DNA of 64,000 nucleotides from Sphingomonadaceae bacterium. GTDB taxonomy: Bacteria > Pseudomonadota > Alphaproteobacteria > Sphingomonadales > Sphingomonadaceae. The DNA lies in assembly GCA_947463325.1 (NCBI GenBank), contig CANHQT010000006.1, positions 1-64,000 of the forward strand, written 5' to 3'. The notes below the pieces were generated by a model that was not told where the DNA came from, did no database searches, and was given only the letters and a program-made list of their open reading frames with translations. Position numbers and translations under genes: made by a program. This document shows, piece after piece, positions 1-64,000 of the stretch; the first letter of the stretch is position 1; each line of letters begins with the position of its first letter.

Positions 1-257
1 GAAGCGTCGATTTTGCCTTCGGCGAGCCAGACATCGAGCTCGCGTGTCCAGAGCGCTTTGCCCCCGACTTCGGCCAGCGCACGGTCAAGTATCTTGTCGC
101 CCGACGCCACCACCGGAACCAGTTCTACGGCGTCCGATCGCCAGCCATGCGCGGCAATCAAAGCATCACGCGTCATTTCTGCTTGTCGCATGGCAAGCGG
201 CGAAGCGCGGGTTCCAAGACGCAGTGGACGGTCGGCGAAAGGCATTTCCATACGCAT
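1..257 (-). CDS. hemC: hydroxymethylbilane synthase, N-terminal part (cut by window edge)
   Basis: Porphobilinogen deaminase of tetrapyrrole synthesis, which polymerises four porphobilinogens into hydroxymethylbilane in the cytoplasm. Only about 85 N-terminal residues lie in the window. The family N-terminus is clear: LGTRASPLAMRQAE near residue 13, then SGDKILDRALAEVGGKALWTRELD around residues 52-75. In-frame ATGs stand at 257, 251 and 245; I took the outermost because no ribosome site separates them. It diverges from tsaD across about 70 bp, an arrangement common in alphaproteobacteria, so both promoters should lie in 258-327. Confidence 0.93.
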   Translation of the reverse strand, partial: MRMEMPFADRPLRLGTRASPLAMRQAEMTRDALIAAHGWRSDAVELVPVVASGDKILDRALAEVGGKALWTRELDVWLAEGKIDA

Positions 258-327
258 GGCTTAGCCCATGCTTGCGGCATGAGGGAAGGGGCGGGTAAGA
301 TGGGGCTCGGAGAACCGCGCGACCAGC

Positions 328-1362
328 ATGTCCATCATCCTCGGCCTTGAATCGAGCTGCGATGAAACCGCAGCGGCATTGGTTGCATCTGATCGCCGGA
401 TCATAGCGCATGCGCTGGCCGGACAGGCGGAAAGCCATGCCCCGTTTGGCGGGGTCGTTCCCGAGATTGCAGCGCGTGCCCATGTCGATCGCCTGATGCC
501 GCTGGTTGAACAGGTGCTGAGTGAAAGCGGACTCGGGCTGGCCGATGTTGATGCCATTGCGGCCACGGCCGGCCCTGGACTGATCGGCGGGGTGATGGTC
601 GGCCTCGTCACCGGCAAGGCGCTTGCCCATGCTGCCGACAAGCCATTGATCGCGGTGAACCATCTGGAAGGCCACGCCCTGAGCCCCCGCCTCGCCGATC
701 CCGACCTTGCCTTTCCCTATCTGCTGTTGCTCGTATCCGGTGGTCATTGCCAGTTGCTCGCAGTCGACGGGGTGGCGCGTTATCGCCGGCTTGCCACCAC
801 CATCGACGATGCGGCGGGCGAAGCGTTCGACAAGTCGGCGAAGCTGCTTGGCCTGCCTTATCCGGGCGGGCCGGAACTGGAACGGCTGGCACGCGAAGGC
901 GATGCGGCCGCCGTCCCACTCCCCCGCCCCCTTCTGGGATCGGTCGAACCGCATTTCAGCTTTGCCGGCCTCAAGAGCGCTGTCGCGCGCGCGGTCGCCT
1001 CGGGCGAGCATCGGCCGGCGGATATTGCTGCATCGTTCCAGGCCGCGATCGTCGATTGCCTGATCGACCGCACTCGGCGCGCGTTGCATGCGGCAGGACC
1101 AGTGACTGCGCTGGTGGTCGCTGGGGGCGTCGCTGCTAACGGACCAGTGCGCGCTGCGCTCCAGGCGCTGGCGGATGAGGCCGGCCTGGCCTTTGTCGCG
1201 CCGCCCGGTTGGCTGTGCACAGACAATGCAGCGATGATCGCCTGGGCGGGGGCAGAACGATTTGCAGCCGGCCTTACCGATCCGCTCGATGTCGCCGCCC
1301 GGCCGCGCTGGCCGCTTGACCCCTCTGCCGAGGTTGTGCGCGGGGCAGGCGTAAAGGCATGA
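328..1362 (+). CDS. tsaD: tRNA N6-threonylcarbamoyladenosine transferase TsaD
   Basis: Catalytic subunit that transfers threonylcarbamoyl to A37 of ANN-decoding tRNAs, with TsaB and TsaE. It has 344 residues, the full family length. The N-terminus reads [14 protein letters not shown], the metal-binding HLEGH motif is at residues 112-116, and the nucleotide/phosphate loop SGGH is at 137-140. A late glycine-rich GGVAANG follows. The start gives the canonical N-terminus, although the nearest purine-rich stretch (ggaga, about 15 bp upstream) is distant. The stop overlaps the gpsA start as ATGA, so the two are translationally coupled. It heads a tsaD-gpsA-flippase operon. Confidence 0.97.
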
Positions 1363-2375
1363 GCAAGGGATTTGATCCTGCCGCACCAGTAGGCGTCGTC
1401 GGTGGCGGCGCATGGGGCACGGCGCTGGCGCAGGCGGTGTCATCGGATGGCACGGCCGTCCGGCTCTGGGCGCTCGAGGCCGACGTTGTCGACGCGATCA
1501 ACCGGGACCATGCAAACCCGCTCTATTTGCCGGCGGTCGCACTGCATCGGTCGATTTCGGCCGATACCAACCTTCAGGCGCTGGCCGATTGCCCCATCAT
1601 TCTGGTTGTTACGCCTGCACAGCACACCCGATCAATCATCGCCGGTTTGCCGCGCACCGGGCAGACACTGGTGCTGTGCAGCAAGGGCATGGAACAAGCG
1701 AGCGGCCGGCTGATGGCCGAGGTGGCCTTAGAAAGCGGGCATGGCGGGCCGATAGCCGTTCTGTCAGGCCCGACTTTCGCCCATGAGGTGGCGGCCGGGC
1801 TTCCCGCTGCCGTTACGATCGCGTCGCAGGATCAGGCGTTTGCAGAAGCGCTGGCGCGCCATCTCGCGCGGCCATGGTTTCGTCCTTATGCATCGCCGGA
1901 TGTGATTGGGGCCGAGATCGGCGGCGTGGTCAAGAATGTGCTCGCTATCGCTTGTGGTGTGGTGGAGGGTGCGGGTTTGGGGCAGAATGCCCGCGCCGCG
2001 TTGATCGCGCGTGGATTTGCGGAGATGGTGCGATATGGCCTTGCCCGCGGTGGCCAGCTTGAAACCCTCACTGGCCTCGCCGGGCTGGGAGATCTGGTTC
2101 TGACCTGTTCCTCTTCCTCGTCGCGCAACTTCTCATTCGGGCGCGGTCTCGGCGAAGGGAAGCTCGCTGCCGATCTGCTTGCCGACCGGCGGACTGTTGC
2201 AGAGGGCGCATTCAGCGCGGCCATTCTCGTGTCCGACGCACAGGCGCGCGGAGTCGACATGCCCATCTGTGACGCGGTCGCGCGTTTGGTGGCAGGCGAG
2301 GCTGCAGCACGCGCCGTGATTGGCGAACTGCTTGCCCGCCCGCTCAATCGAGAAGGCTGGGCGCGTCTTGGCTGA
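1359..2375 (+). CDS. gpsA: glycerol-3-phosphate dehydrogenase [NAD(P)+]
   Basis: Makes sn-glycerol 3-phosphate from dihydroxyacetone phosphate for membrane phospholipid synthesis. It has 338 residues. The dinucleotide-binding motif GGGAWG is at residues 15-20, and the conserved lysine of GGVVKNVLA is K192. [11 protein letters not shown] and the NFSFG segment are also family signatures. It overlaps tsaD by 4 bp and is followed immediately by the flippase gene, whose likely start lies inside the last codons of gpsA. Confidence 0.97.
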
Positions 2376-3873
2376 TCCTGCCGCCGGACAGCGCGCAGGC
2401 GCCAGCAACGAGGAAGTGGCGGCGCTCGCCAAGGGCGGGCGCACAAATTTCCTCGGCTTCCTGCTGCGGCTGGTTGCCCGGCTTCCTTTCCTTTACTTTG
2501 CAGGCCGCTGGTACGGGCCTGAGGCGCTGGGCCGCTTTGCCTATGCCATTCTGGTGGTCGAATTTGCGGCGCAATTGGCGACGCTCGGCTTTCGCCGTGG
2601 CCTTGCCCAACTGCTCAGTGAATGCGCGGACGAGGCGGAGCATCGTAACATCGTGTGGGATGCGATGCTCGCTGCGCTGGTCGCTAGCGTGGCACTGGGC
2701 GCCCTGCTCATGGCCGTTCCACAGATCATGTTCCCGAACAGCGCGATTAATGAACTCGACCGGCTGCTGCCGCTGATCATCATCGCGATTGCCGGGACGG
2801 ATATCGCACTCGCTGCGCTGGCCTATCGGTATGACATCGGCGCCACGGTTCGTGCCCGTGCTATCGTCGAACCTTGGGCGATCAGCCTCGCTGCGGCGGC
2901 CTTCTGGTTCTATTCGGCGCGTGACGGCCTCATTCTCTCTTATGTTTTCGCGATGATGGCGGCGTGGGCAACGGCAATGATCCCGCTGGTCCGAAGCTAT
3001 GGTCTGCCGCGCGAATGGCATGTCAATTCCGGCCGGCTTTTCCGGATGGCCCGCCGAAATTTGCCGCTTGCGGGGGCCGATGCCATTGAATGGGGCTCGC
3101 GGCGGCTCGATCTTGCGGTGCTGGGCCTGTTCGCCTCTCCTGCCATTGTCGGCATCTATTATGTCGCGCAGCAGGTTGCTTCGCTGCCCCAGAAGCTGAA
3201 GACTAGCTTCGACCCCATATTGGGACCGGTCATTTCGCGTGGCGTGGCGGAAGGGCGGCTGAAGGATGTGGCTGCGCAGGTGGCTCAGGTTGGTTTCTGG
3301 GTGCTCGCCGCGCAGACCGGGGTCGCGCTCGCGCTGGGTATCCCGGGCGAGGCAGTAATGGGCCTTGCTGGCGCCACTTTCGTCGCCGGGACTGCTGCGC
3401 TCGGCCTGCTGCTGGCGGCGGAAGTGGTGGCATCGACCGCAGTCACCAGCGAGGCCGCACTGGTTTATCTCGCACCGCGCCGCAATCTGCTGCTGTCGCT
3501 CGGTATGATCGGCTTGCAGGGTGCGTTGAGCGTAGCTTTCTGTCTTGTGGTCCAGCGCATGGGCTGGCCGCCGATCCTTTATGGCGTGGCGGTTGGACTT
3601 GCTTTGGTGATGGCCCTCGCCGCTGCCTCTTTGGTCAAGGCGCTGCTGCTCGCTCGACTGACCGGGGCGCCGGTGCATGGCTGGCGGCCTGCGCTGTTTG
3701 TCGCAGCCGCTGGCGCGGTCGTGCTCGGTTATGGGGCGACTTTCCTGACCGAATGGGCAGAGCTGCTGATCGGTGTGCCGGTGATCCTTGCCGTCTATGG
3801 GTGGCTCATTTGGACACGCGGGTTCGGCCCGGCAGACCGAGAATTGTTGCGCTCCAGCCGCAAGAAGCCGTGA
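2368..3873 (+). CDS. oligosaccharide/lipopolysaccharide flippase-like membrane protein
   Basis: Multi-spanning inner-membrane protein of about 501 residues with roughly 12-14 hydrophobic segments, typical of the MOP (Wzx/MATE-like) exporter superfamily that moves lipid-linked glycans across the membrane. The N-terminus GGRTNFLGFLLRLVARLP and the following aromatic FYFAGRWYGPEALGRFAYA fit polysaccharide-biosynthesis flippases. An open frame extends to an ATG at 2320, inside gpsA. I prefer the TTG at 2368, preceded by gagaagg and sharing TTGGCTGA with the gpsA stop; a GTG at 2416 is another option. The substrate is unknown. It converges with the kinase gene, with the stops back to back at 3873/3874. 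Confidence 0.8.
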   Translation: MADPAAGQRAGASNEEVAALAKGGRTNFLGFLLRLVARLPFLYFAGRWYGPEALGRFAYAILVVEFAAQLATLGFRRGLAQLLSECADEAEHRNIVWDAMLAALVASVALGALLMAVPQIMFPNSAINELDRLLPLIIIAIAGTDIALAALAYRYDIGATVRARAIVEPWAISLAAAAFWFYSARDGLILSYVFAMMAAWATAMIPLVRSYGLPREWHVNSGRLFRMARRNLPLAGADAIEWGSRRLDLAVLGLFASPAIVGIYYVAQQVASLPQKLKTSFDPILGPVISRGVAEGRLKDVAAQVAQVGFWVLAAQTGVALALGIPGEAVMGLAGATFVAGTAALGLLLAAEVVASTAVTSEAALVYLAPRRNLLLSLGMIGLQGALSVAFCLVVQRMGWPPILYGVAVGLALVMALAAASLVKALLLARLTGAPVHGWRPALFVAAAGAVVLGYGATFLTEWAELLIGVPVILAVYGWLIWTRGFGPADRELLRSSRKKP

Positions 3874-4872
3874 TCAGGCTTCGAGGCGTTCGGCCACCAG
3901 CGCCTTCAGATCAACCTGCGCGCGCGGGCCGATTTGGGCGATGATCGCGCGGGCGCAGACCGCACCCATGGTCAAACAGCCCTTGAGGTCGCGTCCTTCG
4001 GCAAGGCCGGTCAAGAAGCCGGCAGCGAACAGATCCCCTGCGCCGGTGGTGTCGACGACATGGTCGATGGGCTCTGCCGGGACATGGACGGTCATGCCAT
4101 CACGCACGGCGCAGGCGCCATGCTCGCCGCGTGTCGCGACCAACAGCGGCACCTGAGCTGCGACCGCCGCGACTGCTGCGTCATAATCATCTTTGCCGGA
4201 AAGGGCCGTGATTTCGGCCTCGTTGGCAAACAGGATATCGATCTCGCCGCGCGCCATCATGCCACGGAAATCATCACCATGGGCGTGGACAACAAAGCTG
4301 TCGGACAGGGTGAAGGCGACCTTGCGCCCCGCATTGCGGGCGAGTGCGATGGCTTCGGCCATGGCTTCGCGAGAGGCATCGGCGTTCCAAAGATAGCCTT
4401 CGAGATAGAGAATCGCGCTATCGGCGATCAGGGCTGCATCGAGCGCGGCGCGCCCGAGATGCTGCGAGGCCCCGAGGAAGGTGTTCATGGTCCGCTGCCC
4501 GTCAGGCGTGACGAGGATCAGGCATCGCGCGGTTGGCGGGTCGCCAGCGCGCAACGGCGTGGTGAAGCTTACGCCGGTCGCCGTCAGGTCATGGCGGAAC
4601 ACTTCGCCGAGCTGGTCATCGCTGACCTGGCCGATGAACGCGCATTGCCGCCCGAGCGCAGCCATGCCGGCCAGCGTGTTGGCTGCCGATCCGCCCGACA
4701 TCTCGATGCCCGGCTGCATCTCGGCATATAGCGCCTTTGCCTCTTCAGTATCGATCAGGCGCATTGAGCCTTTGGCAAGGCCACGCTCTTCGATGAAAGC
4801 ATCGCTTTCGCGGCTGAGGACATCGACGATGGCGTTGCCGATGGCGACAACGTCGTAACGCGGGCTGGTCAT
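3874..4872 (-). CDS. PfkB-family carbohydrate/adenosine kinase
   Basis: Ribokinase-superfamily kinase of 332 residues. The substrate glycine pair is in EMSGGSAANTLAGMA (residues 57-71), which is close to adenosine kinases. The signature DTTGAGDLFAAGF (274-286) carries the catalytic base D280 and anion hole. Alphaproteobacterial proteins of this type are usually annotated adenosine kinase or sugar kinase; the exact substrate cannot be read from the sequence. It is probably monocistronic and convergent with the flippase, leaving no intergenic base between the stops (TGA/TCA). Confidence 0.9.
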   Translation of the reverse strand: MTSPRYDVVAIGNAIVDVLSRESDAFIEERGLAKGSMRLIDTEEAKALYAEMQPGIEMSGGSAANTLAGMAALGRQCAFIGQVSDDQLGEVFRHDLTATGVSFTTPLRAGDPPTARCLILVTPDGQRTMNTFLGASQHLGRAALDAALIADSAILYLEGYLWNADASREAMAEAIALARNAGRKVAFTLSDSFVVHAHGDDFRGMMARGEIDILFANEAEITALSGKDDYDAAVAAVAAQVPLLVATRGEHGACAVRDGMTVHVPAEPIDHVVDTTGAGDLFAAGFLTGLAEGRDLKGCLTMGAVCARAIIAQIGPRAQVDLKALVAERLEA

Positions 4873-4987
4873 GGTCGGAATTTCGCTCTTTTGGAGGGCC
4901 TGTCAGATGCCGCGCGCTTTAAGGATTTGGGGCCCACAGGGCAAGCGCGGTTGACGGCAGGCGGGCGGGGAGGGCATCGCAAGCGCA

Positions 4988-5656
4988 ATGATGCGCGCCC
5001 TTGCCCTCTCGCTGCGCCAACTTGGCGATGCCCGCACATTGCGCTTGCTGCTGCTGACGGTGGCGCTGACGCTGCTGACCTTTGCCGGTGCGGGCGTTGT
5101 CCTGTGGTGGGCGCTTGACGCCTGGCTTTTGCCCCGCCTGTTTGGTCCGGATACGGCTGCTGGCGCCATTCCTCTGGCACTTGCGATCACCATCGCGGCC
5201 GGCTGGTTCCTGTTTCGCGCTTTGGCAATGCTGGTCATCGGATTGTTCACGGACGGGGTTATCGAATCCGTGGAGGAGGATCATTTCCCGGATGTCGCGG
5301 CGCGAGCGGTCCCGGTGGGCATGATGGCGGGCCTGCGTCTCGGTGTGCGGTCAGCCCTGCGGGCTATCGGGTGGAACCTATTGGCACTGCCCGCCTATAT
5401 CGCGCTGCTGGTGACCGGCGTTGGCACATTCCTGCTCGCCCTGATCATCAATGCCGCCTTGCTCGGCCGCGATCTGGAGCTGATGGCTGCCTCACGCCAC
5501 CCTGTGCTGCGCGTGCGGCCACTTTCCCGCGGTGAGCGTTGGTGGCTTGGGCTGTTTCCGGCGCTTCTGTTTTTGGTGCCGTTTCTCAACCTGCTGGCGC
5601 CAGTATTCGGCGCCGCGCTGGCTGTGCACATGCTGCACGGGCGTCGGGCAACATGA
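4988..5656 (+). CDS. EI24/CysZ-like membrane protein
   Basis: Integral membrane protein of 222 residues with about four to five hydrophobic helices. FTDGVIESVEEDHFP follows the second hydrophobic block, and the C-terminal half contains LLGRDLELMAASRH and LLFLVPFLNLLAPVFGAA, all typical of the EI24 domain family that includes the sulfate transporter CysZ. Gene context gives no hint of sulfate metabolism, so the substrate is unknown. A GGAGGG stretch lies about 14 bp before the ATG; a second ATG follows directly at 4991. It overlaps the next gene by 4 bp (ATGA). Confidence 0.8.
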   Translation: MMRALALSLRQLGDARTLRLLLLTVALTLLTFAGAGVVLWWALDAWLLPRLFGPDTAAGAIPLALAITIAAGWFLFRALAMLVIGLFTDGVIESVEEDHFPDVAARAVPVGMMAGLRLGVRSALRAIGWNLLALPAYIALLVTGVGTFLLALIINAALLGRDLELMAASRHPVLRVRPLSRGERWWLGLFPALLFLVPFLNLLAPVFGAALAVHMLHGRRAT

Positions 5657-6021
5657 GGGCATTGGCGCTGCTGTGCATGATCGCTGTTGCAGCCCCTGCC
5701 CTAGCGCAAGGGGCCGGTAGCCGACCCGCTGTCGATCCACATCGCGAGGCGCGGCTGCCTGCACCTCACCGTGATGGTGCCGGGAACATCATCGGGCGCG
5801 ATGCACGTGATTTGTCCCGGATGTTCGGCGAAGCGAACCTCGACATTCGCGAAGGGCCTGCGCGCAAACTCCAGTATCGGGCCGAAGCGTGCGTGCTTGA
5901 TGCTTATCTTTACGCCCCGCGTGAGGGCGCGGAGCCGGTGGTCACCCATGTCGATACGCGTGACCGAAGCGGCGAGCCGTTCGATCGCGAGGATTGCATC
6001 AGAGCGCTGCGGCGGCGCTGA
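5653..6021 (+). CDS. small exported protein of unknown function
   Basis: A 122-residue protein beginning with a signal peptide (MRALALLCMIAVAAPALAQ, probable cleavage after AQ), so it is periplasmic or secreted. The mature part has one cysteine pair (EACVLDAYLY and EDCIRALRRR) that could form a disulfide. I do not recognise a family. The start ATG forms ATGA with the stop of the EI24 gene, so the two are co-translated. Its 3' end overlaps the 3' end of queG by 23 bp in convergent orientation. Confidence 0.8.
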   Translation: MRALALLCMIAVAAPALAQGAGSRPAVDPHREARLPAPHRDGAGNIIGRDARDLSRMFGEANLDIREGPARKLQYRAEACVLDAYLYAPREGAEPVVTHVDTRDRSGEPFDREDCIRALRRR

Positions 6022-7063
6022 GTTCAGCGAGCGCCCATAGCGCAGCTTCACGTAAGGTCTCGTCTTCATCCACAGCCAGTTTTTCTAGCGCCGGCATCAG
6101 AGTGTCATCGCGGCTGTTGCCGGCCGCGATGGCGGCATTGCGCACCATTCGCGCACGGCCGATGCGCTTGATGGGTGAACCGGCGAACAGGGCGCGGAAA
6201 CCCGAATCGTCCAGCGCCAAGAGGTCGGAAAGCTGCGGGGCGACCAACTCCGCCCTTGGCAGGAAGGCCCGGTGGCGATGCGCGGTGTCAGCAAATTTAT
6301 TCCAGGGGCAGACTGCCAGGCAATCGTCGCAGCCATAGATCCGGTTGCCGATGGCCCGGCGGAACTCAATCGGAATTGGCCCCTTATGTTCGATGGTGAG
6401 GTAGGAAATGCATCGCCGCGCATCGAGCCGGTAGGGCGCGGGGAAGGCATCGGTCGGACAGGCGCGCTGGCAGGCATCACAGCTTCCGCAGCGGTCGGGG
6501 CCGGGCGCGTCGCTGGTCAGATCGAGTGTCGTGTAGATCGCGCCCAGAAATAGCCAGCTGCCATGCGCGCGGTTGACGAGGTTGGTGTGCTTGCCCTGCC
6601 AGCCGATACCCGCAGCCTCGGCCAGCGGCTTTTCCATCACCGGTGCAGTATCGACGAACACCTTCAGCTGGCTGTCCGGCGCGGCGGCAACAATATCCCG
6701 CGCCAGGGCCTTCAGCGCCTTTTTGACTACGTCATGATAGTCCGCGCCCTGCGCATAGACCGAAATGCGCCCAAGTTTGCGTTCGCTCTCCAGCGCAAGC
6801 GGATCATGACCGGGAGCATAGCTCATGCCCAGCATGATGACCGACCGTACGTCCGGCCATAGCCCGGCGGGTGTCGCGCGCTCTGCCTCTCGGCTTTCCA
6901 TCCATATCATGTCGCCATGGCAGCCGTCTGTCAGCCATTGGCGGAGCCGTTCGGCTGTGCGCGGGGCAGCGTCGGCGCGCGCAAATCCGCATGCCGCAAA
7001 GCCATGTTCGGCGGCGCGCGTGCGGATTGTCTCTGTGAGGTTCGTATCGGTCTTCGCTACCAC
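5999..7063 (-). CDS. queG: epoxyqueuosine reductase QueG
   Basis: Cobalamin- and [4Fe-4S]-dependent reductase of the last step of queuosine synthesis, converting epoxyqueuosine to queuosine in the tRNA wobble position. Two ferredoxin-type clusters are visible: CGSCDACQRACP and CDDCLAVCPWNKFA. GKHTNLVNRAHGSWLFLGAI is a family signature, and a HEAT-like tail follows (RMVRNAAIAAGN). The open frame continues to 7126, but the family N-terminus begins near the GTG at 7063, giving 354 residues. It is divergent to the ABC exporter. A queuosine-precursor transporter lies at 45.6 kb in the same window. Confidence 0.93.
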   Translation of the reverse strand: MVAKTDTNLTETIRTRAAEHGFAACGFARADAAPRTAERLRQWLTDGCHGDMIWMESREAERATPAGLWPDVRSVIMLGMSYAPGHDPLALESERKLGRISVYAQGADYHDVVKKALKALARDIVAAAPDSQLKVFVDTAPVMEKPLAEAAGIGWQGKHTNLVNRAHGSWLFLGAIYTTLDLTSDAPGPDRCGSCDACQRACPTDAFPAPYRLDARRCISYLTIEHKGPIPIEFRRAIGNRIYGCDDCLAVCPWNKFADTAHRHRAFLPRAELVAPQLSDLLALDDSGFRALFAGSPIKRIGRARMVRNAAIAAGNSRDDTLMPALEKLAVDEDETLREAALWALAELSAAAAL

Positions 7064-7154
7064 TTGTTTACGCCGATTGCCTATCGCCCAACGCTCCCAT
7101 ATCGCGGGTGCGGCGCGGCTTCGCAACGCATGCCCCCATTCGGAGACTTGCCCC

Positions 7155-8096
7155 TTGGATCAACCCGTCGTTCTCGCTGAAGGGCTGGTCAAGCACTTCG
7201 GCGCCTATCGCGCGGTAGAGGGCGTCTCACTGAGCGTCGCGCCGGGCGCGGTCTATGGCGTGCTAGGTCCCAATGGGGCGGGCAAGACCACCACATTGCG
7301 CATGCTGCTCGGCATCATCGATCCCGATTTGGGATCGTGCCGACTGCTTGGTTCACCGCGACCGCGCAGCGTCGCGACGCGGGTCGGCTATCTCCCCGAG
7401 GAGCGGGGGCTTTATCCGGGCATGACCGCGCGTGAATCGATTGCATTCATGGGTGCGCTGCGTGGGCTGCCGCGACCTGAGGGTCTGGTCCGAGCCGATG
7501 CCCGGTTGGCGACCCTCGGTCTTGCCCATGCAGCCAAACAGAAAGTGCGGCGCCTGTCTAAGGGCATGTCGCAAATGGTCCAGCTGGTCGGCGCGCTGGT
7601 CCATGATCCTGAACTCATCGTGCTTGATGAACCTTTTTCGGGTTTGGACCCGGTCAATCAGGAACGGCTGGAGCGGATGATACTTGCCGAGCGTGATCGG
7701 GGGGCGACGATCATTCTCTCCACGCACGTCATGGCGCATGCCCAGCGACTGTGTGATCGCGTGGCGATCATCGCCGGAGGTCAGCGTCGCTTTGAAGGGA
7801 CAGTGGAGGATGCGCGAGCGATGCTGCCGCTCGGCGTGCGATATCGCCCGCGCGAGAGCGCCGATGCCGCCTCGCTTGCGGCATTATTGCCGTCCGACGC
7901 CCAACAGCGCGACGGTGAATGGCGCTTTACCTTGCCTGACGACGGGGTGGAGCCGCTGCTCGCCGCGCTGGTCGCCGGGCATCATGGCGTCGAGGGGCTC
8001 TCGATTGAGCGGCCTGGCCTGCATGAGGCCTTCGTGAAGATCGTCGGGGAGACGCACGACGAACGCCATGCAGCGACCATGGAGCAGGCGGCATGA
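7155..8096 (+). CDS. ABC transporter ATP-binding protein (NatA-like)
   Basis: ATPase subunit of an ABC-2 type exporter, 313 residues. Walker A GPNGAGKT is at 38-45, the signature LSKGMSQ at 134-140, and Walker B LIVLDEPFSGLDP from 154, followed by the H-loop STHVM. A C-terminal domain of about 100 residues follows, as in NatA. The start is TTG at 7155 with GGAGA at 7142-7146 (8 bp spacing); the frame stays open upstream, but that sequence is the antisense of queG. It overlaps the permease gene by 4 bp. The substrate is unknown (Na+ or a drug by analogy). Confidence 0.9.
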   Translation: MDQPVVLAEGLVKHFGAYRAVEGVSLSVAPGAVYGVLGPNGAGKTTTLRMLLGIIDPDLGSCRLLGSPRPRSVATRVGYLPEERGLYPGMTARESIAFMGALRGLPRPEGLVRADARLATLGLAHAAKQKVRRLSKGMSQMVQLVGALVHDPELIVLDEPFSGLDPVNQERLERMILAERDRGATIILSTHVMAHAQRLCDRVAIIAGGQRRFEGTVEDARAMLPLGVRYRPRESADAASLAALLPSDAQQRDGEWRFTLPDDGVEPLLAALVAGHHGVEGLSIERPGLHEAFVKIVGETHDERHAATMEQAA

Positions 8097-9337
8097 ACAT
8101 TCTGCGTCAAGCCTTCGTCATTGCGCGTCGCGATTTCATTTCGATCGTCGCGACCCCAACCTTCCTGCTTTTTCTGCTCGCTCCACTCATGATGCTCGGC
8201 TTTGCCATGGTTGGTGGAGCCTCGGCGGGGCAGCTTGTTGAAGCTGCGGGTTCGCAGGAACGTATCGTTGCGATTGTCCCGCAATCCGAGCGTGCCGCTT
8301 ATGCTGCGGTTGACGCCCGGCTGCGGCCCATTTCGGGCGGACCCGCCGGGCCACCGCAGCTTATCCTGATCCCCGCTGACGCTGACCATCGTGGCGCGCT
8401 CGCCGCATTCCGTGCTGACGCCGATGTTCTCGCCATCCTTGAAGGCAGCGCCGCAAGTCCCCGCATTTTGGAACGCAAGGGAGAGGGGTTTCCGGGTCGC
8501 TATCTTGCCTCGCTCGCCGAAGCGGTCGCGCGGGAGGGGGGCTCTGCCGCCAGCACCCAGCCCGTCAGTCGACCGGCCTTTGAGACCATTGCCGCATCGG
8601 GCACCGGCCGCGCCGCGCAATCGGGCCTCGGCTATGCTGCGGTATTTGCCATTTTCTTGCTGACCCTGCTGCTCGCCGGGCAAACGGTGGGCATGCTTGC
8701 GGAGGAAAAAGGCAACAAGGTCATCGAAATCCTCGCTGCCGCCGTGCCGCTGGAAAGCGTCTATTTCGGCAAGCTCGTTGGTATGCTCGGGGTCGCGTTG
8801 CTGTTTGTTTCCTTCTGGGGTTTGCTGATCGGCGCAGGTGCGTTGGTCGCCATCAACCAACTGCCGCAGCAGGCGATCTCGGCGCTCGCCCTTGAGCCCG
8901 CGATCGGCTGGCCCGCCTTCCTTGGCTTCGGCCTTGTCTATTTCTTCATGGCCTTCCTGCTGCTGGGCGGGGTATTCCTCGGGGTCGGCGCTCTCGCCGG
9001 CACGGTGCGGGAGATCCAGATGCTCTCGCTCCCCATTACCTTCTTTCAGATCGGCATGTTCGCCTTGTCGACCGCCGCTGCCAATGCGCCAGGAACGCAG
9101 GTCGCCACCATTGCCCAGTGGCTGCCCTGGTCCTCGCCTTTTGCGATGGCTGCACTGGGCGCAACCGATGCGTCAATCTGGCCGCATCTGTTCGCCCTTG
9201 GCTGGCAGGCCTTGTGGGTGGGATTGACCATATGGGTCGGCGTCCGCCTGTTCCGTGCCGGGGTGTTGCGATCAGGCGGCAGTTGGTGGCCATGGGCCAA
9301 GAGCGCCCCGCCGGCCACGCCCGATCCGGTCTATTGA
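8093..9337 (+). CDS. ABC-2 type exporter permease (NatB-like)
   Basis: Membrane subunit of 414 residues paired with the preceding ATPase. One N-terminal helix (residues about 20-45) is followed by a large extracytoplasmic domain rich in Ala/Gly, then five or more helices from about residue 180. The segment GMLAEEKGNKVIEILAAAVP between helices is the hallmark of NatB/ABC2_membrane_3 permeases. It starts ATGA-coupled to the ATPase. The stop codon overlaps a TTGACA-containing dyad that may be the promoter of the downstream P450 gene. Confidence 0.9.
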   Translation: MNILRQAFVIARRDFISIVATPTFLLFLLAPLMMLGFAMVGGASAGQLVEAAGSQERIVAIVPQSERAAYAAVDARLRPISGGPAGPPQLILIPADADHRGALAAFRADADVLAILEGSAASPRILERKGEGFPGRYLASLAEAVAREGGSAASTQPVSRPAFETIAASGTGRAAQSGLGYAAVFAIFLLTLLLAGQTVGMLAEEKGNKVIEILAAAVPLESVYFGKLVGMLGVALLFVSFWGLLIGAGALVAINQLPQQAISALALEPAIGWPAFLGFGLVYFFMAFLLLGGVFLGVGALAGTVREIQMLSLPITFFQIGMFALSTAAANAPGTQVATIAQWLPWSSPFAMAALGATDASIWPHLFALGWQALWVGLTIWVGVRLFRAGVLRSGGSWWPWAKSAPPATPDPVY

Positions 9338-9357
9338 CACGCCTGTAAACAGTGTCA
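9334..9357 (+). promoter_or_regulatory. putative operator/promoter dyad upstream of the P450 gene
   Basis: TTGACA (9334-9339) is a good -35 hexamer and overlaps a palindrome TGACAC-N11-GTGTCA (9335-9357). The dyad is about 80 bp before the P450 start and partly inside the stop codon of the permease gene. Such a dyad over a -35 is typical of TetR-like repressor sites. The -10 at the expected spacing is weak (ATTCTC or CATTCT). Confidence 0.4.
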
Positions 9358-9437
9358 TTCTCGACGAAATAGAAGCGCGGACTCCCGGGCGTGGGTGATT
9401 CGTGTCACTGTCGCTGGACCACAGGAGAGAATGCGCC

Positions 9438-10700
9438 ATGGCTACCCTCGCCACCCCAAATTCGTCCGCTGCCGCCGTTGCTGGCCGGATCGAGGACGTC
9501 TGCCACCCGGATGTCTACAGCCAGGACCGGTTCGAAGACCCGTTCCGCCAGCTGCGTGCAGAGGGCGGCATCCATTATTATGAGGATGCGCGCTTCGGTC
9601 CTTATTGGGCGATCACGACTTACAAGCCGATCGTCCATATCGAGGCGCTGCCGGCGATCTTTTCCTCGGCGGGCAATCTGGGCGGCATCACTGTGGCGGG
9701 CCAGGGCGAAGGCAATCTCCTAAGCTTCGAAACGCCGATGCCGATGTTCATCGCCATGGATCCCCCGAAGCATACCGCGCAGCGCCGGACGGTGGCGCCA
9801 GCTTTCGGTCCGACCCCGGTCGCGAACATGAAGGCAGAAGCAACCGCGCGTACTGCGGAGGTGCTCGATTCGCTCCCCATCGGTGAGAGTTTTGACTGGG
9901 TCGATCGTGTGTCGATGGAGCTTACGACACAGATGCTGGCGAAACTGTTCGATTTCCCCTGGGACGAACGGCGCAACCTCACCCGTTGGTCGGATGCGCT
10001 GGGCGACGTCGAAAGCTTCCTCACCGAAGAAGACCGCAAGGCGCGGCTCGAACAGGCCATGGAGATGGGCGCCGCCTTCGGCAAGCTGTGGCAGTCCAAA
10101 GTCGGTCAGCCACCGTCGAACGACCTGATCTCGATCATGCTCCATTCGGATGCGATGAAGGACATGGACCAGTTTGAGTTCATGGGTAACCTGATCCTGC
10201 TGATTGTCGGCGGCAATGATACCACGCGCAATTCGATGTCGGCCTATGCCTATGCTCTCGACAAATATCCGGAGCAGCGCGCCAAGCTGGAAGCCAACCC
10301 GGACCTCATCCCCAATGCGGTGCAAGAACTGATCCGCTGGCAGACCCCGCTCGCCCACATGCGGCGTACTGCGGTCGAGGACCATGACCTGTTCGGCCAC
10401 CAGATCAAAAAGGGCGACAAGCTCGCGCTCTGGTATCTGTCCGCCAACCGCGATGAGAGTGTGTTCACCGATGGCGAGCATATCGACATTGAGCGCGAGA
10501 ATGCGCGGCGCCACCTATCCTTCGGATATGGCATCCATCGTTGCGTCGGCGCGCGCGTTGCCGAACTGCAGCTGCTCGTTCTGCTCGAGGAAATGGCCAA
10601 GCGTCGCCTGCGTCCGCGCGTCGATGCCGAGCCGACCCGCGTGCCGGGCTGCTTCGTGCATGGCTACAAGAAGATGATGGTCACGCTCGAACGCTATTGA
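9438..10700 (+). CDS. cytochrome P450, CYP153-like (alkane/fatty-acid omega-hydroxylase)
   Basis: Heme monooxygenase of 420 residues. The heme loop FGYGIHRCVG carries the proximal Cys369, the I-helix has GGNDTTRNSMS, and the K-helix ELIRWQTPLAHMRR is present. MFIAMDPPKH, LLIVGGNDTTRNSMS and IRWQTPLA are phrases I associate with CYP153, soluble bacterial P450s that hydroxylate alkane and fatty-acid termini. The start ATG at 9438 has AGGAGAG at 9423-9429. No ferredoxin or ferredoxin reductase lies beside it, although CYP153 enzymes need both. Assignment to P450 is certain; to CYP153 it is likely but from memory. Confidence 0.9.
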   Translation: MATLATPNSSAAAVAGRIEDVCHPDVYSQDRFEDPFRQLRAEGGIHYYEDARFGPYWAITTYKPIVHIEALPAIFSSAGNLGGITVAGQGEGNLLSFETPMPMFIAMDPPKHTAQRRTVAPAFGPTPVANMKAEATARTAEVLDSLPIGESFDWVDRVSMELTTQMLAKLFDFPWDERRNLTRWSDALGDVESFLTEEDRKARLEQAMEMGAAFGKLWQSKVGQPPSNDLISIMLHSDAMKDMDQFEFMGNLILLIVGGNDTTRNSMSAYAYALDKYPEQRAKLEANPDLIPNAVQELIRWQTPLAHMRRTAVEDHDLFGHQIKKGDKLALWYLSANRDESVFTDGEHIDIERENARRHLSFGYGIHRCVGARVAELQLLVLLEEMAKRRLRPRVDAEPTRVPGCFVHGYKKMMVTLERY

Positions 10701-10705
10701 CGCCG

Positions 10706-10721
10706 CCCCCCCGCAGGGGGG
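10706..10721 (+). other. C/G hairpin between P450 and msrB
   Basis: Six consecutive G-C pairs close a three-base loop (run of C, GCA, run of G) directly after the P450 stop. There is no following T-run, so it is not a classical terminator. It may stabilise the P450 mRNA end or separate expression of msrB. Confidence 0.3.
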
Positions 10722-10734
10722 ACAGTCTCCGGCG

Positions 10735-11241
10735 ATGGATCATTCCCGCCTTTCAAGACGCGAACTGCTTGCCGGCAGCGCGGCCCTTAGTGTCGCCGCG
10801 CTTGCTACATCGGCATGCGCGAGCGAGCCTGAGCGTGTTTTTCCCTACCGCCTGACGGATGCCGAATGGCGGCGACGCCTGACACCCATGCAATATTATG
10901 TGCTGCGCCAGCATGGGACCGAGCGGGCGTTCTCCCACCCGTTCGACCGGGAGCGTCGCGCCGGGCGCTATCACTGTGCCGGGTGCAACTGGCCATTGTT
11001 TGCTTCGACTGCCAAATATGACAGCGGCACCGGCTGGCCGAGTTTCCATTCACCGCTGCGGCGGGGCATCGGCACATCGCTCGACTTTGCCATCGGCTTT
11101 CCGCGTACCGAGGTGCATTGCGCCAATTGCGGCGGGCACATCGGCCATGTGTTTGACGATGGCCCCCAGCCGACCGGCAGGCGCTACTGTATGAACGGTG
11201 CCGCGATGGTGTTCCGACCGACCCCGGCGAGGACGGGTTGA
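10735..11241 (+). CDS. msrB: exported peptide-methionine (R)-S-oxide reductase
   Basis: Repairs methionine-R-sulfoxide in proteins, 168 residues. The zinc site is CAGC and CANC, the signature GGHIGHVFDDGP is present, and the catalytic cysteine is C152 in RYCMNGAAM (family form is RYCxNS). The N-terminus carries a twin-arginine signal (SRRELL, then an Ala-rich hydrophobic stretch ending ATSACAS), so export by Tat to the periplasm is likely; C29-region TSAC could also be a weak lipobox. It follows the P450 by 34 bp and may be co-transcribed. The msrA at 27.3 kb also has an N-terminal export-like segment. Confidence 0.92.
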   Translation: MDHSRLSRRELLAGSAALSVAALATSACASEPERVFPYRLTDAEWRRRLTPMQYYVLRQHGTERAFSHPFDRERRAGRYHCAGCNWPLFASTAKYDSGTGWPSFHSPLRRGIGTSLDFAIGFPRTEVHCANCGGHIGHVFDDGPQPTGRRYCMNGAAMVFRPTPARTG

Positions 11242-11248
11242 GTCCGGC

Positions 11249-12538
11249 TCAGTCGCTGAACGGATCGCGAATCAGGATCGTGTCGTCGCGCTCCGGACTG
11301 GTGGAAACCAGTGCGATTGGCGTTTCGATCAATTCCTGCACGCGCTGGATATATTTGATGGCCTGCGCCGGCAGCTCTGCATAGCTGCGCGCGCCCGCTG
11401 TCGACTCGCTCCAGCCCGGCATTTCCTCATAGATCGGCTCGACCTCTGCCTGATCAGCAGCATGGCTAGGGTAATAGTCGAGGATCCGGCCCCGCAGACG
11501 ATAGCCAGTGCAGATACGGATCGTCTCAAAACCGTCGAGCACATCGAGTTTGGTCAGCGCGATGCCCGTAACGCCCGATACGGCGCACGCCTGTCGTACC
11601 AACACCGCGTCGAACCAGCCGCAGCGCCGTTTGCGGCCGGTGACGGTACCAAACTCGCGGCCACGCTCACCAAGCCGCTGGCCGGTTTCGTCCTCAAGCT
11701 CGGTCGGAAAAGGTCCGGATCCGACGCGCGTCGTATAGGCCTTTGCGATGCCGAGCACGAAACCGATGGCTGAAGGGCCCAGGCCCGATCCAGACGCTGC
11801 TGTGCCCGATACGGTGTTCGAGCTGGTGACAAATGGATAGGTGCCGTGATCGATATCGAGCAGCACGCCCTGCGCCCCCTCGAACAGGATTTTCGCGCCA
11901 GCCTTTTTCACCTTGTGGAGGTGTTTCCATACGGGTTGCGCAAACTGGAGGACGAAGTCGGCGATTTCGGAGAGGTCCGCGATGAGCTGCGCCCGGTCGA
12001 CCGGTGGTTGGCCGAATCCGGCACGTAGCGCATCATGGTGCGCACAGAGGCGATCAAGCTGGGGCTCGAGCGAGTCGAGATGGGCGAGGTCGCAAACGCG
12101 AATGGCACGGCGGCCGACCTTGTCCTCATAGGCCGGGCCGATGCCGCGACCAGTGGTGCCGATCTTGCCTGCACCCGCCGCCGCTTCGCGCAAGCCATCA
12201 AGGTCGCGGTGAATGGGCAGGATCAACGGGCAGTTGTCTGCGATGGCGAAATTGTCGGTGTTGATGTCGACGCCTTGGCCCTGAAGCTTGGCGATCTCGT
12301 CGCGCAGCGCCCAGGGATCGAGCACCACGCCATTGCCGATGATCGACAGGGTGCCGGTGACAATGCCGGAAGGGAGCAGGCTCAGCTTGTAGGTCTGATT
12401 GCCGACGACCAGCGTATGGCCCGCATTGTGGCCACCCTGAAAACGCACCACAGCGTCGGCACGACTTGCAAGCCAGTCGACGATCTTGCCCTTGCCTTCG
12501 TCACCCCATTGGGCACCGATCACCGCGACATTGGCCAT
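11249..12538 (-). CDS. purA: adenylosuccinate synthetase
   Basis: GTP-dependent ligation of IMP and aspartate, the first committed step to AMP. It has 429 residues, full length. The N-terminal P-loop GDEGKGK is at residues 12-18, then HNAGHTLV, the signature [19 protein letters not shown] and the C-terminal guanine-binding LTKLDVLDG. The start follows a gagcggaatcaggc leader without a strong ribosome site. The gene belongs to the minus-strand serC-serA-hisZ series but is separated from hisZ by a hydrolase gene on the plus strand. Confidence 0.97.
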
Positions 12539-12702
12539 GCCTGATTCCGCTCCTTGGACGTAGGGGCCTGCGCGGCCCGCGCTGCCCTAGTCGAGGCGCG
12601 AGCCTGCGTCCAGCGAGTCGGGCCAGGTTGTGACGGGCAACACACGCATGCGACAATTGCGCGTCACCATGACAGCATTCCAAAGACAGGAGTATCGCAC
12701 CC

Positions 12703-13641
12703 ATGTTGCTCGCTTCCCTGCTGGTCCTGATGCAAGCCAACCCTCCAGCCGCCGATGCCGCGACGCCGCGCCCGGCAATCGGCCGGGTGCGCGAGCGGCG
12801 GCGCGGCGCTGGCCTGGAGAGGCGTGGCGACAGGTCGATGGCCGTCGCAGGCGCGACGCGGATGTCCTATGGCGCATCCGAAGCACAGCGCATTCTGCTA
12901 TGGCCTGCATCGCGCACCGTCAGTGCAAGCACCCGCCCGCCACTTGCTGTTTATGTCCATGGCGGTGGTTGGCAAATGGGCAATCCGGAACGGGTTTCGG
13001 ACAAGCCTGCCTTTTTCAACGGCCAAGGCTGGGCCTTTGCCTCGATAGGGTATCGCTATCTGCCCGAAGCCCCGGTCGAAACGCAGGCGGCCGATGTCGG
13101 CGCAGCCCTGCGGCACCTGCGCAGCGAAGCGGCGGCCCGCGGTTACGACCCCGACCGGATCCTGCTGATGGGGCACAGCGCGGGCGCCCATCTGGCGGCG
13201 CTGGCGGCGACTGATCCCCAATATGCCGGCGATGCCTTTGCCGCGATCCGGGGGGTCATTCCTATCGATGGCGCGGGCTATGATGTTCCGCTGCAGATGC
13301 GGCTCGCCGGGCGGTTCATGCTTCAACGCACCTATCGCCCGGCGTTCGGCGATGATGCGGCGCGCCAGCGTGCACTGTCCCCGATGACCCATGTTGGCGG
13401 GCGCGATGCGCCCGACTGGCTGCTGCTTTTCGTGACGGCGCGGGATGACGCACGAATCCAGTCGGATAATCTCGCCTCCGCGCTCGCCAGCAACGGCGCG
13501 CGTGCGCAGTCACTCGGGGTCGAATCGGGTAACCGGGAAATGCGCGCCCATATGGCGATCAATGTTGAATTCGGGACGTCAGGCTATTCCGCCAATGACG
13601 CGGTTCTGGCGCTGATGCGCCGGATCGAGAGCGCTCAGTAA
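12703..13641 (+). CDS. alpha/beta hydrolase (carboxylesterase-like), exported
   Basis: Esterase-type alpha/beta hydrolase of 312 residues. The oxyanion motif HGGG is at 86-89 and the nucleophile elbow GHSAG places Ser159. The acid is probably in TARDDARIQ and the base in MRAHMAINVEFG near the C-terminus. This resembles BD-FAE/HSL-type esterases. An N-terminal hydrophobic stretch (MLLASLLVLMQANPPAADAA) suggests export. AGGAG lies 9-13 bp before the ATG. Its stop overlaps the end of hisZ by 7 bp in convergent orientation, and it sits between hisZ and purA. Confidence 0.85.
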   Translation: MLLASLLVLMQANPPAADAATPRPAIGRVRERRRGAGLERRGDRSMAVAGATRMSYGASEAQRILLWPASRTVSASTRPPLAVYVHGGGWQMGNPERVSDKPAFFNGQGWAFASIGYRYLPEAPVETQAADVGAALRHLRSEAAARGYDPDRILLMGHSAGAHLAALAATDPQYAGDAFAAIRGVIPIDGAGYDVPLQMRLAGRFMLQRTYRPAFGDDAARQRALSPMTHVGGRDAPDWLLLFVTARDDARIQSDNLASALASNGARAQSLGVESGNREMRAHMAINVEFGTSGYSANDAVLALMRRIESAQ

Positions 13642-14759
13642 GCGACCGGGTCTCGGCCTTCGAGCCGGTGGGTGCAGCCCGCCGCCTCGTCGTCTGCCGA
13701 GAGGGCGGCAACTGTGATCCATCCCTCCGCCCGAAGGGTGGCCGCAGCCTGTGCGTCATGCCCCAGTGGCAGGAACAGGCGCCGTTCTTCAGCTTCCGCG
13801 CCGAGGCCCGCCGCAATCAGCGGGTCGGGGTAAAGAGAGAAACCCATCGCCGGTTCCGCACTGCCATCGCTGCGCGATACACTGTAGGCGCCGCCCCGGC
13901 CGACCGGGATGCCGCGCGCTGCGCTGTCGGTCGCGAACAGGGTGAAGCCGAGCCAGCTGTGATAGGCAAAGCCGTGCCGCTCGGTCGGATCGATGGTCAC
14001 GCGGGCCACGTCCGCGAGCCCCTCTGCAATCTCAGTCAGCGCCGCGATGCGTGAGGCCAGCACCTTGTTCGTATCGAATGCGGCGAGGCGTGGCAGGGCG
14101 GTAGCCGCATCCCCCGTTGCCCCGAGCAGTGGCAGATAGGCGGCGGCACCGATCCGTTGCAGCGCGCCGGCATCCTTGGCGTCGAGCGCAGTACGCACGG
14201 CGTCAGCGCCGCCGACGGGCAGCGGGAGCGAGCGCTCTGCCAGCGTATCAACCAGGTCGGGTAGGGTCAGATCGATCTGGACCGATTCGACGCCGGCGGC
14301 GCGCAGGCATTCGACCGCCAGGCGCGCGACTTCGCTGGCGGCAGCCACACTGTGGTTGCCGATCAGTTCAGCCCCGATCTGTAGCATTTCGCGCTCAGGC
14401 CACAGAGTCGTTGCGGCGAGCTTTACCACCTGTCCCGCATAGGAAAGACGCAAGGGGCGCGGCACATCTGCGAGCAAGGTCCCGGCGATACGGCCGATCT
14501 GGCGGGTGATGTCGGGACGGATGGCGAGCGTGCGGCGAGACACCGGATCGGTGAAGCGCAATAGATCGCGCGCCACCGGATCATCGGTATCGCCAGCCAG
14601 TGTCTCACGATATTCGGCGATTGGCGGGGCGACGCGGGCATAGCCATAGCCCGCCATCGCGTCGATCATCGCGCGCGTGACGCGTGACGCAGCCTCGGCT
14701 TCCGGCGGCAACCGATCGCGCAGCCCTTCGGGCAAGAGGGGAGCATTGCTCGCAGTCAT
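13635..14759 (-). CDS. hisZ: ATP phosphoribosyltransferase regulatory subunit HisZ
   Basis: HisRS-like paralogue without aminoacylation that regulates short-form HisG in histidine synthesis, 374 residues. It begins LLPEGLRDRLPPEAEAASR, then GYARVAPPIAEY and the class-II core LLRFTDPVSRRTLAIRPDITRQIGRI. The anticodon-binding domain of true HisRS is absent, and the C-terminus retains GRGGAYSVSRSDGSAEPAMGF-like glycine-rich sequence. The ATG at 14759 lies 61 bp after serA, so co-transcription with serC-serA is likely. hisG is not in the window. Confidence 0.9.
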   Translation of the reverse strand: MTASNAPLLPEGLRDRLPPEAEAASRVTRAMIDAMAGYGYARVAPPIAEYRETLAGDTDDPVARDLLRFTDPVSRRTLAIRPDITRQIGRIAGTLLADVPRPLRLSYAGQVVKLAATTLWPEREMLQIGAELIGNHSVAAASEVARLAVECLRAAGVESVQIDLTLPDLVDTLAERSLPLPVGGADAVRTALDAKDAGALQRIGAAAYLPLLGATGDAATALPRLAAFDTNKVLASRIAALTEIAEGLADVARVTIDPTERHGFAYHSWLGFTLFATDSAARGIPVGRGGAYSVSRSDGSAEPAMGFSLYPDPLIAAGLGAEAEERRLFLPLGHDAQAAATLRAEGWITVAALSADDEAAGCTHRLEGRDPVAY

Positions 14760-14820
14760 TGCCGGCAGCCTATGCCCGCGCGCGTCGATGCTGTCGAGGC
14801 GCGCGCGGGATTCCAGCTGT

Positions 14821-16404
14821 TCAGAAGCGCAGCGCCTTGACCTTGCGCACGCCTTCGAGCTGGCAGACCGACCAGAGCACGGGCTCCGGCACGGGGCTGT
14901 CGACCGAAAGCAGCAGCACGGCCTCCCCGCCCGCTTCACGGCGACCCAGGTGGAATGTCCCGATGTTGACGCCTGCCTGACCCAGCGAGCTGCCGAGGCG
15001 ACCGATGAAGCCCGGGGCATCGGCGTTGACCACGAACAGCATATCGCCCGAAAGGTCGGCCTCCACCTTGATGCCATGAATCTCGACGAGGCGGGGTTCG
15101 CCCTTGCCGAAGATGGTGCCAGCTGCAGAGCGGGTGCCATCCGCCGTGGTCACCGTCACGCGCAGCAGGGTGGAATAATCACCTTCGCGATCATGACGTA
15201 CCTCACGCACATCAAGGCCACGTTCCTTGGCAAGGAAGGGCGCGTTGACCATATTCACCGTGTCCGAATAGACGCGCATCAGCCCGGCGAGAACGGCGGC
15301 AACAATCGGCTTTTGGTTGAGCTGCGCGGCAGCGCCTTCGGTCTCAACCGCGACCCCGGTGATCGCTTCGCCTTCGAGCTGGCCGACCAGACGGCCCAGC
15401 TTCTCTGCCAGAGCCATATAGGGCTTGAGCTTCGGTGCTTCCTCGGCCGAAAGGCTGGGCACGTTGAGCGCGTTGGTGATCCCACCGGAGAGGAGATAGT
15501 CCGAAATCTGTTCGGCGACCTGGATTGCGACATTGACCTGCGCCTCATCCGTCGATGCGCCGAGGTGCGGGGTGCAGATGAAATTGGGCGTGCCGAACAG
15601 CGGCGATGCCTTGGCGGGTTCCTCGACGAAAACGTCGAGCGCCGCGCCTGCAACATGGCCCGAATCAAGCGCCGCCTTGAGCGCCGCCTCGTCAATCAAC
15701 CCGCCGCGCGCGCAGTTGATGATGCGCACGCCCTTCTTCGTCTTGGCGAGATTGGCTTGGGAGAGGATGTTCCGCGTCTGGTCGGTGAGCGGTGTGTGCA
15801 GCGTGATGAAATCGGCACGGGCGAGCAGCGCATCCAGCTCAACCTTTTCGACGCCCAGTTCGATAGCCCGCTCGGGGCTGAGGAAGGGGTCATAGGCGAC
15901 GACTTTCATGCGCAAGCCCAGTGCGCGTTCGGCAACGATCGATCCGATGTTGCCTGCACCAATCAGGCCCAGAGTCTTGCCAGTCAGCTCCACACCCATG
16001 AAGCCGTTTTTGGGCCACAGGCCCGCTTGCGTCTGGGCGTTGGCCTCGGGAATCTGGCGGGCAAGCGCGAACATCATCGCCACGGCATGTTCGGCGGTCG
16101 TGATCGAGTTGCCGAACGGCGTGTTCATGACGACGACACCGCGTGCCGAGGCGCAAGGAATGTCGACATTGTCGACGCCGATGCCGGCGCGGCCGACGAC
16201 CTTGAGCTTGGTCGCAGCGTCGAGCACATCCTTGGTTACCTTGGTCGCTGAACGGATGGCGAGGCCATCATAGTCGCCGATGATGGCAATCAGCTCTTCC
16301 TTGGTGAGGCCGGGCTTTTCATCGACCAGTACGCCGTGCTCGCGGAAGATCGCGGCGGCTTTGGGGTCCATCTTGTCGGAAATGAGAACGCGGGGTTGGG
16401 TCAT
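14821..16404 (-). CDS. serA: D-3-phosphoglycerate dehydrogenase
   Basis: First step of serine synthesis, oxidising 3-phosphoglycerate to phosphohydroxypyruvate. It has 527 residues, the long form with an intervening domain and a C-terminal ACT domain (serine feedback site). GLIGAGNIGSIVAERA is the NAD site; the catalytic set is visible in NCARGGLIDE (Arg), FVEEP (Glu) and CTPHLGASTDEAQ (His). The ATG at 16404 has GAAGG 9-13 bp upstream. That ribosome site lies inside a palindromic repeat that could pair with it. serC precedes it by about 100 bp. Confidence 0.96.
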   Translation of the reverse strand: MTQPRVLISDKMDPKAAAIFREHGVLVDEKPGLTKEELIAIIGDYDGLAIRSATKVTKDVLDAATKLKVVGRAGIGVDNVDIPCASARGVVVMNTPFGNSITTAEHAVAMMFALARQIPEANAQTQAGLWPKNGFMGVELTGKTLGLIGAGNIGSIVAERALGLRMKVVAYDPFLSPERAIELGVEKVELDALLARADFITLHTPLTDQTRNILSQANLAKTKKGVRIINCARGGLIDEAALKAALDSGHVAGAALDVFVEEPAKASPLFGTPNFICTPHLGASTDEAQVNVAIQVAEQISDYLLSGGITNALNVPSLSAEEAPKLKPYMALAEKLGRLVGQLEGEAITGVAVETEGAAAQLNQKPIVAAVLAGLMRVYSDTVNMVNAPFLAKERGLDVREVRHDREGDYSTLLRVTVTTADGTRSAAGTIFGKGEPRLVEIHGIKVEADLSGDMLFVVNADAPGFIGRLGSSLGQAGVNIGTFHLGRREAGGEAVLLLSVDSPVPEPVLWSVCQLEGVRKVKALRF

Positions 16405-16411
16405 GGTGATT

Positions 16412-16500
16412 ACCTTCGTCATTGCCGCGAAGGCGGGAATCCAGTTCCCGGTGTCGCGGCCTGCTTTGCAGGGTGAGGATCCCCGGACTTCGCCGGGAGA
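16412..16500. repeat. palindromic extragenic repeat between serC and serA
   Basis: Three adjoining small hairpins fill the gap between serC and serA. They are TTGCCGC-GAAG-GCGGGAA (16422-16439, one mismatch), CCTGC-TTT-GCAGG (16460-16472) and CCCGG-N6-CCGGG (16482-16497). Read on the minus strand the first unit translates as WIPAFAAMT, the phrase produced by a palindromic repeat scattered through many proteobacterial genomes. The end nearest serA, CCTTCG-N9-CGAAGG (16413-16433), contains the serA ribosome site. Confidence 0.6.
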
Positions 16501-16505
16501 CAGTG

Positions 16506-17630
16506 TCAGGAACGCAGGCTGGCGTATGCCCAGTCGAGCCAGGGGCCGAGTGCCTCGATATCGGCGGTGTCGACCGTCGCGCCGCACCAGATGCGCAGAC
16601 CCGGCGGGGCATCGCGGTATCCGGCGATGTCGAACGCCGCGCCTTCCTTTTCGAGGAGGCCGGCGAAGCTTTTGATGAAGGCTTCATCTGCACCATCGAC
16701 CGTGAGGCAAACGCTGGTGGTCGAACGGGTGACCGGGTCGGCGGCCAGATGGCCGAGCCAGGGGCGCGCCGCAACGATGGCATCAAGCGCAGCGGCATTC
16801 GCCCGACTGCGTGCCATAAGTGCATCAAGCCCGCCCAGACCCTTGGCCCATTCGAGAGCGAAGATCGCGTCTTCGACGGCGAGCATCGAGGGCGTGTTGA
16901 TCGTCTCGCCCTTGAAGATGCCCTCGGCGAGCGCGCCCTTGGCCATCAGGCGAAACACCTTGGGGAGCGGCCATGCCGGGGTGTGCGTTTCCAACCGCTC
17001 GACTGCGCGCGGGCCAAGGATGAGGACGCCATGTGCACCTTCGCCGCCGAGCACTTTCTGCCAGCTGAAGGTGGCGACATCGATCCGGTCCCACGGAATG
17101 TCATAGGCAAAGACTGCGCTGGTCGCATCCGCAAAGGAGAGGCCCTCGCGGTCTTTGGCAATCCATTCGCCATCGGGCACACGCACGCCCGATGTCGTGC
17201 CGTTCCAGGTGAAGAGGACATCGTGCGACCAGTCGACCGACGCGAGGTCCGGCAGATCGCCATAGGGTGCGCGGACAATGACGGGGTCGAGCTTCAGCTG
17301 CTTTGCCGCATCGGTCACCCAGCCTTCGCCGAAGCTTTCCCAGGCGAGCGTGGTCACAGGCCTTGCGCCGAGCATCGTCCACATCGCCATTTCGAAGGCG
17401 CCAGTGTCGCTGCCGGGGACGATGCCGATGCGATGCGTGTCGGGCAGGCGCAGCATCTCTCGCATCAGGTCGATGCAATATTGCAGGCGCGACTTGCCGA
17501 TCTTGGCACGGTGCGAGCGGCCCAGCGATTCAGTCGCAAGCTTTTCGGGGGCCCAGCCCGGCGGCTTGGCGCAGGGACCGGAAGAGAAAAAGGGTCGTGC
17601 CGGCTTGGTTGCCGGGGTCGTCACTATCAT
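16506..17630 (-). CDS. serC: phosphoserine aminotransferase
   Basis: PLP enzyme converting 3-phosphohydroxypyruvate to phosphoserine, 374 residues. It starts MIVTTPATKPARPFFSSGPC, the alphaproteobacterial form. The PLP-binding lysine is K192 in TFSWQKVLGGEG. TWNGTTSGVRVPDG and GETINTPSMLAVED are family segments. The ATG at 17630 has AAGGAGAG immediately upstream (7 bp spacing); the frame stays open further upstream but through the structured leader. It heads the serC-serA(-hisZ) operon. Confidence 0.96.
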   Translation of the reverse strand: MIVTTPATKPARPFFSSGPCAKPPGWAPEKLATESLGRSHRAKIGKSRLQYCIDLMREMLRLPDTHRIGIVPGSDTGAFEMAMWTMLGARPVTTLAWESFGEGWVTDAAKQLKLDPVIVRAPYGDLPDLASVDWSHDVLFTWNGTTSGVRVPDGEWIAKDREGLSFADATSAVFAYDIPWDRIDVATFSWQKVLGGEGAHGVLILGPRAVERLETHTPAWPLPKVFRLMAKGALAEGIFKGETINTPSMLAVEDAIFALEWAKGLGGLDALMARSRANAAALDAIVAARPWLGHLAADPVTRSTTSVCLTVDGADEAFIKSFAGLLEKEGAAFDIAGYRDAPPGLRIWCGATVDTADIEALGPWLDWAYASLRS

Positions 17631-17631
17631 G

Positions 17632-17708
17632 TCAACTCTCCTTACAGAGAGCACGCGCGGCGTTGGGACCGCGTGGCCCGGATCCGCCTTGGGCGCTTGG
17701 GTGCGGGC
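17632..17708 (-). ncRNA. serC leader RNA (cis-regulatory), putative
   Basis: On the minus strand the 75 bases before serC fold into three stems. They are GCCCG...CGGGC (17704-17708 with 17676-17680), CACGCG-N12-CGCGTG (17652-17675), and CTCTC-TGTAAG-GAGAG (17636-17651). The last hairpin contains the ribosome-binding site AAGGAGAG of serC. A serC leader motif upstream of alphaproteobacterial serC-serA, with its last stem over the serC ribosome site, is known from comparative genomics, and this layout matches that description. Alignment to the family model was not possible here. Confidence 0.6.
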
Positions 17709-17789
17709 TGTCAAGCTGACCTCATGGGCCGCCTTTGCAGCAAGCCGCCTATTAATCGGCAATTTACCACGATTGAGTAATGAGCGGGC

Positions 17790-18455
17790 ATGTTTCGACG
17801 GCTATCGCCACTCCTGCTCGCGCTTGCACTGAGTGCCTGTATCGGCGCACCGGAGCGGCGGGGGGACGCGCCGCCTGCTACTAGCCGGCCATCCGCTTCG
17901 CAGCCTGCCCTCACATCGCCGAGCGCGGAAACACGCAGCTGCATGGCAGAACTCCAGTCGGTGGGTGTGCGCTTTACGCCTCTACCGGATCAGGAATTCG
18001 GCGGCGGTTGTACCGCTCGCGGGGCGCTCAGCCTTAACGATATTGGGACCGCGACCACTAATCTTGGCCCGATGACCTGCCCGCTCGCACGCAATTTCGC
18101 CGCCTGGGTGCGCCATGCTGTCCGTCCCGCCGCACAGCAGGTGTGGGGTGAGGATGTGGTGCGTGTCGAGACAATGGGGACCTACAGCTGCCGAAACATC
18201 TATGGCGGGCGTTCGGGCCGCCTGTCGCAGCACGCGCATGCCAATGCGATCGACGTTTCGGCATTTGTGCTGGAGGATGGCCGCCGCATCACTGTGCTGG
18301 AAGGGTGGAATGGGGATGGTCGTAGCCGGGAGTTCCTGCGCCTGATCCGCACTTCGGCCTGCCGCCGCTTTCCGACTGTGCTCAGCCCGGATTACAACGC
18401 TGCCCACGCCAACCACTTCCATTTCGACATGAGTGGGAACGGTTTCTGCCGCTGA
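17790..18455 (+). CDS. extensin-like lipoprotein (Extensin_C family)
   Basis: A 221-residue protein with a lipoprotein signal (LLLALALSAC, lipobox LSAC) and a Pro/Ser/Ala-rich linker. It then has a C-terminal domain with six or more cysteines and the motif SQHAHANAIDVSAF and HANHFHFDMS. These His/Asp sets resemble those of the LAS/D-Ala-D-Ala peptidase fold, and the family is annotated extensin-like because of remote similarity to plant wall proteins. Cell-wall hydrolysis is a reasonable inference, not shown. It is divergent from serC. Confidence 0.88.
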   Translation: MFRRLSPLLLALALSACIGAPERRGDAPPATSRPSASQPALTSPSAETRSCMAELQSVGVRFTPLPDQEFGGGCTARGALSLNDIGTATTNLGPMTCPLARNFAAWVRHAVRPAAQQVWGEDVVRVETMGTYSCRNIYGGRSGRLSQHAHANAIDVSAFVLEDGRRITVLEGWNGDGRSREFLRLIRTSACRRFPTVLSPDYNAAHANHFHFDMSGNGFCR

Positions 18456-18518
18456 AAAGCGTGCTTCAGCCGTTAGCCTTTCTTGGCACCAACTCTTCAT
18501 CGCGCTAACAGTGCGCCA

Positions 18519-19433
18519 ATGACAGACAAGACACCCAATGGCTCGCGCTTCCACAAGGCGAGCGAAGACGCGCGTTTTGCCGCGCAGAACCTCCCCACCC
18601 CGCAGACCGACAGCCCGGCCTATCGCCTCGCCTTTCAGGATACCGAATTCCTGCTGCGCGACGACCTGCGCCCGGTCCGTTTCCAGCTCGAACTGCTGAA
18701 ACCGGAGCTGTTGCTGGATGAGGCGAATATCGCCTCTATGCTGGTCATTTACGGCTCGGCGCGCATTCCCTCGCCCGAGCATGCGCAAGTGTTGCTCGAT
18801 GCCGCCAAGACGCCTGAGGAAAGCCGTGTTGCCGAGCGATTGGCTGCAAAGTCGCGCTATTATGACGAAGCGATGCGACTTGCCGCCCGCGCCAGTGCAG
18901 TTCCGGTCGATTCACGCGGCAAGCGGCATTTTGTTGTCTGCTCGGGCGGCGGCCCTTCGATCATGGAGGCGGCGAACCGCGGTGCATGGGAATGCGGGAA
19001 GGAATCCATCGGTCTGAACATCGTATTGCCGCACGAACAGGCACCTAACCGCTATGTGACGCCGTCCCTGAGTTTCCAGTTTCACTATTTCGCTTTGAGG
19101 AAGATGCACTTTCTGCTGCGCGCCCGCGCGGTCGCCGTCTTCCCGGGCGGGTTCGGCACTTTTGATGAAATGTTCGAGCTGCTCACGCTGGTCCAGACCG
19201 GCAAGATGAAGGCAATGCCGATCCTGCTGTTCGGACGCGAATTCTGGAACCGTGTGGTCGATTTCGATGCGCTGGCCGATGAAGGCGTGATCAACCGGCG
19301 CGATCTCGACCTGTTCCATTTTGTGGAGACGGCGGAGGAGGCTTGGGCCCACATCGTCGCCTTCTGGAAGGATGACGCGCTGGGTGCGCTGGCCGCTGCG
19401 GAACCGACAGTAGTGCCGGATTGCCTGCGCTGA
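18519..19433 (+). CDS. LOG-family Rossmann nucleotide-binding protein
   Basis: A 304-residue protein of the LOG/TIGR00730-like family. The signature PGGFGTFDEMFE (PGGxGTxxE) and the upstream VVCSGGGPSIMEAANRGA are clear. Plant LOG enzymes release free cytokinin bases by phosphoribohydrolase activity; many bacterial members are AMP/nucleotide phosphoribohydrolases of uncertain role. An N-terminal extension of about 90 residues precedes the core. The ATG at 18519 has no obvious ribosome site; an ATG at 18483 is possible. A strong hairpin follows the stop. Confidence 0.88.
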   Translation: MTDKTPNGSRFHKASEDARFAAQNLPTPQTDSPAYRLAFQDTEFLLRDDLRPVRFQLELLKPELLLDEANIASMLVIYGSARIPSPEHAQVLLDAAKTPEESRVAERLAAKSRYYDEAMRLAARASAVPVDSRGKRHFVVCSGGGPSIMEAANRGAWECGKESIGLNIVLPHEQAPNRYVTPSLSFQFHYFALRKMHFLLRARAVAVFPGGFGTFDEMFELLTLVQTGKMKAMPILLFGREFWNRVVDFDALADEGVINRRDLDLFHFVETAEEAWAHIVAFWKDDALGALAAAEPTVVPDCLR

Positions 19434-19451
19434 ACCAGTGGCAGAAATGAA

Positions 19452-19478
19452 AGAGGCGCCGGTTATCCCGGCGCCTCT
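19452..19478. terminator. bidirectional rho-independent terminator
   Basis: Perfect 11-bp stem (AGAGGCGCCGG / CCGGCGCCTCT) with a five-base TTATC loop between the convergent LOG gene and cytochrome c gene. Short T-rich sequence follows on both sides (ATTCTT on plus, TTCATTTC on minus), so it may serve both genes. Confidence 0.8.
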
Positions 19479-19500
19479 ATTCTTGCGCATTTAGAGCGAA

Positions 19501-20136
19501 TTAGTTGGCGGCGGCGGGCGCAGCCGGAGCGGCCGGTGCTGCGCCACCTGCGTCGGCCGGGGCGGGTGCGGCCGCATCGGCGGCTTCCGCCGGAGCGGCA
19601 GCAGCCTCAGCCGCGGGGACAGCCGGCAACGGCAGGTTCGAGCCCTGCTGGTTGAGATAGGCCATCAGATTGGCGCGATCCTCCGCGCTCGAAAGCCCGG
19701 CGAATGACATTGTGGTGCCTGCAGCGAACCGACGCGGGCTCTGCAGCCACTCATTCATCGACGCCCAGTCCCACGTGCCGCCCTTGCTGGACAGCGCGCT
19801 CGAATAGCCAAAGCCCGCGTGGCCGGCGATACGCATTCCCATGGTGCCCCACAGATTCGGGCCAATGCCATTGGCACCGCCCTGTTCGATGGTGTGGCAA
19901 GCGGCGCACTTGGCGTAAACTTGCTGGCCCTTGGCGGGATCGGCGGTTGCCAGCAGCGCCTCGATCGGCGGTCCGGCATCCGCGCCACCACCGGCGGGAG
20001 CGGCGCCCGCGACGGCATAACCAAAAGTGTCGCTCTCGTGCGGTTTCCAGATGTGGCCGGTTAGGCTGGCCAGACCCAGCGCGACAATGCCCGCGCCCAA
20101 TACCCAGCCCAGTATCGTGTTGTTGCGATCGTCCAT
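19501..20136 (-). CDS. membrane-anchored c-type cytochrome
   Basis: Class I cytochrome c of 211 residues. An uncleaved N-terminal helix (residues about 8-26) anchors it, heme attachment is CAACH at 77-81, and the distal ligand is Met143 in GTTMSFAG. GIGPNLWGTMG is conserved in the CycM/c552 group that passes electrons from the bc1 complex to terminal oxidase. The C-terminus is a roughly 45-residue Ala/Pro tail with no clear role. The ATG at 20136 gives the family N-terminus. It is divergent from pheA, a pairing common in alphaproteobacteria. Confidence 0.92.
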   Translation of the reverse strand: MDDRNNTILGWVLGAGIVALGLASLTGHIWKPHESDTFGYAVAGAAPAGGGADAGPPIEALLATADPAKGQQVYAKCAACHTIEQGGANGIGPNLWGTMGMRIAGHAGFGYSSALSSKGGTWDWASMNEWLQSPRRFAAGTTMSFAGLSSAEDRANLMAYLNQQGSNLPLPAVPAAEAAAAPAEAADAAAPAPADAGGAAPAAPAAPAAAN

Positions 20137-20292
20137 GACCAACCCGTCCGTTTGTGAAGAGGGCGGGACAGGTAGAGCCTTGCGCCACTTCCTGCCCGCC
20201 TGATGAATCGCGGCTCCCTTATAGTCGGCTGATGCACCGCGCAAGCTTCAAGCCTTGCGCTATGCAGCCCTGCCGCTTAATCGCCGCGGCCC

Positions 20293-21180
20293 ATGGGCAG
20301 CTATTCTCCCTCCGCACAGCGTCTCGTCGACAGCATGATCGCAGAAGCGGCAGCCGATCCCGCAAACGCGATGGCATTCCAAGGTGCGCCCGGGGCCAAC
20401 AGCGAGATTGCGGTGCGCGATTTCGATCCCGCCGCCTTGCCGATGCCCTGCTACAGTTTCGAGGACGCGATTGACGCCGTGCAGTCCGGCGCTGCGGCGC
20501 GGGCGATGATCCCCATCGAAAATTCGCTGCATGGCCGCGTCGCCGACATCCATTTCCTGCTGCCCGAATCTGGCCTGTTCATCACCGGCGAGTATTTCCT
20601 GCGCATCCGCTTCGCGCTGATGAGCCGCAACCTCGCCCCGCCAACACGTGCGATGAGCCATGCGCAGGCGCTGGGCCAGTGTCGTCGCTGGCTGCGCAGC
20701 CACAATATTGCGCCGATTGCCCATAGCGATACCGCCGGAGCCGCGGCGATGGTTGCGGATTCAGACGAGCCGGGCCTGGCCGCCATTGCTCCGCCATTGG
20801 CAGCGGAGATCTATGGACTCACGCTGCATGAGAACGGCATCGAGGATGCCGATCACAATATGACGCGTTTTGTTGTTCTCGCGCGGCAACCGGTTGCACC
20901 AGCGCCCGGTGTGCAGCCGATGACCACCTTTGTGTTCGAGGTGAAGAATATTCCCGCCGCGCTTTATAAGGCGCTCGGCGGTTTTGCGACCAACGGCGTC
21001 AACATGACGAAGCTCGAAAGCTATCAGTCAGGCGGCAGCTTTGCAGCGACCGAATTCTACGCCGACATCGAAGGAATGCCGGGCGATCCGGCGGTGGACC
21101 GGGCGCTTGAGGAGCTTGCCTTCCATTGCAACAGCGTACGCCTGCTCGGCAGTTACCCGCAGGCAAGAAAGCGGGGCTGA
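20293..21180 (+). CDS. pheA: prephenate dehydratase
   Basis: Decarboxylating dehydration of prephenate to phenylpyruvate in phenylalanine synthesis, 295 residues, monofunctional (no chorismate mutase domain). AFQGAPGANSE opens the PDT domain; the catalytic motif MTRFVVLAR (T-R-F) closes it. A C-terminal ACT domain (TTFVFEVKNIPAALYKAL... LESYQSGG) is the phenylalanine feedback site. It is divergent from the cytochrome c gene across about 157 bp. Confidence 0.95.
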   Translation: MGSYSPSAQRLVDSMIAEAAADPANAMAFQGAPGANSEIAVRDFDPAALPMPCYSFEDAIDAVQSGAAARAMIPIENSLHGRVADIHFLLPESGLFITGEYFLRIRFALMSRNLAPPTRAMSHAQALGQCRRWLRSHNIAPIAHSDTAGAAAMVADSDEPGLAAIAPPLAAEIYGLTLHENGIEDADHNMTRFVVLARQPVAPAPGVQPMTTFVFEVKNIPAALYKALGGFATNGVNMTKLESYQSGGSFAATEFYADIEGMPGDPAVDRALEELAFHCNSVRLLGSYPQARKRG

Positions 21181-21220
21181 GCCCCCGCCTTTGCCTCGCG
21201 TCACAATCAGCGCTTCGGCT

Positions 21221-24037
21221 TTAGTGTGCCGCGCCCCAACTGCGGCCGATACCTGCCTCAACTTCCAGTGGCACACTTAGGTTCACCACTGGTTCGGCAG
21301 CCTCTGCCATTACCTTGCGGATCACGGGTACCGCGGCTTCGGCGAGCGCCTCGGGTGCCTCGAACACCAGTTCGTCATGCACCTGAAGGAGCATGAGGAC
21401 CTCACCCAGCCCGGCATCGGCCAGCGCTGTATCCATCCGAGCCATGGCACGCTTGATGATGTCCGCGCTGGTGCCCTGGATCGGCGCGTTGATCGCGGCG
21501 CGCTCGCTGCCGGAGCGTTCGGCCTGATTCTTGGAATTGATCCGCGGGAACCAGGTTTTCCGGCCGAACAGCGTCTCCGTGTAGCCACGCTCGCGCGCGC
21601 CTTCGAGCGTGCGCTGCATGTAATCGGAGATGCCGGGGAAGCGCTCGAAATAGCGGCTGATGATCGCTTGCGCTTCGTCCGCGGGTATTTCCAGCCGGCT
21701 GGCGAGACCCCAGCGCGAGATGCCGTAGAGGATCGCAAAATTGACGGTTTTGGCTTTGGCACGGGTGTCGCGGTTAACCTCGCCGAACAGTTCGACTGCG
21801 GTGCGACTGTGGATGTCCGCGCCTTCGGCAAAGGCTTCCTTCAGCTGCGGCACGTCCGCCATGTGCGCAGCCAGCCGGAGTTCAATCTGGCTATAGTCGG
21901 CGGCGATGAGGAGCTTGCCCGGTGCGGCGACAAAAGCCTCGCGGATCTGCCGACCGGTTTCGGTGCGGATCGGGATGTTCTGTAGATTGGGATCGGTCGA
22001 TGAAAGCCGCCCGGTTTGTGCACCAACCAGACTGTAACTGGTGTGCACCCGGCCGGTCTGGGCATTGACCTGTTCCTGCAAGGCGTCGGTATAGGTCGAC
22101 TTGAGCTTGGCAACCTGTCGCCATTCCAAGATCATGCGCGCGATCGGCACGCCGTCACGTTCGAGCCGTTCGAGCTCGCTCAGGTCGGTCGACCAGTCGC
22201 CCGATTTGCCCTTGCGCCCACCCTTAAGGCCGAGCCGGTCGAACAGCACTTCGCCCAGCTGCTTGGGACTGCCGATGGCAAAGGGGCCTCCGGCTTCGGC
22301 ATGGATGGTGGTTTCAAGCCGCGCCATTTCTTCGGCGAATGTTTGCGACAGTCGGGCCAGCACCTGGCGGTCAACGCTGATACCGCGCCGCTCCATCCGG
22401 ACGATGGGGGCGACAATATTGCGATCCACCATCTCGTAGACGCGCGTTGCGCCCTCGCGCCACAGCCGCCCCTTCAGCAACAACCACAGCCTCAATGCGA
22501 CTTCGGCATCCTCGGCTGCATAGTGGGTTGCTCGGTCGAGCGGCACTTCGGCAAAGCTGATCTGCGATTTGCCGGTACCGCACACTTCCTTGAAGCTGAT
22601 GCACTCGTGATCGAGATGGAGCTTCGCCAACTCGTCCAGCCCGTGCCCGTGGCTCCCGGCATCGAGTGCGAAGGACAGCAGCAACGTGTCATCGAACGGC
22701 GCGATTGCTACGCCATGTTGGGCGAGTACGGCCATATCATATTTGAGGTTGTGCCCGATCTTGAGCACTGCATCATCGGCGAACAGATCGCCCAGCGCGG
22801 CAAGCGCGGCAGCGAGATCGATCTGCTCCGGCCGGTCGGACAGAAGGTCGCGGCCGCCATGGCCGAGCGGGATATAGCATCCGTTGCCGGGCGCGGTGGA
22901 GAGGGACACGCCGACCAGCGTGCCGGTGATGCAATCGAGGCTCGCGGTTTCGGTATCGACTGCGACATGACCGGTCGCTCGCGCGTCTGCGATCCAGCGC
23001 TCCAGACCAGCCATCGTCGTCACCGTCTCGTACCGGCTGCGGTCGATCGGCGGCAGTGCGGGGCCAGTTGCGGCAGGCGCAGCAGCGGCAGGGCGCTGCG
23101 TTTCCCCCAGCACGCCGCTCGGCATGGCTGCGGCTCGGTCAGGCGCGGTATTCGCGCCCGAATCAAGCCGCGCCGCCATCGAGCGGAAGCCGTGGTTGAT
23201 CAGGAACTCGCGCAACGGATCGGGTGGAATGCCATCGAGCCGAAGCGAATCGAGGCTGTCGGGCAGCGGGCACGTCCGGCACAGCTCGACCAGCTTCCTT
23301 GAAAGCCGCGCCATCTCGGCCTGCTCGATCAGGCTGTCACGCAGCTTGCCCGGTTTCATCTCCGGCGCGGCAGCGAGTGCGCCCTCGAGGCTGCCATGCT
23401 CGACGATCAGCTTGGTTGCGGTCTTGGGGCCGATGCCGCGGATGCCTGGCACATTGTCCACCGCATCGCCCATCAGCGCGAGCACATCGCCTACCAATTC
23501 GGGACCGACACCGAATTTTTCGAACACCGCATCCGGCCCCAGCCGGACATTCTTCATCGTGTCGAGCATATCGATCTTGGGCGTGACGCCTTCTGGCGTC
23601 ACCAACTGCATAAGATCCTTGTCGCTGCTGACGATGGTGACATCCCATCCTTCCGCTGTGGCGGCGACGGCATAGGTCGCGATCAAATCGTCCGCCTCAT
23701 ACCCTTCCATCTCTATGCACGGCAGGGAGAAGGCGCGCGTCGCATCGCGGATCAGCGGGAATTGCGGAACCAGATCTTCGGGCGGATCGGGCCGATGCGC
23801 CTTATACTGGTCATAGAGGCTGTTGCGGAACGACTGGGAGCTGTGGTCAAGGATGACGGCCAGATGCGTCGGCCCATCCGCCTTGTGCAGTCCCTCGGCC
23901 AGCTTCCACAACATCGCCGTGTAGCCATAGACCGCCCCCACCGGCACGCCCGCCGGATTGGTGAGCGGCGGAAGCCGATGATAGGCACGGAAAATATAGG
24001 ATGATCCGTCGACGAGATAGAGATGGTTACGAGCCAT
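21221..24037 (-). CDS. polA: DNA polymerase I
   Basis: Repair and Okazaki-fragment polymerase, 938 residues. The 5'-3' exonuclease domain occupies about residues 1-290 (LVDGSSYIFRAYHRLPPL, EADDLIATYA, SSDKDLMQLV, GIGPKTATKLI). The 3'-5' proofreading domain is intact, with VAVDTETASLD near residue 375. The polymerase domain has motif A ADYSQIELRLAAH, motif B RDTRAKAKTVNFAILYG and motif C LLQVHDELVFEAP. It is divergent from thrS with 74 bp between starts. Confidence 0.97.
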   Translation of the reverse strand: MARNHLYLVDGSSYIFRAYHRLPPLTNPAGVPVGAVYGYTAMLWKLAEGLHKADGPTHLAVILDHSSQSFRNSLYDQYKAHRPDPPEDLVPQFPLIRDATRAFSLPCIEMEGYEADDLIATYAVAATAEGWDVTIVSSDKDLMQLVTPEGVTPKIDMLDTMKNVRLGPDAVFEKFGVGPELVGDVLALMGDAVDNVPGIRGIGPKTATKLIVEHGSLEGALAAAPEMKPGKLRDSLIEQAEMARLSRKLVELCRTCPLPDSLDSLRLDGIPPDPLREFLINHGFRSMAARLDSGANTAPDRAAAMPSGVLGETQRPAAAAPAATGPALPPIDRSRYETVTTMAGLERWIADARATGHVAVDTETASLDCITGTLVGVSLSTAPGNGCYIPLGHGGRDLLSDRPEQIDLAAALAALGDLFADDAVLKIGHNLKYDMAVLAQHGVAIAPFDDTLLLSFALDAGSHGHGLDELAKLHLDHECISFKEVCGTGKSQISFAEVPLDRATHYAAEDAEVALRLWLLLKGRLWREGATRVYEMVDRNIVAPIVRMERRGISVDRQVLARLSQTFAEEMARLETTIHAEAGGPFAIGSPKQLGEVLFDRLGLKGGRKGKSGDWSTDLSELERLERDGVPIARMILEWRQVAKLKSTYTDALQEQVNAQTGRVHTSYSLVGAQTGRLSSTDPNLQNIPIRTETGRQIREAFVAAPGKLLIAADYSQIELRLAAHMADVPQLKEAFAEGADIHSRTAVELFGEVNRDTRAKAKTVNFAILYGISRWGLASRLEIPADEAQAIISRYFERFPGISDYMQRTLEGARERGYTETLFGRKTWFPRINSKNQAERSGSERAAINAPIQGTSADIIKRAMARMDTALADAGLGEVLMLLQVHDELVFEAPEALAEAAVPVIRKVMAEAAEPVVNLSVPLEVEAGIGRSWGAAH

Positions 24038-24111
24038 GAGCGGGGGGTTAGCAGGGGGGACGGACCGGCGAAAGGGCAGCGCGTGCTTGACTTGGCGCCC
24101 CTCCCCCCGCC

Positions 24112-26151
24112 ATGCGCTCGCGCATGAACGCTTCTGCCCTTATCACAATCGCCCTGCCCGATGGTTCTTCGCGCGAGATGCCGCGCGGAACTACCCCGGC
24201 GGATGTTGCTGCGGCGATCGGGCCGGGCCTTGCCAAGGCCGCGCTCGCTGCGCGCGTCGATGGCGAGCTGGTCGATATCACCCGCCCGCTCGAACAGGAT
24301 GTGTCGCTGGCGCTCGTAACCGCGCGGGATGAGGCGGACGCGCTCGAGCTTGCTCGCCACGATTATGCGCACATCATGGCAGAGGCGGTGCAGCGGCTCT
24401 TCCCCGGAACGCAGATCACCTTCGGGCCCGCAACCGAGGACGGTTTTTATTATGACTTCGCGCCTGCGCCGGGCCGCGGCATGTTCACCGAAGAGGATCT
24501 GCCGGTGATCGAGGCGGAGATGCGCCGCATCATCGCTGCCGACCAGCCGCTGGTGCGCGAGGTATGGAGCCGCGCGGACCTGATTGCCAAATGGCGCGCC
24601 GAGGGCGAGAGCTTCAAGGCCGAATGGGCCGCCGAACTGCCCGATGACGAGGAACTGACTGTCTATTGGTCGGGCACGCCGCATACGCCCGGCGCCTGGA
24701 TGGACATGTGCCGCGGCCCGCACCTCGCCTCGACCGGAAAGCTGGATCCCACTGCCTTCAAATTGATGCGCGTTTCCGGCGCATACTGGCGTGGCGATCA
24801 GAAGAATGCGCAGCTCAGCCGCATCTACGGCACCGGCTGGCTCAACAAGAAGCAGCTCGACGCGCATCTGACGCGGCTCGAGGAGGCGGCGAAGCGCGAC
24901 CATCGCAAGCTCGGCGCGGAGATGGACCTGTTTCACCTCCAGCAGGAGGCGCATGGCAGCGTCTTCTGGCACCCGCACGGCTTCACCGTGTGGCGTGCGC
25001 TGGAGGCGTACATGCGCCGCGCCGTCGACAATTCGGGTTATCGCGAGGTCAAGACCCCGCAGGTGATGGACGCGCGCCAGTGGGAACAGTCCGGCCACTG
25101 GGGGAAATATCGCGAGAATATGTTCGTCATCCCAGACGAGGTGCCGAACACCGAGGATGAAGGGCCGGTGATCTCTGGCGAGGCCGACTGGATGGCCCTC
25201 AAGCCCATGAACTGTCCGGCGCACGTCCTCATCTTCCGTCAGGGGATCAAGAGCTACCGCGACCTGCCCTTGCGGCTGTTCGAGCATGGCTGCTGCCACC
25301 GCAACGAACCGCATGGTGCGCTCCATGGCCTGATGCGCGTGCGTCAGTTCACCCAGGATGATGCCCACATCTTTTGCCGGGAAGACCAGATTGTCGCCGA
25401 GGTGCAGGATTTCTGCGCGCTCGCCGACCGCATCTACAAGGATTTCGGTTTCACCTACGCCATCAAGCTCGCGCTGCGCCCGGAAAAGCGGTTCGGCAGC
25501 GATGCGGACTGGGACAAGGCCGAGAATGAGCTGCGGGACGCGGTCGTCAAGGCCGGCCTTGCGACACCCGAATATGGCTGGGAAGAGTTGCCGGGCGAAG
25601 GCGCCTTCTACGCGCCAAAGCTCGAATGGCATCTGACAGACGCCATTGGCCGTACTTGGCAGGTCGGTACGATCCAGTCGGACCGCGTGTTGCCCGAAAG
25701 GCTGGATGCCTCCTATGTCGGCGAGGATGGCGAGCGCCACCGCCCGGTGATGCTCCACCGCGCCATTTTCGGCAGCTATGAGCGCTTTATCGGTATCCTT
25801 ATCGAGCATTATGCCGGCCGCTTCCCGATGTGGCTTGCGCCGGTGCAGGCGGTGGTCGCGACGATTGTCTCCGATGCCGATGGTTATGCGAACGAGGTGG
25901 CCGCGAAACTTGCGGCAGCGGGGCTTCGCGTCGAGACCGATCTCCGCAACGAGAAGATTAACTACAAGGTGCGCGAACACAGCCTTGCCAAGGTTCCGCA
26001 CCTGCTCGTCGTCGGCAAGCGTGAGGCAGAGGAAGGCAAGGTCGCCATCCGGACACTCGGCCAGGAAGGCCAGCGTATCCTGACGGTCGATGAGGCATTG
26101 GCAATGCTTCTGGAAGAGGCAACGCCACCGGATCTGCGCAAGGGAGAATGA
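24112..26151 (+). CDS. thrS: threonyl-tRNA synthetase
   Basis: Charges tRNA-Thr, 679 residues. Domains in order: TGS ([19 protein letters not shown]), editing domain with [11 protein letters not shown] and [13 protein letters not shown], then the class-II core. The core has the zinc cysteine in [10 protein letters not shown], motif 2 [28 protein letters not shown] (zinc histidine included), and a C-terminal anticodon-binding domain ([13 protein letters not shown]). In-frame ATGs at 24112 and 24124 are both possible; neither has a strong ribosome site. It overlaps the DUF305 gene by 4 bp and is upstream of infC. Confidence 0.97.
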
Positions 26152-26591
26152 TGATGACGCGCCTGTTTGTTGCAATGATGCTGCCGTTCACACTCGCCGC
26201 CTGTTCGGGCGGGGAGCAAAAGGCTGAGGCCCCCGCAACCGAGGTTGCGGCGACGACGGATGCGTCGCTCAATGCCGCCCAGCGCGCCTATGCCGAGGCC
26301 AATGACCGCATGCATGCGGCGATGGGAAGCAGCATTCCTGCCGACGCCGATGAAGCCTTTGTGCGCGGCATGATCCCGCACCACCAAGGCGCGATCGACA
26401 TGGCCCGCATCGTCCTGGAGCATGGAAGCGACCCCGAGAACAAGGCGCTGGCCGAAGCCATTATCCGTGCACAGGAAGCCGAGATTGCACAGATGCGCGC
26501 ATGGCTCCAAGCGAAGGGGCTTAGTGCTGATGCGCCTGCTGCGACCTCACCCGACACGCCGACATCGTCGGACCCGCATGCCGGCCATTGA
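26148..26591 (+). CDS. DUF305 lipoprotein
   Basis: A 147-residue periplasmic lipoprotein (hydrophobic signal, lipobox LAAC) with the DUF305 ferritin-like helical domain. The signature is [20 protein letters not shown], and [16 protein letters not shown] is the second helix pair. DUF305 proteins such as CopM bind copper through Met/His-rich helices; here the HH and several Met are present, with a HAGH terminus. Three consecutive ATGs (26148, 26151, 26154) start the gene, overlapping the thrS stop. It is inserted between thrS and infC, which are often neighbours. Confidence 0.9.
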
Positions 26592-26705
26592 CGGGGCGCA
26601 ACTGACGCCTTTGCGCAACAGCATAGGCTAATTGCTTGCCGCCCCTTTTCGGATGCGGCGCAAACCGCTATCTGCGCGGTGTTTCCATTTCAGGAGTGAC
26701 TTGCC

Positions 26706-27254
26706 ATACCGCCCCCAACGATGCGCCGACCCCTCGCGCCTCCCCCGCTCCGCAGCGGGCCCCGTTTCAACCAGTTCATCAATGTCCCGCGCGTGCGGGT
26801 GATCGACCATGAAGGCGAAAATCTGGGCGTGATGCTCACCGCCGAGGCGATCGAGGCTGCTGCCGATGTCGGGCTTGATCTGGTAGAGGTGTCGCCGAAC
26901 GCCGATCCGCCGGTGTGCAAGTTCCTCGACGTCGGCAAGTACAAGTACGAGGCGCAGAAAAAGGCGAACATCGCCCGCAAGTCGCAAAAGACGCAGGAGA
27001 TCAAAGAGATCAAGATGCGTCCGAACATCGACGACCATGATTTCGATACCAAGATGAAGAAGGTGTTCGACTTCATCGAGGAAGGCGACAAGGTGAAGCT
27101 CACCATGCGCTTCCGCGGGCGCGAAATGTCCCACCTCGAGCTCGGCCTTGCTGTGCTCAAGCGGGTGGCGGACCTCACCGCCGAAGTGGCGAAAGTGGAA
27201 GCGCATCCGCGCACTGAAGGCCGCCAGATGCTGATGGTGATCGCACCCAAATAG
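26706..27254 (+). CDS. infC: translation initiation factor IF-3
   Basis: IF-3 prevents premature subunit joining and checks start codons. The core is 177 residues from the ATG at 26721: [14 protein letters not shown], the [24 protein letters not shown] linker and the C-terminal [13 protein letters not shown] domain are all present. I start the gene at ATA (26706), which gives 182 residues. AGGAG at 26692-26696 is 9 bp from that ATA but 24 bp from the ATG, which has no ribosome site of its own. infC genes commonly use rare starts for autoregulation by IF-3. The later ATG remains possible. Confidence 0.9.
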
Positions 27255-27275
27255 GGTGCGGTCGCCGCCGCCCCT

Positions 27276-27977
27276 TCAGGGCGCCCAGCGATGACTTGCC
27301 AAATCGGGATAGAGGCGCTGCAGCGAGGCTAGCTTCGCTGCGCCGTGGCTGCGGATATAGCCGTTGTCGAGGTGGCGGCGCATGAAATCCTGCTGATCGG
27401 CCTCTGCCCGATAGAAGGTCAGCGGTTCCTCAATGCGGGTGACAATCGAGCCGGCCCAATATTGTCCAGCCTCGAGCTGGGCGATGTATCGTGCCGCCAC
27501 CATGCGTTGTGTGCCATCGACCGGAATGATGGCGCTGCGGTACTGAGTGCCGATGTCCGGGCCCTGCCGGTTAAGGGTCGTCGGGTCCATGACGACGGAG
27601 AATAACACACGCAGCAGCGTGCCGTAGCTGACAACTTCGGGATCATAAGTGATACGAACGGCTTCAGCGTGGCGGGTGGCGCCGCCACTCACCAGGTCAT
27701 AACGCGCACTGCCCGCGCTGCCGCCATGATAGCCTGCTTCGACCTGTTGGACCCCGCGAATGCGGCTGAACACCCCTTCGACGCCCCAGAAACAGCCGCC
27801 AGCGAAGATGGCAGTCGCCCTTTCCTGTCGATCCACTGGGTCGAGGGCCGGTGCGGGCAGAGCGCGGGGCGCATTGGACGAGACAGGCGCGGCCAACCAC
27901 AGCTGACGATCGGCGGCGACAAAAAGCCCGGTTCCCGCAGCCACCGCAAGGGCAAGCGCGGCCAACCGCTGCATCAT
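27276..27977 (-). CDS. msrA: peptide-methionine (S)-S-oxide reductase, exported or membrane-anchored
   Basis: Reduces methionine-S-sulfoxide in proteins, 233 residues. The catalytic cysteine is C62 in AGGCFWGVEGVF, followed by GYHGGSAGSARYDLVSGGATRHAEAV and GTQYRSAI. An N-terminal hydrophobic segment (RLAALALAVAAGTGLFVAA) makes export or anchoring likely. The start ATG forms ATGA with the stop of a 42-codon ORF. A second ATG follows at once at 27974. Gene msrB at 10.7 kb also carries an export signal. Confidence 0.93.
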   Translation of the reverse strand: MMQRLAALALAVAAGTGLFVAADRQLWLAAPVSSNAPRALPAPALDPVDRQERATAIFAGGCFWGVEGVFSRIRGVQQVEAGYHGGSAGSARYDLVSGGATRHAEAVRITYDPEVVSYGTLLRVLFSVVMDPTTLNRQGPDIGTQYRSAIIPVDGTQRMVAARYIAQLEAGQYWAGSIVTRIEEPLTFYRAEADQQDFMRRHLDNGYIRSHGAAKLASLQRLYPDLASHRWAP

Positions 27978-28102
27978 CGCGAAGCGCTGGCCTCCGCCGG
28001 GCTGCCGGTGATCAGCGCCATGCCACCAATGCCGGCCGCGCCGATCAGGAATCCTAGCGCCATAAGCCGGACAGTTTCGTTGCGGAGGAGGTTGCGAAAC
28101 AT
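27974..28102 (-). CDS. 42-residue hydrophobic small ORF upstream of msrA
   Basis: A short frame encoding 42 residues, beginning MFRNLLRNETVRLMALG, with a Gly/Ala/Ile-rich hydrophobic helix (FLIGAAGIGGMALITG) and a short polar tail. Its TGA overlaps the msrA ATG as ATGA, so it is placed for translational coupling. No good ribosome site precedes the ATG (a ggaagc lies about 11 bp upstream), so expression is uncertain. I recognise no family. Confidence 0.5.
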   Translation of the reverse strand: MFRNLLRNETVRLMALGFLIGAAGIGGMALITGSPAEASASR

Positions 28103-28226
28103 GGGAGGGGCGAGCTTCCGTAAGTCAGTGGCCGTCTGTGTCGATGTCCTTTGCGGATCGGGGACACATCCGGGTTGGTGATTTGCTGCCTTTGTCCGTC
28201 TTAAGTGACGATGAACGAAATGCGCC

Positions 28227-29432
28227 TCAGCCCGTTAGCGCTGCGCAAGCGCGCTGGATGCGCGTGCAGGCCTCACGAAGCACTTCGGTTGAGGTCGCAT
28301 AGCTGATGCGGAAAGCGGGGCTGAGGCCGAAGGCATGGCCAGGCACTGCCGCGACACGGGCGGCCTCGATGAAATAATCGACCAGCGCGGCATCGCTGTC
28401 GATCAGCTTGCCTGCGGGCGTTTTCTTGCCGATGCATCCGCTGGCGTCCGGATAGACGTAAAAGGCACCTTCCGGCATCGGGCAATCAAGGCCAGGTGCT
28501 TCGTTGAGCATGGCGACCACCATGTCGCGGCGCTCGCGGAACGTCTCGTTGCGTTCCTCCAGAAAATCCTGCGGCCCGTTGAGGGCTGCGGTGGCCGCGG
28601 CCTGGGCAATGGAACAGGGGTTGCTGGTCGATTGCGACTGGAGCTTGGCCATGGCCTTGATGATCCAGCCCGGGCCGCCAGCAAAGCCGATGCGCCAACC
28701 GGTCATGGCATAGGCCTTTGAACAGCCGTTGACGGTCAGCACCCGATCGAACAGGTCTGGACAGATCTCGGCGATGGTGCGGAACGGAGCGTCCGCGTAC
28801 CAGACATGTTCATACATGTCGTCGGCCATCACCATCACATGCGGGTGGCGGCGCAGCACCTCGCCAAGCGCGGCAAGCTCCGCCTCGCTGTAGGCAGCGC
28901 CCGTCGGGTTGGAGGGTGAATTGAGGATCAGCCAGCGCGTTGCGGGCGTGATCGCGGCTTCGAGCTGCGCCGGGCTGATGCGATATCCCTGAGCTGCGCC
29001 TGCCGCGATGAAAACCGGGGTGCCCCCGGCGTAGGCAACAATGTCGGGATAGCTGACCCAATAGGGCGCGGGAATGATCACTTCGTCGCCGACATCGACA
29101 GTCGCGCACAATGCGTTGAACAGCACATGCTTACCGCCGGTGCCAACAATCACGTCATCGCGAGAATAGGTGAGGTTGTTGTCGCGCGCGAACTTGGCGG
29201 CCACGGCCTCGCGCAGCTCTACCGTCCCGCCGACATCGGTATATTTGGTCTTACCGGCGCGGATGGCGGCAATCGCGGCTTCCTTGACAAAGTCGGGCGT
29301 ATCGAAATCGGGTTCGCCGGCAGACAGGCCGATAATGTCGATGCCGGCGCGCTTCAGTTCGCCGACGCGCTGCGTCATGGCGAGCGTGGCGGACGGCTGG
29401 ATGCGGGCAACGGCGGCGGAGATACGGTTCAT
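28227..29432 (-). CDS. aspC: aspartate/aromatic aminotransferase (class I)
   Basis: PLP-dependent transaminase of 401 residues of the alphaproteobacterial AspC (subgroup I-gamma) type. The N-terminus MNRISAAVARIQPSATLAMTQ, SAGEPDFDTPDF and NSPSNPTGAAYSEAEL are typical. The PLP lysine is in VNGCSKAYAMTGWRIGFAGG (the usual residue before SK is Val; here Cys). RISYATS near the C-terminus supplies the substrate carboxylate Arg. GAGGG lies about 11 bp before the ATG. It follows the pabB-pabC fusion on the same strand by 95 bp. Confidence 0.93.
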   Translation of the reverse strand: MNRISAAVARIQPSATLAMTQRVGELKRAGIDIIGLSAGEPDFDTPDFVKEAAIAAIRAGKTKYTDVGGTVELREAVAAKFARDNNLTYSRDDVIVGTGGKHVLFNALCATVDVGDEVIIPAPYWVSYPDIVAYAGGTPVFIAAGAAQGYRISPAQLEAAITPATRWLILNSPSNPTGAAYSEAELAALGEVLRRHPHVMVMADDMYEHVWYADAPFRTIAEICPDLFDRVLTVNGCSKAYAMTGWRIGFAGGPGWIIKAMAKLQSQSTSNPCSIAQAAATAALNGPQDFLEERNETFRERRDMVVAMLNEAPGLDCPMPEGAFYVYPDASGCIGKKTPAGKLIDSDAALVDYFIEAARVAAVPGHAFGLSPAFRISYATSTEVLREACTRIQRACAALTG

Positions 29433-29527
29433 CTGCGGTGGAATCCCTCGGTTGGTCCGTCGGGCGGCGAACGCTGCGCGCCTTAACCAGCGGGATGGGC
29501 AGCGGCAAGCCGCGCGGCCGAATTTCG

Positions 29528-31294
29528 TTACGCGATTACGGCCCGCATCAGGCCGCGCAGCGAATTGCCGATGAGGAACCCGCCGGAAAGGTCCGCTGGC
29601 GTCAGATCGGCCTCAACCGCCCGACCCTCCTCGATCAATGCGCGGCGCAGCACGCCCGGCAGCAGCCCTCGTGCCAAAGGGGGGGTCAGCAACTTGCCAT
29701 CGCGCTCGACAAACAGGCAGGTGAAACTGCCCTCGGTCAGCCGGCCTTCGGTGTCTGTGAATAGAACCTCGAATGCCCCGCTGGTTGCCCGGGCATCGTC
29801 ATAAAAGGCTCTGTTACTGGTCTTGTGACGGAGCCGAATGTCGGCAGTCGTGACCGGCAGGGGAATGATCGCGACCTTGGCCGGGGTTTCAGGTGTTTCC
29901 GGCATTGCATCCGCACAGACCGAAACCGATCCGCGCGGGGTTAGGCGAAGCCGCACCCGTGCCGGCCCGTGCAGCCGGAAGGTTGCATGCTGCAGCATGT
30001 TGCGAATGCCATGGCGGTTAAAGGAAAAGCCGAACTGCCGCGCGCTTTCTCCCAGCCGCTCGAGATGAAGCTCAAGCCGGATTATGCCCTCGGCGGGGTC
30101 AAATGCCATGGTTTCGATCAAGTCAAAGTCCGTGCCGGATGCCACGCGAACAAATTCCCCTTTGGCCAGACACTCGTACCACTCGGACAGTGGCTCGCTG
30201 TCGGCGACGATACCGGAACCTAGCCCCAGCGTGGCAAAGCTGTCCCCTTCGCGCAATGCCAGCGTGCGGATGGCGACATTGAACGCCGCTTCTCCGTCCG
30301 GTGCGAAAAAGCCGATACTGCCGGTATAGGGACCGCGCGGTGCGGTCTCCACGGCGTCAATAATGCGCATTGCACTCAACTTGGGCGCACCGGTGATCGA
30401 CCCACAGGGGAACAGTGCGCGCAACAGCTTTGACGGTGGCGTCTCCGGCGCGACCTGTGCGGTCACGTCAGACACCATCTGGTGGATAGTAGGATAGGTT
30501 TCGATGCGGAACAGCGATGGCACGGCGACGCTGCCGGCATCGGCGATGCGCGACAGATCGTTGCGCAAGAGGTCAACGATCATCAGATTTTCAGCACGCT
30601 GCTTGGGGTCTGCAGCGAGCGTCTGGTGAGCCGTTTCATCTGCCGCCCGGTCAGCCCCACGACGCGCCGTGCCTTTCATGGGCCGCGCGACGATCCGCCC
30701 GTTGCGCAAAGAAAAGAACAGCTCGGGAGAGAGGGAGAGCAGCCAATGCTGCCCGGTCCACACGACGCCGCCATAGCCTGCACCGGCCTTTTCGCGGAGC
30801 CGGGCATAGGCTGACAGTGGATCGCCTTCGATCCGAACCATGGCGGGAAAGGTCAGATTGGCCTGATAGATGTCGCCGGCCGCGATATGCCCAAGCACGC
30901 GGTCGAGCGCGGCGGCGTAATCGTCCAGGCCGATGGTGGCCTGCGGCTCGCCAATGTATGCGCCTGCCGCTTCGGGGAGAAAGCCCGGCACATCGGCGCT
31001 TTCGATGCGGCTGCATGCCTCGAAACGGGCGAACCACGCCAATGGCCATCCGTCGGGCAGGGCTCTGGGTAATGGTCCGCCGCTGTCGAACGCATGGCCT
31101 GCCTCATAGGCCATCCAGCCCGCCACTTGCGCACCATCTGCGTGCCAGCGGTCCAGCGTGTGGAGCAGCGCATCAATTTCGCCAGGCGATTGCGCTGTGA
31201 CTGTTTCGATGGGGTCAGTGAACAGCCGTGCGGGTGCCGCGCCTTGCGCCCGCGCGTCATCGAGCAGCACAAACGGCGTGTTGGGAAAACGCAT
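29528..31294 (-). CDS. pabB: aminodeoxychorismate synthase I / 4-amino-4-deoxychorismate lyase fusion
   Basis: Folate-pathway fusion of 588 residues making p-aminobenzoate from chorismate and ammonia. The chorismate-binding PabB part (to about residue 385) contains GSITGAPKLSAMRIIDAVE, RGPYTGSIGFF and a GSGIVADSEPLSEWYE end. The PabC-like class-IV aminotransferase-fold part follows (FDLIETMAF start; lysine in RHKTSNRAFYDDA; LTEGSFTCLFVERDG). The fused form occurs in a number of proteobacteria. A glutamine amidotransferase partner (PabA) is not in the window. It begins 31 bp after the small exported-protein gene on the same strand. Confidence 0.93.
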   Translation of the reverse strand: MRFPNTPFVLLDDARAQGAAPARLFTDPIETVTAQSPGEIDALLHTLDRWHADGAQVAGWMAYEAGHAFDSGGPLPRALPDGWPLAWFARFEACSRIESADVPGFLPEAAGAYIGEPQATIGLDDYAAALDRVLGHIAAGDIYQANLTFPAMVRIEGDPLSAYARLREKAGAGYGGVVWTGQHWLLSLSPELFFSLRNGRIVARPMKGTARRGADRAADETAHQTLAADPKQRAENLMIVDLLRNDLSRIADAGSVAVPSLFRIETYPTIHQMVSDVTAQVAPETPPSKLLRALFPCGSITGAPKLSAMRIIDAVETAPRGPYTGSIGFFAPDGEAAFNVAIRTLALREGDSFATLGLGSGIVADSEPLSEWYECLAKGEFVRVASGTDFDLIETMAFDPAEGIIRLELHLERLGESARQFGFSFNRHGIRNMLQHATFRLHGPARVRLRLTPRGSVSVCADAMPETPETPAKVAIIPLPVTTADIRLRHKTSNRAFYDDARATSGAFEVLFTDTEGRLTEGSFTCLFVERDGKLLTPPLARGLLPGVLRRALIEEGRAVEADLTPADLSGGFLIGNSLRGLMRAVIA

Positions 31295-31324
31295 CGGGCT
31301 ATGGGGCAGCTATGCTGCTGGGTT

Positions 31325-31888
31325 TCAGCGCTGCCGCATCACGCGGATGCCGGGGCGATCAGCGATGTTGGCGATGAAACTGCCCAGCGCGGCACGGCGG
31401 ATCGATACCGTTTCACCCACCCGCGGGGTGCGCCCACTTCTCCCAGGGTCAGTTTGAATCCAGCGTTGGCCGTTTTCGAGTACCAGTATCAATCTGCCGT
31501 TTTCTCCGCGCGTGACTGACGCCAGTGTCGATTCGATTTGCGTCACGACATCATTGTCGGCGCGCTCTTCCTCTTCTTCATCGTCTTCGCTGCCGCTGCC
31601 GAACAGGTTGCCGATGTTGCCCAGGCTGAAACCGAACAGGCCACGCCGCGCCTCGCGCACCGCTTCGCGGTCGATAATGCGCACTGCCCGTGATTCCTCG
31701 GCGGCAGCGAGAGCGGCGACCTGACGATCGAAGCAGGCGAGCCGTGCAGCGGGATCGGTGATCGCGCGGCACTCGTAGAGTTGCTCGACCAGCGGGACTG
31801 GCCGGCGCTCGCCGTCATCCTGCGCCTGCGCGGTGGTGCCGAAGGTGATCAGCGCCACGCCGATTGCGCAACGGAGCTGTGCGGTCAT
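31325..31888 (-). CDS. exported protein of unknown function with CFD motif and acidic stretch
   Basis: A 187-residue protein with a signal peptide (MTAQLRCAIGVALITFG... AQAQ). The mature N-terminus has YECRAITDPAARLACFDRQVAAL, a cysteine-pair motif seen in several periplasmic families. The middle has a very acidic run (SEDDEEEEERADND), and the C-terminal part looks like a small beta-rich domain (RLILVLENGQRWIQTD... GETVSIRRAALGSF). The start at 31888 has GGGAGG about 6 bp upstream; an earlier ATG (31930) gives an unlikely Arg-rich leader. Function unknown. Confidence 0.82.
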   Translation of the reverse strand: MTAQLRCAIGVALITFGTTAQAQDDGERRPVPLVEQLYECRAITDPAARLACFDRQVAALAAAEESRAVRIIDREAVREARRGLFGFSLGNIGNLFGSGSEDDEEEEERADNDVVTQIESTLASVTRGENGRLILVLENGQRWIQTDPGRSGRTPRVGETVSIRRAALGSFIANIADRPGIRVMRQR

Positions 31889-32009
31889 GCTATCCTCCCT
31901 GGGTGTGCGCGAACCTGCTGCGCGTCGCATTGCCTTGTCAGCCTGCGAACCCTAAACGCCGGCCCCATGGGCTGGCAACAGCCGAGCAGCAAGCGGCAAG
32001 GAATGAGAC

Positions 32010-33194
32010 ATGGCGGGAATGGCAGCATTCGATTGGGCGGACCCCTTTTTCCTCGATGATCAGCTGACCGAGGAAGAACGCATGGTGCGCGATGCCGCGC
32101 ACGGCTTTGCGCAAGGCGAACTGCAACCGCGCGTCATCAAGGCGTTCCGTGAAGAGCTTGATGCGCCAGAACTGTTCCCGCTGATGGGCGCCGCCGGGCT
32201 GCTCGGATCGACCATTCCGGAAACCTATGGCGGTGCCGGCGCGTCTTACGTTTCCTACGGTCTCATCGCGCGCGAGATAGAGCGGGTTGATTCGGGCTAC
32301 CGCTCGATGGCCTCCGTGCAGTCGAGCCTCGTCATGTATCCGATTCACGCCTACGGGTCGGAGGAGCAGCGCCGCAAATATCTTCCCGGCCTCGCCGCTG
32401 GCACGCTGATCGGTTGCTTCGGCCTCACCGAGCCTGACGCTGGCAGCGACCCCGCCGGCATGCGCACGACGGCACGCAAGACCGACGGCGGCTATGTCCT
32501 CAACGGCAGCAAGACCTGGATTTCCAACGCGCCTTTTGCTGACGTGTTCGTCGTCTGGGCGAAGAGCGAGGCGCATGGCGGCGGCATCCGCGGCTTTGTT
32601 CTCGAAAAGGGCATGAAGGGCCTCTCGGCGCCGAAGATTGAAGGCAAGCTAAGCTTGCGCGCATCAACCACCGGCATGATCGTCATGGACAATGTCGAGG
32701 TGGGCGAGGATGCCTTGTTGCCCGAGGTGCAGGGATTGAAGGGTCCGTTCGGCTGCCTCAACCGCGCTCGTTATGGCATCAGTTGGGGTGCTTTGGGCTC
32801 TGCCGAATTCTGCTTGGCCGCCGCGCGCCAATATGGCCTCGACCGGCACCAGTTCGGCAAACCGCTGGCCGCCAACCAGCTCTACCAAAAGAAACTCGCC
32901 GACATGCTGACCGACATTGCGCTCGGGCTGCAGGCGAGCCTGCGTGTCGGGCGGCTGATGGATGAAGGCCGGTTCCACCCGGATATGATCTCGATCGTGA
33001 AGCGCAACAATGTCGGCAAGGCGCTCGATATCGCCCGCGCCGCGCGCGACATGCATGGCGGCAATGGCATTTCCGAGGAATATCAGGTGATCCGTCACAT
33101 GGTGAACCTGGAAACGGTCAACACCTATGAAGGCGCACATGATGTGCACGCGCTGATCCTCGGCCGCGCGGTTACCGGGATCGCCGCCTTCTGA
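32010..33194 (+). CDS. gcdH: glutaryl-CoA dehydrogenase
   Basis: FAD acyl-CoA dehydrogenase of 394 residues that oxidatively decarboxylates glutaryl-CoA to crotonyl-CoA in lysine, tryptophan and aromatic breakdown. [15 protein letters not shown] and [17 protein letters not shown] match the family. The catalytic base is E374 in [20 protein letters not shown]. The start ATG at 32010 has aaggaatgag upstream; ATG at 32019 also possible. The stop shares one base with the next gene (TGATG). Together they form a glutarate pathway pair. Confidence 0.93.
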
Positions 33195-34351
33195 TGCAGG
33201 CTGACACCCCTCTCGCTGGGATAAAGGTCCTCGAACTTGCCCGCATCCTTGCTGGCCCTTGGGCGGGCCAGCTGCTGGCCGATCTTGGTGCTGAGGTGAT
33301 CAAGGTCGAAAGCCCGGCGGGGGACGATACGCGCACCTGGGGCCCGCCCTTCGTTGAAGGGGCGGACGGCCGGCGGGATGCCGCTTATTATCATGGCTGC
33401 AATCGCGGCAAGCGCAGCATCATAGCCGATTTCACCCATCCGGCAGACGTCGAGCGGGTTAAGGCCCTGGCCGTGGAAGCCGATGTCCTCATCGAGAATT
33501 TCAAGCTTGGCGGGCTCGCTAAATACGGCCTCGACTATGCCAGCCTCTCGGCGATCAATCCGCGGCTCATCTATTGCTCGATCACGGGTTTCGGACAGGA
33601 CGGGCCCTATGCTGCAAGGCCCGGCTATGACTTCGTCATCCAGGGCATGAGCGGCCTGATGCATGTCACTGGCGAACCGGGGCGCGAACCGCAGAAGGCG
33701 GGTGTGGCTTTCGCGGACGTGTTCACCGGCCTGTATGCCACCGTCGCCATCCAGTCGGCGCTCATCATGCGTGAGCGCACCGGCGCCGGCCAGCATATCG
33801 ACATGGCCCTGTTCGACGTGATGACTGCCGCCATGGCCAATCAGGCGACCAACGCACTGTTTGGCGGGCAGCCGGTGCGTTTGGGCAACGCCCACCCCAA
33901 TGTCGCGCCCTATGCCGTTTTTCCAGTCAGCGATGGCTGGTTCATTCTTGCGGTCGGCAATGATGGCCAGTTTGCCCGCGCTTGCGATGTGCTCGGCCTG
34001 ACCGACGCGCGGGACGATCCGCGCTTTGCCAGCAACGAAGGCCGCCTTGTCCACCGAGAGGCACTGACTGAGGCGATCACCGCCGCGACCCAGCGCTGGA
34101 CGCGCGACGCGCTGCTCGCTGCGCTTGAAGCTGCCAATGTTCCCGCGGGGCCGATCAACAGCGTCAATCAGGCGCTTTCCGATCCCCAGATCATCGCCCG
34201 GGGCATGCTGGTGGAAGCCGAGACCGGCGGCGGGGAGATGCTGCCCGCGCTGCGCGCGCCGATCCGTTTCTCGGGTGCATCCTTGGCCCCGCCTCGTGCG
34301 GCACCGCTGCTGGGTGAAGATGATGCCAAGGTCTCAGGATTTTCCTCTTGA
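33194..34351 (+). CDS. CaiB/BaiF family III CoA-transferase
   Basis: Family III CoA-transferase of 385 residues. The N-terminal LELARILAGPWAGQLLADLGAEVIKVE, GYDFVIQGMSGLMHVTG and the catalytic Asp175 in FADVFTGLYA are diagnostic. The neighbour GcdH suggests it activates glutarate using succinyl-CoA or a similar donor (as mammalian SUGCT does), which is an inference. It is translationally coupled to gcdH by TGATG and followed 39 bp later by an Rrf2 regulator in the same direction. Confidence 0.92.
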   Translation: MQADTPLAGIKVLELARILAGPWAGQLLADLGAEVIKVESPAGDDTRTWGPPFVEGADGRRDAAYYHGCNRGKRSIIADFTHPADVERVKALAVEADVLIENFKLGGLAKYGLDYASLSAINPRLIYCSITGFGQDGPYAARPGYDFVIQGMSGLMHVTGEPGREPQKAGVAFADVFTGLYATVAIQSALIMRERTGAGQHIDMALFDVMTAAMANQATNALFGGQPVRLGNAHPNVAPYAVFPVSDGWFILAVGNDGQFARACDVLGLTDARDDPRFASNEGRLVHREALTEAITAATQRWTRDALLAALEAANVPAGPINSVNQALSDPQIIARGMLVEAETGGGEMLPALRAPIRFSGASLAPPRAAPLLGEDDAKVSGFSS

Positions 34352-34390
34352 AGCATTGCCCCCGGGCATTCTCCAGCGCATAGATGGACA

Positions 34391-34819
34391 ATGCTGTCGC
34401 AGAAGACCCGATATACCATCCGCGCGTTGCAGCATCTTGCGGACCATTATGGCGAAGGGCCGATTCCGCTGACGGCGATTGTCGAAGCGCAGAAAATCCC
34501 CGCCAAATTCCTGACTGTCATTCTTTCCGAGATGGCGCGTGCCGGCATAGTCGCTACCCAGCGTGGCCGCGATGGCGGTTACTGGCTTGGCGTCCCGCCA
34601 ATGGATGTGCGCTATGGCGACATCGTCCGGCTAACGCGCGGCAGCCTGGCGCTTGTCCCATGTGCCAGCCGATTCAACGGCAAACAGTGCGACAATTGCC
34701 TGCCCCAGTCGGAATGCCGGTTGCGCAGCCTGATGCTGCTGGTGCGCGATGAAACCGCCGCGGTGCTTGACCGCCTGACCCTCGCCGACCACATCGAACT
34801 GCCGGGCGAGGAGGAATAG
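34391..34819 (+). CDS. Rrf2-family transcriptional regulator
   Basis: A 142-residue winged-helix regulator. The recognition part KIPAKFLTVILSEMARAGIVATQRGRDGGYWL is characteristic of Rrf2. Four cysteines follow, C91, C100, C103 and C109 in PCASRFNGKQCDNCLPQSEC, an arrangement able to bind an Fe-S cluster as in IscR/NsrR, though with different spacing. It is co-directional with the gcdH pair and probably in its transcription unit. The Ile-Ala-Leu start at 34391 has only a weak purine site. Confidence 0.9.
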   Translation: MLSQKTRYTIRALQHLADHYGEGPIPLTAIVEAQKIPAKFLTVILSEMARAGIVATQRGRDGGYWLGVPPMDVRYGDIVRLTRGSLALVPCASRFNGKQCDNCLPQSECRLRSLMLLVRDETAAVLDRLTLADHIELPGEEE

Positions 34820-34822
34820 GGG

Positions 34823-36373
34823 CTACTCTGCCCCTTCCTGCGCCCTAATCTGCGCATCCAGCCAGGCGGCGGCCTCACCAATGCTGCGCTTGTCGGCCAC
34901 CCGGTCCACCATGTGATTGGCCTCTGCCATGGTTCGCACGTCGATCGCACCGATCAGGCCATCGAGTACCTGTCGCACGCCTGCATCGCCTTCCGCATCG
35001 ACATGCGCGACGAGCAGCGCGTCATAGCTGGGGATTGCGCCTTCGGGGTCGGCAAGCAGCACGAGCCGGTCCGCTGCGACGCGCCCGTCGCTGGTATAGG
35101 CGGTAATCACGTCCGCCTCACCGCTCGCCAGCGCATCATACATGAAGCCCGGGCTGAGTGACCGGGTGCCGGCAAAGCCCATGCCATAGGCGGCATCGAC
35201 TGCACGCCATTCGGGCCGCTCCAGAAACTCCGGATCAGTGCCGAGCGTCATCATCGGCGCGGCGCGTGCGAGGTCGTGCAGATCCCCGAGTGAAAGTCGT
35301 TCGGCGGTCGCGCGCGTTACCGCAAAGGCATAGGCATTTTCGAACCCCAGCGGCCCGATCAGCCGCGCGCCGCCTGCCCCTTGCATCCAGGCCGCTATCC
35401 CCGCGATCATCGCTTCGCGTGGTTGCCGGTCGCTGCGCTTGAGCTCGTTGGTCCACAAGGTTCCGGCATAGTCGACGCCGATGTCCACCTGCCCGCTGGC
35501 GACCGCGGCATGCAGCACGCCCGAGCCGAGATTGTCGCGATAGTCCACGGCATAGCCGGCGCGCTCAAGCCGCAGACCGATCAACCGCGCGAGGATATAT
35601 TGCTCGCTGAACCCTTTGGCACCGATCGTGACCTGTGGCCGGTTGTCGGGCGCCTGTGGCCAAAGCGCAAAGGCCGCCAGCGCGGCGATCATCAGCCCCG
35701 CAATCGCGCCTGTCAGCCGCTGCCGCCGCTCGACCCCGCGCTGCGCTAGCGCGATCGCCCCATCGACAGACAGCGCCAGAGCCGCCGATCCGGCGCATCC
35801 CGCCAGCACGAGCGTCCAGGCCTGTGTTTGCAGTCCGGCAAAGATGAGGTCGCCCAGGCTCGGCTGGCCAATTGTGGTGGCGAGCGTCGCCGCACCGATG
35901 GTCCAAACTGCTGCGGTGCGAATGCCGGCGACAATGGTCGGCAGCGCGAGCGGCAGCTCGACAAGGCGCATCTTCTGCCAGCGCGTCATGCCCAGGCCTT
36001 CTGCTGCTTCGAGCGCTGCGGGATCAACTCCGGCAAGTCCGGTCACCGCGTTCCTCAAGATCGGCAACAATGCATAGAGGGTGAGCGCGAGCAACGCCGG
36101 CAGGAACCCCAGCGGCTCGACCCATTCGCCCAGCACCGTTGAAACCGCCAGCAACACGGGAAAGAAGAGCGCGAGAAGGGCAAGGCCGGGGATGGTCTGG
36201 ACCAGACTTGCAAGGCCGAGCGCGACCGCAGCGAACCGCCGGTTGCGATGCGCAGCAACCGCCAGCGGCGCGCACAGCAGCAATGCGAGGCCAATTGCCG
36301 CAAAGCTGACAAGCAGGTGTTCGCGTGCAAGTTCCGGTACGCGCGCGAAGGCAGTGGCCCATTCGCCGGTCAT
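34823..36373 (-). CDS. ABC importer permease fused to substrate-binding domain (OpuCB-OpuCC type)
   Basis: Fused protein of 516 residues. Residues about 1-225 are a MetI-like permease with TM helices and the EAA loop (AAEGLGMTRWQKMRLVELPLALP). Residues about 245-516 are an OpuAC/ProX-type binding domain (TIGAKGFSEQYILARLIGLRLERAGY, GQVDIGVDYAGTLW). The fused domain faces the periplasm. Such transporters import glycine betaine/choline, but the same fused architecture is used by ergothioneine importers (EgtU), so the substrate is uncertain. It overlaps the ATPase gene by 4 bp, which precedes it. Confidence 0.9.
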   Translation of the reverse strand: MTGEWATAFARVPELAREHLLVSFAAIGLALLLCAPLAVAAHRNRRFAAVALGLASLVQTIPGLALLALFFPVLLAVSTVLGEWVEPLGFLPALLALTLYALLPILRNAVTGLAGVDPAALEAAEGLGMTRWQKMRLVELPLALPTIVAGIRTAAVWTIGAATLATTIGQPSLGDLIFAGLQTQAWTLVLAGCAGSAALALSVDGAIALAQRGVERRQRLTGAIAGLMIAALAAFALWPQAPDNRPQVTIGAKGFSEQYILARLIGLRLERAGYAVDYRDNLGSGVLHAAVASGQVDIGVDYAGTLWTNELKRSDRQPREAMIAGIAAWMQGAGGARLIGPLGFENAYAFAVTRATAERLSLGDLHDLARAAPMMTLGTDPEFLERPEWRAVDAAYGMGFAGTRSLSPGFMYDALASGEADVITAYTSDGRVAADRLVLLADPEGAIPSYDALLVAHVDAEGDAGVRQVLDGLIGAIDVRTMAEANHMVDRVADKRSIGEAAAWLDAQIRAQEGAE

Positions 36374-37155
36374 GTGCGCGGCCCTGCAAGCGCGGCGATG
36401 GCGGCGGCTTGTGCTCTCGGTACAGCGACCAGCGCCTCGGCAGCAGGATGCCCGGGGTTGGCGATCAGCTTGGCAGGCGGTGCGTCGGCGACGATCTGTC
36501 CAGCATCCAGCACCAATATCCGGTCTGCGATTAACAGCGCTTCTGCCATGTCGTGGGTTACCATCAGCGTGGTTAGGCCCAGTCGGTCGTGCAGGCTGCG
36601 CACTTCGCGTGCCAGCCGGTCGCGGGTCACGGGATCGAGCGCGCCGAACGGCTCGTCCATGAGCAAGATGGCAGGTTCAAGCGCGAGCGCGCGGGCAACG
36701 CCCACCCGCTGCGCTTGGCCGCCGGAAAGCGAGGCGGGCAGGCGCGTGGCGAAGGAGGGGTCGAGTCCGACCAGGGCCAGCAGCTCTTCCACCCGGCCAA
36801 TAGCCAAGCGGTCCCCGCCGATCCGCGCGCCGATACTAATGTTGGCGGCGATATCCATGTGCGGGAACAGCCCCACCGACTGGAACACATAACCGATGCG
36901 GCGCCTGAGTTTCGCGATGTCACTGCTGACGACGTCGATGCCATCCACTTCGACCCGCCCCGCTTCGGGGACATGCAAATGTGTGATTGACCGGATCAGC
37001 GTCGATTTTCCCGAGCCAGAGGCGCCGACCAGCGCAACGAAGCTGCCGCGGGCGATCGCAAGGTCGATGGGGCCGAGCACAGGTTGCGCACCATGGCTGC
37101 AAAGCAGCCGTTCGAAGCGGATCGCCGCCGGGCGGTGGGCGGCGTCTGCCGTCAT
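36370..37155 (-). CDS. ABC importer ATP-binding protein (OpuA/ProV-like)
   Basis: ATPase of 261 residues. Walker A GASGSGKS is at 44-51, signature LSGGQAQRV and Walker B ILLMDEPFGALDPVTRDRLARE follow; YVFQSVGLFPHMDIAANI is the Q-loop region. There is no C-terminal CBS pair, unlike OpuA/ProV, so ionic-strength gating is not expected. The ATG at 37155 gives the family length; the frame is open to 37257. It heads the two-gene unit with the permease/binding-protein fusion, overlapping it at ATGA. Confidence 0.92.
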   Translation of the reverse strand: MTADAAHRPAAIRFERLLCSHGAQPVLGPIDLAIARGSFVALVGASGSGKSTLIRSITHLHVPEAGRVEVDGIDVVSSDIAKLRRRIGYVFQSVGLFPHMDIAANISIGARIGGDRLAIGRVEELLALVGLDPSFATRLPASLSGGQAQRVGVARALALEPAILLMDEPFGALDPVTRDRLAREVRSLHDRLGLTTLMVTHDMAEALLIADRILVLDAGQIVADAPPAKLIANPGHPAAEALVAVPRAQAAAIAALAGPRT

Positions 37156-37177
37156 TTCAGGAATGTCTGCAGGCCGG

Positions 37178-37744
37178 TCAGGGCTGCAGCTCGACGTCCC
37201 AATAGAGCCAGTCGATCCAGCTTTGGTGGAGATAGTTGGGCGGGAAACGCCGGCCATTGTCCTGCAACTGCCAGCTGGTCGGGCGCCAGGGGGTTTCGAA
37301 CAGGCGCATGTGTGCCTGTGCCGGGGTCCGGCCGCCCTTCTTGAGATTACAGGGCGCGCAGGCGGTCGTCACATTTTCCCAGCTGGTACGTCCACCCAAG
37401 CGGCGCGGCACGACATGGTCGAACGTCAGATCCTTGCCTGATCCGCAATATTGGCACTGGAAACGGTCACGCAGGAACAGGTTGAAGCGCGTGAAGGCCG
37501 GATATTCCGATGGCTTCACATATTGTCTGAGCGCGATGACGCTCGGCAGCCGCATGGTGCGCGTTGGCGAATGGATCTCGCGCTCATAATGTTCGACGAT
37601 GTCCACCCGGTCGAGGAACACGGCCTTCACTGCTGTCTGCCAAGGCCACAGGCTCAGAGGATAATAGCTGAGCGGGGTATAATCCGCATTGAGAACGAGC
37701 GCCGGGCATTGTTCAGGCGATCGGGCAAGGTCTGGATGGAACAT
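37178..37744 (-). CDS. HNH endonuclease-fold protein
   Basis: A 188-residue protein with a C-terminal HNH module. Zinc cysteines are C97 and C100 (CQYC) and C129 and C132 (CAPC); the catalytic-type DH is at 109-110 in LTFDHVVPRRLGG, with N124 in SWENV. The N-terminal part (PALVLNADYTPLSYYPLSLWPW) is the conserved partner domain of a chromosomal, widely distributed alphaproteobacterial family of unknown role. I start at 37744 because the N-terminus then begins MFHPDLA, as in relatives; an upstream ATG exists at 37768. Confidence 0.9.
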   Translation of the reverse strand: MFHPDLARSPEQCPALVLNADYTPLSYYPLSLWPWQTAVKAVFLDRVDIVEHYEREIHSPTRTMRLPSVIALRQYVKPSEYPAFTRFNLFLRDRFQCQYCGSGKDLTFDHVVPRRLGGRTSWENVTTACAPCNLKKGGRTPAQAHMRLFETPWRPTSWQLQDNGRRFPPNYLHQSWIDWLYWDVELQP

Positions 37745-37942
37745 GGCCGGTACGCGCGCCCTCCCCAATGACGTCAGACGGGCGTTGCCACGGCCCTATG
37801 ACATCTGTCTTACACCCTATCGGGAATCATGACGTCAAGGGGCAAAACCGCCACAATCGCAATATGCTGTATGCCGTAGCGGCGGCCATACCGTATCTGC
37901 GGCTTGTTTTGATCCGGACGCCATTGGCGCTAGGTGCGGTAT

Positions 37943-38815
37943 ATGTCCGTCGTATCCCGTTTTGCCCCGTCGCCGACCGGCCCCCTGCATCTCGGGCATG
38001 CATGGTCGGCGCTGGTCGCGCACGATGCGGCAAGGACTGCGGGCGGACAGTTTCTGCTGCGTATCGATGACATTGATCCCGGCCGGGTGCGTTCCGCCTT
38101 TCGTGATGCCATAGACGTCGATCTGGCGTGGTTGGGCCTTGAGCCCGATGGCGAACCGCTGGTTCAGTCCCTGCGTTTTCCGGCTTATCGCGCCGCGCTT
38201 GAACGATTGGCAGGCGACGGCCTTGCCTACCCCTGTTTCTGCACCCGCGCCGAGATAGCGGCGGAAATCGCGGCGAGCGCTTCGGCACCGCATGGACCCG
38301 ATGGGCCGGTTTATCCCGGGACCTGCCGCCGCCTTTCCGCGAATGAAGCGGCTGCCCGCATCGTTGCGGGCGAAGCGCATGCCTGGCGGCTCGACATGGC
38401 CGGAGCGCTCGGCCGTACCGGCCCGCTCGTCTGGTATGACGAAACGGGTCGCGCCATCGCTGCTGATCCTGCACCATTCGGGGATATTGTCCTTGCCCGC
38501 CGCGATGCGCCTGCCTCCTATCACCTCGCTTCGACGCTCGACGATGCAGCGACCGGAGTGACGCTTGCGGTGCGGGGCAGCGATCTGTTCGCCGCAACGC
38601 ACATCCATCGGTTGCTGCAGGCGCTGCTAGACCTGCCTTCGCCCGCCTACCTTCACCATCAGCTGATCGGCGATGCCGACGGCCGCCGCCTCGCTAAGCG
38701 GCATGACGCCGCAAGCATCGCCAGCCTTCGCGCGGCGGGGGTCGACCCGAACACATTGATTACAGACCTAAGGATAGGTCGATTGCCGCTTGGATATCGC
38801 TGGGTGGCCCCCTAG
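37943..38815 (+). CDS. gluQ: glutamyl-Q tRNA(Asp) synthetase
   Basis: GluRS-like enzyme that glutamylates queuosine at tRNA-Asp position 34, 290 residues, lacking the anticodon-binding domain. RFAPSPTGPLHLGHAW holds the HIGH-type motif, and the zinc site is CFC plus YPGTC. RRDAPASYHLASTLDDAATGVTLAVRGSDLF is the family signature. The ATG at 37943 has AGGTG 6 bp upstream; a GTG at 37934 is possible. It is followed without a gap by the HIG1 gene. With queG and the queuosine-precursor transporter, three queuosine-related genes lie in this window. Confidence 0.9.
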   Translation: MSVVSRFAPSPTGPLHLGHAWSALVAHDAARTAGGQFLLRIDDIDPGRVRSAFRDAIDVDLAWLGLEPDGEPLVQSLRFPAYRAALERLAGDGLAYPCFCTRAEIAAEIAASASAPHGPDGPVYPGTCRRLSANEAAARIVAGEAHAWRLDMAGALGRTGPLVWYDETGRAIAADPAPFGDIVLARRDAPASYHLASTLDDAATGVTLAVRGSDLFAATHIHRLLQALLDLPSPAYLHHQLIGDADGRRLAKRHDAASIASLRAAGVDPNTLITDLRIGRLPLGYRWVAP

Positions 38816-39055
38816 ATGGAACACATGGAAATCATCATCATCCTCGCCATCACCGCCGCCGCCTTTCTGGTGCTAGCCAGCCTTGTGCGCGGCCTCATCC
38901 ATTTCGCGCGTACCAGTAATGCGCTCGCCAACGGGAACGACGGTGTTTCCGAAGGGCACATGATGCAGAACCGCATGATGTTTGCGCGCGTCAAATGGCA
39001 GGCGATCACCATCGTGCTGCTGGTCATTCTGGGCGCGGTCGCGGCCGCCGACTGA
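38816..39055 (+). CDS. HIG1-domain small membrane protein
   Basis: A 79-residue protein with two transmembrane helices (IIIILAITAAAFLVLASLV and ITIVLLVILGAVAAA) joined by a polar loop. The loop holds QNRMMFARVKWQA, the signature of HIG1/hypoxia-induced domain proteins known from alphaproteobacteria and mitochondria, where they associate with respiratory complexes. The ATG directly follows the gluQ stop. Role here is inferred from family only. Confidence 0.88.
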   Translation: MEHMEIIIILAITAAAFLVLASLVRGLIHFARTSNALANGNDGVSEGHMMQNRMMFARVKWQAITIVLLVILGAVAAAD

Positions 39056-39095
39056 CCGTCCAACCGCTGACCCGGGACAAAGAGGGCGACTGGCA

Positions 39096-39677
39096 ATGGT
39101 CCGGCTAAACCGCATCTACACGCGCACTGGCGACGATGGCACGAGCGGCCTTGTCGATGGTTCGCGCCTTCCAAAGGGCGATGCCCTGTTCAGTGCGATG
39201 GGCGATGTGGATGAGGCCAATTCAGCCATCGGTCTCGCCGCACTGACTGTGGAGGGTGAACTCGCCCATCGCCTCACCACCATCCAGAATGATCTGTTCG
39301 ACCTCGGGGCAGACCTGGCAACGCCCGCGGGCAGCGGACCTGACCCCTTTGCACCCGGGGAAATGGAACTGCGCGTGATTGCCGCGCAGGTCGAGCGGCT
39401 GGAGCGGGAGATTGACGCGATGAACGAGGCGCTCGATCCCCTCAAGAGCTTCATTCTTCCCGGCGGCAGCGAAGCAGCGGCGCGACTTCACCTCGCTCGC
39501 GCGATCACTCGCCGTGCGGAACGCAGTGCGGTGGCTGCTCGTGAAGAACGGACTCTTAATCCGCATGCTCTCGCCTATCTCAACCGCCTGTCCGATTGGC
39601 TGTTTGTCGCCGCGCGTCACGTCAATGCGAGTGGGGCTGGTGATGTGCTTTGGGTACCCGGCGCCTCACGCGGTTGA
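39096..39677 (+). CDS. pduO: cob(I)alamin adenosyltransferase, PduO type
   Basis: Converts cob(I)alamin to adenosylcobalamin with ATP, 193 residues. RIYTRTGDDGTSGLVDGSR near the N-terminus is the ATP-binding segment, and DVDEANSAIGLAA and the helix with RRAERSA.A.EE, then YLNRLSDWLFVAAR, are family signatures. The start at 39096 has AGAGGG about 11 bp upstream. It may be co-transcribed with the HIG1 gene. Cobalamin is also the cofactor of QueG in this window. Confidence 0.93.
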   Translation: MVRLNRIYTRTGDDGTSGLVDGSRLPKGDALFSAMGDVDEANSAIGLAALTVEGELAHRLTTIQNDLFDLGADLATPAGSGPDPFAPGEMELRVIAAQVERLEREIDAMNEALDPLKSFILPGGSEAAARLHLARAITRRAERSAVAAREERTLNPHALAYLNRLSDWLFVAARHVNASGAGDVLWVPGASRG

Positions 39678-39731
39678 GGCGCGGAGGCGATTTGGCTACC
39701 CCGCCGAAGCCGCTGACTATCGCATGCGGCG

Positions 39732-40730
39732 CTAGCGCGCCGGCGTCTCCCGGACCTCTGTGGACCAGATGCTGATGAAGCCCACGCGTAGTCGGCATTC
39801 CGGCCTCATAGCCTGATTTGCGAGCGCGAAACGGCTGCCGTCCCAGACATAGGTCGCGCTCCAGCCGCAGTCGCCGATTCCGCGTCCTTTGGCATAGGCC
39901 TCCAGCATTCCGTTCTCAGGCATAAAGCCGGCGTTGACGATGACATTACCCGGCGGCCCCTCCGGCCCCATGCCCGGGTCGGTCTCGAACCGTGCCGGGG
40001 TCACCCGTCCGGTTTCGTCGACAATCATTGCGGTCGAGAAGAAATTGTAGGCCCCATTTCCGCAGACATGGTCGATCAGCACCAGACTGTGCCGGGTGTC
40101 GAGCCTCCATGCGGCGGGTCGCACGGGGGCAGTGGCATAACTACAGCGTGCATTGTCCGGACCGATGATCGCCTCGGCTTGATCCGCGGTGATGGTGCGC
40201 GGCGGTGCAGTGGATGGCGAAGGCCGGACAATGACCGGCAGGGCTGGGACTGTCGCCCGCATCACCCGGGTTCCGCGTCGGACCGCTGCTGTCGGCGTAT
40301 CTACTCGGCCTTGCACGTCATCGATAGCAAGCAACGCAGCACTCACCCCGCTCAGCGATGCGCTGCGCTGCACACCGCTGGACCAGGTCAGGCTGACGGC
40401 GGCGCCTGCCTTCAACGCATCGACCATCGCGGGTGTCAGGGCCATACCGATAGTTGCCCTGCGTTCGATGACCCGCCCATCAACCGCGAGTGTGGCCGGC
40501 TCCTCCTCCTCATTGTCCCAGCTCAGGCGCAAGGGGTCGTTCGTGCGCGCACCTCGCGTCAGGGTCAGCATCAGATAGGCTTCAGGGTCTTCCTGATAAC
40601 CTTCGGGCGGCAAAGCCAGTGCTTGGCATGAATGGACATTGTCGTATCCCATCGCCCAGTTGCGAAAGGTGCGCGGCGGCTCCGGTTGCGCGGCACTTGC
40701 TGCGGCGGCTAAGGCGAACATCGTCAGCAT
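39732..40730 (-). CDS. DUF1176 family protein
   Basis: A 332-residue protein with an N-terminal signal-like segment (MLTMFALAAAASAA). Family features are RTFRNWAMGYDNVHSCQAL near residue 20-40, AIIGPDNARCSY in the middle and GDCGWSATYVWDGSRFAL in the last 50 residues, with paired cysteines. DUF1176 proteins are periplasmic with unknown function. It diverges from the 3-hydroxyacyl-CoA dehydrogenase gene with the starts about 27 bp apart. Confidence 0.85.
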   Translation of the reverse strand: MLTMFALAAAASAAQPEPPRTFRNWAMGYDNVHSCQALALPPEGYQEDPEAYLMLTLTRGARTNDPLRLSWDNEEEEPATLAVDGRVIERRATIGMALTPAMVDALKAGAAVSLTWSSGVQRSASLSGVSAALLAIDDVQGRVDTPTAAVRRGTRVMRATVPALPVIVRPSPSTAPPRTITADQAEAIIGPDNARCSYATAPVRPAAWRLDTRHSLVLIDHVCGNGAYNFFSTAMIVDETGRVTPARFETDPGMGPEGPPGNVIVNAGFMPENGMLEAYAKGRGIGDCGWSATYVWDGSRFALANQAMRPECRLRVGFISIWSTEVRETPAR

Positions 40731-40757
40731 TTGCGCATTTTAGCAGGAGCAGGGAAT

Positions 40758-41627
40758 TTGCACACCGTCGGAGTCATCGGGGCAGGGCAAATGGGCGCAG
40801 GCATCGCGCAGGTTTCCGCGCAGGCAGGTTATCGCACCCTGATATCGGACATTTCAATCGAACGCGCCGAAGCGGGCAAGGCGGGCATCGCCAAGCTGCT
40901 GGCGCGCGCGGTGGACAAGGGTAAGCTCGCACAGGCTGATGCTGATGCCGCACTCGCCCGGATCCAACCGGTGGCTGATCATGCCGCCTTTGCTCCCTGT
41001 GATCTCGTCATTGAGGCCGCGACCGAGCGTGAGGATGTAAAGCGCACGATCTTCGCCAGCGTTGGCGTGCATCTTTCTGCCACAGCCATCCTCGCCAGCA
41101 ATACCAGCTCGATCCCGATCACCCGTCTCGCGCAGGCTGCGCCTGATGCCGCACGCTTCATCGGCGTGCATTTCTTCAATCCGGTGCCGGTGATGGGGCT
41201 GGTCGAACTGATCCGCGGTCTTGCGACCAGCGATGCAACGCTGAGTGCGGTTGAGGCGTTCGGGCGCAGTCTCGGCAAGGAAATTGTTCATTCGAGCGAT
41301 GCGCCCGGCTTCATCGTCAACCGCGTGCTGATGCCGATGATCAACGAAGCGGTCGTCGCGCTGGGTGAAGGCGTTGCCACCATGCGCGATATCGATACCG
41401 CCTGCCGCCTCGGCCTCAATCACCCGATGGGGCCGATCACGCTCGCCGATTTCATCGGGCTTGATACCTGCCTTGAGATCATCCGTGTCTTGCACGACAC
41501 CACTGGCGATCCCCGCTTTCGTCCCGCGCCTTTGCTCGTCAAATATGTCGAGGCTGGCTGGGTCGGTAAGAAATCGGGCCGAGGCTTTTATGACTGGACT
41601 GGCCCGGAACCCGTGCCGACGCGCTGA
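40758..41627 (+). CDS. 3-hydroxybutyryl/3-hydroxyacyl-CoA dehydrogenase
   Basis: NAD-dependent oxidoreductase of 289 residues. The Rossmann motif GVIGAGQMGAGIAQ opens it, LASNTSSIPITRLA and HFFNPVPVMGLVELI (catalytic His) follow, and GFIVNRVLMPMINEA begins the second domain. GRGFYDWTGPEP ends it. The start is TTG at 40758 with AGGAG at 40745-40749 (8 bp). The open frame extends to TTG 40731, but that lacks a ribosome site. It would act after glutaryl-CoA/crotonyl-CoA in a beta-oxidation-like route. Confidence 0.92.
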   Translation: MHTVGVIGAGQMGAGIAQVSAQAGYRTLISDISIERAEAGKAGIAKLLARAVDKGKLAQADADAALARIQPVADHAAFAPCDLVIEAATEREDVKRTIFASVGVHLSATAILASNTSSIPITRLAQAAPDAARFIGVHFFNPVPVMGLVELIRGLATSDATLSAVEAFGRSLGKEIVHSSDAPGFIVNRVLMPMINEAVVALGEGVATMRDIDTACRLGLNHPMGPITLADFIGLDTCLEIIRVLHDTTGDPRFRPAPLLVKYVEAGWVGKKSGRGFYDWTGPEPVPTR

Positions 41628-41962
41628 GCTTCACCGCGCGGTGTCGTGAGGTTGAGGCCGATGGCGCCGATCAGGATCATGGCGATAAAGCCGATCTGCA
41701 TGGCGCTCAGGCTTTCGCGGAACACCAACCAGCCGATTGTGGCGATGGCAACAATGCCAATGCCTGACCAAACTGCATAGGCGACACCGACCGGAATGCG
41801 GGTCATCGCAAAGGCTAGCAGCCAGAAGCAAATGCCGTATCCAACCATGGCGGCAACGCCATAACCCCAGCGGGTCATCCCCTGCGATGCGTTGAGGAAA
41901 CTGGTCGAGATAACCTCGAAGAAAATGGCGCCGCCGAGCAGCCACCAGGCGCTGATAGTCAT
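41588..41962 (-). CDS. small multidrug resistance (SMR) efflux protein
   Basis: A 124-residue membrane protein with four hydrophobic helices. The essential Glu16 of helix 1 (GGAIFFEVIST) and Trp65 (AYAVWSGIGI) are present. TRWGYGVAAMVGYGICFWLLA is helix 2. EmrE-like proteins exchange protons for quaternary ammonium or lipophilic cations. The start has GGGAG 8 bp upstream and overlaps the end of the MerR gene (ATGA), so the two are coupled. Its 3' end overlaps the convergent dehydrogenase by 40 bp. Confidence 0.9.
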   Translation of the reverse strand: MTISAWWLLGGAIFFEVISTSFLNASQGMTRWGYGVAAMVGYGICFWLLAFAMTRIPVGVAYAVWSGIGIVAIATIGWLVFRESLSAMQIGFIAMILIGAIGLNLTTPRGEAQRVGTGSGPVQS

Positions 41963-42795
41963 TTTGTGTCTCCCTTGGCCGAGTTTGAAAACCAGGTCGG
42001 CAGACCTTCGATAGGCTTGCCGTTGGAAATGGCGATGCTGGTAGCAGCATTGATGAATCGCCAAACCTCCCCATCGAAGCCCGGGTCCGCACTCGTCGTG
42101 CCGTGCCAATTGTCGATGTCGGCATACATCGCACGCGAGCCATCCCACATAGCCGGCGTCGCAACTGCACTGAATGGCGCCAGCAGCGCGAACCACTCGC
42201 GAACGAAACCGAAAGCTTCGTCGCTGGCCGGGTCGAGCGGCAAGGCCGCTTTGATCCGAGCGCCGAGCTCGCGCCATTTCTGTTCGGATTCCTGATGGAC
42301 GGAATCGTCGCCCATAAGCGGCAGGGCCTTGGCGAAATCGGCTTTGGCTTCTGCGCTCATGTAACGGTCGGTAATCGCCGCCCAAGCGCTGTTTGCATCG
42401 GTCATGACGATATCCTTCTGCTGGATCAGCGAGCAGAAGGTCGCAACATCGATGGGCTCGCTTCGGTCGATGCGGGACTTGATCGTCAGGAGCAGCTCGC
42501 GTGCCTCCTTCAGGGCAGCGGCCTGATCGGCAATGGCCGCGAGTTTCGCCTCGATCAGTTGGCCAAGGTCGATAGGCCGGCGCGCGCTCATCCGGCCGAT
42601 GTCGCTGAGCGAAAGGCCGGCACGTTTGAGCATCACAATCTGATGGACGCGCTCGAGCTCCGCTGGCCCGTAATGGCGACGGCCATTGTAGCTCCGTAGC
42701 GGGGTGACCAGCCCCCGGGCCTCGTAAAACCGCAGTGCGCGCGTGGTCAGGCCCGTGCGGCGGGCGACTTCGGTAATGTCGAGCGAATCAACCAT
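41959..42795 (-). CDS. MerR-family regulator with TipAS-like C-terminal domain
   Basis: A 278-residue regulator. The N-terminal MerR domain (DITEVARRTGLTTRALRFYEARGLV... RHYGPAELERV) is followed by a coiled-coil dimerisation helix (residues about 75-110). The C-terminal domain of about 140 residues (DRYMSAEAKADFAKALP, WFALLAPFSAVA) resembles the TipAS drug-binding domain. It overlaps the SMR gene by 4 bp, so it likely controls the pump and itself. A MerR-type operator-promoter precedes it at 42802-42832, next to a divergent epoxide hydrolase gene. Confidence 0.9.
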   Translation of the reverse strand: MVDSLDITEVARRTGLTTRALRFYEARGLVTPLRSYNGRRHYGPAELERVHQIVMLKRAGLSLSDIGRMSARRPIDLGQLIEAKLAAIADQAAALKEARELLLTIKSRIDRSEPIDVATFCSLIQQKDIVMTDANSAWAAITDRYMSAEAKADFAKALPLMGDDSVHQESEQKWRELGARIKAALPLDPASDEAFGFVREWFALLAPFSAVATPAMWDGSRAMYADIDNWHGTTSADPGFDGEVWRFINAATSIAISNGKPIEGLPTWFSNSAKGDTK

Positions 42796-42801
42796 AGGAT
42801 C

Positions 42802-42832
42802 GGTTTAGCAGTTGACGCTGCGTCAACTTCAA
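42802..42832 (-). promoter_or_regulatory. MerR-type promoter with operator dyad
   Basis: On the minus strand TTGAAG (42832-42827) is a -35-like hexamer and TAAACC (42807-42802) a -10-like hexamer, 19 bp apart. The spacer contains the palindrome GTTGACG-CAG-CGTCAAC (42827-42811). A 19-bp spacer with a dyad between the hexamers is the known architecture of MerR-activated promoters. The start point would fall near the ATG at 42795, giving almost no leader. Confidence 0.65.
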
Positions 42833-42916
42833 GCCCCGGCGACAGCGGCTTTCGCCTGCATCGAAAGACGCTATGCTCAGATTTTTCGCACCCAAGTTAG
42901 CGTGATGGAGCAACAG

Positions 42917-44071
42917 ATGATTGTCGGCATCCCCCGTCCCTTTACCGCGGCTGTCCCGGATGAGGCGATTGCCGATCTGCGCGCCCGCCTCGCCATGACC
43001 CGCTGGCCGGAGAAAGAGACGGTCGACGATTGGGATCAGGGCGTGCCGCTCGCCTATGCGAAGGAACTCGCCGAATGGTGGCGGACGGAGCATGACTGGC
43101 GCGCCTGTGAAGCCGCGCTGAATGCCTGGCCTCATTATCTGGTCGAGGTCGATGGGCTCGACATCCACATGATTCATGTGCGGTCGGACAATCCTGCCGC
43201 GCGCCCGCTGATCCTCACGCACGGCTGGCCGGGATCGGTTCTGGAATTCCTCGATGTCATCCCGGCCCTGTCCGCGGATTTCCACCTCGTCATCCCGTCG
43301 CTCCCCGGATACGGATTTTCAGGCAAGCCGACGAAATCGGGCTGGTCGGTCGATCATATCGCGACCGCCTGGGACGCGCTGATGCGTAGCCTCGGTTACC
43401 CCCGCTATTTCGCGCAGGGCGGCGATTGGGGTTCGGCGGTGACGACCGCGATTGGCGAGCAGAATCTCGGGGGTTGTGCCGGCATCCATGTCAACATGAT
43501 CGTTGCCCGGCCGACGCCGGAGATGATGGCGAGCATGACGCCGGAGGAGATGCGCGCACTCGCCAGGCTCGGCTGGTACCGCGAAAAGGACACTGGCTAT
43601 TCGATTGCCCAGAAAACGCGGCCGCAGACGCTGGGATACGGCCTAGCGGACTCGCCCGCGGGCCAGATGGCCTGGATCGTCGAGAAATTCCACGGCTGGA
43701 CCGATTGCGGCCATGCGCCGCCTGCGAACCAGCCCGGTCATTCGGTCGGCGGCCATCCGGAGCGAGCGCTGTCCCGCGCCAAGATGCTCGATACCGTCAG
43801 CCTCTACTGGTTCACCAACAGCGCGGCGTCCTCCGCCCGCCTGTATTGGCACAGCTTCGGCCGGTTTGCCGAAGGCACGGTCGAGATTCCGGCGGGATGC
43901 AGCCTCTTCCCATGGGAAATCATGCAGATGTCACGTCGCATGGCGGAAACCCGCTATCGCAACATCAGCTATTGGAACGAATTGCCCGCGGGCGGGCATT
44001 TCGCCGCGATGGAACAGCCTGACCTGTTCGCAAGCGAGGTGAAAGCAGCGTTCGCGACGATGAGCCTCTGA
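42917..44071 (+). CDS. epoxide hydrolase (alpha/beta hydrolase with EHN domain)
   Basis: A 384-residue epoxide hydrolase. The N-terminal EHN domain begins PFTAAVPDEAIADLRARL, HGWPGS (102-107) supplies the oxyanion-hole HGxP, the nucleophile Asp170 is in AQGGDWGS, and the catalytic His361 is in GGHFAAMEQP. The lid tyrosine residues are plausible. I start at 42917, where GGAG (42909) is about 7 bp upstream; an ATG at 42905 has none. It diverges from the MerR gene and may share its control. The substrate is unknown. Confidence 0.9.
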   Translation: MIVGIPRPFTAAVPDEAIADLRARLAMTRWPEKETVDDWDQGVPLAYAKELAEWWRTEHDWRACEAALNAWPHYLVEVDGLDIHMIHVRSDNPAARPLILTHGWPGSVLEFLDVIPALSADFHLVIPSLPGYGFSGKPTKSGWSVDHIATAWDALMRSLGYPRYFAQGGDWGSAVTTAIGEQNLGGCAGIHVNMIVARPTPEMMASMTPEEMRALARLGWYREKDTGYSIAQKTRPQTLGYGLADSPAGQMAWIVEKFHGWTDCGHAPPANQPGHSVGGHPERALSRAKMLDTVSLYWFTNSAASSARLYWHSFGRFAEGTVEIPAGCSLFPWEIMQMSRRMAETRYRNISYWNELPAGGHFAAMEQPDLFASEVKAAFATMSL

Positions 44072-44092
44072 GGCGCAAGCCTCACAGGCTCA
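44061..44092. terminator. long palindrome covering both stop codons of convergent genes
   Basis: TGAGCCT-C-TGAGGC-GCAA-GCCTCA-C-AGGCTCA: 13 pairs, one C-C mismatch and a GCAA tetraloop. It spans the last codons and the TGA stops of the epoxide hydrolase (44069-44071) and the nucleoside transporter (44082-44084). No T-run follows, so it is a structural terminator candidate for either strand rather than a textbook one. Confidence 0.5.
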
Positions 44093-45320
44093 ACATCAAC
44101 CCTGCCAGCGCCGCCGACATCAGATTGGCAAGGCTGCCTGCCACTAGCGCCTTGATGCCGAGGCGCGCGATCATCGGCCGCTGGTTGGGGGCGAGCCCCC
44201 CTGTCACTGCCATCTGGATGGCTATCGAGGAAAAGTTGGCAAAGCCACACAGCGCGAAGGTCACGATCGCGACCGTGGCAGGTGAAAGCTCGCCCTGCAC
44301 ACGCGCCAGTTCGATGAAGGCGACGAACTCGTTGAGCACCATCTTGGTGCCAAACAGCCCGCCTGCCGTGTCGGCTTCCGACCAGGGCACGTTAAGCATG
44401 TACATCACCGGCTGGAAAACATAGCCGAGCAGCATCTGGAAGCTGAGGTCAGGCTGGCCGAACAAGCTGCCGACCCCACCAAGCAGACCGTTGGCGAGAG
44501 CCACCAGGGCAACGAATGCCAGCACCATCGCACCGACCGCGACTGCCAGCTTGACGCCGGTCTGCGCGCCCTGCGCGGCAGCCATAATGATATTTGCGGG
44601 CGGTTCTTCGTCATGGGATGCGACCGCCAGTTCGACCGGCTCGATGCCGATGTCCTTGGGATCGTCCGGCATCATAATCTTGGCCATCAGGATGCCCCCC
44701 GGCGCGGACATGAAGCTCGCCGCGAGCAGATAGGGGAGAAGTTCATTGCCCAGCATTGAGGCATAGGCGCCGAGGATGGTGCCCGCGACACCCGCCATGC
44801 CGACAGTCATCAGTGTGAACAGCTGGGCAGGCGTGAGGCCGGCGAGATAGGGACGGATCACCAGCGGGCTCTCGCTTTGTCCCACAAAGATGTTCGCCGC
44901 TGCGCCCAGGCTCTCGATGCGGGTGATACCCGTCATCCATTTGATGCCGCCGCCCACCCATTTGATGATGAACTGCATGATGCCGAGGTAATAAAGCACG
45001 GAAATCAGGCTGGCGAAGAAGATAATCACCGGCAGGGCGGCGATAGCGAAGCTGTTACCGCCGATTTCAGCGGAGGCGATCGGTCCAAAAATGAAATCGG
45101 TCCCCGCCTTCGAATAGCCGAGCAGGTTGGAGACGCCGGCGGACATCTGTTCGATCACCCAGCGGCCCCACGGCGTATAGAGCACCAGGAAGGCGATACC
45201 CGCCTGCATCGCGAAGGCGGCTCCCACCACGCGTAGGCGGATCCAGCGCCGGTTGGATGACAGCAGCACGGCAATGGCGAGGATCAGCGCGATGCCGGCC
45301 AGCCCGATCAGATATTGCAT
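44082..45320 (-). CDS. nupC: concentrative nucleoside transporter (NupC family)
   Basis: Sodium/proton-coupled nucleoside uptake protein of 412 residues with many hydrophobic helices. GQSESPLVIRPYLAGLT (helical hairpin substrate site), GVKLAVAVGAMVLAFVALVAL and GFANFSSIAIQMAVTGGLAP are NupC signatures. The order NVP-type conserved residues cannot be fully checked by eye. A C/G hairpin lies in its short leader. It converges with the epoxide hydrolase gene at a shared stop-codon hairpin. Confidence 0.9.
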   Translation of the reverse strand: MQYLIGLAGIALILAIAVLLSSNRRWIRLRVVGAAFAMQAGIAFLVLYTPWGRWVIEQMSAGVSNLLGYSKAGTDFIFGPIASAEIGGNSFAIAALPVIIFFASLISVLYYLGIMQFIIKWVGGGIKWMTGITRIESLGAAANIFVGQSESPLVIRPYLAGLTPAQLFTLMTVGMAGVAGTILGAYASMLGNELLPYLLAASFMSAPGGILMAKIMMPDDPKDIGIEPVELAVASHDEEPPANIIMAAAQGAQTGVKLAVAVGAMVLAFVALVALANGLLGGVGSLFGQPDLSFQMLLGYVFQPVMYMLNVPWSEADTAGGLFGTKMVLNEFVAFIELARVQGELSPATVAIVTFALCGFANFSSIAIQMAVTGGLAPNQRPMIARLGIKALVAGSLANLMSAALAGLMLSL

Positions 45321-45340
45321 ATGTCCCCGAACCCCCGGCT

Positions 45341-45358
45341 GCCCCGTGTTGGCGGGGC
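45341..45358 (-). other. leader hairpin upstream of nupC
   Basis: GCCCCG-TGTTGG-CGGGGC, a 6-bp stem with a six-base loop about 20 bp before the nupC start. It could affect translation or attenuation of nupC, but no alternative structure or T-run is evident. The rest of 45321-45610 shows a GGGCGG/CCGCCC pair before the transporter gene and no recognised riboswitch. Confidence 0.3.
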
Positions 45359-45610
45359 CTATTGTTTCCGGATGAGGCTAATAGCCGTTCACGAAGCGAC
45401 GTCAAAGCGGGACGGGAATGGAAGTGCGCTAACATTCTCCGGAATAGCAAAAACGCGCGGCTTCGGAAGCATCGGCCTCCATCCGCAATGGCTTTGAGAA
45501 GCGGAAATTGGGCGAAAAGCGAGAGGCAGAAGTCACGTTGGAGTCAAAGGGCAAGGGGAAGGAGTAGGGCGGCCCTTTTCCCCCGTCGCAAAAACCGCTA
45601 ACCGCCCGTC

Positions 45611-46315
45611 ATGGCGAACCAATACACAGCGCAGGCCACAACTGCGGCATCGTCTGGCGGGCTCTCGCGCTCGCTGTTCCTTTTCAGCATCGTCTATGGC
45701 GGGCTGGTGTGCATATCCGGCGTCTTGGGTACCAAGATCGTCGCGTTAGGCCCGCTGACGCTCGAAGCCGGCATGTTTTCGTTTCTGATGCTTGTGGTTC
45801 TTTCCAGCGCCGTCAACGAGTTGCATGGGCCTGAAGTAGCTAACCGTCTGGTTCGGTTCGGATTTATTCCGCTGATCCTTTCGGCCCTGCTCATTCAGCT
45901 GGTGATTGCCTTGCCCGGCGCCGATTTCTTCGACAAGCAACAGGAATTCGAGGATATTTTGGGCAAGGGAGCGCGGCTGATGGTCGCTGGCCTGATTGCC
46001 TATGGCATTTCGCAAACTCTCAACGTCTATCTTTTTGACCGCCTTCGTTCCGGCACAGGCAAGATGGTCTGGCTGCGTGGCGGCATCGCTGCGGTGATCA
46101 GTCAAATCGTTGATACGACGTTGTTTTTGACCATTGCATTCTTGGGCACTTATCCGCTGCTGCCGTTGCTGGTGAGCGGCTTGATTGCCAAGCTGACATT
46201 GTCGCTCCTGATGGTGCCGCTTCTGGTTCAACTGATGGTCAATCTCGGCCGCAGGATGGATGGAGGAGCAAACGATAAAGGCTCGGCGGCTCATCCGGGG
46301 GATACAGCGCAATGA
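45611..46315 (+). CDS. queuosine-precursor transporter (VUT/YhhQ family)
   Basis: A 234-residue membrane protein with about six helices. [21 protein letters not shown] and [21 protein letters not shown] and [15 protein letters not shown] are typical of YhhQ/VUT proteins, which take up queuosine precursors such as preQ0/preQ1 for tRNA modification. The start lies after a GGGCGG/CCGCCC hairpin (45571 region to 45606), which could hide the ribosome site. It overlaps argB by 4 bp and is the first of five coupled genes. Loss of helix-1 boundary sequence is possible because the first 17 residues are polar. Confidence 0.85.
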
Positions 46316-47253
46316 CCACAGCTGATCCCGCACTCCTCGCCCGTGCGCAGACGCTGACTGAGGCGCTGCCTTTCATGCAGCGCTATGCGGGCAAGACATT
46401 CGTGATCAAATATGGCGGCCATGCCATGGGCGATCCCGATGCGGCGCGCGATTTCGCGCGCGATGTCGTGCTCATGAAGCAGGTCGGCATCAATCCGGTT
46501 GTTGTGCACGGCGGCGGGCCGCAGATTGGCGAGATGCTAGGCAAGCTGGGCGTCCAGTCGAGCTTTGTGGATGGGCTTCGCGTTACCGATTCCGAGACCG
46601 CAAAGGTCGCGGAAATGGTGCTATCGGGGGCCATAAACAAGGAAATCGTCGGCTGGATTGGCCAGGCCGGTGGTCGCGCTATCGGCCTATCGGGCAAGGA
46701 TGGCAGCCTCGTCACCGCACACAAGATCAAGCGCACCAAGCGTGACCCCGATAGCAATATCGAACGGGCCATCGATCTCGGTTTCGTCGGCGAGCCGCGT
46801 CATGTGAACCGCGCGATCATCGATACGCAGGTCGCTGCCGGCTTTATCCCGGTGATCGCCCCCATTGCCATTGGCGACCATGGGGAAACCTTCAACGTCA
46901 ACGCTGATACCATGGCTGGCGCCATTGCCGCCGCGCTCGGCGCGACACGCCTGTTCCTGATGACCGATGTGCCCGGCGTGCTCGACAAGGCGGGGACACT
47001 GCTGCCTGAGCTTGATGCAGACGGCATTTCACGGCTCAAAGCCGATGGCACGATCAGCGGCGGCATGATCCCCAAGGTCGATACCTGTCTCGCTGCGGTT
47101 GTTGGCGGAGCCGAGGCGGCCGTCATCCTCGATGGGCGAGTGCCGCATGCGATGCTGCTCGAAATCTTCACCACCTCGGGCGTCGGCACGCTGGTGCGTC
47201 GCAAGACGCGTGCCTTTGTGCCACCCCCTCCTCCCCCCTCCCCCGGAGCCTGA
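46312..47253 (+). CDS. argB: acetylglutamate kinase
   Basis: Second step of arginine synthesis, phosphorylating N-acetylglutamate, 313 residues. [13 protein letters not shown] opens the kinase, [18 protein letters not shown] binds phosphate, [16 protein letters not shown] and [20 protein letters not shown] follow. The long N-terminal helix ([21 protein letters not shown]) is the part that in arginine-inhibited hexameric kinases forms the allosteric unit. It ends in an unusual Pro-rich tail ([10 protein letters not shown]). The start overlaps the transporter stop as ATGA and it is 3 bp from yggT. Confidence 0.96.
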
Positions 47254-47256
47254 GCC

Positions 47257-47562
47257 ATGTTCCTGCTTACGCTGATCGATGTTCTGGATATCCTGCTTAC
47301 GGTGATCACATGGATCATCATCGCACAGGCCATTCTGTCCTGGCTGCTGGCGTTCAATGTAATCAGCGCGCGCAACGAAATGGTGGCCGGAATCTGGGAA
47401 ACATTGCGTCGCCTCACCGAGCCTCTTTATGCTCCGATCCGCCGCATCATGCCCGATTTTGGTGCGCTCGACCTTACCCCGATGGTGGTGATTGTGATCA
47501 TTATCATCATCTCGGGTCCGGGCCTTAACTATCTACGATACCTTGCGGTAAGCTACGTGTGA
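47257..47562 (+). CDS. YggT family membrane protein
   Basis: A 101-residue protein with two hydrophobic segments ([24 protein letters not shown] and [21 protein letters not shown]) around a polar loop with [23 protein letters not shown], the YggT signature. Members are linked to K+ or stress functions and cell division in other bacteria. It lies 3 bp after argB and overlaps folD by 4 bp (GTGA), in the middle of a coupled operon. Confidence 0.9.
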
Positions 47563-48461
47563 CTGCCCGGCTGATCGACGGAAAGGCTTATGCCGAGGGC
47601 CTTCGTGGCCGCATCGCCCATCGCGTGGCCGCCTTCCGCCAAGCGACCGGCCGGGCGCCGGGGCTAGCGGTTATCCTCGTCGGTGATGATCCGGCGAGCC
47701 GCGTCTATGTCGCCAACAAGGCGAAGCAGACGGTCGAAGTCGGCATGGCGAGCTTTGAGCATCGTCTGCCCGCCGATACTGCGCAGGCGGAACTGGTCGC
47801 GCTGGTCGAGGCGCTGAATGCCGACCCCGCGGTTGACGGTATTCTGTGTCAGTTGCCCCTGCCCGGGCATCTCGACGAGCTCGCCGTCATCGCCGCCATC
47901 GATCCCGACAAGGATGTCGACGGACTGCATGTGGTGAGCGCAGGGCGGCTTGCCAGCGGTCTGCCTGGCCTCGTGTCCTGCACCCCGCTCGGTTCCATGA
48001 TGCTGATCCGCGATGCGTTGGGGGATGATCTTTCAGGTAGGGAAGCGGTGGTGATCGGCCGGTCTATCCTAGTCGGCAAACCGGTCGCGCAGCTCTTGCT
48101 CGCCGCCAACTGCACCGTCACCATCGCGCATAGCCGGACGCAGGGCCTGCCGGATGTTGTCCGTCGCGCGGATATTGTGGTCGCTGCGGTCGGTCGGCCG
48201 GAAATGGTCAAGGCCGATTGGGTTAAGCCGGGTGCCTGCATCATCGATGTCGGCATCAATCGCGTGGCCGCGCCTGACAAGGGCGAGGGCAAGACACGGT
48301 TGGTGGGTGACGTGGCCTTTGCCGAATGTGCCCAAGTGGCAGGCAGCATTACTCCAGTGCCCGGCGGGGTTGGCCCGATGACCATCGCCTGCCTCCTTTA
48401 CAACACGCTCCTTGCCGCTCACCGCCGCGAGGGACTGGCCGAGCCGGAGGGGATGACGTGA
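47559..48461 (+). CDS. folD: methylenetetrahydrofolate dehydrogenase/cyclohydrolase
   Basis: Bifunctional folate one-carbon enzyme, 300 residues. The catalytic Lys lies in [26 protein letters not shown] and the C-terminal [18 protein letters not shown] are FolD signatures, and [17 protein letters not shown] binds NADP. The start codon is GTG at 47559, overlapping the yggT stop (GTGA). It shares one base with the marC start (TGATG). Confidence 0.96.
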
Positions 48462-49090
48462 TGATTGAGCTCTTCATTTCCGCTTTCGTCACATTGTTCG
48501 TGGTGATTGATCCGCCCGGTTGCGCCCCGATTTACGCCAGCCTCACCGGCGGCGCGACGGAGCGTCAGCGGCGATCAATGGCGTGGCGCGCGGTCGCGCT
48601 TGCAGGGGCGATCCTCATCTTCTTTGCTCTGTTCGGAGAAGATCTGCTCGGCTTCCTCCATATCGATCTCGACAGTTTCCGCATTGCGGGCGGCATCATG
48701 CTGTTCGTGATTGCCATCGACATGGTGTTCGAGAAGCGCACAGAGCGTCGCGAGCAGCGCGCGGAAAAGATCAAGGCAACGCCGGAAGTGGAGGATGTGT
48801 CCACCTTCCCGATGGCTATGCCGATGATTGCGGGGCCGGGCTCGATCGCCTCTGTGATGCTGCTTGTTTCGCAGAATGACGGCATTGAGGCCGCGCTCAC
48901 CATCTTCGGCGCGCTGCTTGCGGTGCTCCTTCTCACGCTGGCTGCGCTATTGCTTGCAGGGCCGATGATGCGCGTGATGGGCGCCAAGGCGGAAGCGGTG
49001 ATCACCCGCCTGCTTGGCGTGCTGCTCGCTGCGCTTGCCGCCCAGTTCGTGATTGACGGACTTAAGGCGAGCTTCCCAGCGCTTGCCTGA
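48461..49090 (+). CDS. MarC-family integral membrane protein
   Basis: A 209-residue membrane protein with six hydrophobic helices. VTLFVVIDPPGCAPIYASLT is the MarC/UPF0056 N-terminal signature, and MPMIAGPGSIASVMLLVS repeats the motif in the second half, reflecting the internal duplication of the family. Transport substrate is unknown; the family was named from the mar locus but is not a proven antibiotic transporter. The ATG at 48461 has AGGGG about 8 bp upstream. Confidence 0.9.
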   Translation: MIELFISAFVTLFVVIDPPGCAPIYASLTGGATERQRRSMAWRAVALAGAILIFFALFGEDLLGFLHIDLDSFRIAGGIMLFVIAIDMVFEKRTERREQRAEKIKATPEVEDVSTFPMAMPMIAGPGSIASVMLLVSQNDGIEAALTIFGALLAVLLLTLAALLLAGPMMRVMGAKAEAVITRLLGVLLAALAAQFVIDGLKASFPALA

Positions 49091-49108
49091 GGCCGTTGTC
49101 GGGCCCCG

Positions 49109-49795
49109 TTATCGAGCGCGCGTATCTTCCTGCGTCACCGGTGCGATGCGGATTTCGACGCGCCGGTTGCAGCGATAGCCTTCTTCGCTCGTCTCGGCGC
49201 ATTTGAGCGCGGTTTCGCCATAGCCGCGTGTCGCCATGCGCTGATACTGGACGCCGTGGCTGGAGAGATAATTCTGCACCGCAATCGCCCGCCGCTCCGA
49301 AAGGCCCTGATTGTAGACCTCCGACCCACGTGAATCAGTGTGGCCGTAGATGTCGATATAGGTGGAGGGATAGTCGCGCAGGGTGGAGGCGACCTGATCG
49401 AGCGTTGACTGAAACTGCGGCTGCACGGTCGCGCTGTCATAAGCAAAAGTAACGTCGCCCGGCATGTTGAGTACCAGCTGATCGCCCTGCCGGTCGACTT
49501 CTATGCCTGTGCCGGCCGTGCGTTGACGCAGTTCGCGCTCCTGCCGGTCCATATATGCGCCGACACCTGCGCCGGCGATGGCACCGATCCCCGCTCCGAC
49601 GATGCGCTCGGTGCGATCGCGCCGCCCACCGACGAGGTCGCCGAGCAGATAGCCGCCGGCCGCGCCGAGCACACCGCCGATCGCTGCGCGGGAGACGCGC
49701 TGTTGACCGGTTTCAGGGTTGGTCACGCAGCCTGCAGAGGCGAGGCCGATCAGAGATACTGTTGCGGCTATCCTGGCTTTGGTGGTGAAGATCAT
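49109..49795 (-). CDS. OmpA-family peptidoglycan-binding lipoprotein
   Basis: A 228-residue outer-membrane lipoprotein. The signal ends in the lipobox ASAGC (Cys22), a Gly-zipper region (AAIGGVLGAAGGYLLGDLVGG and GAGIGAIAGAGVGA) resembles Rick_17kDa/YMGG domains, and the OmpA-like C-terminal domain has TFAYDSATVQPQF, IDIYGHTDSRGSEVYNQGLSERRA and RRVEIRI. It should bind peptidoglycan diaminopimelate through the conserved Asp and Arg. AAGGAAG lies about 8 bp before the ATG. It diverges from the hemolysin-like gene across about 230 bp. Confidence 0.9.
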   Translation of the reverse strand: MIFTTKARIAATVSLIGLASAGCVTNPETGQQRVSRAAIGGVLGAAGGYLLGDLVGGRRDRTERIVGAGIGAIAGAGVGAYMDRQERELRQRTAGTGIEVDRQGDQLVLNMPGDVTFAYDSATVQPQFQSTLDQVASTLRDYPSTYIDIYGHTDSRGSEVYNQGLSERRAIAVQNYLSSHGVQYQRMATRGYGETALKCAETSEEGYRCNRRVEIRIAPVTQEDTRAR

Positions 49796-50025
49796 GATGT
49801 GCTTCCTTGCCTCTGCGATGCCGAGCGGATCGCTGCGCCTGACTTAACCGGATACAATTCCGCTGCGGCCCCAAGGTTCCACTTTGCCACCGTAACGACA
49901 GCTGAACGGGGCGGCAGTGCACGGATCAGCGGATTATTTGACGCCCGCTTGTGCGGCGGCGGTCAACGGCGATATACGCTTTTCCATGCCGCCTCCGCGC
50001 GGCACCATGGCAACAGGCGGAGTCA

Positions 50026-51336
50026 TTGAGCGTTTTTCCCTGGGGTGACCTTCTCGTCATCCTGATTTTGGTCGTCATCAACGGTCTGCTCGCCATGTCC
50101 GAGCTGGCGATTGTCTCGGCCCGAAAGCCACGCCTCGAAGCGATGGTGCGTGCTGGCAAATTCGGTGCGCAGCAAGCCATGGATCTGGCTGCCGAACCGG
50201 GCCGTTTCCTCTCAACAGTCCAGATCGGCATCACGCTCGTCGGTATTATTGCAGGTGCATATTCGGGTGCCAGTCTTGGCGGACCCGTCGCAGAGCGGCT
50301 GGAACTCTGGCTGGGCCTTGAGGATGACACGGCCGACATGCTGGGCTTTGCCCTCGTCATCGGCCTAACCACTTATTTGTCGCTGATCATTGGGGAGTTG
50401 GTGCCCAAACAGTTTGCGCTGCGTTCGCCCGAACCCATTGCTGCACTTGCGGCGGTGCCAATGCAGTGGATTGCGCGGCTGACAGCCCCACTTGTCTGGC
50501 TGCTCGATGGGACGAGCGCTCTCATCTTTGCACTGCTTGGCCTAAACCGCGAGAGTGATTCAAAGGTGACGGCCGAAGAGCTTCATTTGGTCGTTGCTGA
50601 GGCTTCGCGTTCCGGCGTGATCGAAGAAAGCGAGCGCGCGATCATTTCGGGTGTCGTCCGGCTCGCCGACCGGCCAGTGCGAGAGGTGATGACACCGCGC
50701 ACCGAGGTCGACTGGATTGATCTCAAGGCGGACGGCAATGCGGTGCGCGAACGGTTGCTGGCGACACCGCACACGCGCCTGCCTGTTGGAGACGGCAGCA
50801 TCGAAAACCCCGTAGGTGTCGTGCAGGCGCGGGATATTGCCGGCGCCCTGTTCCGCGGCGAGGCTATCGATCTCGCCCGGCTGGTGCGCAAGGCAGCGGT
50901 CGTACCCGACCGGATTGATGCGATGGATGCGCTCGCAGCGCTGCGGACTGCCGATGTCCCCATGCTTTTCGTGCATGACGAATATGGCCATTTCGAAGGC
51001 CTGGTCACGCCGGCTGACCTTCTCTCTGCTATCGCTGGCGAGTTTGCGTCCGATCAAGACATCGGCACCGATCCGCAGATCGTCACGCGGGAGGACGGCA
51101 GTCTGCTCGTCTCGGGTTCAGCCCCGGCGGATGCGCTGGCTGAACGGCTCGGTATCACGCTCGACGAGGATCGCGACTATGCGACGGTCGCTGGTCACGC
51201 GCTTGCGATCCTGCGCCGCCTGCCGAAGGAAGGCGAGGCGTTCGTGAATCAGGGTTGGCGTTTTGAAATTGTCGACATGGACGGGCGCAAGATCGACAAG
51301 CTGCTGGTCACCGCGGTCGTCGAGGAAGAGGGCTAG
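50026..51336 (+). CDS. hemolysin-like CNNM/CBS/CorC membrane protein
   Basis: A 436-residue protein. The DUF21/CNNM membrane domain takes about residues 1-190 (SELAIVSARKPRLEAMVRAGK; GELVPKQFALRSPEP). It is followed by a CBS pair (MTPRTEVDWIDLKADGNAV, THTRLPVGDG) and a CorC_HlyC domain (DRDYATVAGHALAILRRLPKEGEAF). Members are linked to Mg2+/Co2+ efflux. I use the TTG at 50026 because the N-terminus then begins LSVFPWGDLLVILI like relatives; GGCGGAG is only about 3 bp upstream. A GTG at 49951 gives an Arg-rich leader. Confidence 0.88.
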   Translation: MSVFPWGDLLVILILVVINGLLAMSELAIVSARKPRLEAMVRAGKFGAQQAMDLAAEPGRFLSTVQIGITLVGIIAGAYSGASLGGPVAERLELWLGLEDDTADMLGFALVIGLTTYLSLIIGELVPKQFALRSPEPIAALAAVPMQWIARLTAPLVWLLDGTSALIFALLGLNRESDSKVTAEELHLVVAEASRSGVIEESERAIISGVVRLADRPVREVMTPRTEVDWIDLKADGNAVRERLLATPHTRLPVGDGSIENPVGVVQARDIAGALFRGEAIDLARLVRKAAVVPDRIDAMDALAALRTADVPMLFVHDEYGHFEGLVTPADLLSAIAGEFASDQDIGTDPQIVTREDGSLLVSGSAPADALAERLGITLDEDRDYATVAGHALAILRRLPKEGEAFVNQGWRFEIVDMDGRKIDKLLVTAVVEEEG

Positions 51337-51342
51337 CCGCCC

Positions 51343-51861
51343 TCAGCCCCCGAGTGCACCGAACCGCGCCGCGAACCCCGCCTTGTCGCCGCGGGCGAGA
51401 TAGCCGGCCTGCTCGACCCAATTGTCGCGTTCTATCCGGCCCGCAAAGTTTCCGAGGAAACGGTCCACTTCTGCGATGTCTGAAGGGGTCCAGGCGGCAA
51501 TCTGGTCGAAACGGGTGACGCCCAAAGAGGCTAACAGCGTTGCCAGCTTGGGACCGACACCTTTGATTTGGCGGAGGTCGTCAGGCTCGCCGGTAGCCGC
51601 GGGGATGGCCGGACGCTCGCCATCCTTTGCAGCCGCGACGGTTGCAGGCTGGGCTGGCGGCGCGGGTGCGAAGTTGACCGGTGTTGCCACATCAATGACA
51701 GGCTTTGCCGGCTCCAGAGGTGCGCGCGGCGTTTCATCCTGCGCGGGCGCCGCCGTCTCCTGCCCACCGCGACCCCGCAGCAACAGCCAGAGTAGCAGCG
51801 CCACAACGGCGATGCCGATGGCAATCAGGATCAGCATGTTCGTTTCAATTGCGGGCATCAC
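51343..51861 (-). CDS. membrane-anchored helix-hairpin-helix protein
   Basis: A 172-residue protein with one N-terminal helix ([20 protein letters not shown]), a roughly 65-residue Ala/Pro-rich linker, and a C-terminal domain [29 protein letters not shown] with [13 protein letters not shown]. That module is the helix-3-turn-helix found in predicted 5'-nuclease-like DNA-binding proteins and in helix-hairpin-helix tails of several envelope proteins. No nuclease domain is present. Its start overlaps the purD stop by 4 bp, so it is translated with purD. Confidence 0.85.
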
Positions 51862-53135
51862 CCTTGCTCCTCACTCTGTTCATTTTCGCGTGCCACTTCG
51901 CGCCAACCAATATCGCGACGGCAGAATCCGTCTTCAAAAACAATCTTGTCGACGGCGGCATAGGCGCGCGACTGCGCCTCGGCGACATTCGTGCCTGTGG
52001 CGGTTACTGTCAGAACACGGCCGCCATTTGACACTAGCTTCCCCGCACGCTCGGCAGTGCCGGCGTGAAAGATGATCGCACCATTGCTCTCGGCATCGGC
52101 GAGATCGATGGTTCCGCCGCGCAACGGTGTGCCGGGATAGCCCTTGGCTGCCACGACCACGGTCAACGCAGTTTCCTCAGAAAAACTCACCGGCCCGAAA
52201 TCCTTGAGCCGTCCGTTCGCCACGGCGAGCGCCAGCGCTCCAAAATCACCTGCAAAGCGAGGCATCAGCACTTGGCATTCGGGATCGCCGAAACGGCAAT
52301 TATACTCGACCAGCTTCGGCCCCTCGTGCGTCAGCATCAGGCCGGCATAGAGCACGCCTACGTAGGGCGTGCCGGCGGCCGCCAGCGCTGCGACGGTCGG
52401 TTCGACAATCTCTGCCATCGCCTGCGCTTCGAGATCAGGTGTCAGCACTCGCGCCGGGCTGTAGGCCCCCATACCACCGGTATTCGGGCCGATATCGCCA
52501 TCGCCGACACGCTTATGATCCTGTGCGCTGCCAAAGGCGACGACGTTCCGGCCGTCGGACAGGGCGAATAGACTCGCTTCCTCGCCCGACATGAACTCCT
52601 CGATGACGATGGGATGCCCGCCGTCGGTGGCGTCGCGTACCGCCGCTTCGGCCTGTTCGCGGCTTTCGGCAATAACTACGCCCTTGCCCGCCGCCAGCCC
52701 ATCAGCCTTGATGACGACCGGCAGGCCGAACCTATCGAGAGCTGCCAACCCGTCGGTCGCGTCGCTACAGCGCACCCATGCTGCGGTGGGGATGTTGGCG
52801 CGTGCGCACAACGCCTTGGTAAAGGCCTTGCTGCCTTCCAGGCGCGCCGCGGCAGCATCGGGTCCGAACACGGGTATGCCTGCTGCGCGTAACCGGTCGC
52901 CCAGTCCGTCGCACAGCGGCGCTTCCGGGCCGACCACCACGAGGGCAACCCCTTGGGTACGGCACCAGTCGATCACCGCACCTGCATCGGCTATGTCGAG
53001 CGCGACCAATGTCGCATGATGCGCGATTCCGGGATTGCCGGGCGCAGCGGACAGACGTGTGCAGCTCGGCGATTGCGCCAGCTTCCAGGCGAGGGCATGT
53101 TCACGGCCCCCCGACCCTATCAGGAGTATATGCAT
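51858..53135 (-). CDS. purD: phosphoribosylamine-glycine ligase
   Basis: Second step of purine synthesis (GAR synthetase), 425 residues. [19 protein letters not shown] and PGNPGIAHH begin it, the ATP-grasp core has [13 protein letters not shown], and [18 protein letters not shown] and [14 protein letters not shown] follow. [13 protein letters not shown] is near the C-terminal third. The ATG at 53135 gives the canonical N-terminus, without an obvious ribosome site. Its start shares base 53135 with the TTG start of xseA on the other strand. Confidence 0.95.
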
Positions 53136-54541
53136 TGCAGGACGCTGGCCTCCCCGAAGATGGTGGCGCGCTGGTAGCCCGCACGCCGCCCGGGAGCAAC
53201 CGCGCGCCGATGAGCGTGACGGAACTGTCGCAGGCACTTAAGCGCCATGTCGAAAGCGGATTTGGTCAGGTGCGCGTGCGCGGTGAGATTTCCGGCTTCA
53301 AACGCGCCGCTTCCGGTCATCTTTATCTTGCTCTCAAAGATATCGATGCAGTCATCGACGGGGTGATGTGGAAAGGGCAGGCGGCCCGAATCCCTTTTCG
53401 CGCGGAGGACGGGCTTGATGTCATCGCTACCGGCCGTCTGACCACTTATCCTGGCCGTTCCAAATACCAAATTGTCATTGAAAGCATGGAATTGGCCGGC
53501 GAGGGCGCGTTGCTCGCGCTTCTAGAGAAGACCAAGGCCAGGCTCGGGTCAGAGGGCTTGTTCGATCCCGAGCGCAAGCGCCCGCTTCCTTCTCTGCCGC
53601 GTATCATCGGCGTTGTTACCTCGCCTACCGGCGCAGTTATCCGCGACATTCTCCATCGCTTGTCGGACCGTTTCCCGACTCATGTCCTGGTCTGGCCGGT
53701 GCTGGTGCAAGGTCAGGGCGCTGCCGAACAGGTTGCGCAGGCGATCCGGGGATTCGACGCCATTGTGCCCGGTGGTCCGGTTCCACGACCCGATCTTCTG
53801 ATCGTTGCGCGTGGCGGCGGTTCGATCGAGGATTTGTGGGCGTTCAACGAGGCAGTGGTGGTGCGTGCCGCCGCTGAATGCTCCATCCCGCTGATCTCCG
53901 CCGTTGGCCATGAGACGGACACCACGCTCATCGACTTCGCATCGGACCGGCGTGCGCCGACGCCGACCGCCGCGGCCGAAATGGCGGTGCCAGTGCGTTC
54001 TGAATTGGTGGCTGCCCTAGGTGAGTTGGGTGCGCGTGCAGCATCGGGCTGGGCGCGCATTGATAGCCTAGCGCGCGAGCGGCTCGACAGCTGCGCCGCG
54101 CGTCTTCCGGGTCTTGACCGGTTGGTCGAGCCGCAGCGCCAGCGGCTTGACGATCTCGCCGACCGGCTTCCTGCCGCGTTACGCCTTGCTGTCGCGCAGG
54201 ATCGGCAGCGGCTGACGCAGGTGGCCGGCGCCTTGCGCCCTGCTCTGGTGACCCAGCGGATAGAGAGGGCGGGCGAAAGGCTGGAGGGGCTATGGCGTCT
54301 AGCAGGTTCGCTCAATCCGCGTCGGATGCTTGAACGCGGCTATGCGATGGTCACATCGACTAAGGGTGAAGTGGTAACCAGTGCGGCCGGTGCGCGAGGT
54401 GCCGGCCGGCTCAATCTCGCCTTTGCCGATGGAGAGGTGCCGGTCTCGGTCGATGGTTCTGCGTCTGCGTCGGCGTCCGTTTCCCGCCGCAGTCCGGCTT
54501 CGCCCGGTCGCCCATCGGGGCAGGCAAGCCTGTTCGATTGA
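53135..54541 (+). CDS. xseA: exodeoxyribonuclease VII large subunit
   Basis: Large subunit of single-strand-specific exonuclease VII, 468 residues. The N-terminal OB fold is [32 protein letters not shown]; the catalytic region contains [31 protein letters not shown] and [34 protein letters not shown] coiled-coil-like Arg/Leu-rich region follows, then an [11 protein letters not shown]-like C-terminal part. The start is TTG at 53135 with AGGAG at 53122-53126 (8 bp spacing); the ATG at 53210 would cut the N-terminus. The gene for XseB is not in the window. Confidence 0.93.
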
Positions 54542-54599
54542 GGGACGGCGCCAGCGTCTGCCGGTTGCAACGCGCCGCTTGACGCGGCACATTGGGAGC

Positions 54600-54818
54600 A
54601 TGTTGCGTTCCCTCACTCGTTCACGCCTTGCGCGCCTGCACTATCTCCCCGGCACCTATCGTGTGCTGAGCCCCGGCGATCATGTCCTTTGTGCATTGAG
54701 CGGCGTGACAATTTCGATGGATGAGCTGCGTTATTGGTGCCCGCATCGGCAGCAGGCCTATGCCACAGCCGACCTTGCGGTGGAGGCTATCACCGGCCGC
54801 CGGCCCGAGGCAGGCTGA
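54600..54818 (+). CDS. DUF2093 protein
   Basis: A 72-residue protein of the DUF2093 family, found almost only in alphaproteobacteria and of unknown function. LARLHYLPGTYRVLSPGDHVLCALSGVTISMDELRYWCPHRQQAYATAD matches the family (LPGxYRV.xPGDHV.CA, DELRYW). Two Cys (CALSG, YWCPH) might form a metal site. GGGAG lies immediately before the ATG (54600), which is unusually close. It is between xseA and the M23 lipoprotein gene, same strand. Confidence 0.85.
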   Translation: MLRSLTRSRLARLHYLPGTYRVLSPGDHVLCALSGVTISMDELRYWCPHRQQAYATADLAVEAITGRRPEAG

Positions 54819-54834
54819 GTCGGTGCGGAGGTCG

Positions 54835-55761
54835 ATGGCACAGCCGCTGGTTCGAATGCTGCCGACCGCACTGGTTGCTACCCTGACGCTTGCGAGCTGC
54901 GTGCCGCCCTCCGGGTCTGTCATGCCTCAGCCTGCTCCGCCGCCTCCCACTGCGGCCGCGCAGCCGCTGCCGCCCCCTCCCCCGGCACCTCCGGTCGAAC
55001 CTGCGCCCGGCATCCTGATTGATGCGACCAGTGTAGAGCAAGGCGCTCTGCTGCGCGGCGTATTGAGCCCGGCCACTGCCAGCTTAGCGCTCGACGGTAC
55101 GGCCGTTCCTGTCGCGCCCGATGGCAGCTTCATTCTCGCCTTTGATCGCGATGCCGCGCCGGATGCACGGCTAATCGCCACGAACGTTTCCGGCATGGCC
55201 GAGGTGCCGCTGTCCATAACGCCTGGCGGCTGGCGGATCGAACATATCAATGCTCCGATGCGCGGCAGTGCGCGCAGCGATGAGGATTTCCGTGTCCGCC
55301 GTTCAGCCGAGCTGGCGCAGATTAATGCTGCGCGGGCGATGCGTGTTGATAGCGACGGCTGGCGGCAGAGCTTCATCTGGCCGGTGCGTGGGCGCATTTC
55401 TGGTTTGTTTGGCGCGCAGCGCATCTATCGCGGCACACCGGGTGGCTACCACAGCGGGGTCGATGTTGCCGCGCCTACCGGAACACCCTTTGTCGCGCCT
55501 GCCGATGGCGTCGTCGTGTTGGCGGCAGAAACGCCCTTCACGCTGGAGGGATATCTCCTCATCGTCGATCACGGCATGGGGCTTTCCAGTGCTTTCCTGC
55601 ATAATAGTCGGCTCGACGTGCGCGTTGGCGATGTCGTCCGGCAGGGTCAGCAACTTGGCCTTATCGGGGCGACGGGGCGGGCGACTGGCCCGCACATGCA
55701 TTGGGGGATGCGCTGGCGCTCGGCGCGGATCGATCCAAGGAAAATTGCTCCGCCAATGTGA
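54835..55761 (+). CDS. M23-family metallopeptidase lipoprotein
   Basis: A 308-residue peptidoglycan endopeptidase candidate. The lipoprotein signal ends LASC; a Pro-rich stretch (PQPAPPPPTAAAQPLPPPPPAPP) follows. The LytM/M23 domain has IWPVRGRISGLFGAQR, the zinc motif HSGVDVAAPTGTP (HxxxD), and HMHWGMR (HxH), so the catalytic site is intact. The ATG at 54835 has GGAGG only 3 bp upstream; ATG 54856 is another choice. The upstream DUF2093 and xseA genes run in the same direction. Confidence 0.88.
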   Translation: MAQPLVRMLPTALVATLTLASCVPPSGSVMPQPAPPPPTAAAQPLPPPPPAPPVEPAPGILIDATSVEQGALLRGVLSPATASLALDGTAVPVAPDGSFILAFDRDAAPDARLIATNVSGMAEVPLSITPGGWRIEHINAPMRGSARSDEDFRVRRSAELAQINAARAMRVDSDGWRQSFIWPVRGRISGLFGAQRIYRGTPGGYHSGVDVAAPTGTPFVAPADGVVVLAAETPFTLEGYLLIVDHGMGLSSAFLHNSRLDVRVGDVVRQGQQLGLIGATGRATGPHMHWGMRWRSARIDPRKIAPPM

Positions 55762-55992
55762 GGCGATGGCGCTTTGGCAATTAAATGACCCAAGGCCTTC
55801 AAGGCGCGTATTTTTCAACCAGCTAGCGCCTCCACACCTGTGACAATTGCGCCACAGCCGCGGAAATTGGACGTTTCTGTGACGGATATTGGCTTGCTTC
55901 TGGCACTTTATGGCGTCAGTCAGCTCACTATCCGGTGTCGTGTGTGCTCTGCGCGTGCGGCAGGGGAAGCAACAGACACAAGGAACTGCAAC

Positions 55993-58971
55993 GTGAAGAC
56001 ATCACGCATTGCCCAATTTAAGGCAGGTTCGGCGCCGTTGGTGCTCGGCCTCGCGCTCATCGCGACGCCGGCCTTTGCGCAGGACGCGGCCGAAGAGGAA
56101 GCTGGCGAAGACATCGTCGTTACCGGCTCGCTCATCACCAACCCGAACCTCGATCGCTCGACTCCGGTCATCGCGACCGGCGCGGACGAAATCGAACTTC
56201 TGCAGACCAACGTCGCGGAAGAAATTCTCCGCGAGATCCCGGGCGTCGTTCCGTCGATCGGTTCTGCGGTGAACAACGGCAACGGCGGCGCGTCGTTCGT
56301 CAACCTTCGTGGTCTCGGTTCGAACCGCAACGTCGTTTTGCTTGACGGTGTGCGCATCGTTCCGGCCGAACTGAACGGCCGCTTCGACCTCAACAACGTT
56401 CCGCTCGCCCTCGTCGAGCGCGTGGACGTGCTGACCGGCGGTGCTTCCACCACCTACGGTGCCGACGCCATCTCCGGTGTTGTCAACTTCATCACGCGTC
56501 AGGATTTCGCCGGCGTTGAAGCCAACCTCGGCACCTCGATCACCGAACAGGGTGACGGCATGACCTTCCGTGCCGATCTCACCATCGGTGCGAACTTCGA
56601 TGACGGCCGCGGTAACGTCGTGCTCGGCATCGGCTATCAGGAAGCCGATCCTGTCTATCAGGGCGCACGTGATGTTTCGCGCTTCAACATCGGCTCCTTC
56701 TCGGGCGCTCCGTCGGGTTCGGGTACCTCGATCCCGTCGCGCTTCTCGGTTCCGGGTTCGGGCACGCTGCAGGTCGCCCCGACCGGCGCTTCGCTGGTTC
56801 CGACCTATGCGCCTTACAACTTCAACCCGTTCAACATCTTCCAGACCCCGTTCGAGCGTTACAACATCTACGCCGCCGGCCGTTATGAAGTGTCGGACGC
56901 TGTGGAAGTTTATACGCGCGGCCTGTTCTCGAAGAACACGGTTTCGACCATCATCGCTCCGTCGGGTTCGTTCGGCATCGCGGTCCAGATCCCGCTGTCG
57001 AACCCGTTCCTGACCGCCGGCATCCGTAACCAGTTCTGCGCCGCCAACGATTCGAACCCGAATCTTGCCGGCACGCAGACTCTGACTGCGGCCGAGTGCG
57101 CTGCAGCCGCGGCGGCAACCAGCCCGACCGACCCCAACTATCGGGAAATCACCACCGCCCTCTTCCGCCGCGCGGAAGAAGTCGGCCCGCGTATTTCCGA
57201 ATATACGACAACCGTGTTTGACTATCGCATCGGCGCTCGTGGCGGCATCACCGACACGATCGACTGGGATGTCTTCGGTTCTTACGGCGAATCGGAAAAT
57301 CTGGAAGTCATTAAGGGCTACACGCTCAACTCGCGTTGGCGTCAGGCCCTGCGGGCGACCAACGTCAACACCTGTATCGACCCGACGAACGGGTGCGTTC
57401 CGGTCAACCCGTTCAGCCCGACCATCGGCGGCATCACGCCTGCCATGTCTCGCTTCTTGACTGCCAATTCGACCGTCCGCGTCGTCACCACCATGGCACA
57501 GGCCCGTGCCACCGTGTCGGGCGACATCGGCTGGTCGGTGCCCTGGGCTTCGGATCCGATCGCCTTCGCGGTCGGCGGCGAATATCGCAACTATGGCGCG
57601 ACTCAGGAATCCGATCTGCTCGCAAAGGGCGGTGACCTCGGCGGTGCCGGCGGTGCTGATCCGGCCATCGATGGCGGCTATGATGTGTACGAAGCCATTG
57701 GTGAAGTCGTCATCCCGCTGGTTCAGGATCGCCCCTTCTTCCACGATCTGACGCTCGAAGCCGGCGTTCGTTATTCGGCTTACACCGTCAACGCTCCCGG
57801 CAGCCCGTCGTACAACACCACGACCTGGAAGGTTGGCGGCAGCTGGAGCCCGGTTGAAGAGTTCAAGATCCGCGGCTCGTACGCTCGTGCAGTGCGCGCA
57901 CCGAACATCGCCGAACTGTTCAATCCGCAGAACACCGGTCTGACCAGCCTGTCGAACGATCCCTGCGCCGTGTTCAATGACGCGGGCGCGCGGATCCGTC
58001 CGAACCCGACTGGTACGCTCCGCGCGGTCTGCCTTGCGCAGGGTGCAAACGCCGGCACGATCGACTCGATCGCGCAGCCGATTGCCAGCCAGGCCAATGC
58101 TACCTCGGGCGGCAACCTTCTGCTCGGGCCGGAAACTTCGGACAGCTGGACGCTTGGTTTCGTGTTTGAACCGACGTTCCTGCCGGGCTTCAGCCTGACG
58201 GTCGACTATTATGACATCGAGATCACAGGCGCGATCACCACACCTGACCCCGATGCCGCAATGGATGCCTGCTTTGCCGGCGCCAACCTGTCGACCACCA
58301 ACCCGGCCTGCTTGGTCATCCGTCGCGATCCGCTCACCGGCGGTCTGAACGGTGATCCGGCAACCACCCGCGGCCTGTTCCTCGCGCTGTCGAACCTTGG
58401 TGCGCTTGCCACCAACGGCATCGACTTCTCGATGAACTATCGTCGTGACATCGGCTTTGCTGATCTGTCGCTGGCACTGTCGGGCAACTGGACGGACAGC
58501 TCAACCTTCAACTCGAACGTGCTCGATCCGAGCGCCGTCACGCGCGAGTGCGTCGGCCTCTATTCGGCCAACTGCGCGTCGATCCAGCCGGAATGGCAGA
58601 CCACCTTCCGCACGACGCTCAGCTTCGAAACGGTCGACGTCTCGCTCCTGTGGCGTCATATCGATGCAGTCGCCTATGAGTTCGGTACCGCGTTCCGCGG
58701 TAACCTGCCGGCAACTGGCGTCGGCAATCTTGCTGGTCAGGCTGTCGACTTCAACCGGATCGATGCGCATGATTACTTTGACCTTTCGACCCGCTGGTCG
58801 ATCGGCGACAATCTGACGCTCACCTTCACGGTTGAGAACCTGCTCGACAAGGAGCCGCCGCTCGTCGGTGCCGACGTGGGTTCGACCGCCTTCAACAGCG
58901 GCAACACCTATCCGTCGACCTACGACTCGCTGGGCCGCACCTACAACGCTGCCCTGAAGCTCCGCTTCTGA
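55993..58971 (+). CDS. TonB-dependent outer-membrane receptor
   Basis: Outer-membrane beta-barrel receptor of 992 residues. A signal peptide (SAPLVLGLALIATPAFAQ) precedes the acidic IVVTGSLI stretch and the plug domain (EILREIPGVVPSIGS, LRGLGSNRNVVLLDGVRIVP, VERVDVLTGGASTTYGADAISGVVNFI). The barrel ends in KLRF with the terminal Phe required for assembly. Ten barrel cysteines form five close pairs: 349/369, 461/468, 658/680, 760/773, 853/861. The start is GTG at 55993 with AAGGA at 55979-55983. Substrate unknown. A strong terminator follows. Confidence 0.93.
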   Translation: MKTSRIAQFKAGSAPLVLGLALIATPAFAQDAAEEEAGEDIVVTGSLITNPNLDRSTPVIATGADEIELLQTNVAEEILREIPGVVPSIGSAVNNGNGGASFVNLRGLGSNRNVVLLDGVRIVPAELNGRFDLNNVPLALVERVDVLTGGASTTYGADAISGVVNFITRQDFAGVEANLGTSITEQGDGMTFRADLTIGANFDDGRGNVVLGIGYQEADPVYQGARDVSRFNIGSFSGAPSGSGTSIPSRFSVPGSGTLQVAPTGASLVPTYAPYNFNPFNIFQTPFERYNIYAAGRYEVSDAVEVYTRGLFSKNTVSTIIAPSGSFGIAVQIPLSNPFLTAGIRNQFCAANDSNPNLAGTQTLTAAECAAAAAATSPTDPNYREITTALFRRAEEVGPRISEYTTTVFDYRIGARGGITDTIDWDVFGSYGESENLEVIKGYTLNSRWRQALRATNVNTCIDPTNGCVPVNPFSPTIGGITPAMSRFLTANSTVRVVTTMAQARATVSGDIGWSVPWASDPIAFAVGGEYRNYGATQESDLLAKGGDLGGAGGADPAIDGGYDVYEAIGEVVIPLVQDRPFFHDLTLEAGVRYSAYTVNAPGSPSYNTTTWKVGGSWSPVEEFKIRGSYARAVRAPNIAELFNPQNTGLTSLSNDPCAVFNDAGARIRPNPTGTLRAVCLAQGANAGTIDSIAQPIASQANATSGGNLLLGPETSDSWTLGFVFEPTFLPGFSLTVDYYDIEITGAITTPDPDAAMDACFAGANLSTTNPACLVIRRDPLTGGLNGDPATTRGLFLALSNLGALATNGIDFSMNYRRDIGFADLSLALSGNWTDSSTFNSNVLDPSAVTRECVGLYSANCASIQPEWQTTFRTTLSFETVDVSLLWRHIDAVAYEFGTAFRGNLPATGVGNLAGQAVDFNRIDAHDYFDLSTRWSIGDNLTLTFTVENLLDKEPPLVGADVGSTAFNSGNTYPSTYDSLGRTYNAALKLRF

Positions 58972-58995
58972 TCGGCGTCGTTTGACGAAAAAAGG

Positions 58996-59025
58996 AAAGG
59001 GCGGGTCGAAAGACCCGCCCTTTTC
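58996..59025 (+). terminator. rho-independent terminator after the TonB receptor
   Basis: A 12-bp stem AAAGGGCGGGTC / GACCCGCCCTTT with a GAAA tetraloop, followed by TTTTC. It ends the receptor transcription unit and separates it from the opposite-strand sulfotransferase-like gene. Confidence 0.88.
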
Positions 59026-59081
59026 GGTTGTGGCTCCCCGAACGCCGGTGCCGATGCGCCCGTGAGCAATAAGCAGAAGCC

Positions 59082-60083
59082 TCAGAGGGCCAGGGCAATC
59101 CCAGCGTTGCGAGCCACGGCCTCCGCCCAGATTGTGACCTTCTCGATCTCCTCGCCATGAGCGGCCATTGCCGCGGCGCGCTCGACGGAGCGCTCTGCGG
59201 CTGAAAAGTCGCTGCCGGACTTGCTGTGTCGGCTGAATGCAGGGCCTTGGGCAAGCGACTGTCCGATGCTTGCTTCTCCCAGCGCGAGATGGTTCGCGAT
59301 TGTCCCGAGCATTGCTGGCGCATGGGCGAGCATTGCTTCGCTGTCGACGGCAAGCACCCGGTCTCCGAAGCGGGCCTTCATCTCATGAAACAGGCGGTGC
59401 TGCGCGACCCAGCCGACCGCTGCGACCTGAAGGTCGGTGAGCCGGAACCATTCGTGGGACTCGAACCCCAGATCGACCACCCCGTCCTGCAGCAGCCTTT
59501 CCAGCAATTCGCGTGCCCAAAGCCGGCACCACATCCCCTTGCGAGCGACCGAGGCCAGGAAGACCGGCAACGGCGCGTGCAACAGGATCGCGCGGGCATC
59601 CGGCCTGAGCGCCAGCATCGCTGCTGCCACCGGGTTGAGGATATTGCTCGGCTTGACGACCACTGCCTCGCCCGTGCCCCACGGCCTCGCCAGCAGGAGC
59701 ATCGCCTCGTCAAGCAGCTGGGCGACGCGCTTTGGTTCCACTTCCCGGCGCTGCCGGATGCCGACGATGTCGTTGAGGATGGTGGGTTCGCTGAGCCCCA
59801 TTGCGAGGCCCGGACGATCGAGCGCCCGCGCGAGCAGGGTCGATGCGCAAAAGGCGGAGTGGAAGATGAGGCGCAGCGGCGCTGTCGTCTCCCTCGCCAG
59901 CGCAACCGCCTCCGCCCGCGCCAGGCGGGCTGCGGGGAGGGCGCCAACATATTCTTCGGTAAGGAACGGAAAGTCGCCGTGTATCTCGCGCGGCACGAAG
60001 CGGAAATGCACCTCGTCCCGCGTGCGCTCATAGCGATGCGCGATCCATTGCGCGTCAGCAGGGTTGAAAGGAAGCTCCGCCAT
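59082..60083 (-). CDS. sulfotransferase-like P-loop protein of unknown function
   Basis: A 333-residue soluble protein. HSAFCASTLLARALDRP (residues 75-91) resembles the 5'-phosphosulfate loop of sulfotransferase-fold proteins (S-x3-S-T-L-L), followed by SEPTILNDI. A second conserved region is VVVKPSNILNPV, and LRPDARAILLHAPLPVFLASVAR looks like the 3'-phosphate-side segment. Classic sulfotransferase catalytic residues are not obvious, so the activity is uncertain. It starts 80 bp from the divergent TPR-hydroxylase gene, and its 3' end faces the TonB receptor. Confidence 0.6.
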   Translation of the reverse strand: MAELPFNPADAQWIAHRYERTRDEVHFRFVPREIHGDFPFLTEEYVGALPAARLARAEAVALARETTAPLRLIFHSAFCASTLLARALDRPGLAMGLSEPTILNDIVGIRQRREVEPKRVAQLLDEAMLLLARPWGTGEAVVVKPSNILNPVAAAMLALRPDARAILLHAPLPVFLASVARKGMWCRLWARELLERLLQDGVVDLGFESHEWFRLTDLQVAAVGWVAQHRLFHEMKARFGDRVLAVDSEAMLAHAPAMLGTIANHLALGEASIGQSLAQGPAFSRHSKSGSDFSAAERSVERAAAMAAHGEEIEKVTIWAEAVARNAGIALAL

Positions 60084-60162
60084 GGCAACGACTCTGGCTC
60101 CCCGATGATCGTAAGGCAAGCGATGGCTTGAGCGCGAGGCGGGCCGTCGCTACGCTCCCTCA

Positions 60163-61347
60163 ATGGTTTCGTACCCGACATTTCCTGCCGACCCGGCGCA
60201 ATGCAACCGCATCGGAATCGGCGCGCTTCAGCAGGGCGACTTTGCCGCTGCCGAGGCGGCATTCCTCGCGGCAACCGCAGCCGATCCCAAAGCGCCCCCG
60301 CTGTGGCGCAACCTGGCCCATGCGCGGCGGGGGTTGGGGGATGATGCGGGCGAGCTCGCAGCGCTGGAAAACGCACTGTCCATCGACCGCACCGACTTTG
60401 TCGCCTGGCTGCGCAAGGCCCAGTTGCATCAACGGCGCGGCGACCGCGCCGACGGGGTGACGGCATGGAGCGGCGTCCTCCAGATGGCGGCTCGCATGGA
60501 CGGACTGCCCGACGCCCTGCGCGCCGAACTGGCCGAAGGCGAGGCCTGGATCCGTGCGCGTGGAAATGACGTTTCATTGCATGTCGAAGCGGCCCTTGGT
60601 TCTGATATCGCTGCGCTCGCGCAGACGGAGGCCCGCCGTGCGCGGGCATTTGTCGATGCCGCCGTCAACGGGCGGCGCATCTACCGCAACGAATGTGCAG
60701 GACTGCACTATCCTTTCCTGCCGGCGGACGAATTTTTCGACGACAGGCATTTTCCCTGGTTCGGCAACATCGCCGCCCATACGTCGGCGATACGAGCTGA
60801 ACTGGAGGCCTTGATGGGCGATCCGGGCGATGCGATGCGGCCCTATGTGCGGCTGGATGAAGGGACACCGGACAACAAATGGTCGGCGCTCGACCACAGC
60901 CTTGCATGGGGCGCGTGTTTCCTGTGGGAATATGGTGAACCGAACCCGCCGGTGTTGGAACGCTGTCCCGTCACTGCTGCCGCATTGGCGTCAGTCCCTT
61001 CGGCGCATATTCCCGGCCGCGCGCCGTCGGCCTTTTTCTCAATGTTAAAGCCCCATACGCGCATCCCCCCGCACACTGGTGTCACCAATACGCGTGCCAT
61101 CATCCACCTGCCGCTGATTGTTCCGCCCGGCTGCGGATTTCGCGTCGGCGGGGAAACCCGCGAATGGGTGGAGGGGCGACCCTTTGCCTTTGACGACACG
61201 ATCGAGCATGAGGCGTGGAACGACAGCGATCAGTTGCGGGCCGTCCTGATTTTTGATGTGTGGAACCCCCATCTTTCAACAGCAGAACAGGACATTATCG
61301 CCAGCTATTATGCTGCTGCCGATGCTGCGCGCGACGCGGCGGATTGA
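60163..61347 (+). CDS. TPR protein with aspartyl/asparaginyl beta-hydroxylase domain
   Basis: A 394-residue fusion. Residues about 10-115 hold TPR-like helices (QQGDFAAAEAAFLAATAADP... NALSIDRTDFVAWLRKAQLHQ). The C-terminal domain is an Fe(II)/2-oxoglutarate hydroxylase of the AspH family. It has HTGVTNTRAIIHLPLIVPPGC with probable Fe ligand H304, FAFDDTIEHEAWN with H349 (45 residues apart, close to the spacing in human AspH), and RAVLIFDVWNP. AspH enzymes use two His ligands and no acidic one. Targets could be peptides or the receptor; no target is shown. It is divergent from the sulfotransferase-like gene. Confidence 0.85.
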   Translation: MVSYPTFPADPAQCNRIGIGALQQGDFAAAEAAFLAATAADPKAPPLWRNLAHARRGLGDDAGELAALENALSIDRTDFVAWLRKAQLHQRRGDRADGVTAWSGVLQMAARMDGLPDALRAELAEGEAWIRARGNDVSLHVEAALGSDIAALAQTEARRARAFVDAAVNGRRIYRNECAGLHYPFLPADEFFDDRHFPWFGNIAAHTSAIRAELEALMGDPGDAMRPYVRLDEGTPDNKWSALDHSLAWGACFLWEYGEPNPPVLERCPVTAAALASVPSAHIPGRAPSAFFSMLKPHTRIPPHTGVTNTRAIIHLPLIVPPGCGFRVGGETREWVEGRPFAFDDTIEHEAWNDSDQLRAVLIFDVWNPHLSTAEQDIIASYYAAADAARDAAD

Positions 61348-61419
61348 AGCAATATTGCCCGCGTGGCAGCAGGCTGTTATAGTAACGCAATACGCCCCTC
61401 CCGAGATTTGAGGTTTGCC

Positions 61420-61704
61420 ATGTCCCGTATCGCAGCATCGCTTGCCGTTTTCGCCACCCTCGGCATGACTGCCGCCGCACTCGCCCAGACTGCTTCGCCT
61501 CCGGTTTCAACCGAGCAGGCCAAGAGCGAGGAGAATAAGGATGGCAGCCGCATCATCTGCCGCCGGGTCGAGGTGACGGGATCACTGGTCAAACGCGGCC
61601 GCGTCTGCCGTACAGCGGATGAGTGGAACCGCATTGCCGAGCATGGCAACTATAATGCACGCAAGATGGTCGATGACTCGACCTCGCGGCAGGGCGGCAA
61701 CTGA
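61420..61704 (+). CDS. small exported protein with CRR-VTGS-CR-EW motif
   Basis: A 94-residue protein with a signal peptide (SRIAASLAVFATLGMTAAALAQ). The mature part contains SRIICRRVEVTGSLVKRGRVCRTADEW, with Cys residues that could pair, then NYNARKMVDDSTSRQGGN. Short sphingomonad exported proteins with this C-R-R...TGS...C-R/T...W pattern are common hypotheticals. The ATG at 61420 has GAGG about 6 bp upstream. It is 72 bp downstream of the TPR-hydroxylase, same strand, and may be in one transcript. Function unknown. Confidence 0.82.
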   Translation: MSRIAASLAVFATLGMTAAALAQTASPPVSTEQAKSEENKDGSRIICRRVEVTGSLVKRGRVCRTADEWNRIAEHGNYNARKMVDDSTSRQGGN

Positions 61705-61765
61705 CCGGCATCAGCCGTAGGCGCGTGACCGGCGAGGCGCAGCGTCCCGCCGGGCTTGCGGCAAG

Positions 61766-64000
<2,235 letters not shown>

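Follow-up and report, generated by a model that had tools for sequence, protein, structure and literature searches.

Human AspH is a protein hydroxylase in which TPR repeats are combined with an AspH oxygenase domain, and hydroxylation and sulfation are both reactions that occur on secreted human proteins. In bacteria, the TonB-receptor neighbourhoods of sphingomonads and Caulobacter contain modifying enzymes of unexplained purpose beside the receptor. The RaxX-RaxST system of Xanthomonas provides a sulfated, exported bacterial peptide (PMC6637879). In Pontixanthobacter, gene clusters for a sulfotransferase, AspH and a lasso peptide have been tabled with consecutive numbers (PMC10040529), a hint that peptides can be tailored by enzymes of this kind.

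The window analysed here (the whole stretch of DNA, 64,000 nucleotides) comes from a sphingomonad-type assembly of 2.29 Mb in 57 contigs. It contains genes for a TonB-dependent receptor (TBDR), a sulfotransferase-like P-loop protein (ST), a TPR protein with an aspartyl/asparaginyl beta-hydroxylase domain (AspH) and a small exported protein (SMALL). The open reading frames place all four where a first-pass annotation, made from the sequence alone, had located them. The locus is similar to the sphingomonad and Caulobacter neighbourhoods in having enzymes beside a receptor. However, the enzymes here are a hydroxylase/sulfotransferase-like pair, the pairing extends beyond the receptor, and neither a halogenase nor SapC was seen. 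As with RaxX-RaxST, a small exported protein adjoins a sulfotransferase-type gene (PMC6637879); in contrast to that system, the locus has a hydroxylase and a receptor but no raxAB-type protease/exporter, and its small protein lacks a conserved Tyr. Among open-licence papers, we found no description of a hydroxylase paired with an ST-like protein.

The hydroxylase and the sulfotransferase-like protein

The AspH gene is located on the forward strand at positions 60163..61347 and encodes 394 amino acids. TPR matches cover approximately residues 14-110, and the oxygenase domain spans residues 206-369 (nt 60778-61269), matching Pfam PF05118 with an E-value of 5.1e-42 and 143.8 bits against a cut-off of 22.6. 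The best match of this domain in the PDB is human AspH, which likewise joins TPR to the oxygenase. Alignment of 24 sequences together with the human protein reveals that H304, H349, R311, R359 and S293 are invariant; the two histidines are at the positions given in the first-pass annotation. The two-His iron site and the 2OG-binding residues of human AspH are thus kept, and the predicted active site is intact. In contrast to human AspH, the locus protein is cytoplasmic, has no membrane anchor and contains fewer TPR repeats; no signal peptide was found in it by inspection. The locus also offers no EGF-like substrate, since Pfam detects no EGF-like domain among its proteins. Against the NCBIfam equivalog models for the lipid hydroxylases OlsC and LpxO, AspH scores 82.2 (cut-off 450) and 47.8 (cut-off 500), respectively, in both cases far too low.

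ST is encoded on the reverse strand at positions 59082..60083 (333 aa). Its ATG start at 60083 aligns with those of relatives, and a TTG at 60119 is also possible. Inspection found no signal peptide, and the protein has no Pfam or NCBIfam match, as is the case for most members of the ST clan. The AF2 model, built with 57 relatives, has a mean pLDDT of 95.8. A Foldseek search of the PDB with this model returned sulfotransferases for 16/16 matches at E <= 0.001, tyrosylprotein sulfotransferases first; the best matches, TPST1/2 and bacterial Sulfotransfer_3 proteins, have E about 1e-5 and TM 0.4-0.5. Profile-profile alignment with genuine PF13469 sulfotransferases gives a probability of 90% and an E-value of 1.4e-6 in a single comparison, and one sub-clade of ST matches Sulfotransfer_3 weakly (E 4e-4). 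As modelled, ST is a member of the sulfotransferase fold.

Seven residues (H75, S81, T82, E99, P100, K144 and K288) are invariant among 57 ST sequences. The predicted phosphosulfate loop, FHSAFCAST, aligns with the canonical YPRSGTT, and ST shares with TPST1/2 and Sulfotransfer_3 the Ser-Thr pair of the loop (S81-T82) and a conserved Glu after it. However, the basic residue of the canonical loop is absent, there being no Lys or Arg in the ST loop, where H75 is invariant instead. Similarly, alignment with PF13469 proteins indicates that the Ser of the 3'-phosphate site is kept (S178) while the Arg is replaced, within HAPL. A further difference from TPST1/2 and Sulfotransfer_3 is that the candidate peptide has no conserved Tyr. 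Other conserved basic residues of ST might stand in for the missing Arg. Sulfation by ST and its use of PAPS are thus suggested by analogy of fold and unproven, as the canonical PAPS-binding Arg is absent.

The receptor, the small protein and the history of their neighbourhood

The TBDR gene (55993..58971, forward strand) begins with GTG and encodes 992 amino acids with a signal-peptide-like N-terminus. Pfam identifies both the Plug (E 1.2e-22) and the TonB_dep_Rec beta-barrel (E 1.3e-31). Orthologues adjoining ST/AspH in relatives are 47-68% identical to it. All receptors of the main enzyme-positive clade (26/26) come from genomes that retain ST, and the receptor tree requires just two changes of ST status. 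Two residues of the receptor, D410 and Y443, track the enzymes: enzyme-positive receptors conserve both, and most other receptors have different residues there. We considered these residues as modification targets and rejected them, because the tree needs a single change for Y443 and three for D410, a pattern of phylogeny rather than proof of modification.

SMALL (61420..61704, forward strand) is a protein of 94 amino acids with a signal-peptide-like N-terminus. It has no Pfam match, and a fold search found no match in the PDB. The AF2 model of residues 41-90 (pLDDT about 83-93) predicts a beta-hairpin, which carries C47 on one strand and C63 on the other, followed by a helix; these two cysteines are invariant along with G54, S55, T65 and W69. 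The family is present in 98/150 genomes and its best matches adjoin this module or this receptor clade, a ranking that arises partly by construction as module matches helped to build the model.

A pattern scan with one genome per species identified 277 ST relatives. Of the 80 loci closest to ST among these 277, 63 have 6 kb of sequence on both sides. The neighbourhood noticed in the first-pass annotation is retained in these relatives: within 6 kb of ST, AspH is present in 62/63 loci, TBDR in 60/63 and SMALL in 60/63. The block is kept in dozens of genera, Sphingobium sp. SYK-6 (L177) having the full locus, ST relatives occur in 54/150 genomes of the same family, and block conservation exceeds chance. 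Genome-level Fisher tests of co-occurrence give p-values from 1e-17 to 1e-23; because the genomes are related (two ST changes on the receptor tree), these values are not independent and carry no weight in our conclusions. A search for fusions among ST, AspH and SMALL, a check suggested in the first-pass annotation, found none; long 'fused' open reading frames turned out to be antisense read-through.

Flanking genes of the locus vary between clpB, M23/xseA/purD or neither, and the block remains intact in loci that lack the clpB or M23 flank. In Blastomonas-type genomes, ST, AspH and SMALL have relocated as a group away from the receptor (L034, L037, L134, L137, L148), which remains at the old site (L207, L208). 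The order purD-xseA-M23-TBDR-SMALL-clpB also occurs without either enzyme (L196, L200, L202), so TBDR and SMALL are the older pair and their gene order is an old one. Kordiimonadales copies of ST (L139, L166) branch among the sphingomonad sequences on the ST tree and adjoin a TBDR, which suggests that ST was transferred together with the receptor.

Pairing of ST with Fe/2OG oxygenases and a proposed reaction sequence

Analysis of the family sample reveals an Fe/2OG oxygenase within 1.5 kb of 47/60 ST-clan genes; the other 13/60 have no close oxygenase. The partners in this sample belong to five Pfam families, namely AspH, PF13661, TPR-PF13759, TauD and PF13640. In another family of the class, a JmjC_2 partner was seen once (L231). 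Ignoring genes without a close partner, the partner family switches at least 5 times on the ST tree. At the very site studied here, a PF13661 or TPR-PF13759 oxygenase replaces AspH in relatives. Such genes are rare in this genome (PF13640, 1; TauD, 0; PF13759, 2). Genuine TPR-sulfotransferases share some of the loci with ST, and one locus from another family of the class (L225) carries, in a single run, PKHD-ST-TPR-AspH-TPR-sulfotransferase-TBDR-TPR-PF13759 oxygenase. For most ST-clan members partnered by TauD or PF13640, neither a TBDR nor SMALL lies close by. The pairing of ST with oxygenases is a stronger and independent signal compared with the receptor neighbourhood. It also goes further than the first-pass annotation had guessed from one hydroxylase beside one sulfotransferase-like protein, as at least five other oxygenase families recur with ST.

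Our preferred reading, to which we give a probability of roughly 0.4, is that the locus may be a conserved functional module of sphingomonads in which the oxygenase and then ST act on one substrate, likeliest an envelope polypeptide. TBDR and SMALL would be an old pair that was joined later by two cytoplasmic enzymes, TPR-AspH and the divergent ST of sulfotransferase fold. The oxygenase would place a hydroxyl group on the substrate, and ST would then transfer a group to that hydroxyl, possibly sulfate from PAPS if the analogy of fold holds. The likeliest substrate would be the precursor of either SMALL or the receptor, which the TPR domain would recognise ahead of Sec export. We infer the reaction order, the use of PAPS and the identity of the substrate alike. 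Fe/2OG oxygenases usually yield an alcohol, and a hydroxyl is what a sulfotransferase accepts; hydroxylation followed by group transfer is favoured for this reason, and a shared hydroxyl product would explain why the oxygenase family can be swapped. Neither enzyme shows a signal peptide on inspection, and the cytoplasm is where Fe(II), 2OG and PAPS are present, so modification would precede export. The TPR domain of AspH and the TPST-like fold of ST favour a polypeptide as the target.

SMALL and the receptor are about equally likely as the target. The first-pass annotation had proposed that a peptide or the receptor itself is hydroxylated or sulfated, a reading that is supported in part. The case for SMALL is mixed: it accompanies the enzymes in relocations that leave the receptor behind, but none of its residues is enzyme-specific. 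Conserved Tyr, Asp or Asn residues are absent from it, and comparison of SMALL from ST-positive and ST-negative loci gave no distinguishing residue and no clear difference, which speaks against it as the target. If the proposed sequence were true, it would represent a bacterial protein modification uniting hydroxylation and sulfation. It would also provide a function both for a large unannotated enzyme family, with its 277 close relatives in the scan of one genome per species, and for the puzzling enzymes that adjoin TonB receptors. A broader version, in which the ST-fold family acts obligately after at least six Fe/2OG families in a general bacterial 'hydroxylate, then sulfate' pathway that here decorates the receptor or SMALL, seems unlikely to us. 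Weighing against the proposed module itself are the ST genes that lack a nearby oxygenase (13/60), the absence of the canonical ST arginines and the enzyme-free synteny of TBDR and SMALL.

It is conceivable, although doubtful, that AspH and ST build or modify not a protein but a small molecule or lipid (for example an ornithine-lipid, lipid A, a siderophore-like compound or the receptor's ligand). Among NCBIfam models, the oxygenase domain indeed comes closest to the lipid hydroxylases OlsC and LpxO, at scores below cut-off, a fatty-acid hydroxylase is located near some ST-clan members (L079), and the mostly receptor-free surroundings of the TauD and PF13640 pairs would also fit. However, the TPR domain, which to our knowledge is absent from OlsC and LpxO, points to peptide binding, the oxygenase domain matches human AspH best among PDB structures, and the module contains no acyltransferase, NRPS or transporter gene. 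We consider it unlikely that ST is no sulfotransferase but a divergent P-loop protein serving some other role, for instance as a different transferase or as a protein partner of Fe/2OG oxygenases. The loss of the loop Lys/Arg and of the 3'-phosphate Arg, with H75, K144 and K288 invariant instead, is consistent with such a role, as is the lack of Pfam or NCBIfam matches in most members. Arguing for a sulfotransferase are the exclusively sulfotransferase matches of the model in the PDB, the retained S81-T82 and Glu after the loop, the profile similarity to PF13469 with the weak Sulfotransfer_3 match of one sub-clade, and the bona fide TPR-sulfotransferases sharing some loci with ST.

The link to the receptor may be inherited gene order, because enzyme-free TBDR-SMALL synteny exists and ST status changes just twice on the TBDR tree. 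That receptor and SMALL share no function with the enzymes, and adjoin them only because the order between purD-xseA-M23 and clpB was inherited, nevertheless appears improbable to us: ST, AspH and SMALL relocate as a group, the block holds together where those flanks are missing, the Kordiimonadales ST copies look as if co-transferred with the receptor, and the oxygenase family is swapped at the same site. We attach a similarly low probability to a RiPP-like system, in which SMALL would be a precursor peptide: hydroxylation and sulfation would take place in the cytoplasm, and after export its own receptor would import it. Tandem copies of SMALL (2-3) in several loci would fit this reading, as would the consecutively numbered Pontixanthobacter clusters (PMC10040529), and RaxX/RaxST (PMC6637879) is a precedent for a sulfated peptide that bacteria export. 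On the other hand, the block includes no leader protease or ABC exporter, and SMALL folds as a mini-domain in the model and is also present without the enzymes. We also considered a lasso-peptide link and rejected it for the genomes sampled: this genome has no PF13471 match, and in the 150-genome sample no such lasso B2 gene is found near ST or AspH.

Flanks and small DNA elements

The gene following SMALL is clpB (61766..64000, reverse strand), recognised by its open reading frame and synteny, which is convergent with SMALL and runs off the window. It is a conserved flank of the locus and lies outside the system. Upstream of SMALL, a consensus scan marks an extended -10 promoter-like site, TTGCCC-17-TATAGT (61355..61383, forward strand), a weak assignment as the scan found 2 such sites against 1.0 expected. 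TBDR and ST converge on a 110-nt gap, which folds at -50 kcal/mol (z -3.4) and contains a strong hairpin with A/T tails at 58994..59025. This hairpin, probably a bidirectional terminator, scored as terminator-like in a scan in which such sites were overall no commoner than in shuffled sequences. ST and AspH diverge from a 79-bp intergenic region (60084..60162), which is probably a shared regulatory region, and their divergent order is retained in most relatives.

Gene content around the receptor

The most gene-rich version of the locus among those seen belongs to a genome from another family of the same class (L225:8755-18854), where a PKHD oxygenase, the sulfotransferase-like P-loop protein (ST), the TPR-AspH protein, a TPR-sulfotransferase, the TonB-dependent receptor and a TPR-PF13759 oxygenase form a single run. 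In 32 of the 63 loci with full flanks, chosen by closeness of their ST (for example, L051:14819-15346), the receptor also adjoins another exported protein, roughly 190 residues long, which is weakly VasI-like and carries a C...R.ACYD motif; this protein is absent from the window. The 94-residue exported protein is present as two or three tandem copies adjoining the module at L060:11625-12936 and at L145, L165, L179, L183 and L191, and the genomes G075 and G143 each contain three paralogues of the receptor.

Receptor residues D410 and Y443

D410 and Y443 of the window receptor are kept in nearly all receptors associated with the enzymes, whereas receptors without the enzymes mostly have Q/N and W/N/F/Q, respectively, at these positions. 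This correlation is confounded by phylogeny.

Enzymes away from the receptor

The genome of the window has a second TPR-AspH gene (G000:C45:6643-7776, L093), which neighbours an MFS transporter and cysteine synthase, with neither receptor nor ST on its short contig. Wider relatives of ST form conserved pairs with a TauD-like or PF13640 oxygenase at several loci (L074, L076, L084, L088, L090, L230; L080, L082, L083, L085, L087, L227), the two genes often overlapping or lying a few bases apart and mostly having no receptor close by.

At L079, a PF04116 fatty-acid hydroxylase (L079:6922-7776) is located near a wider relative of ST and its oxygenase, which hints at a lipid substrate in this sub-clade.
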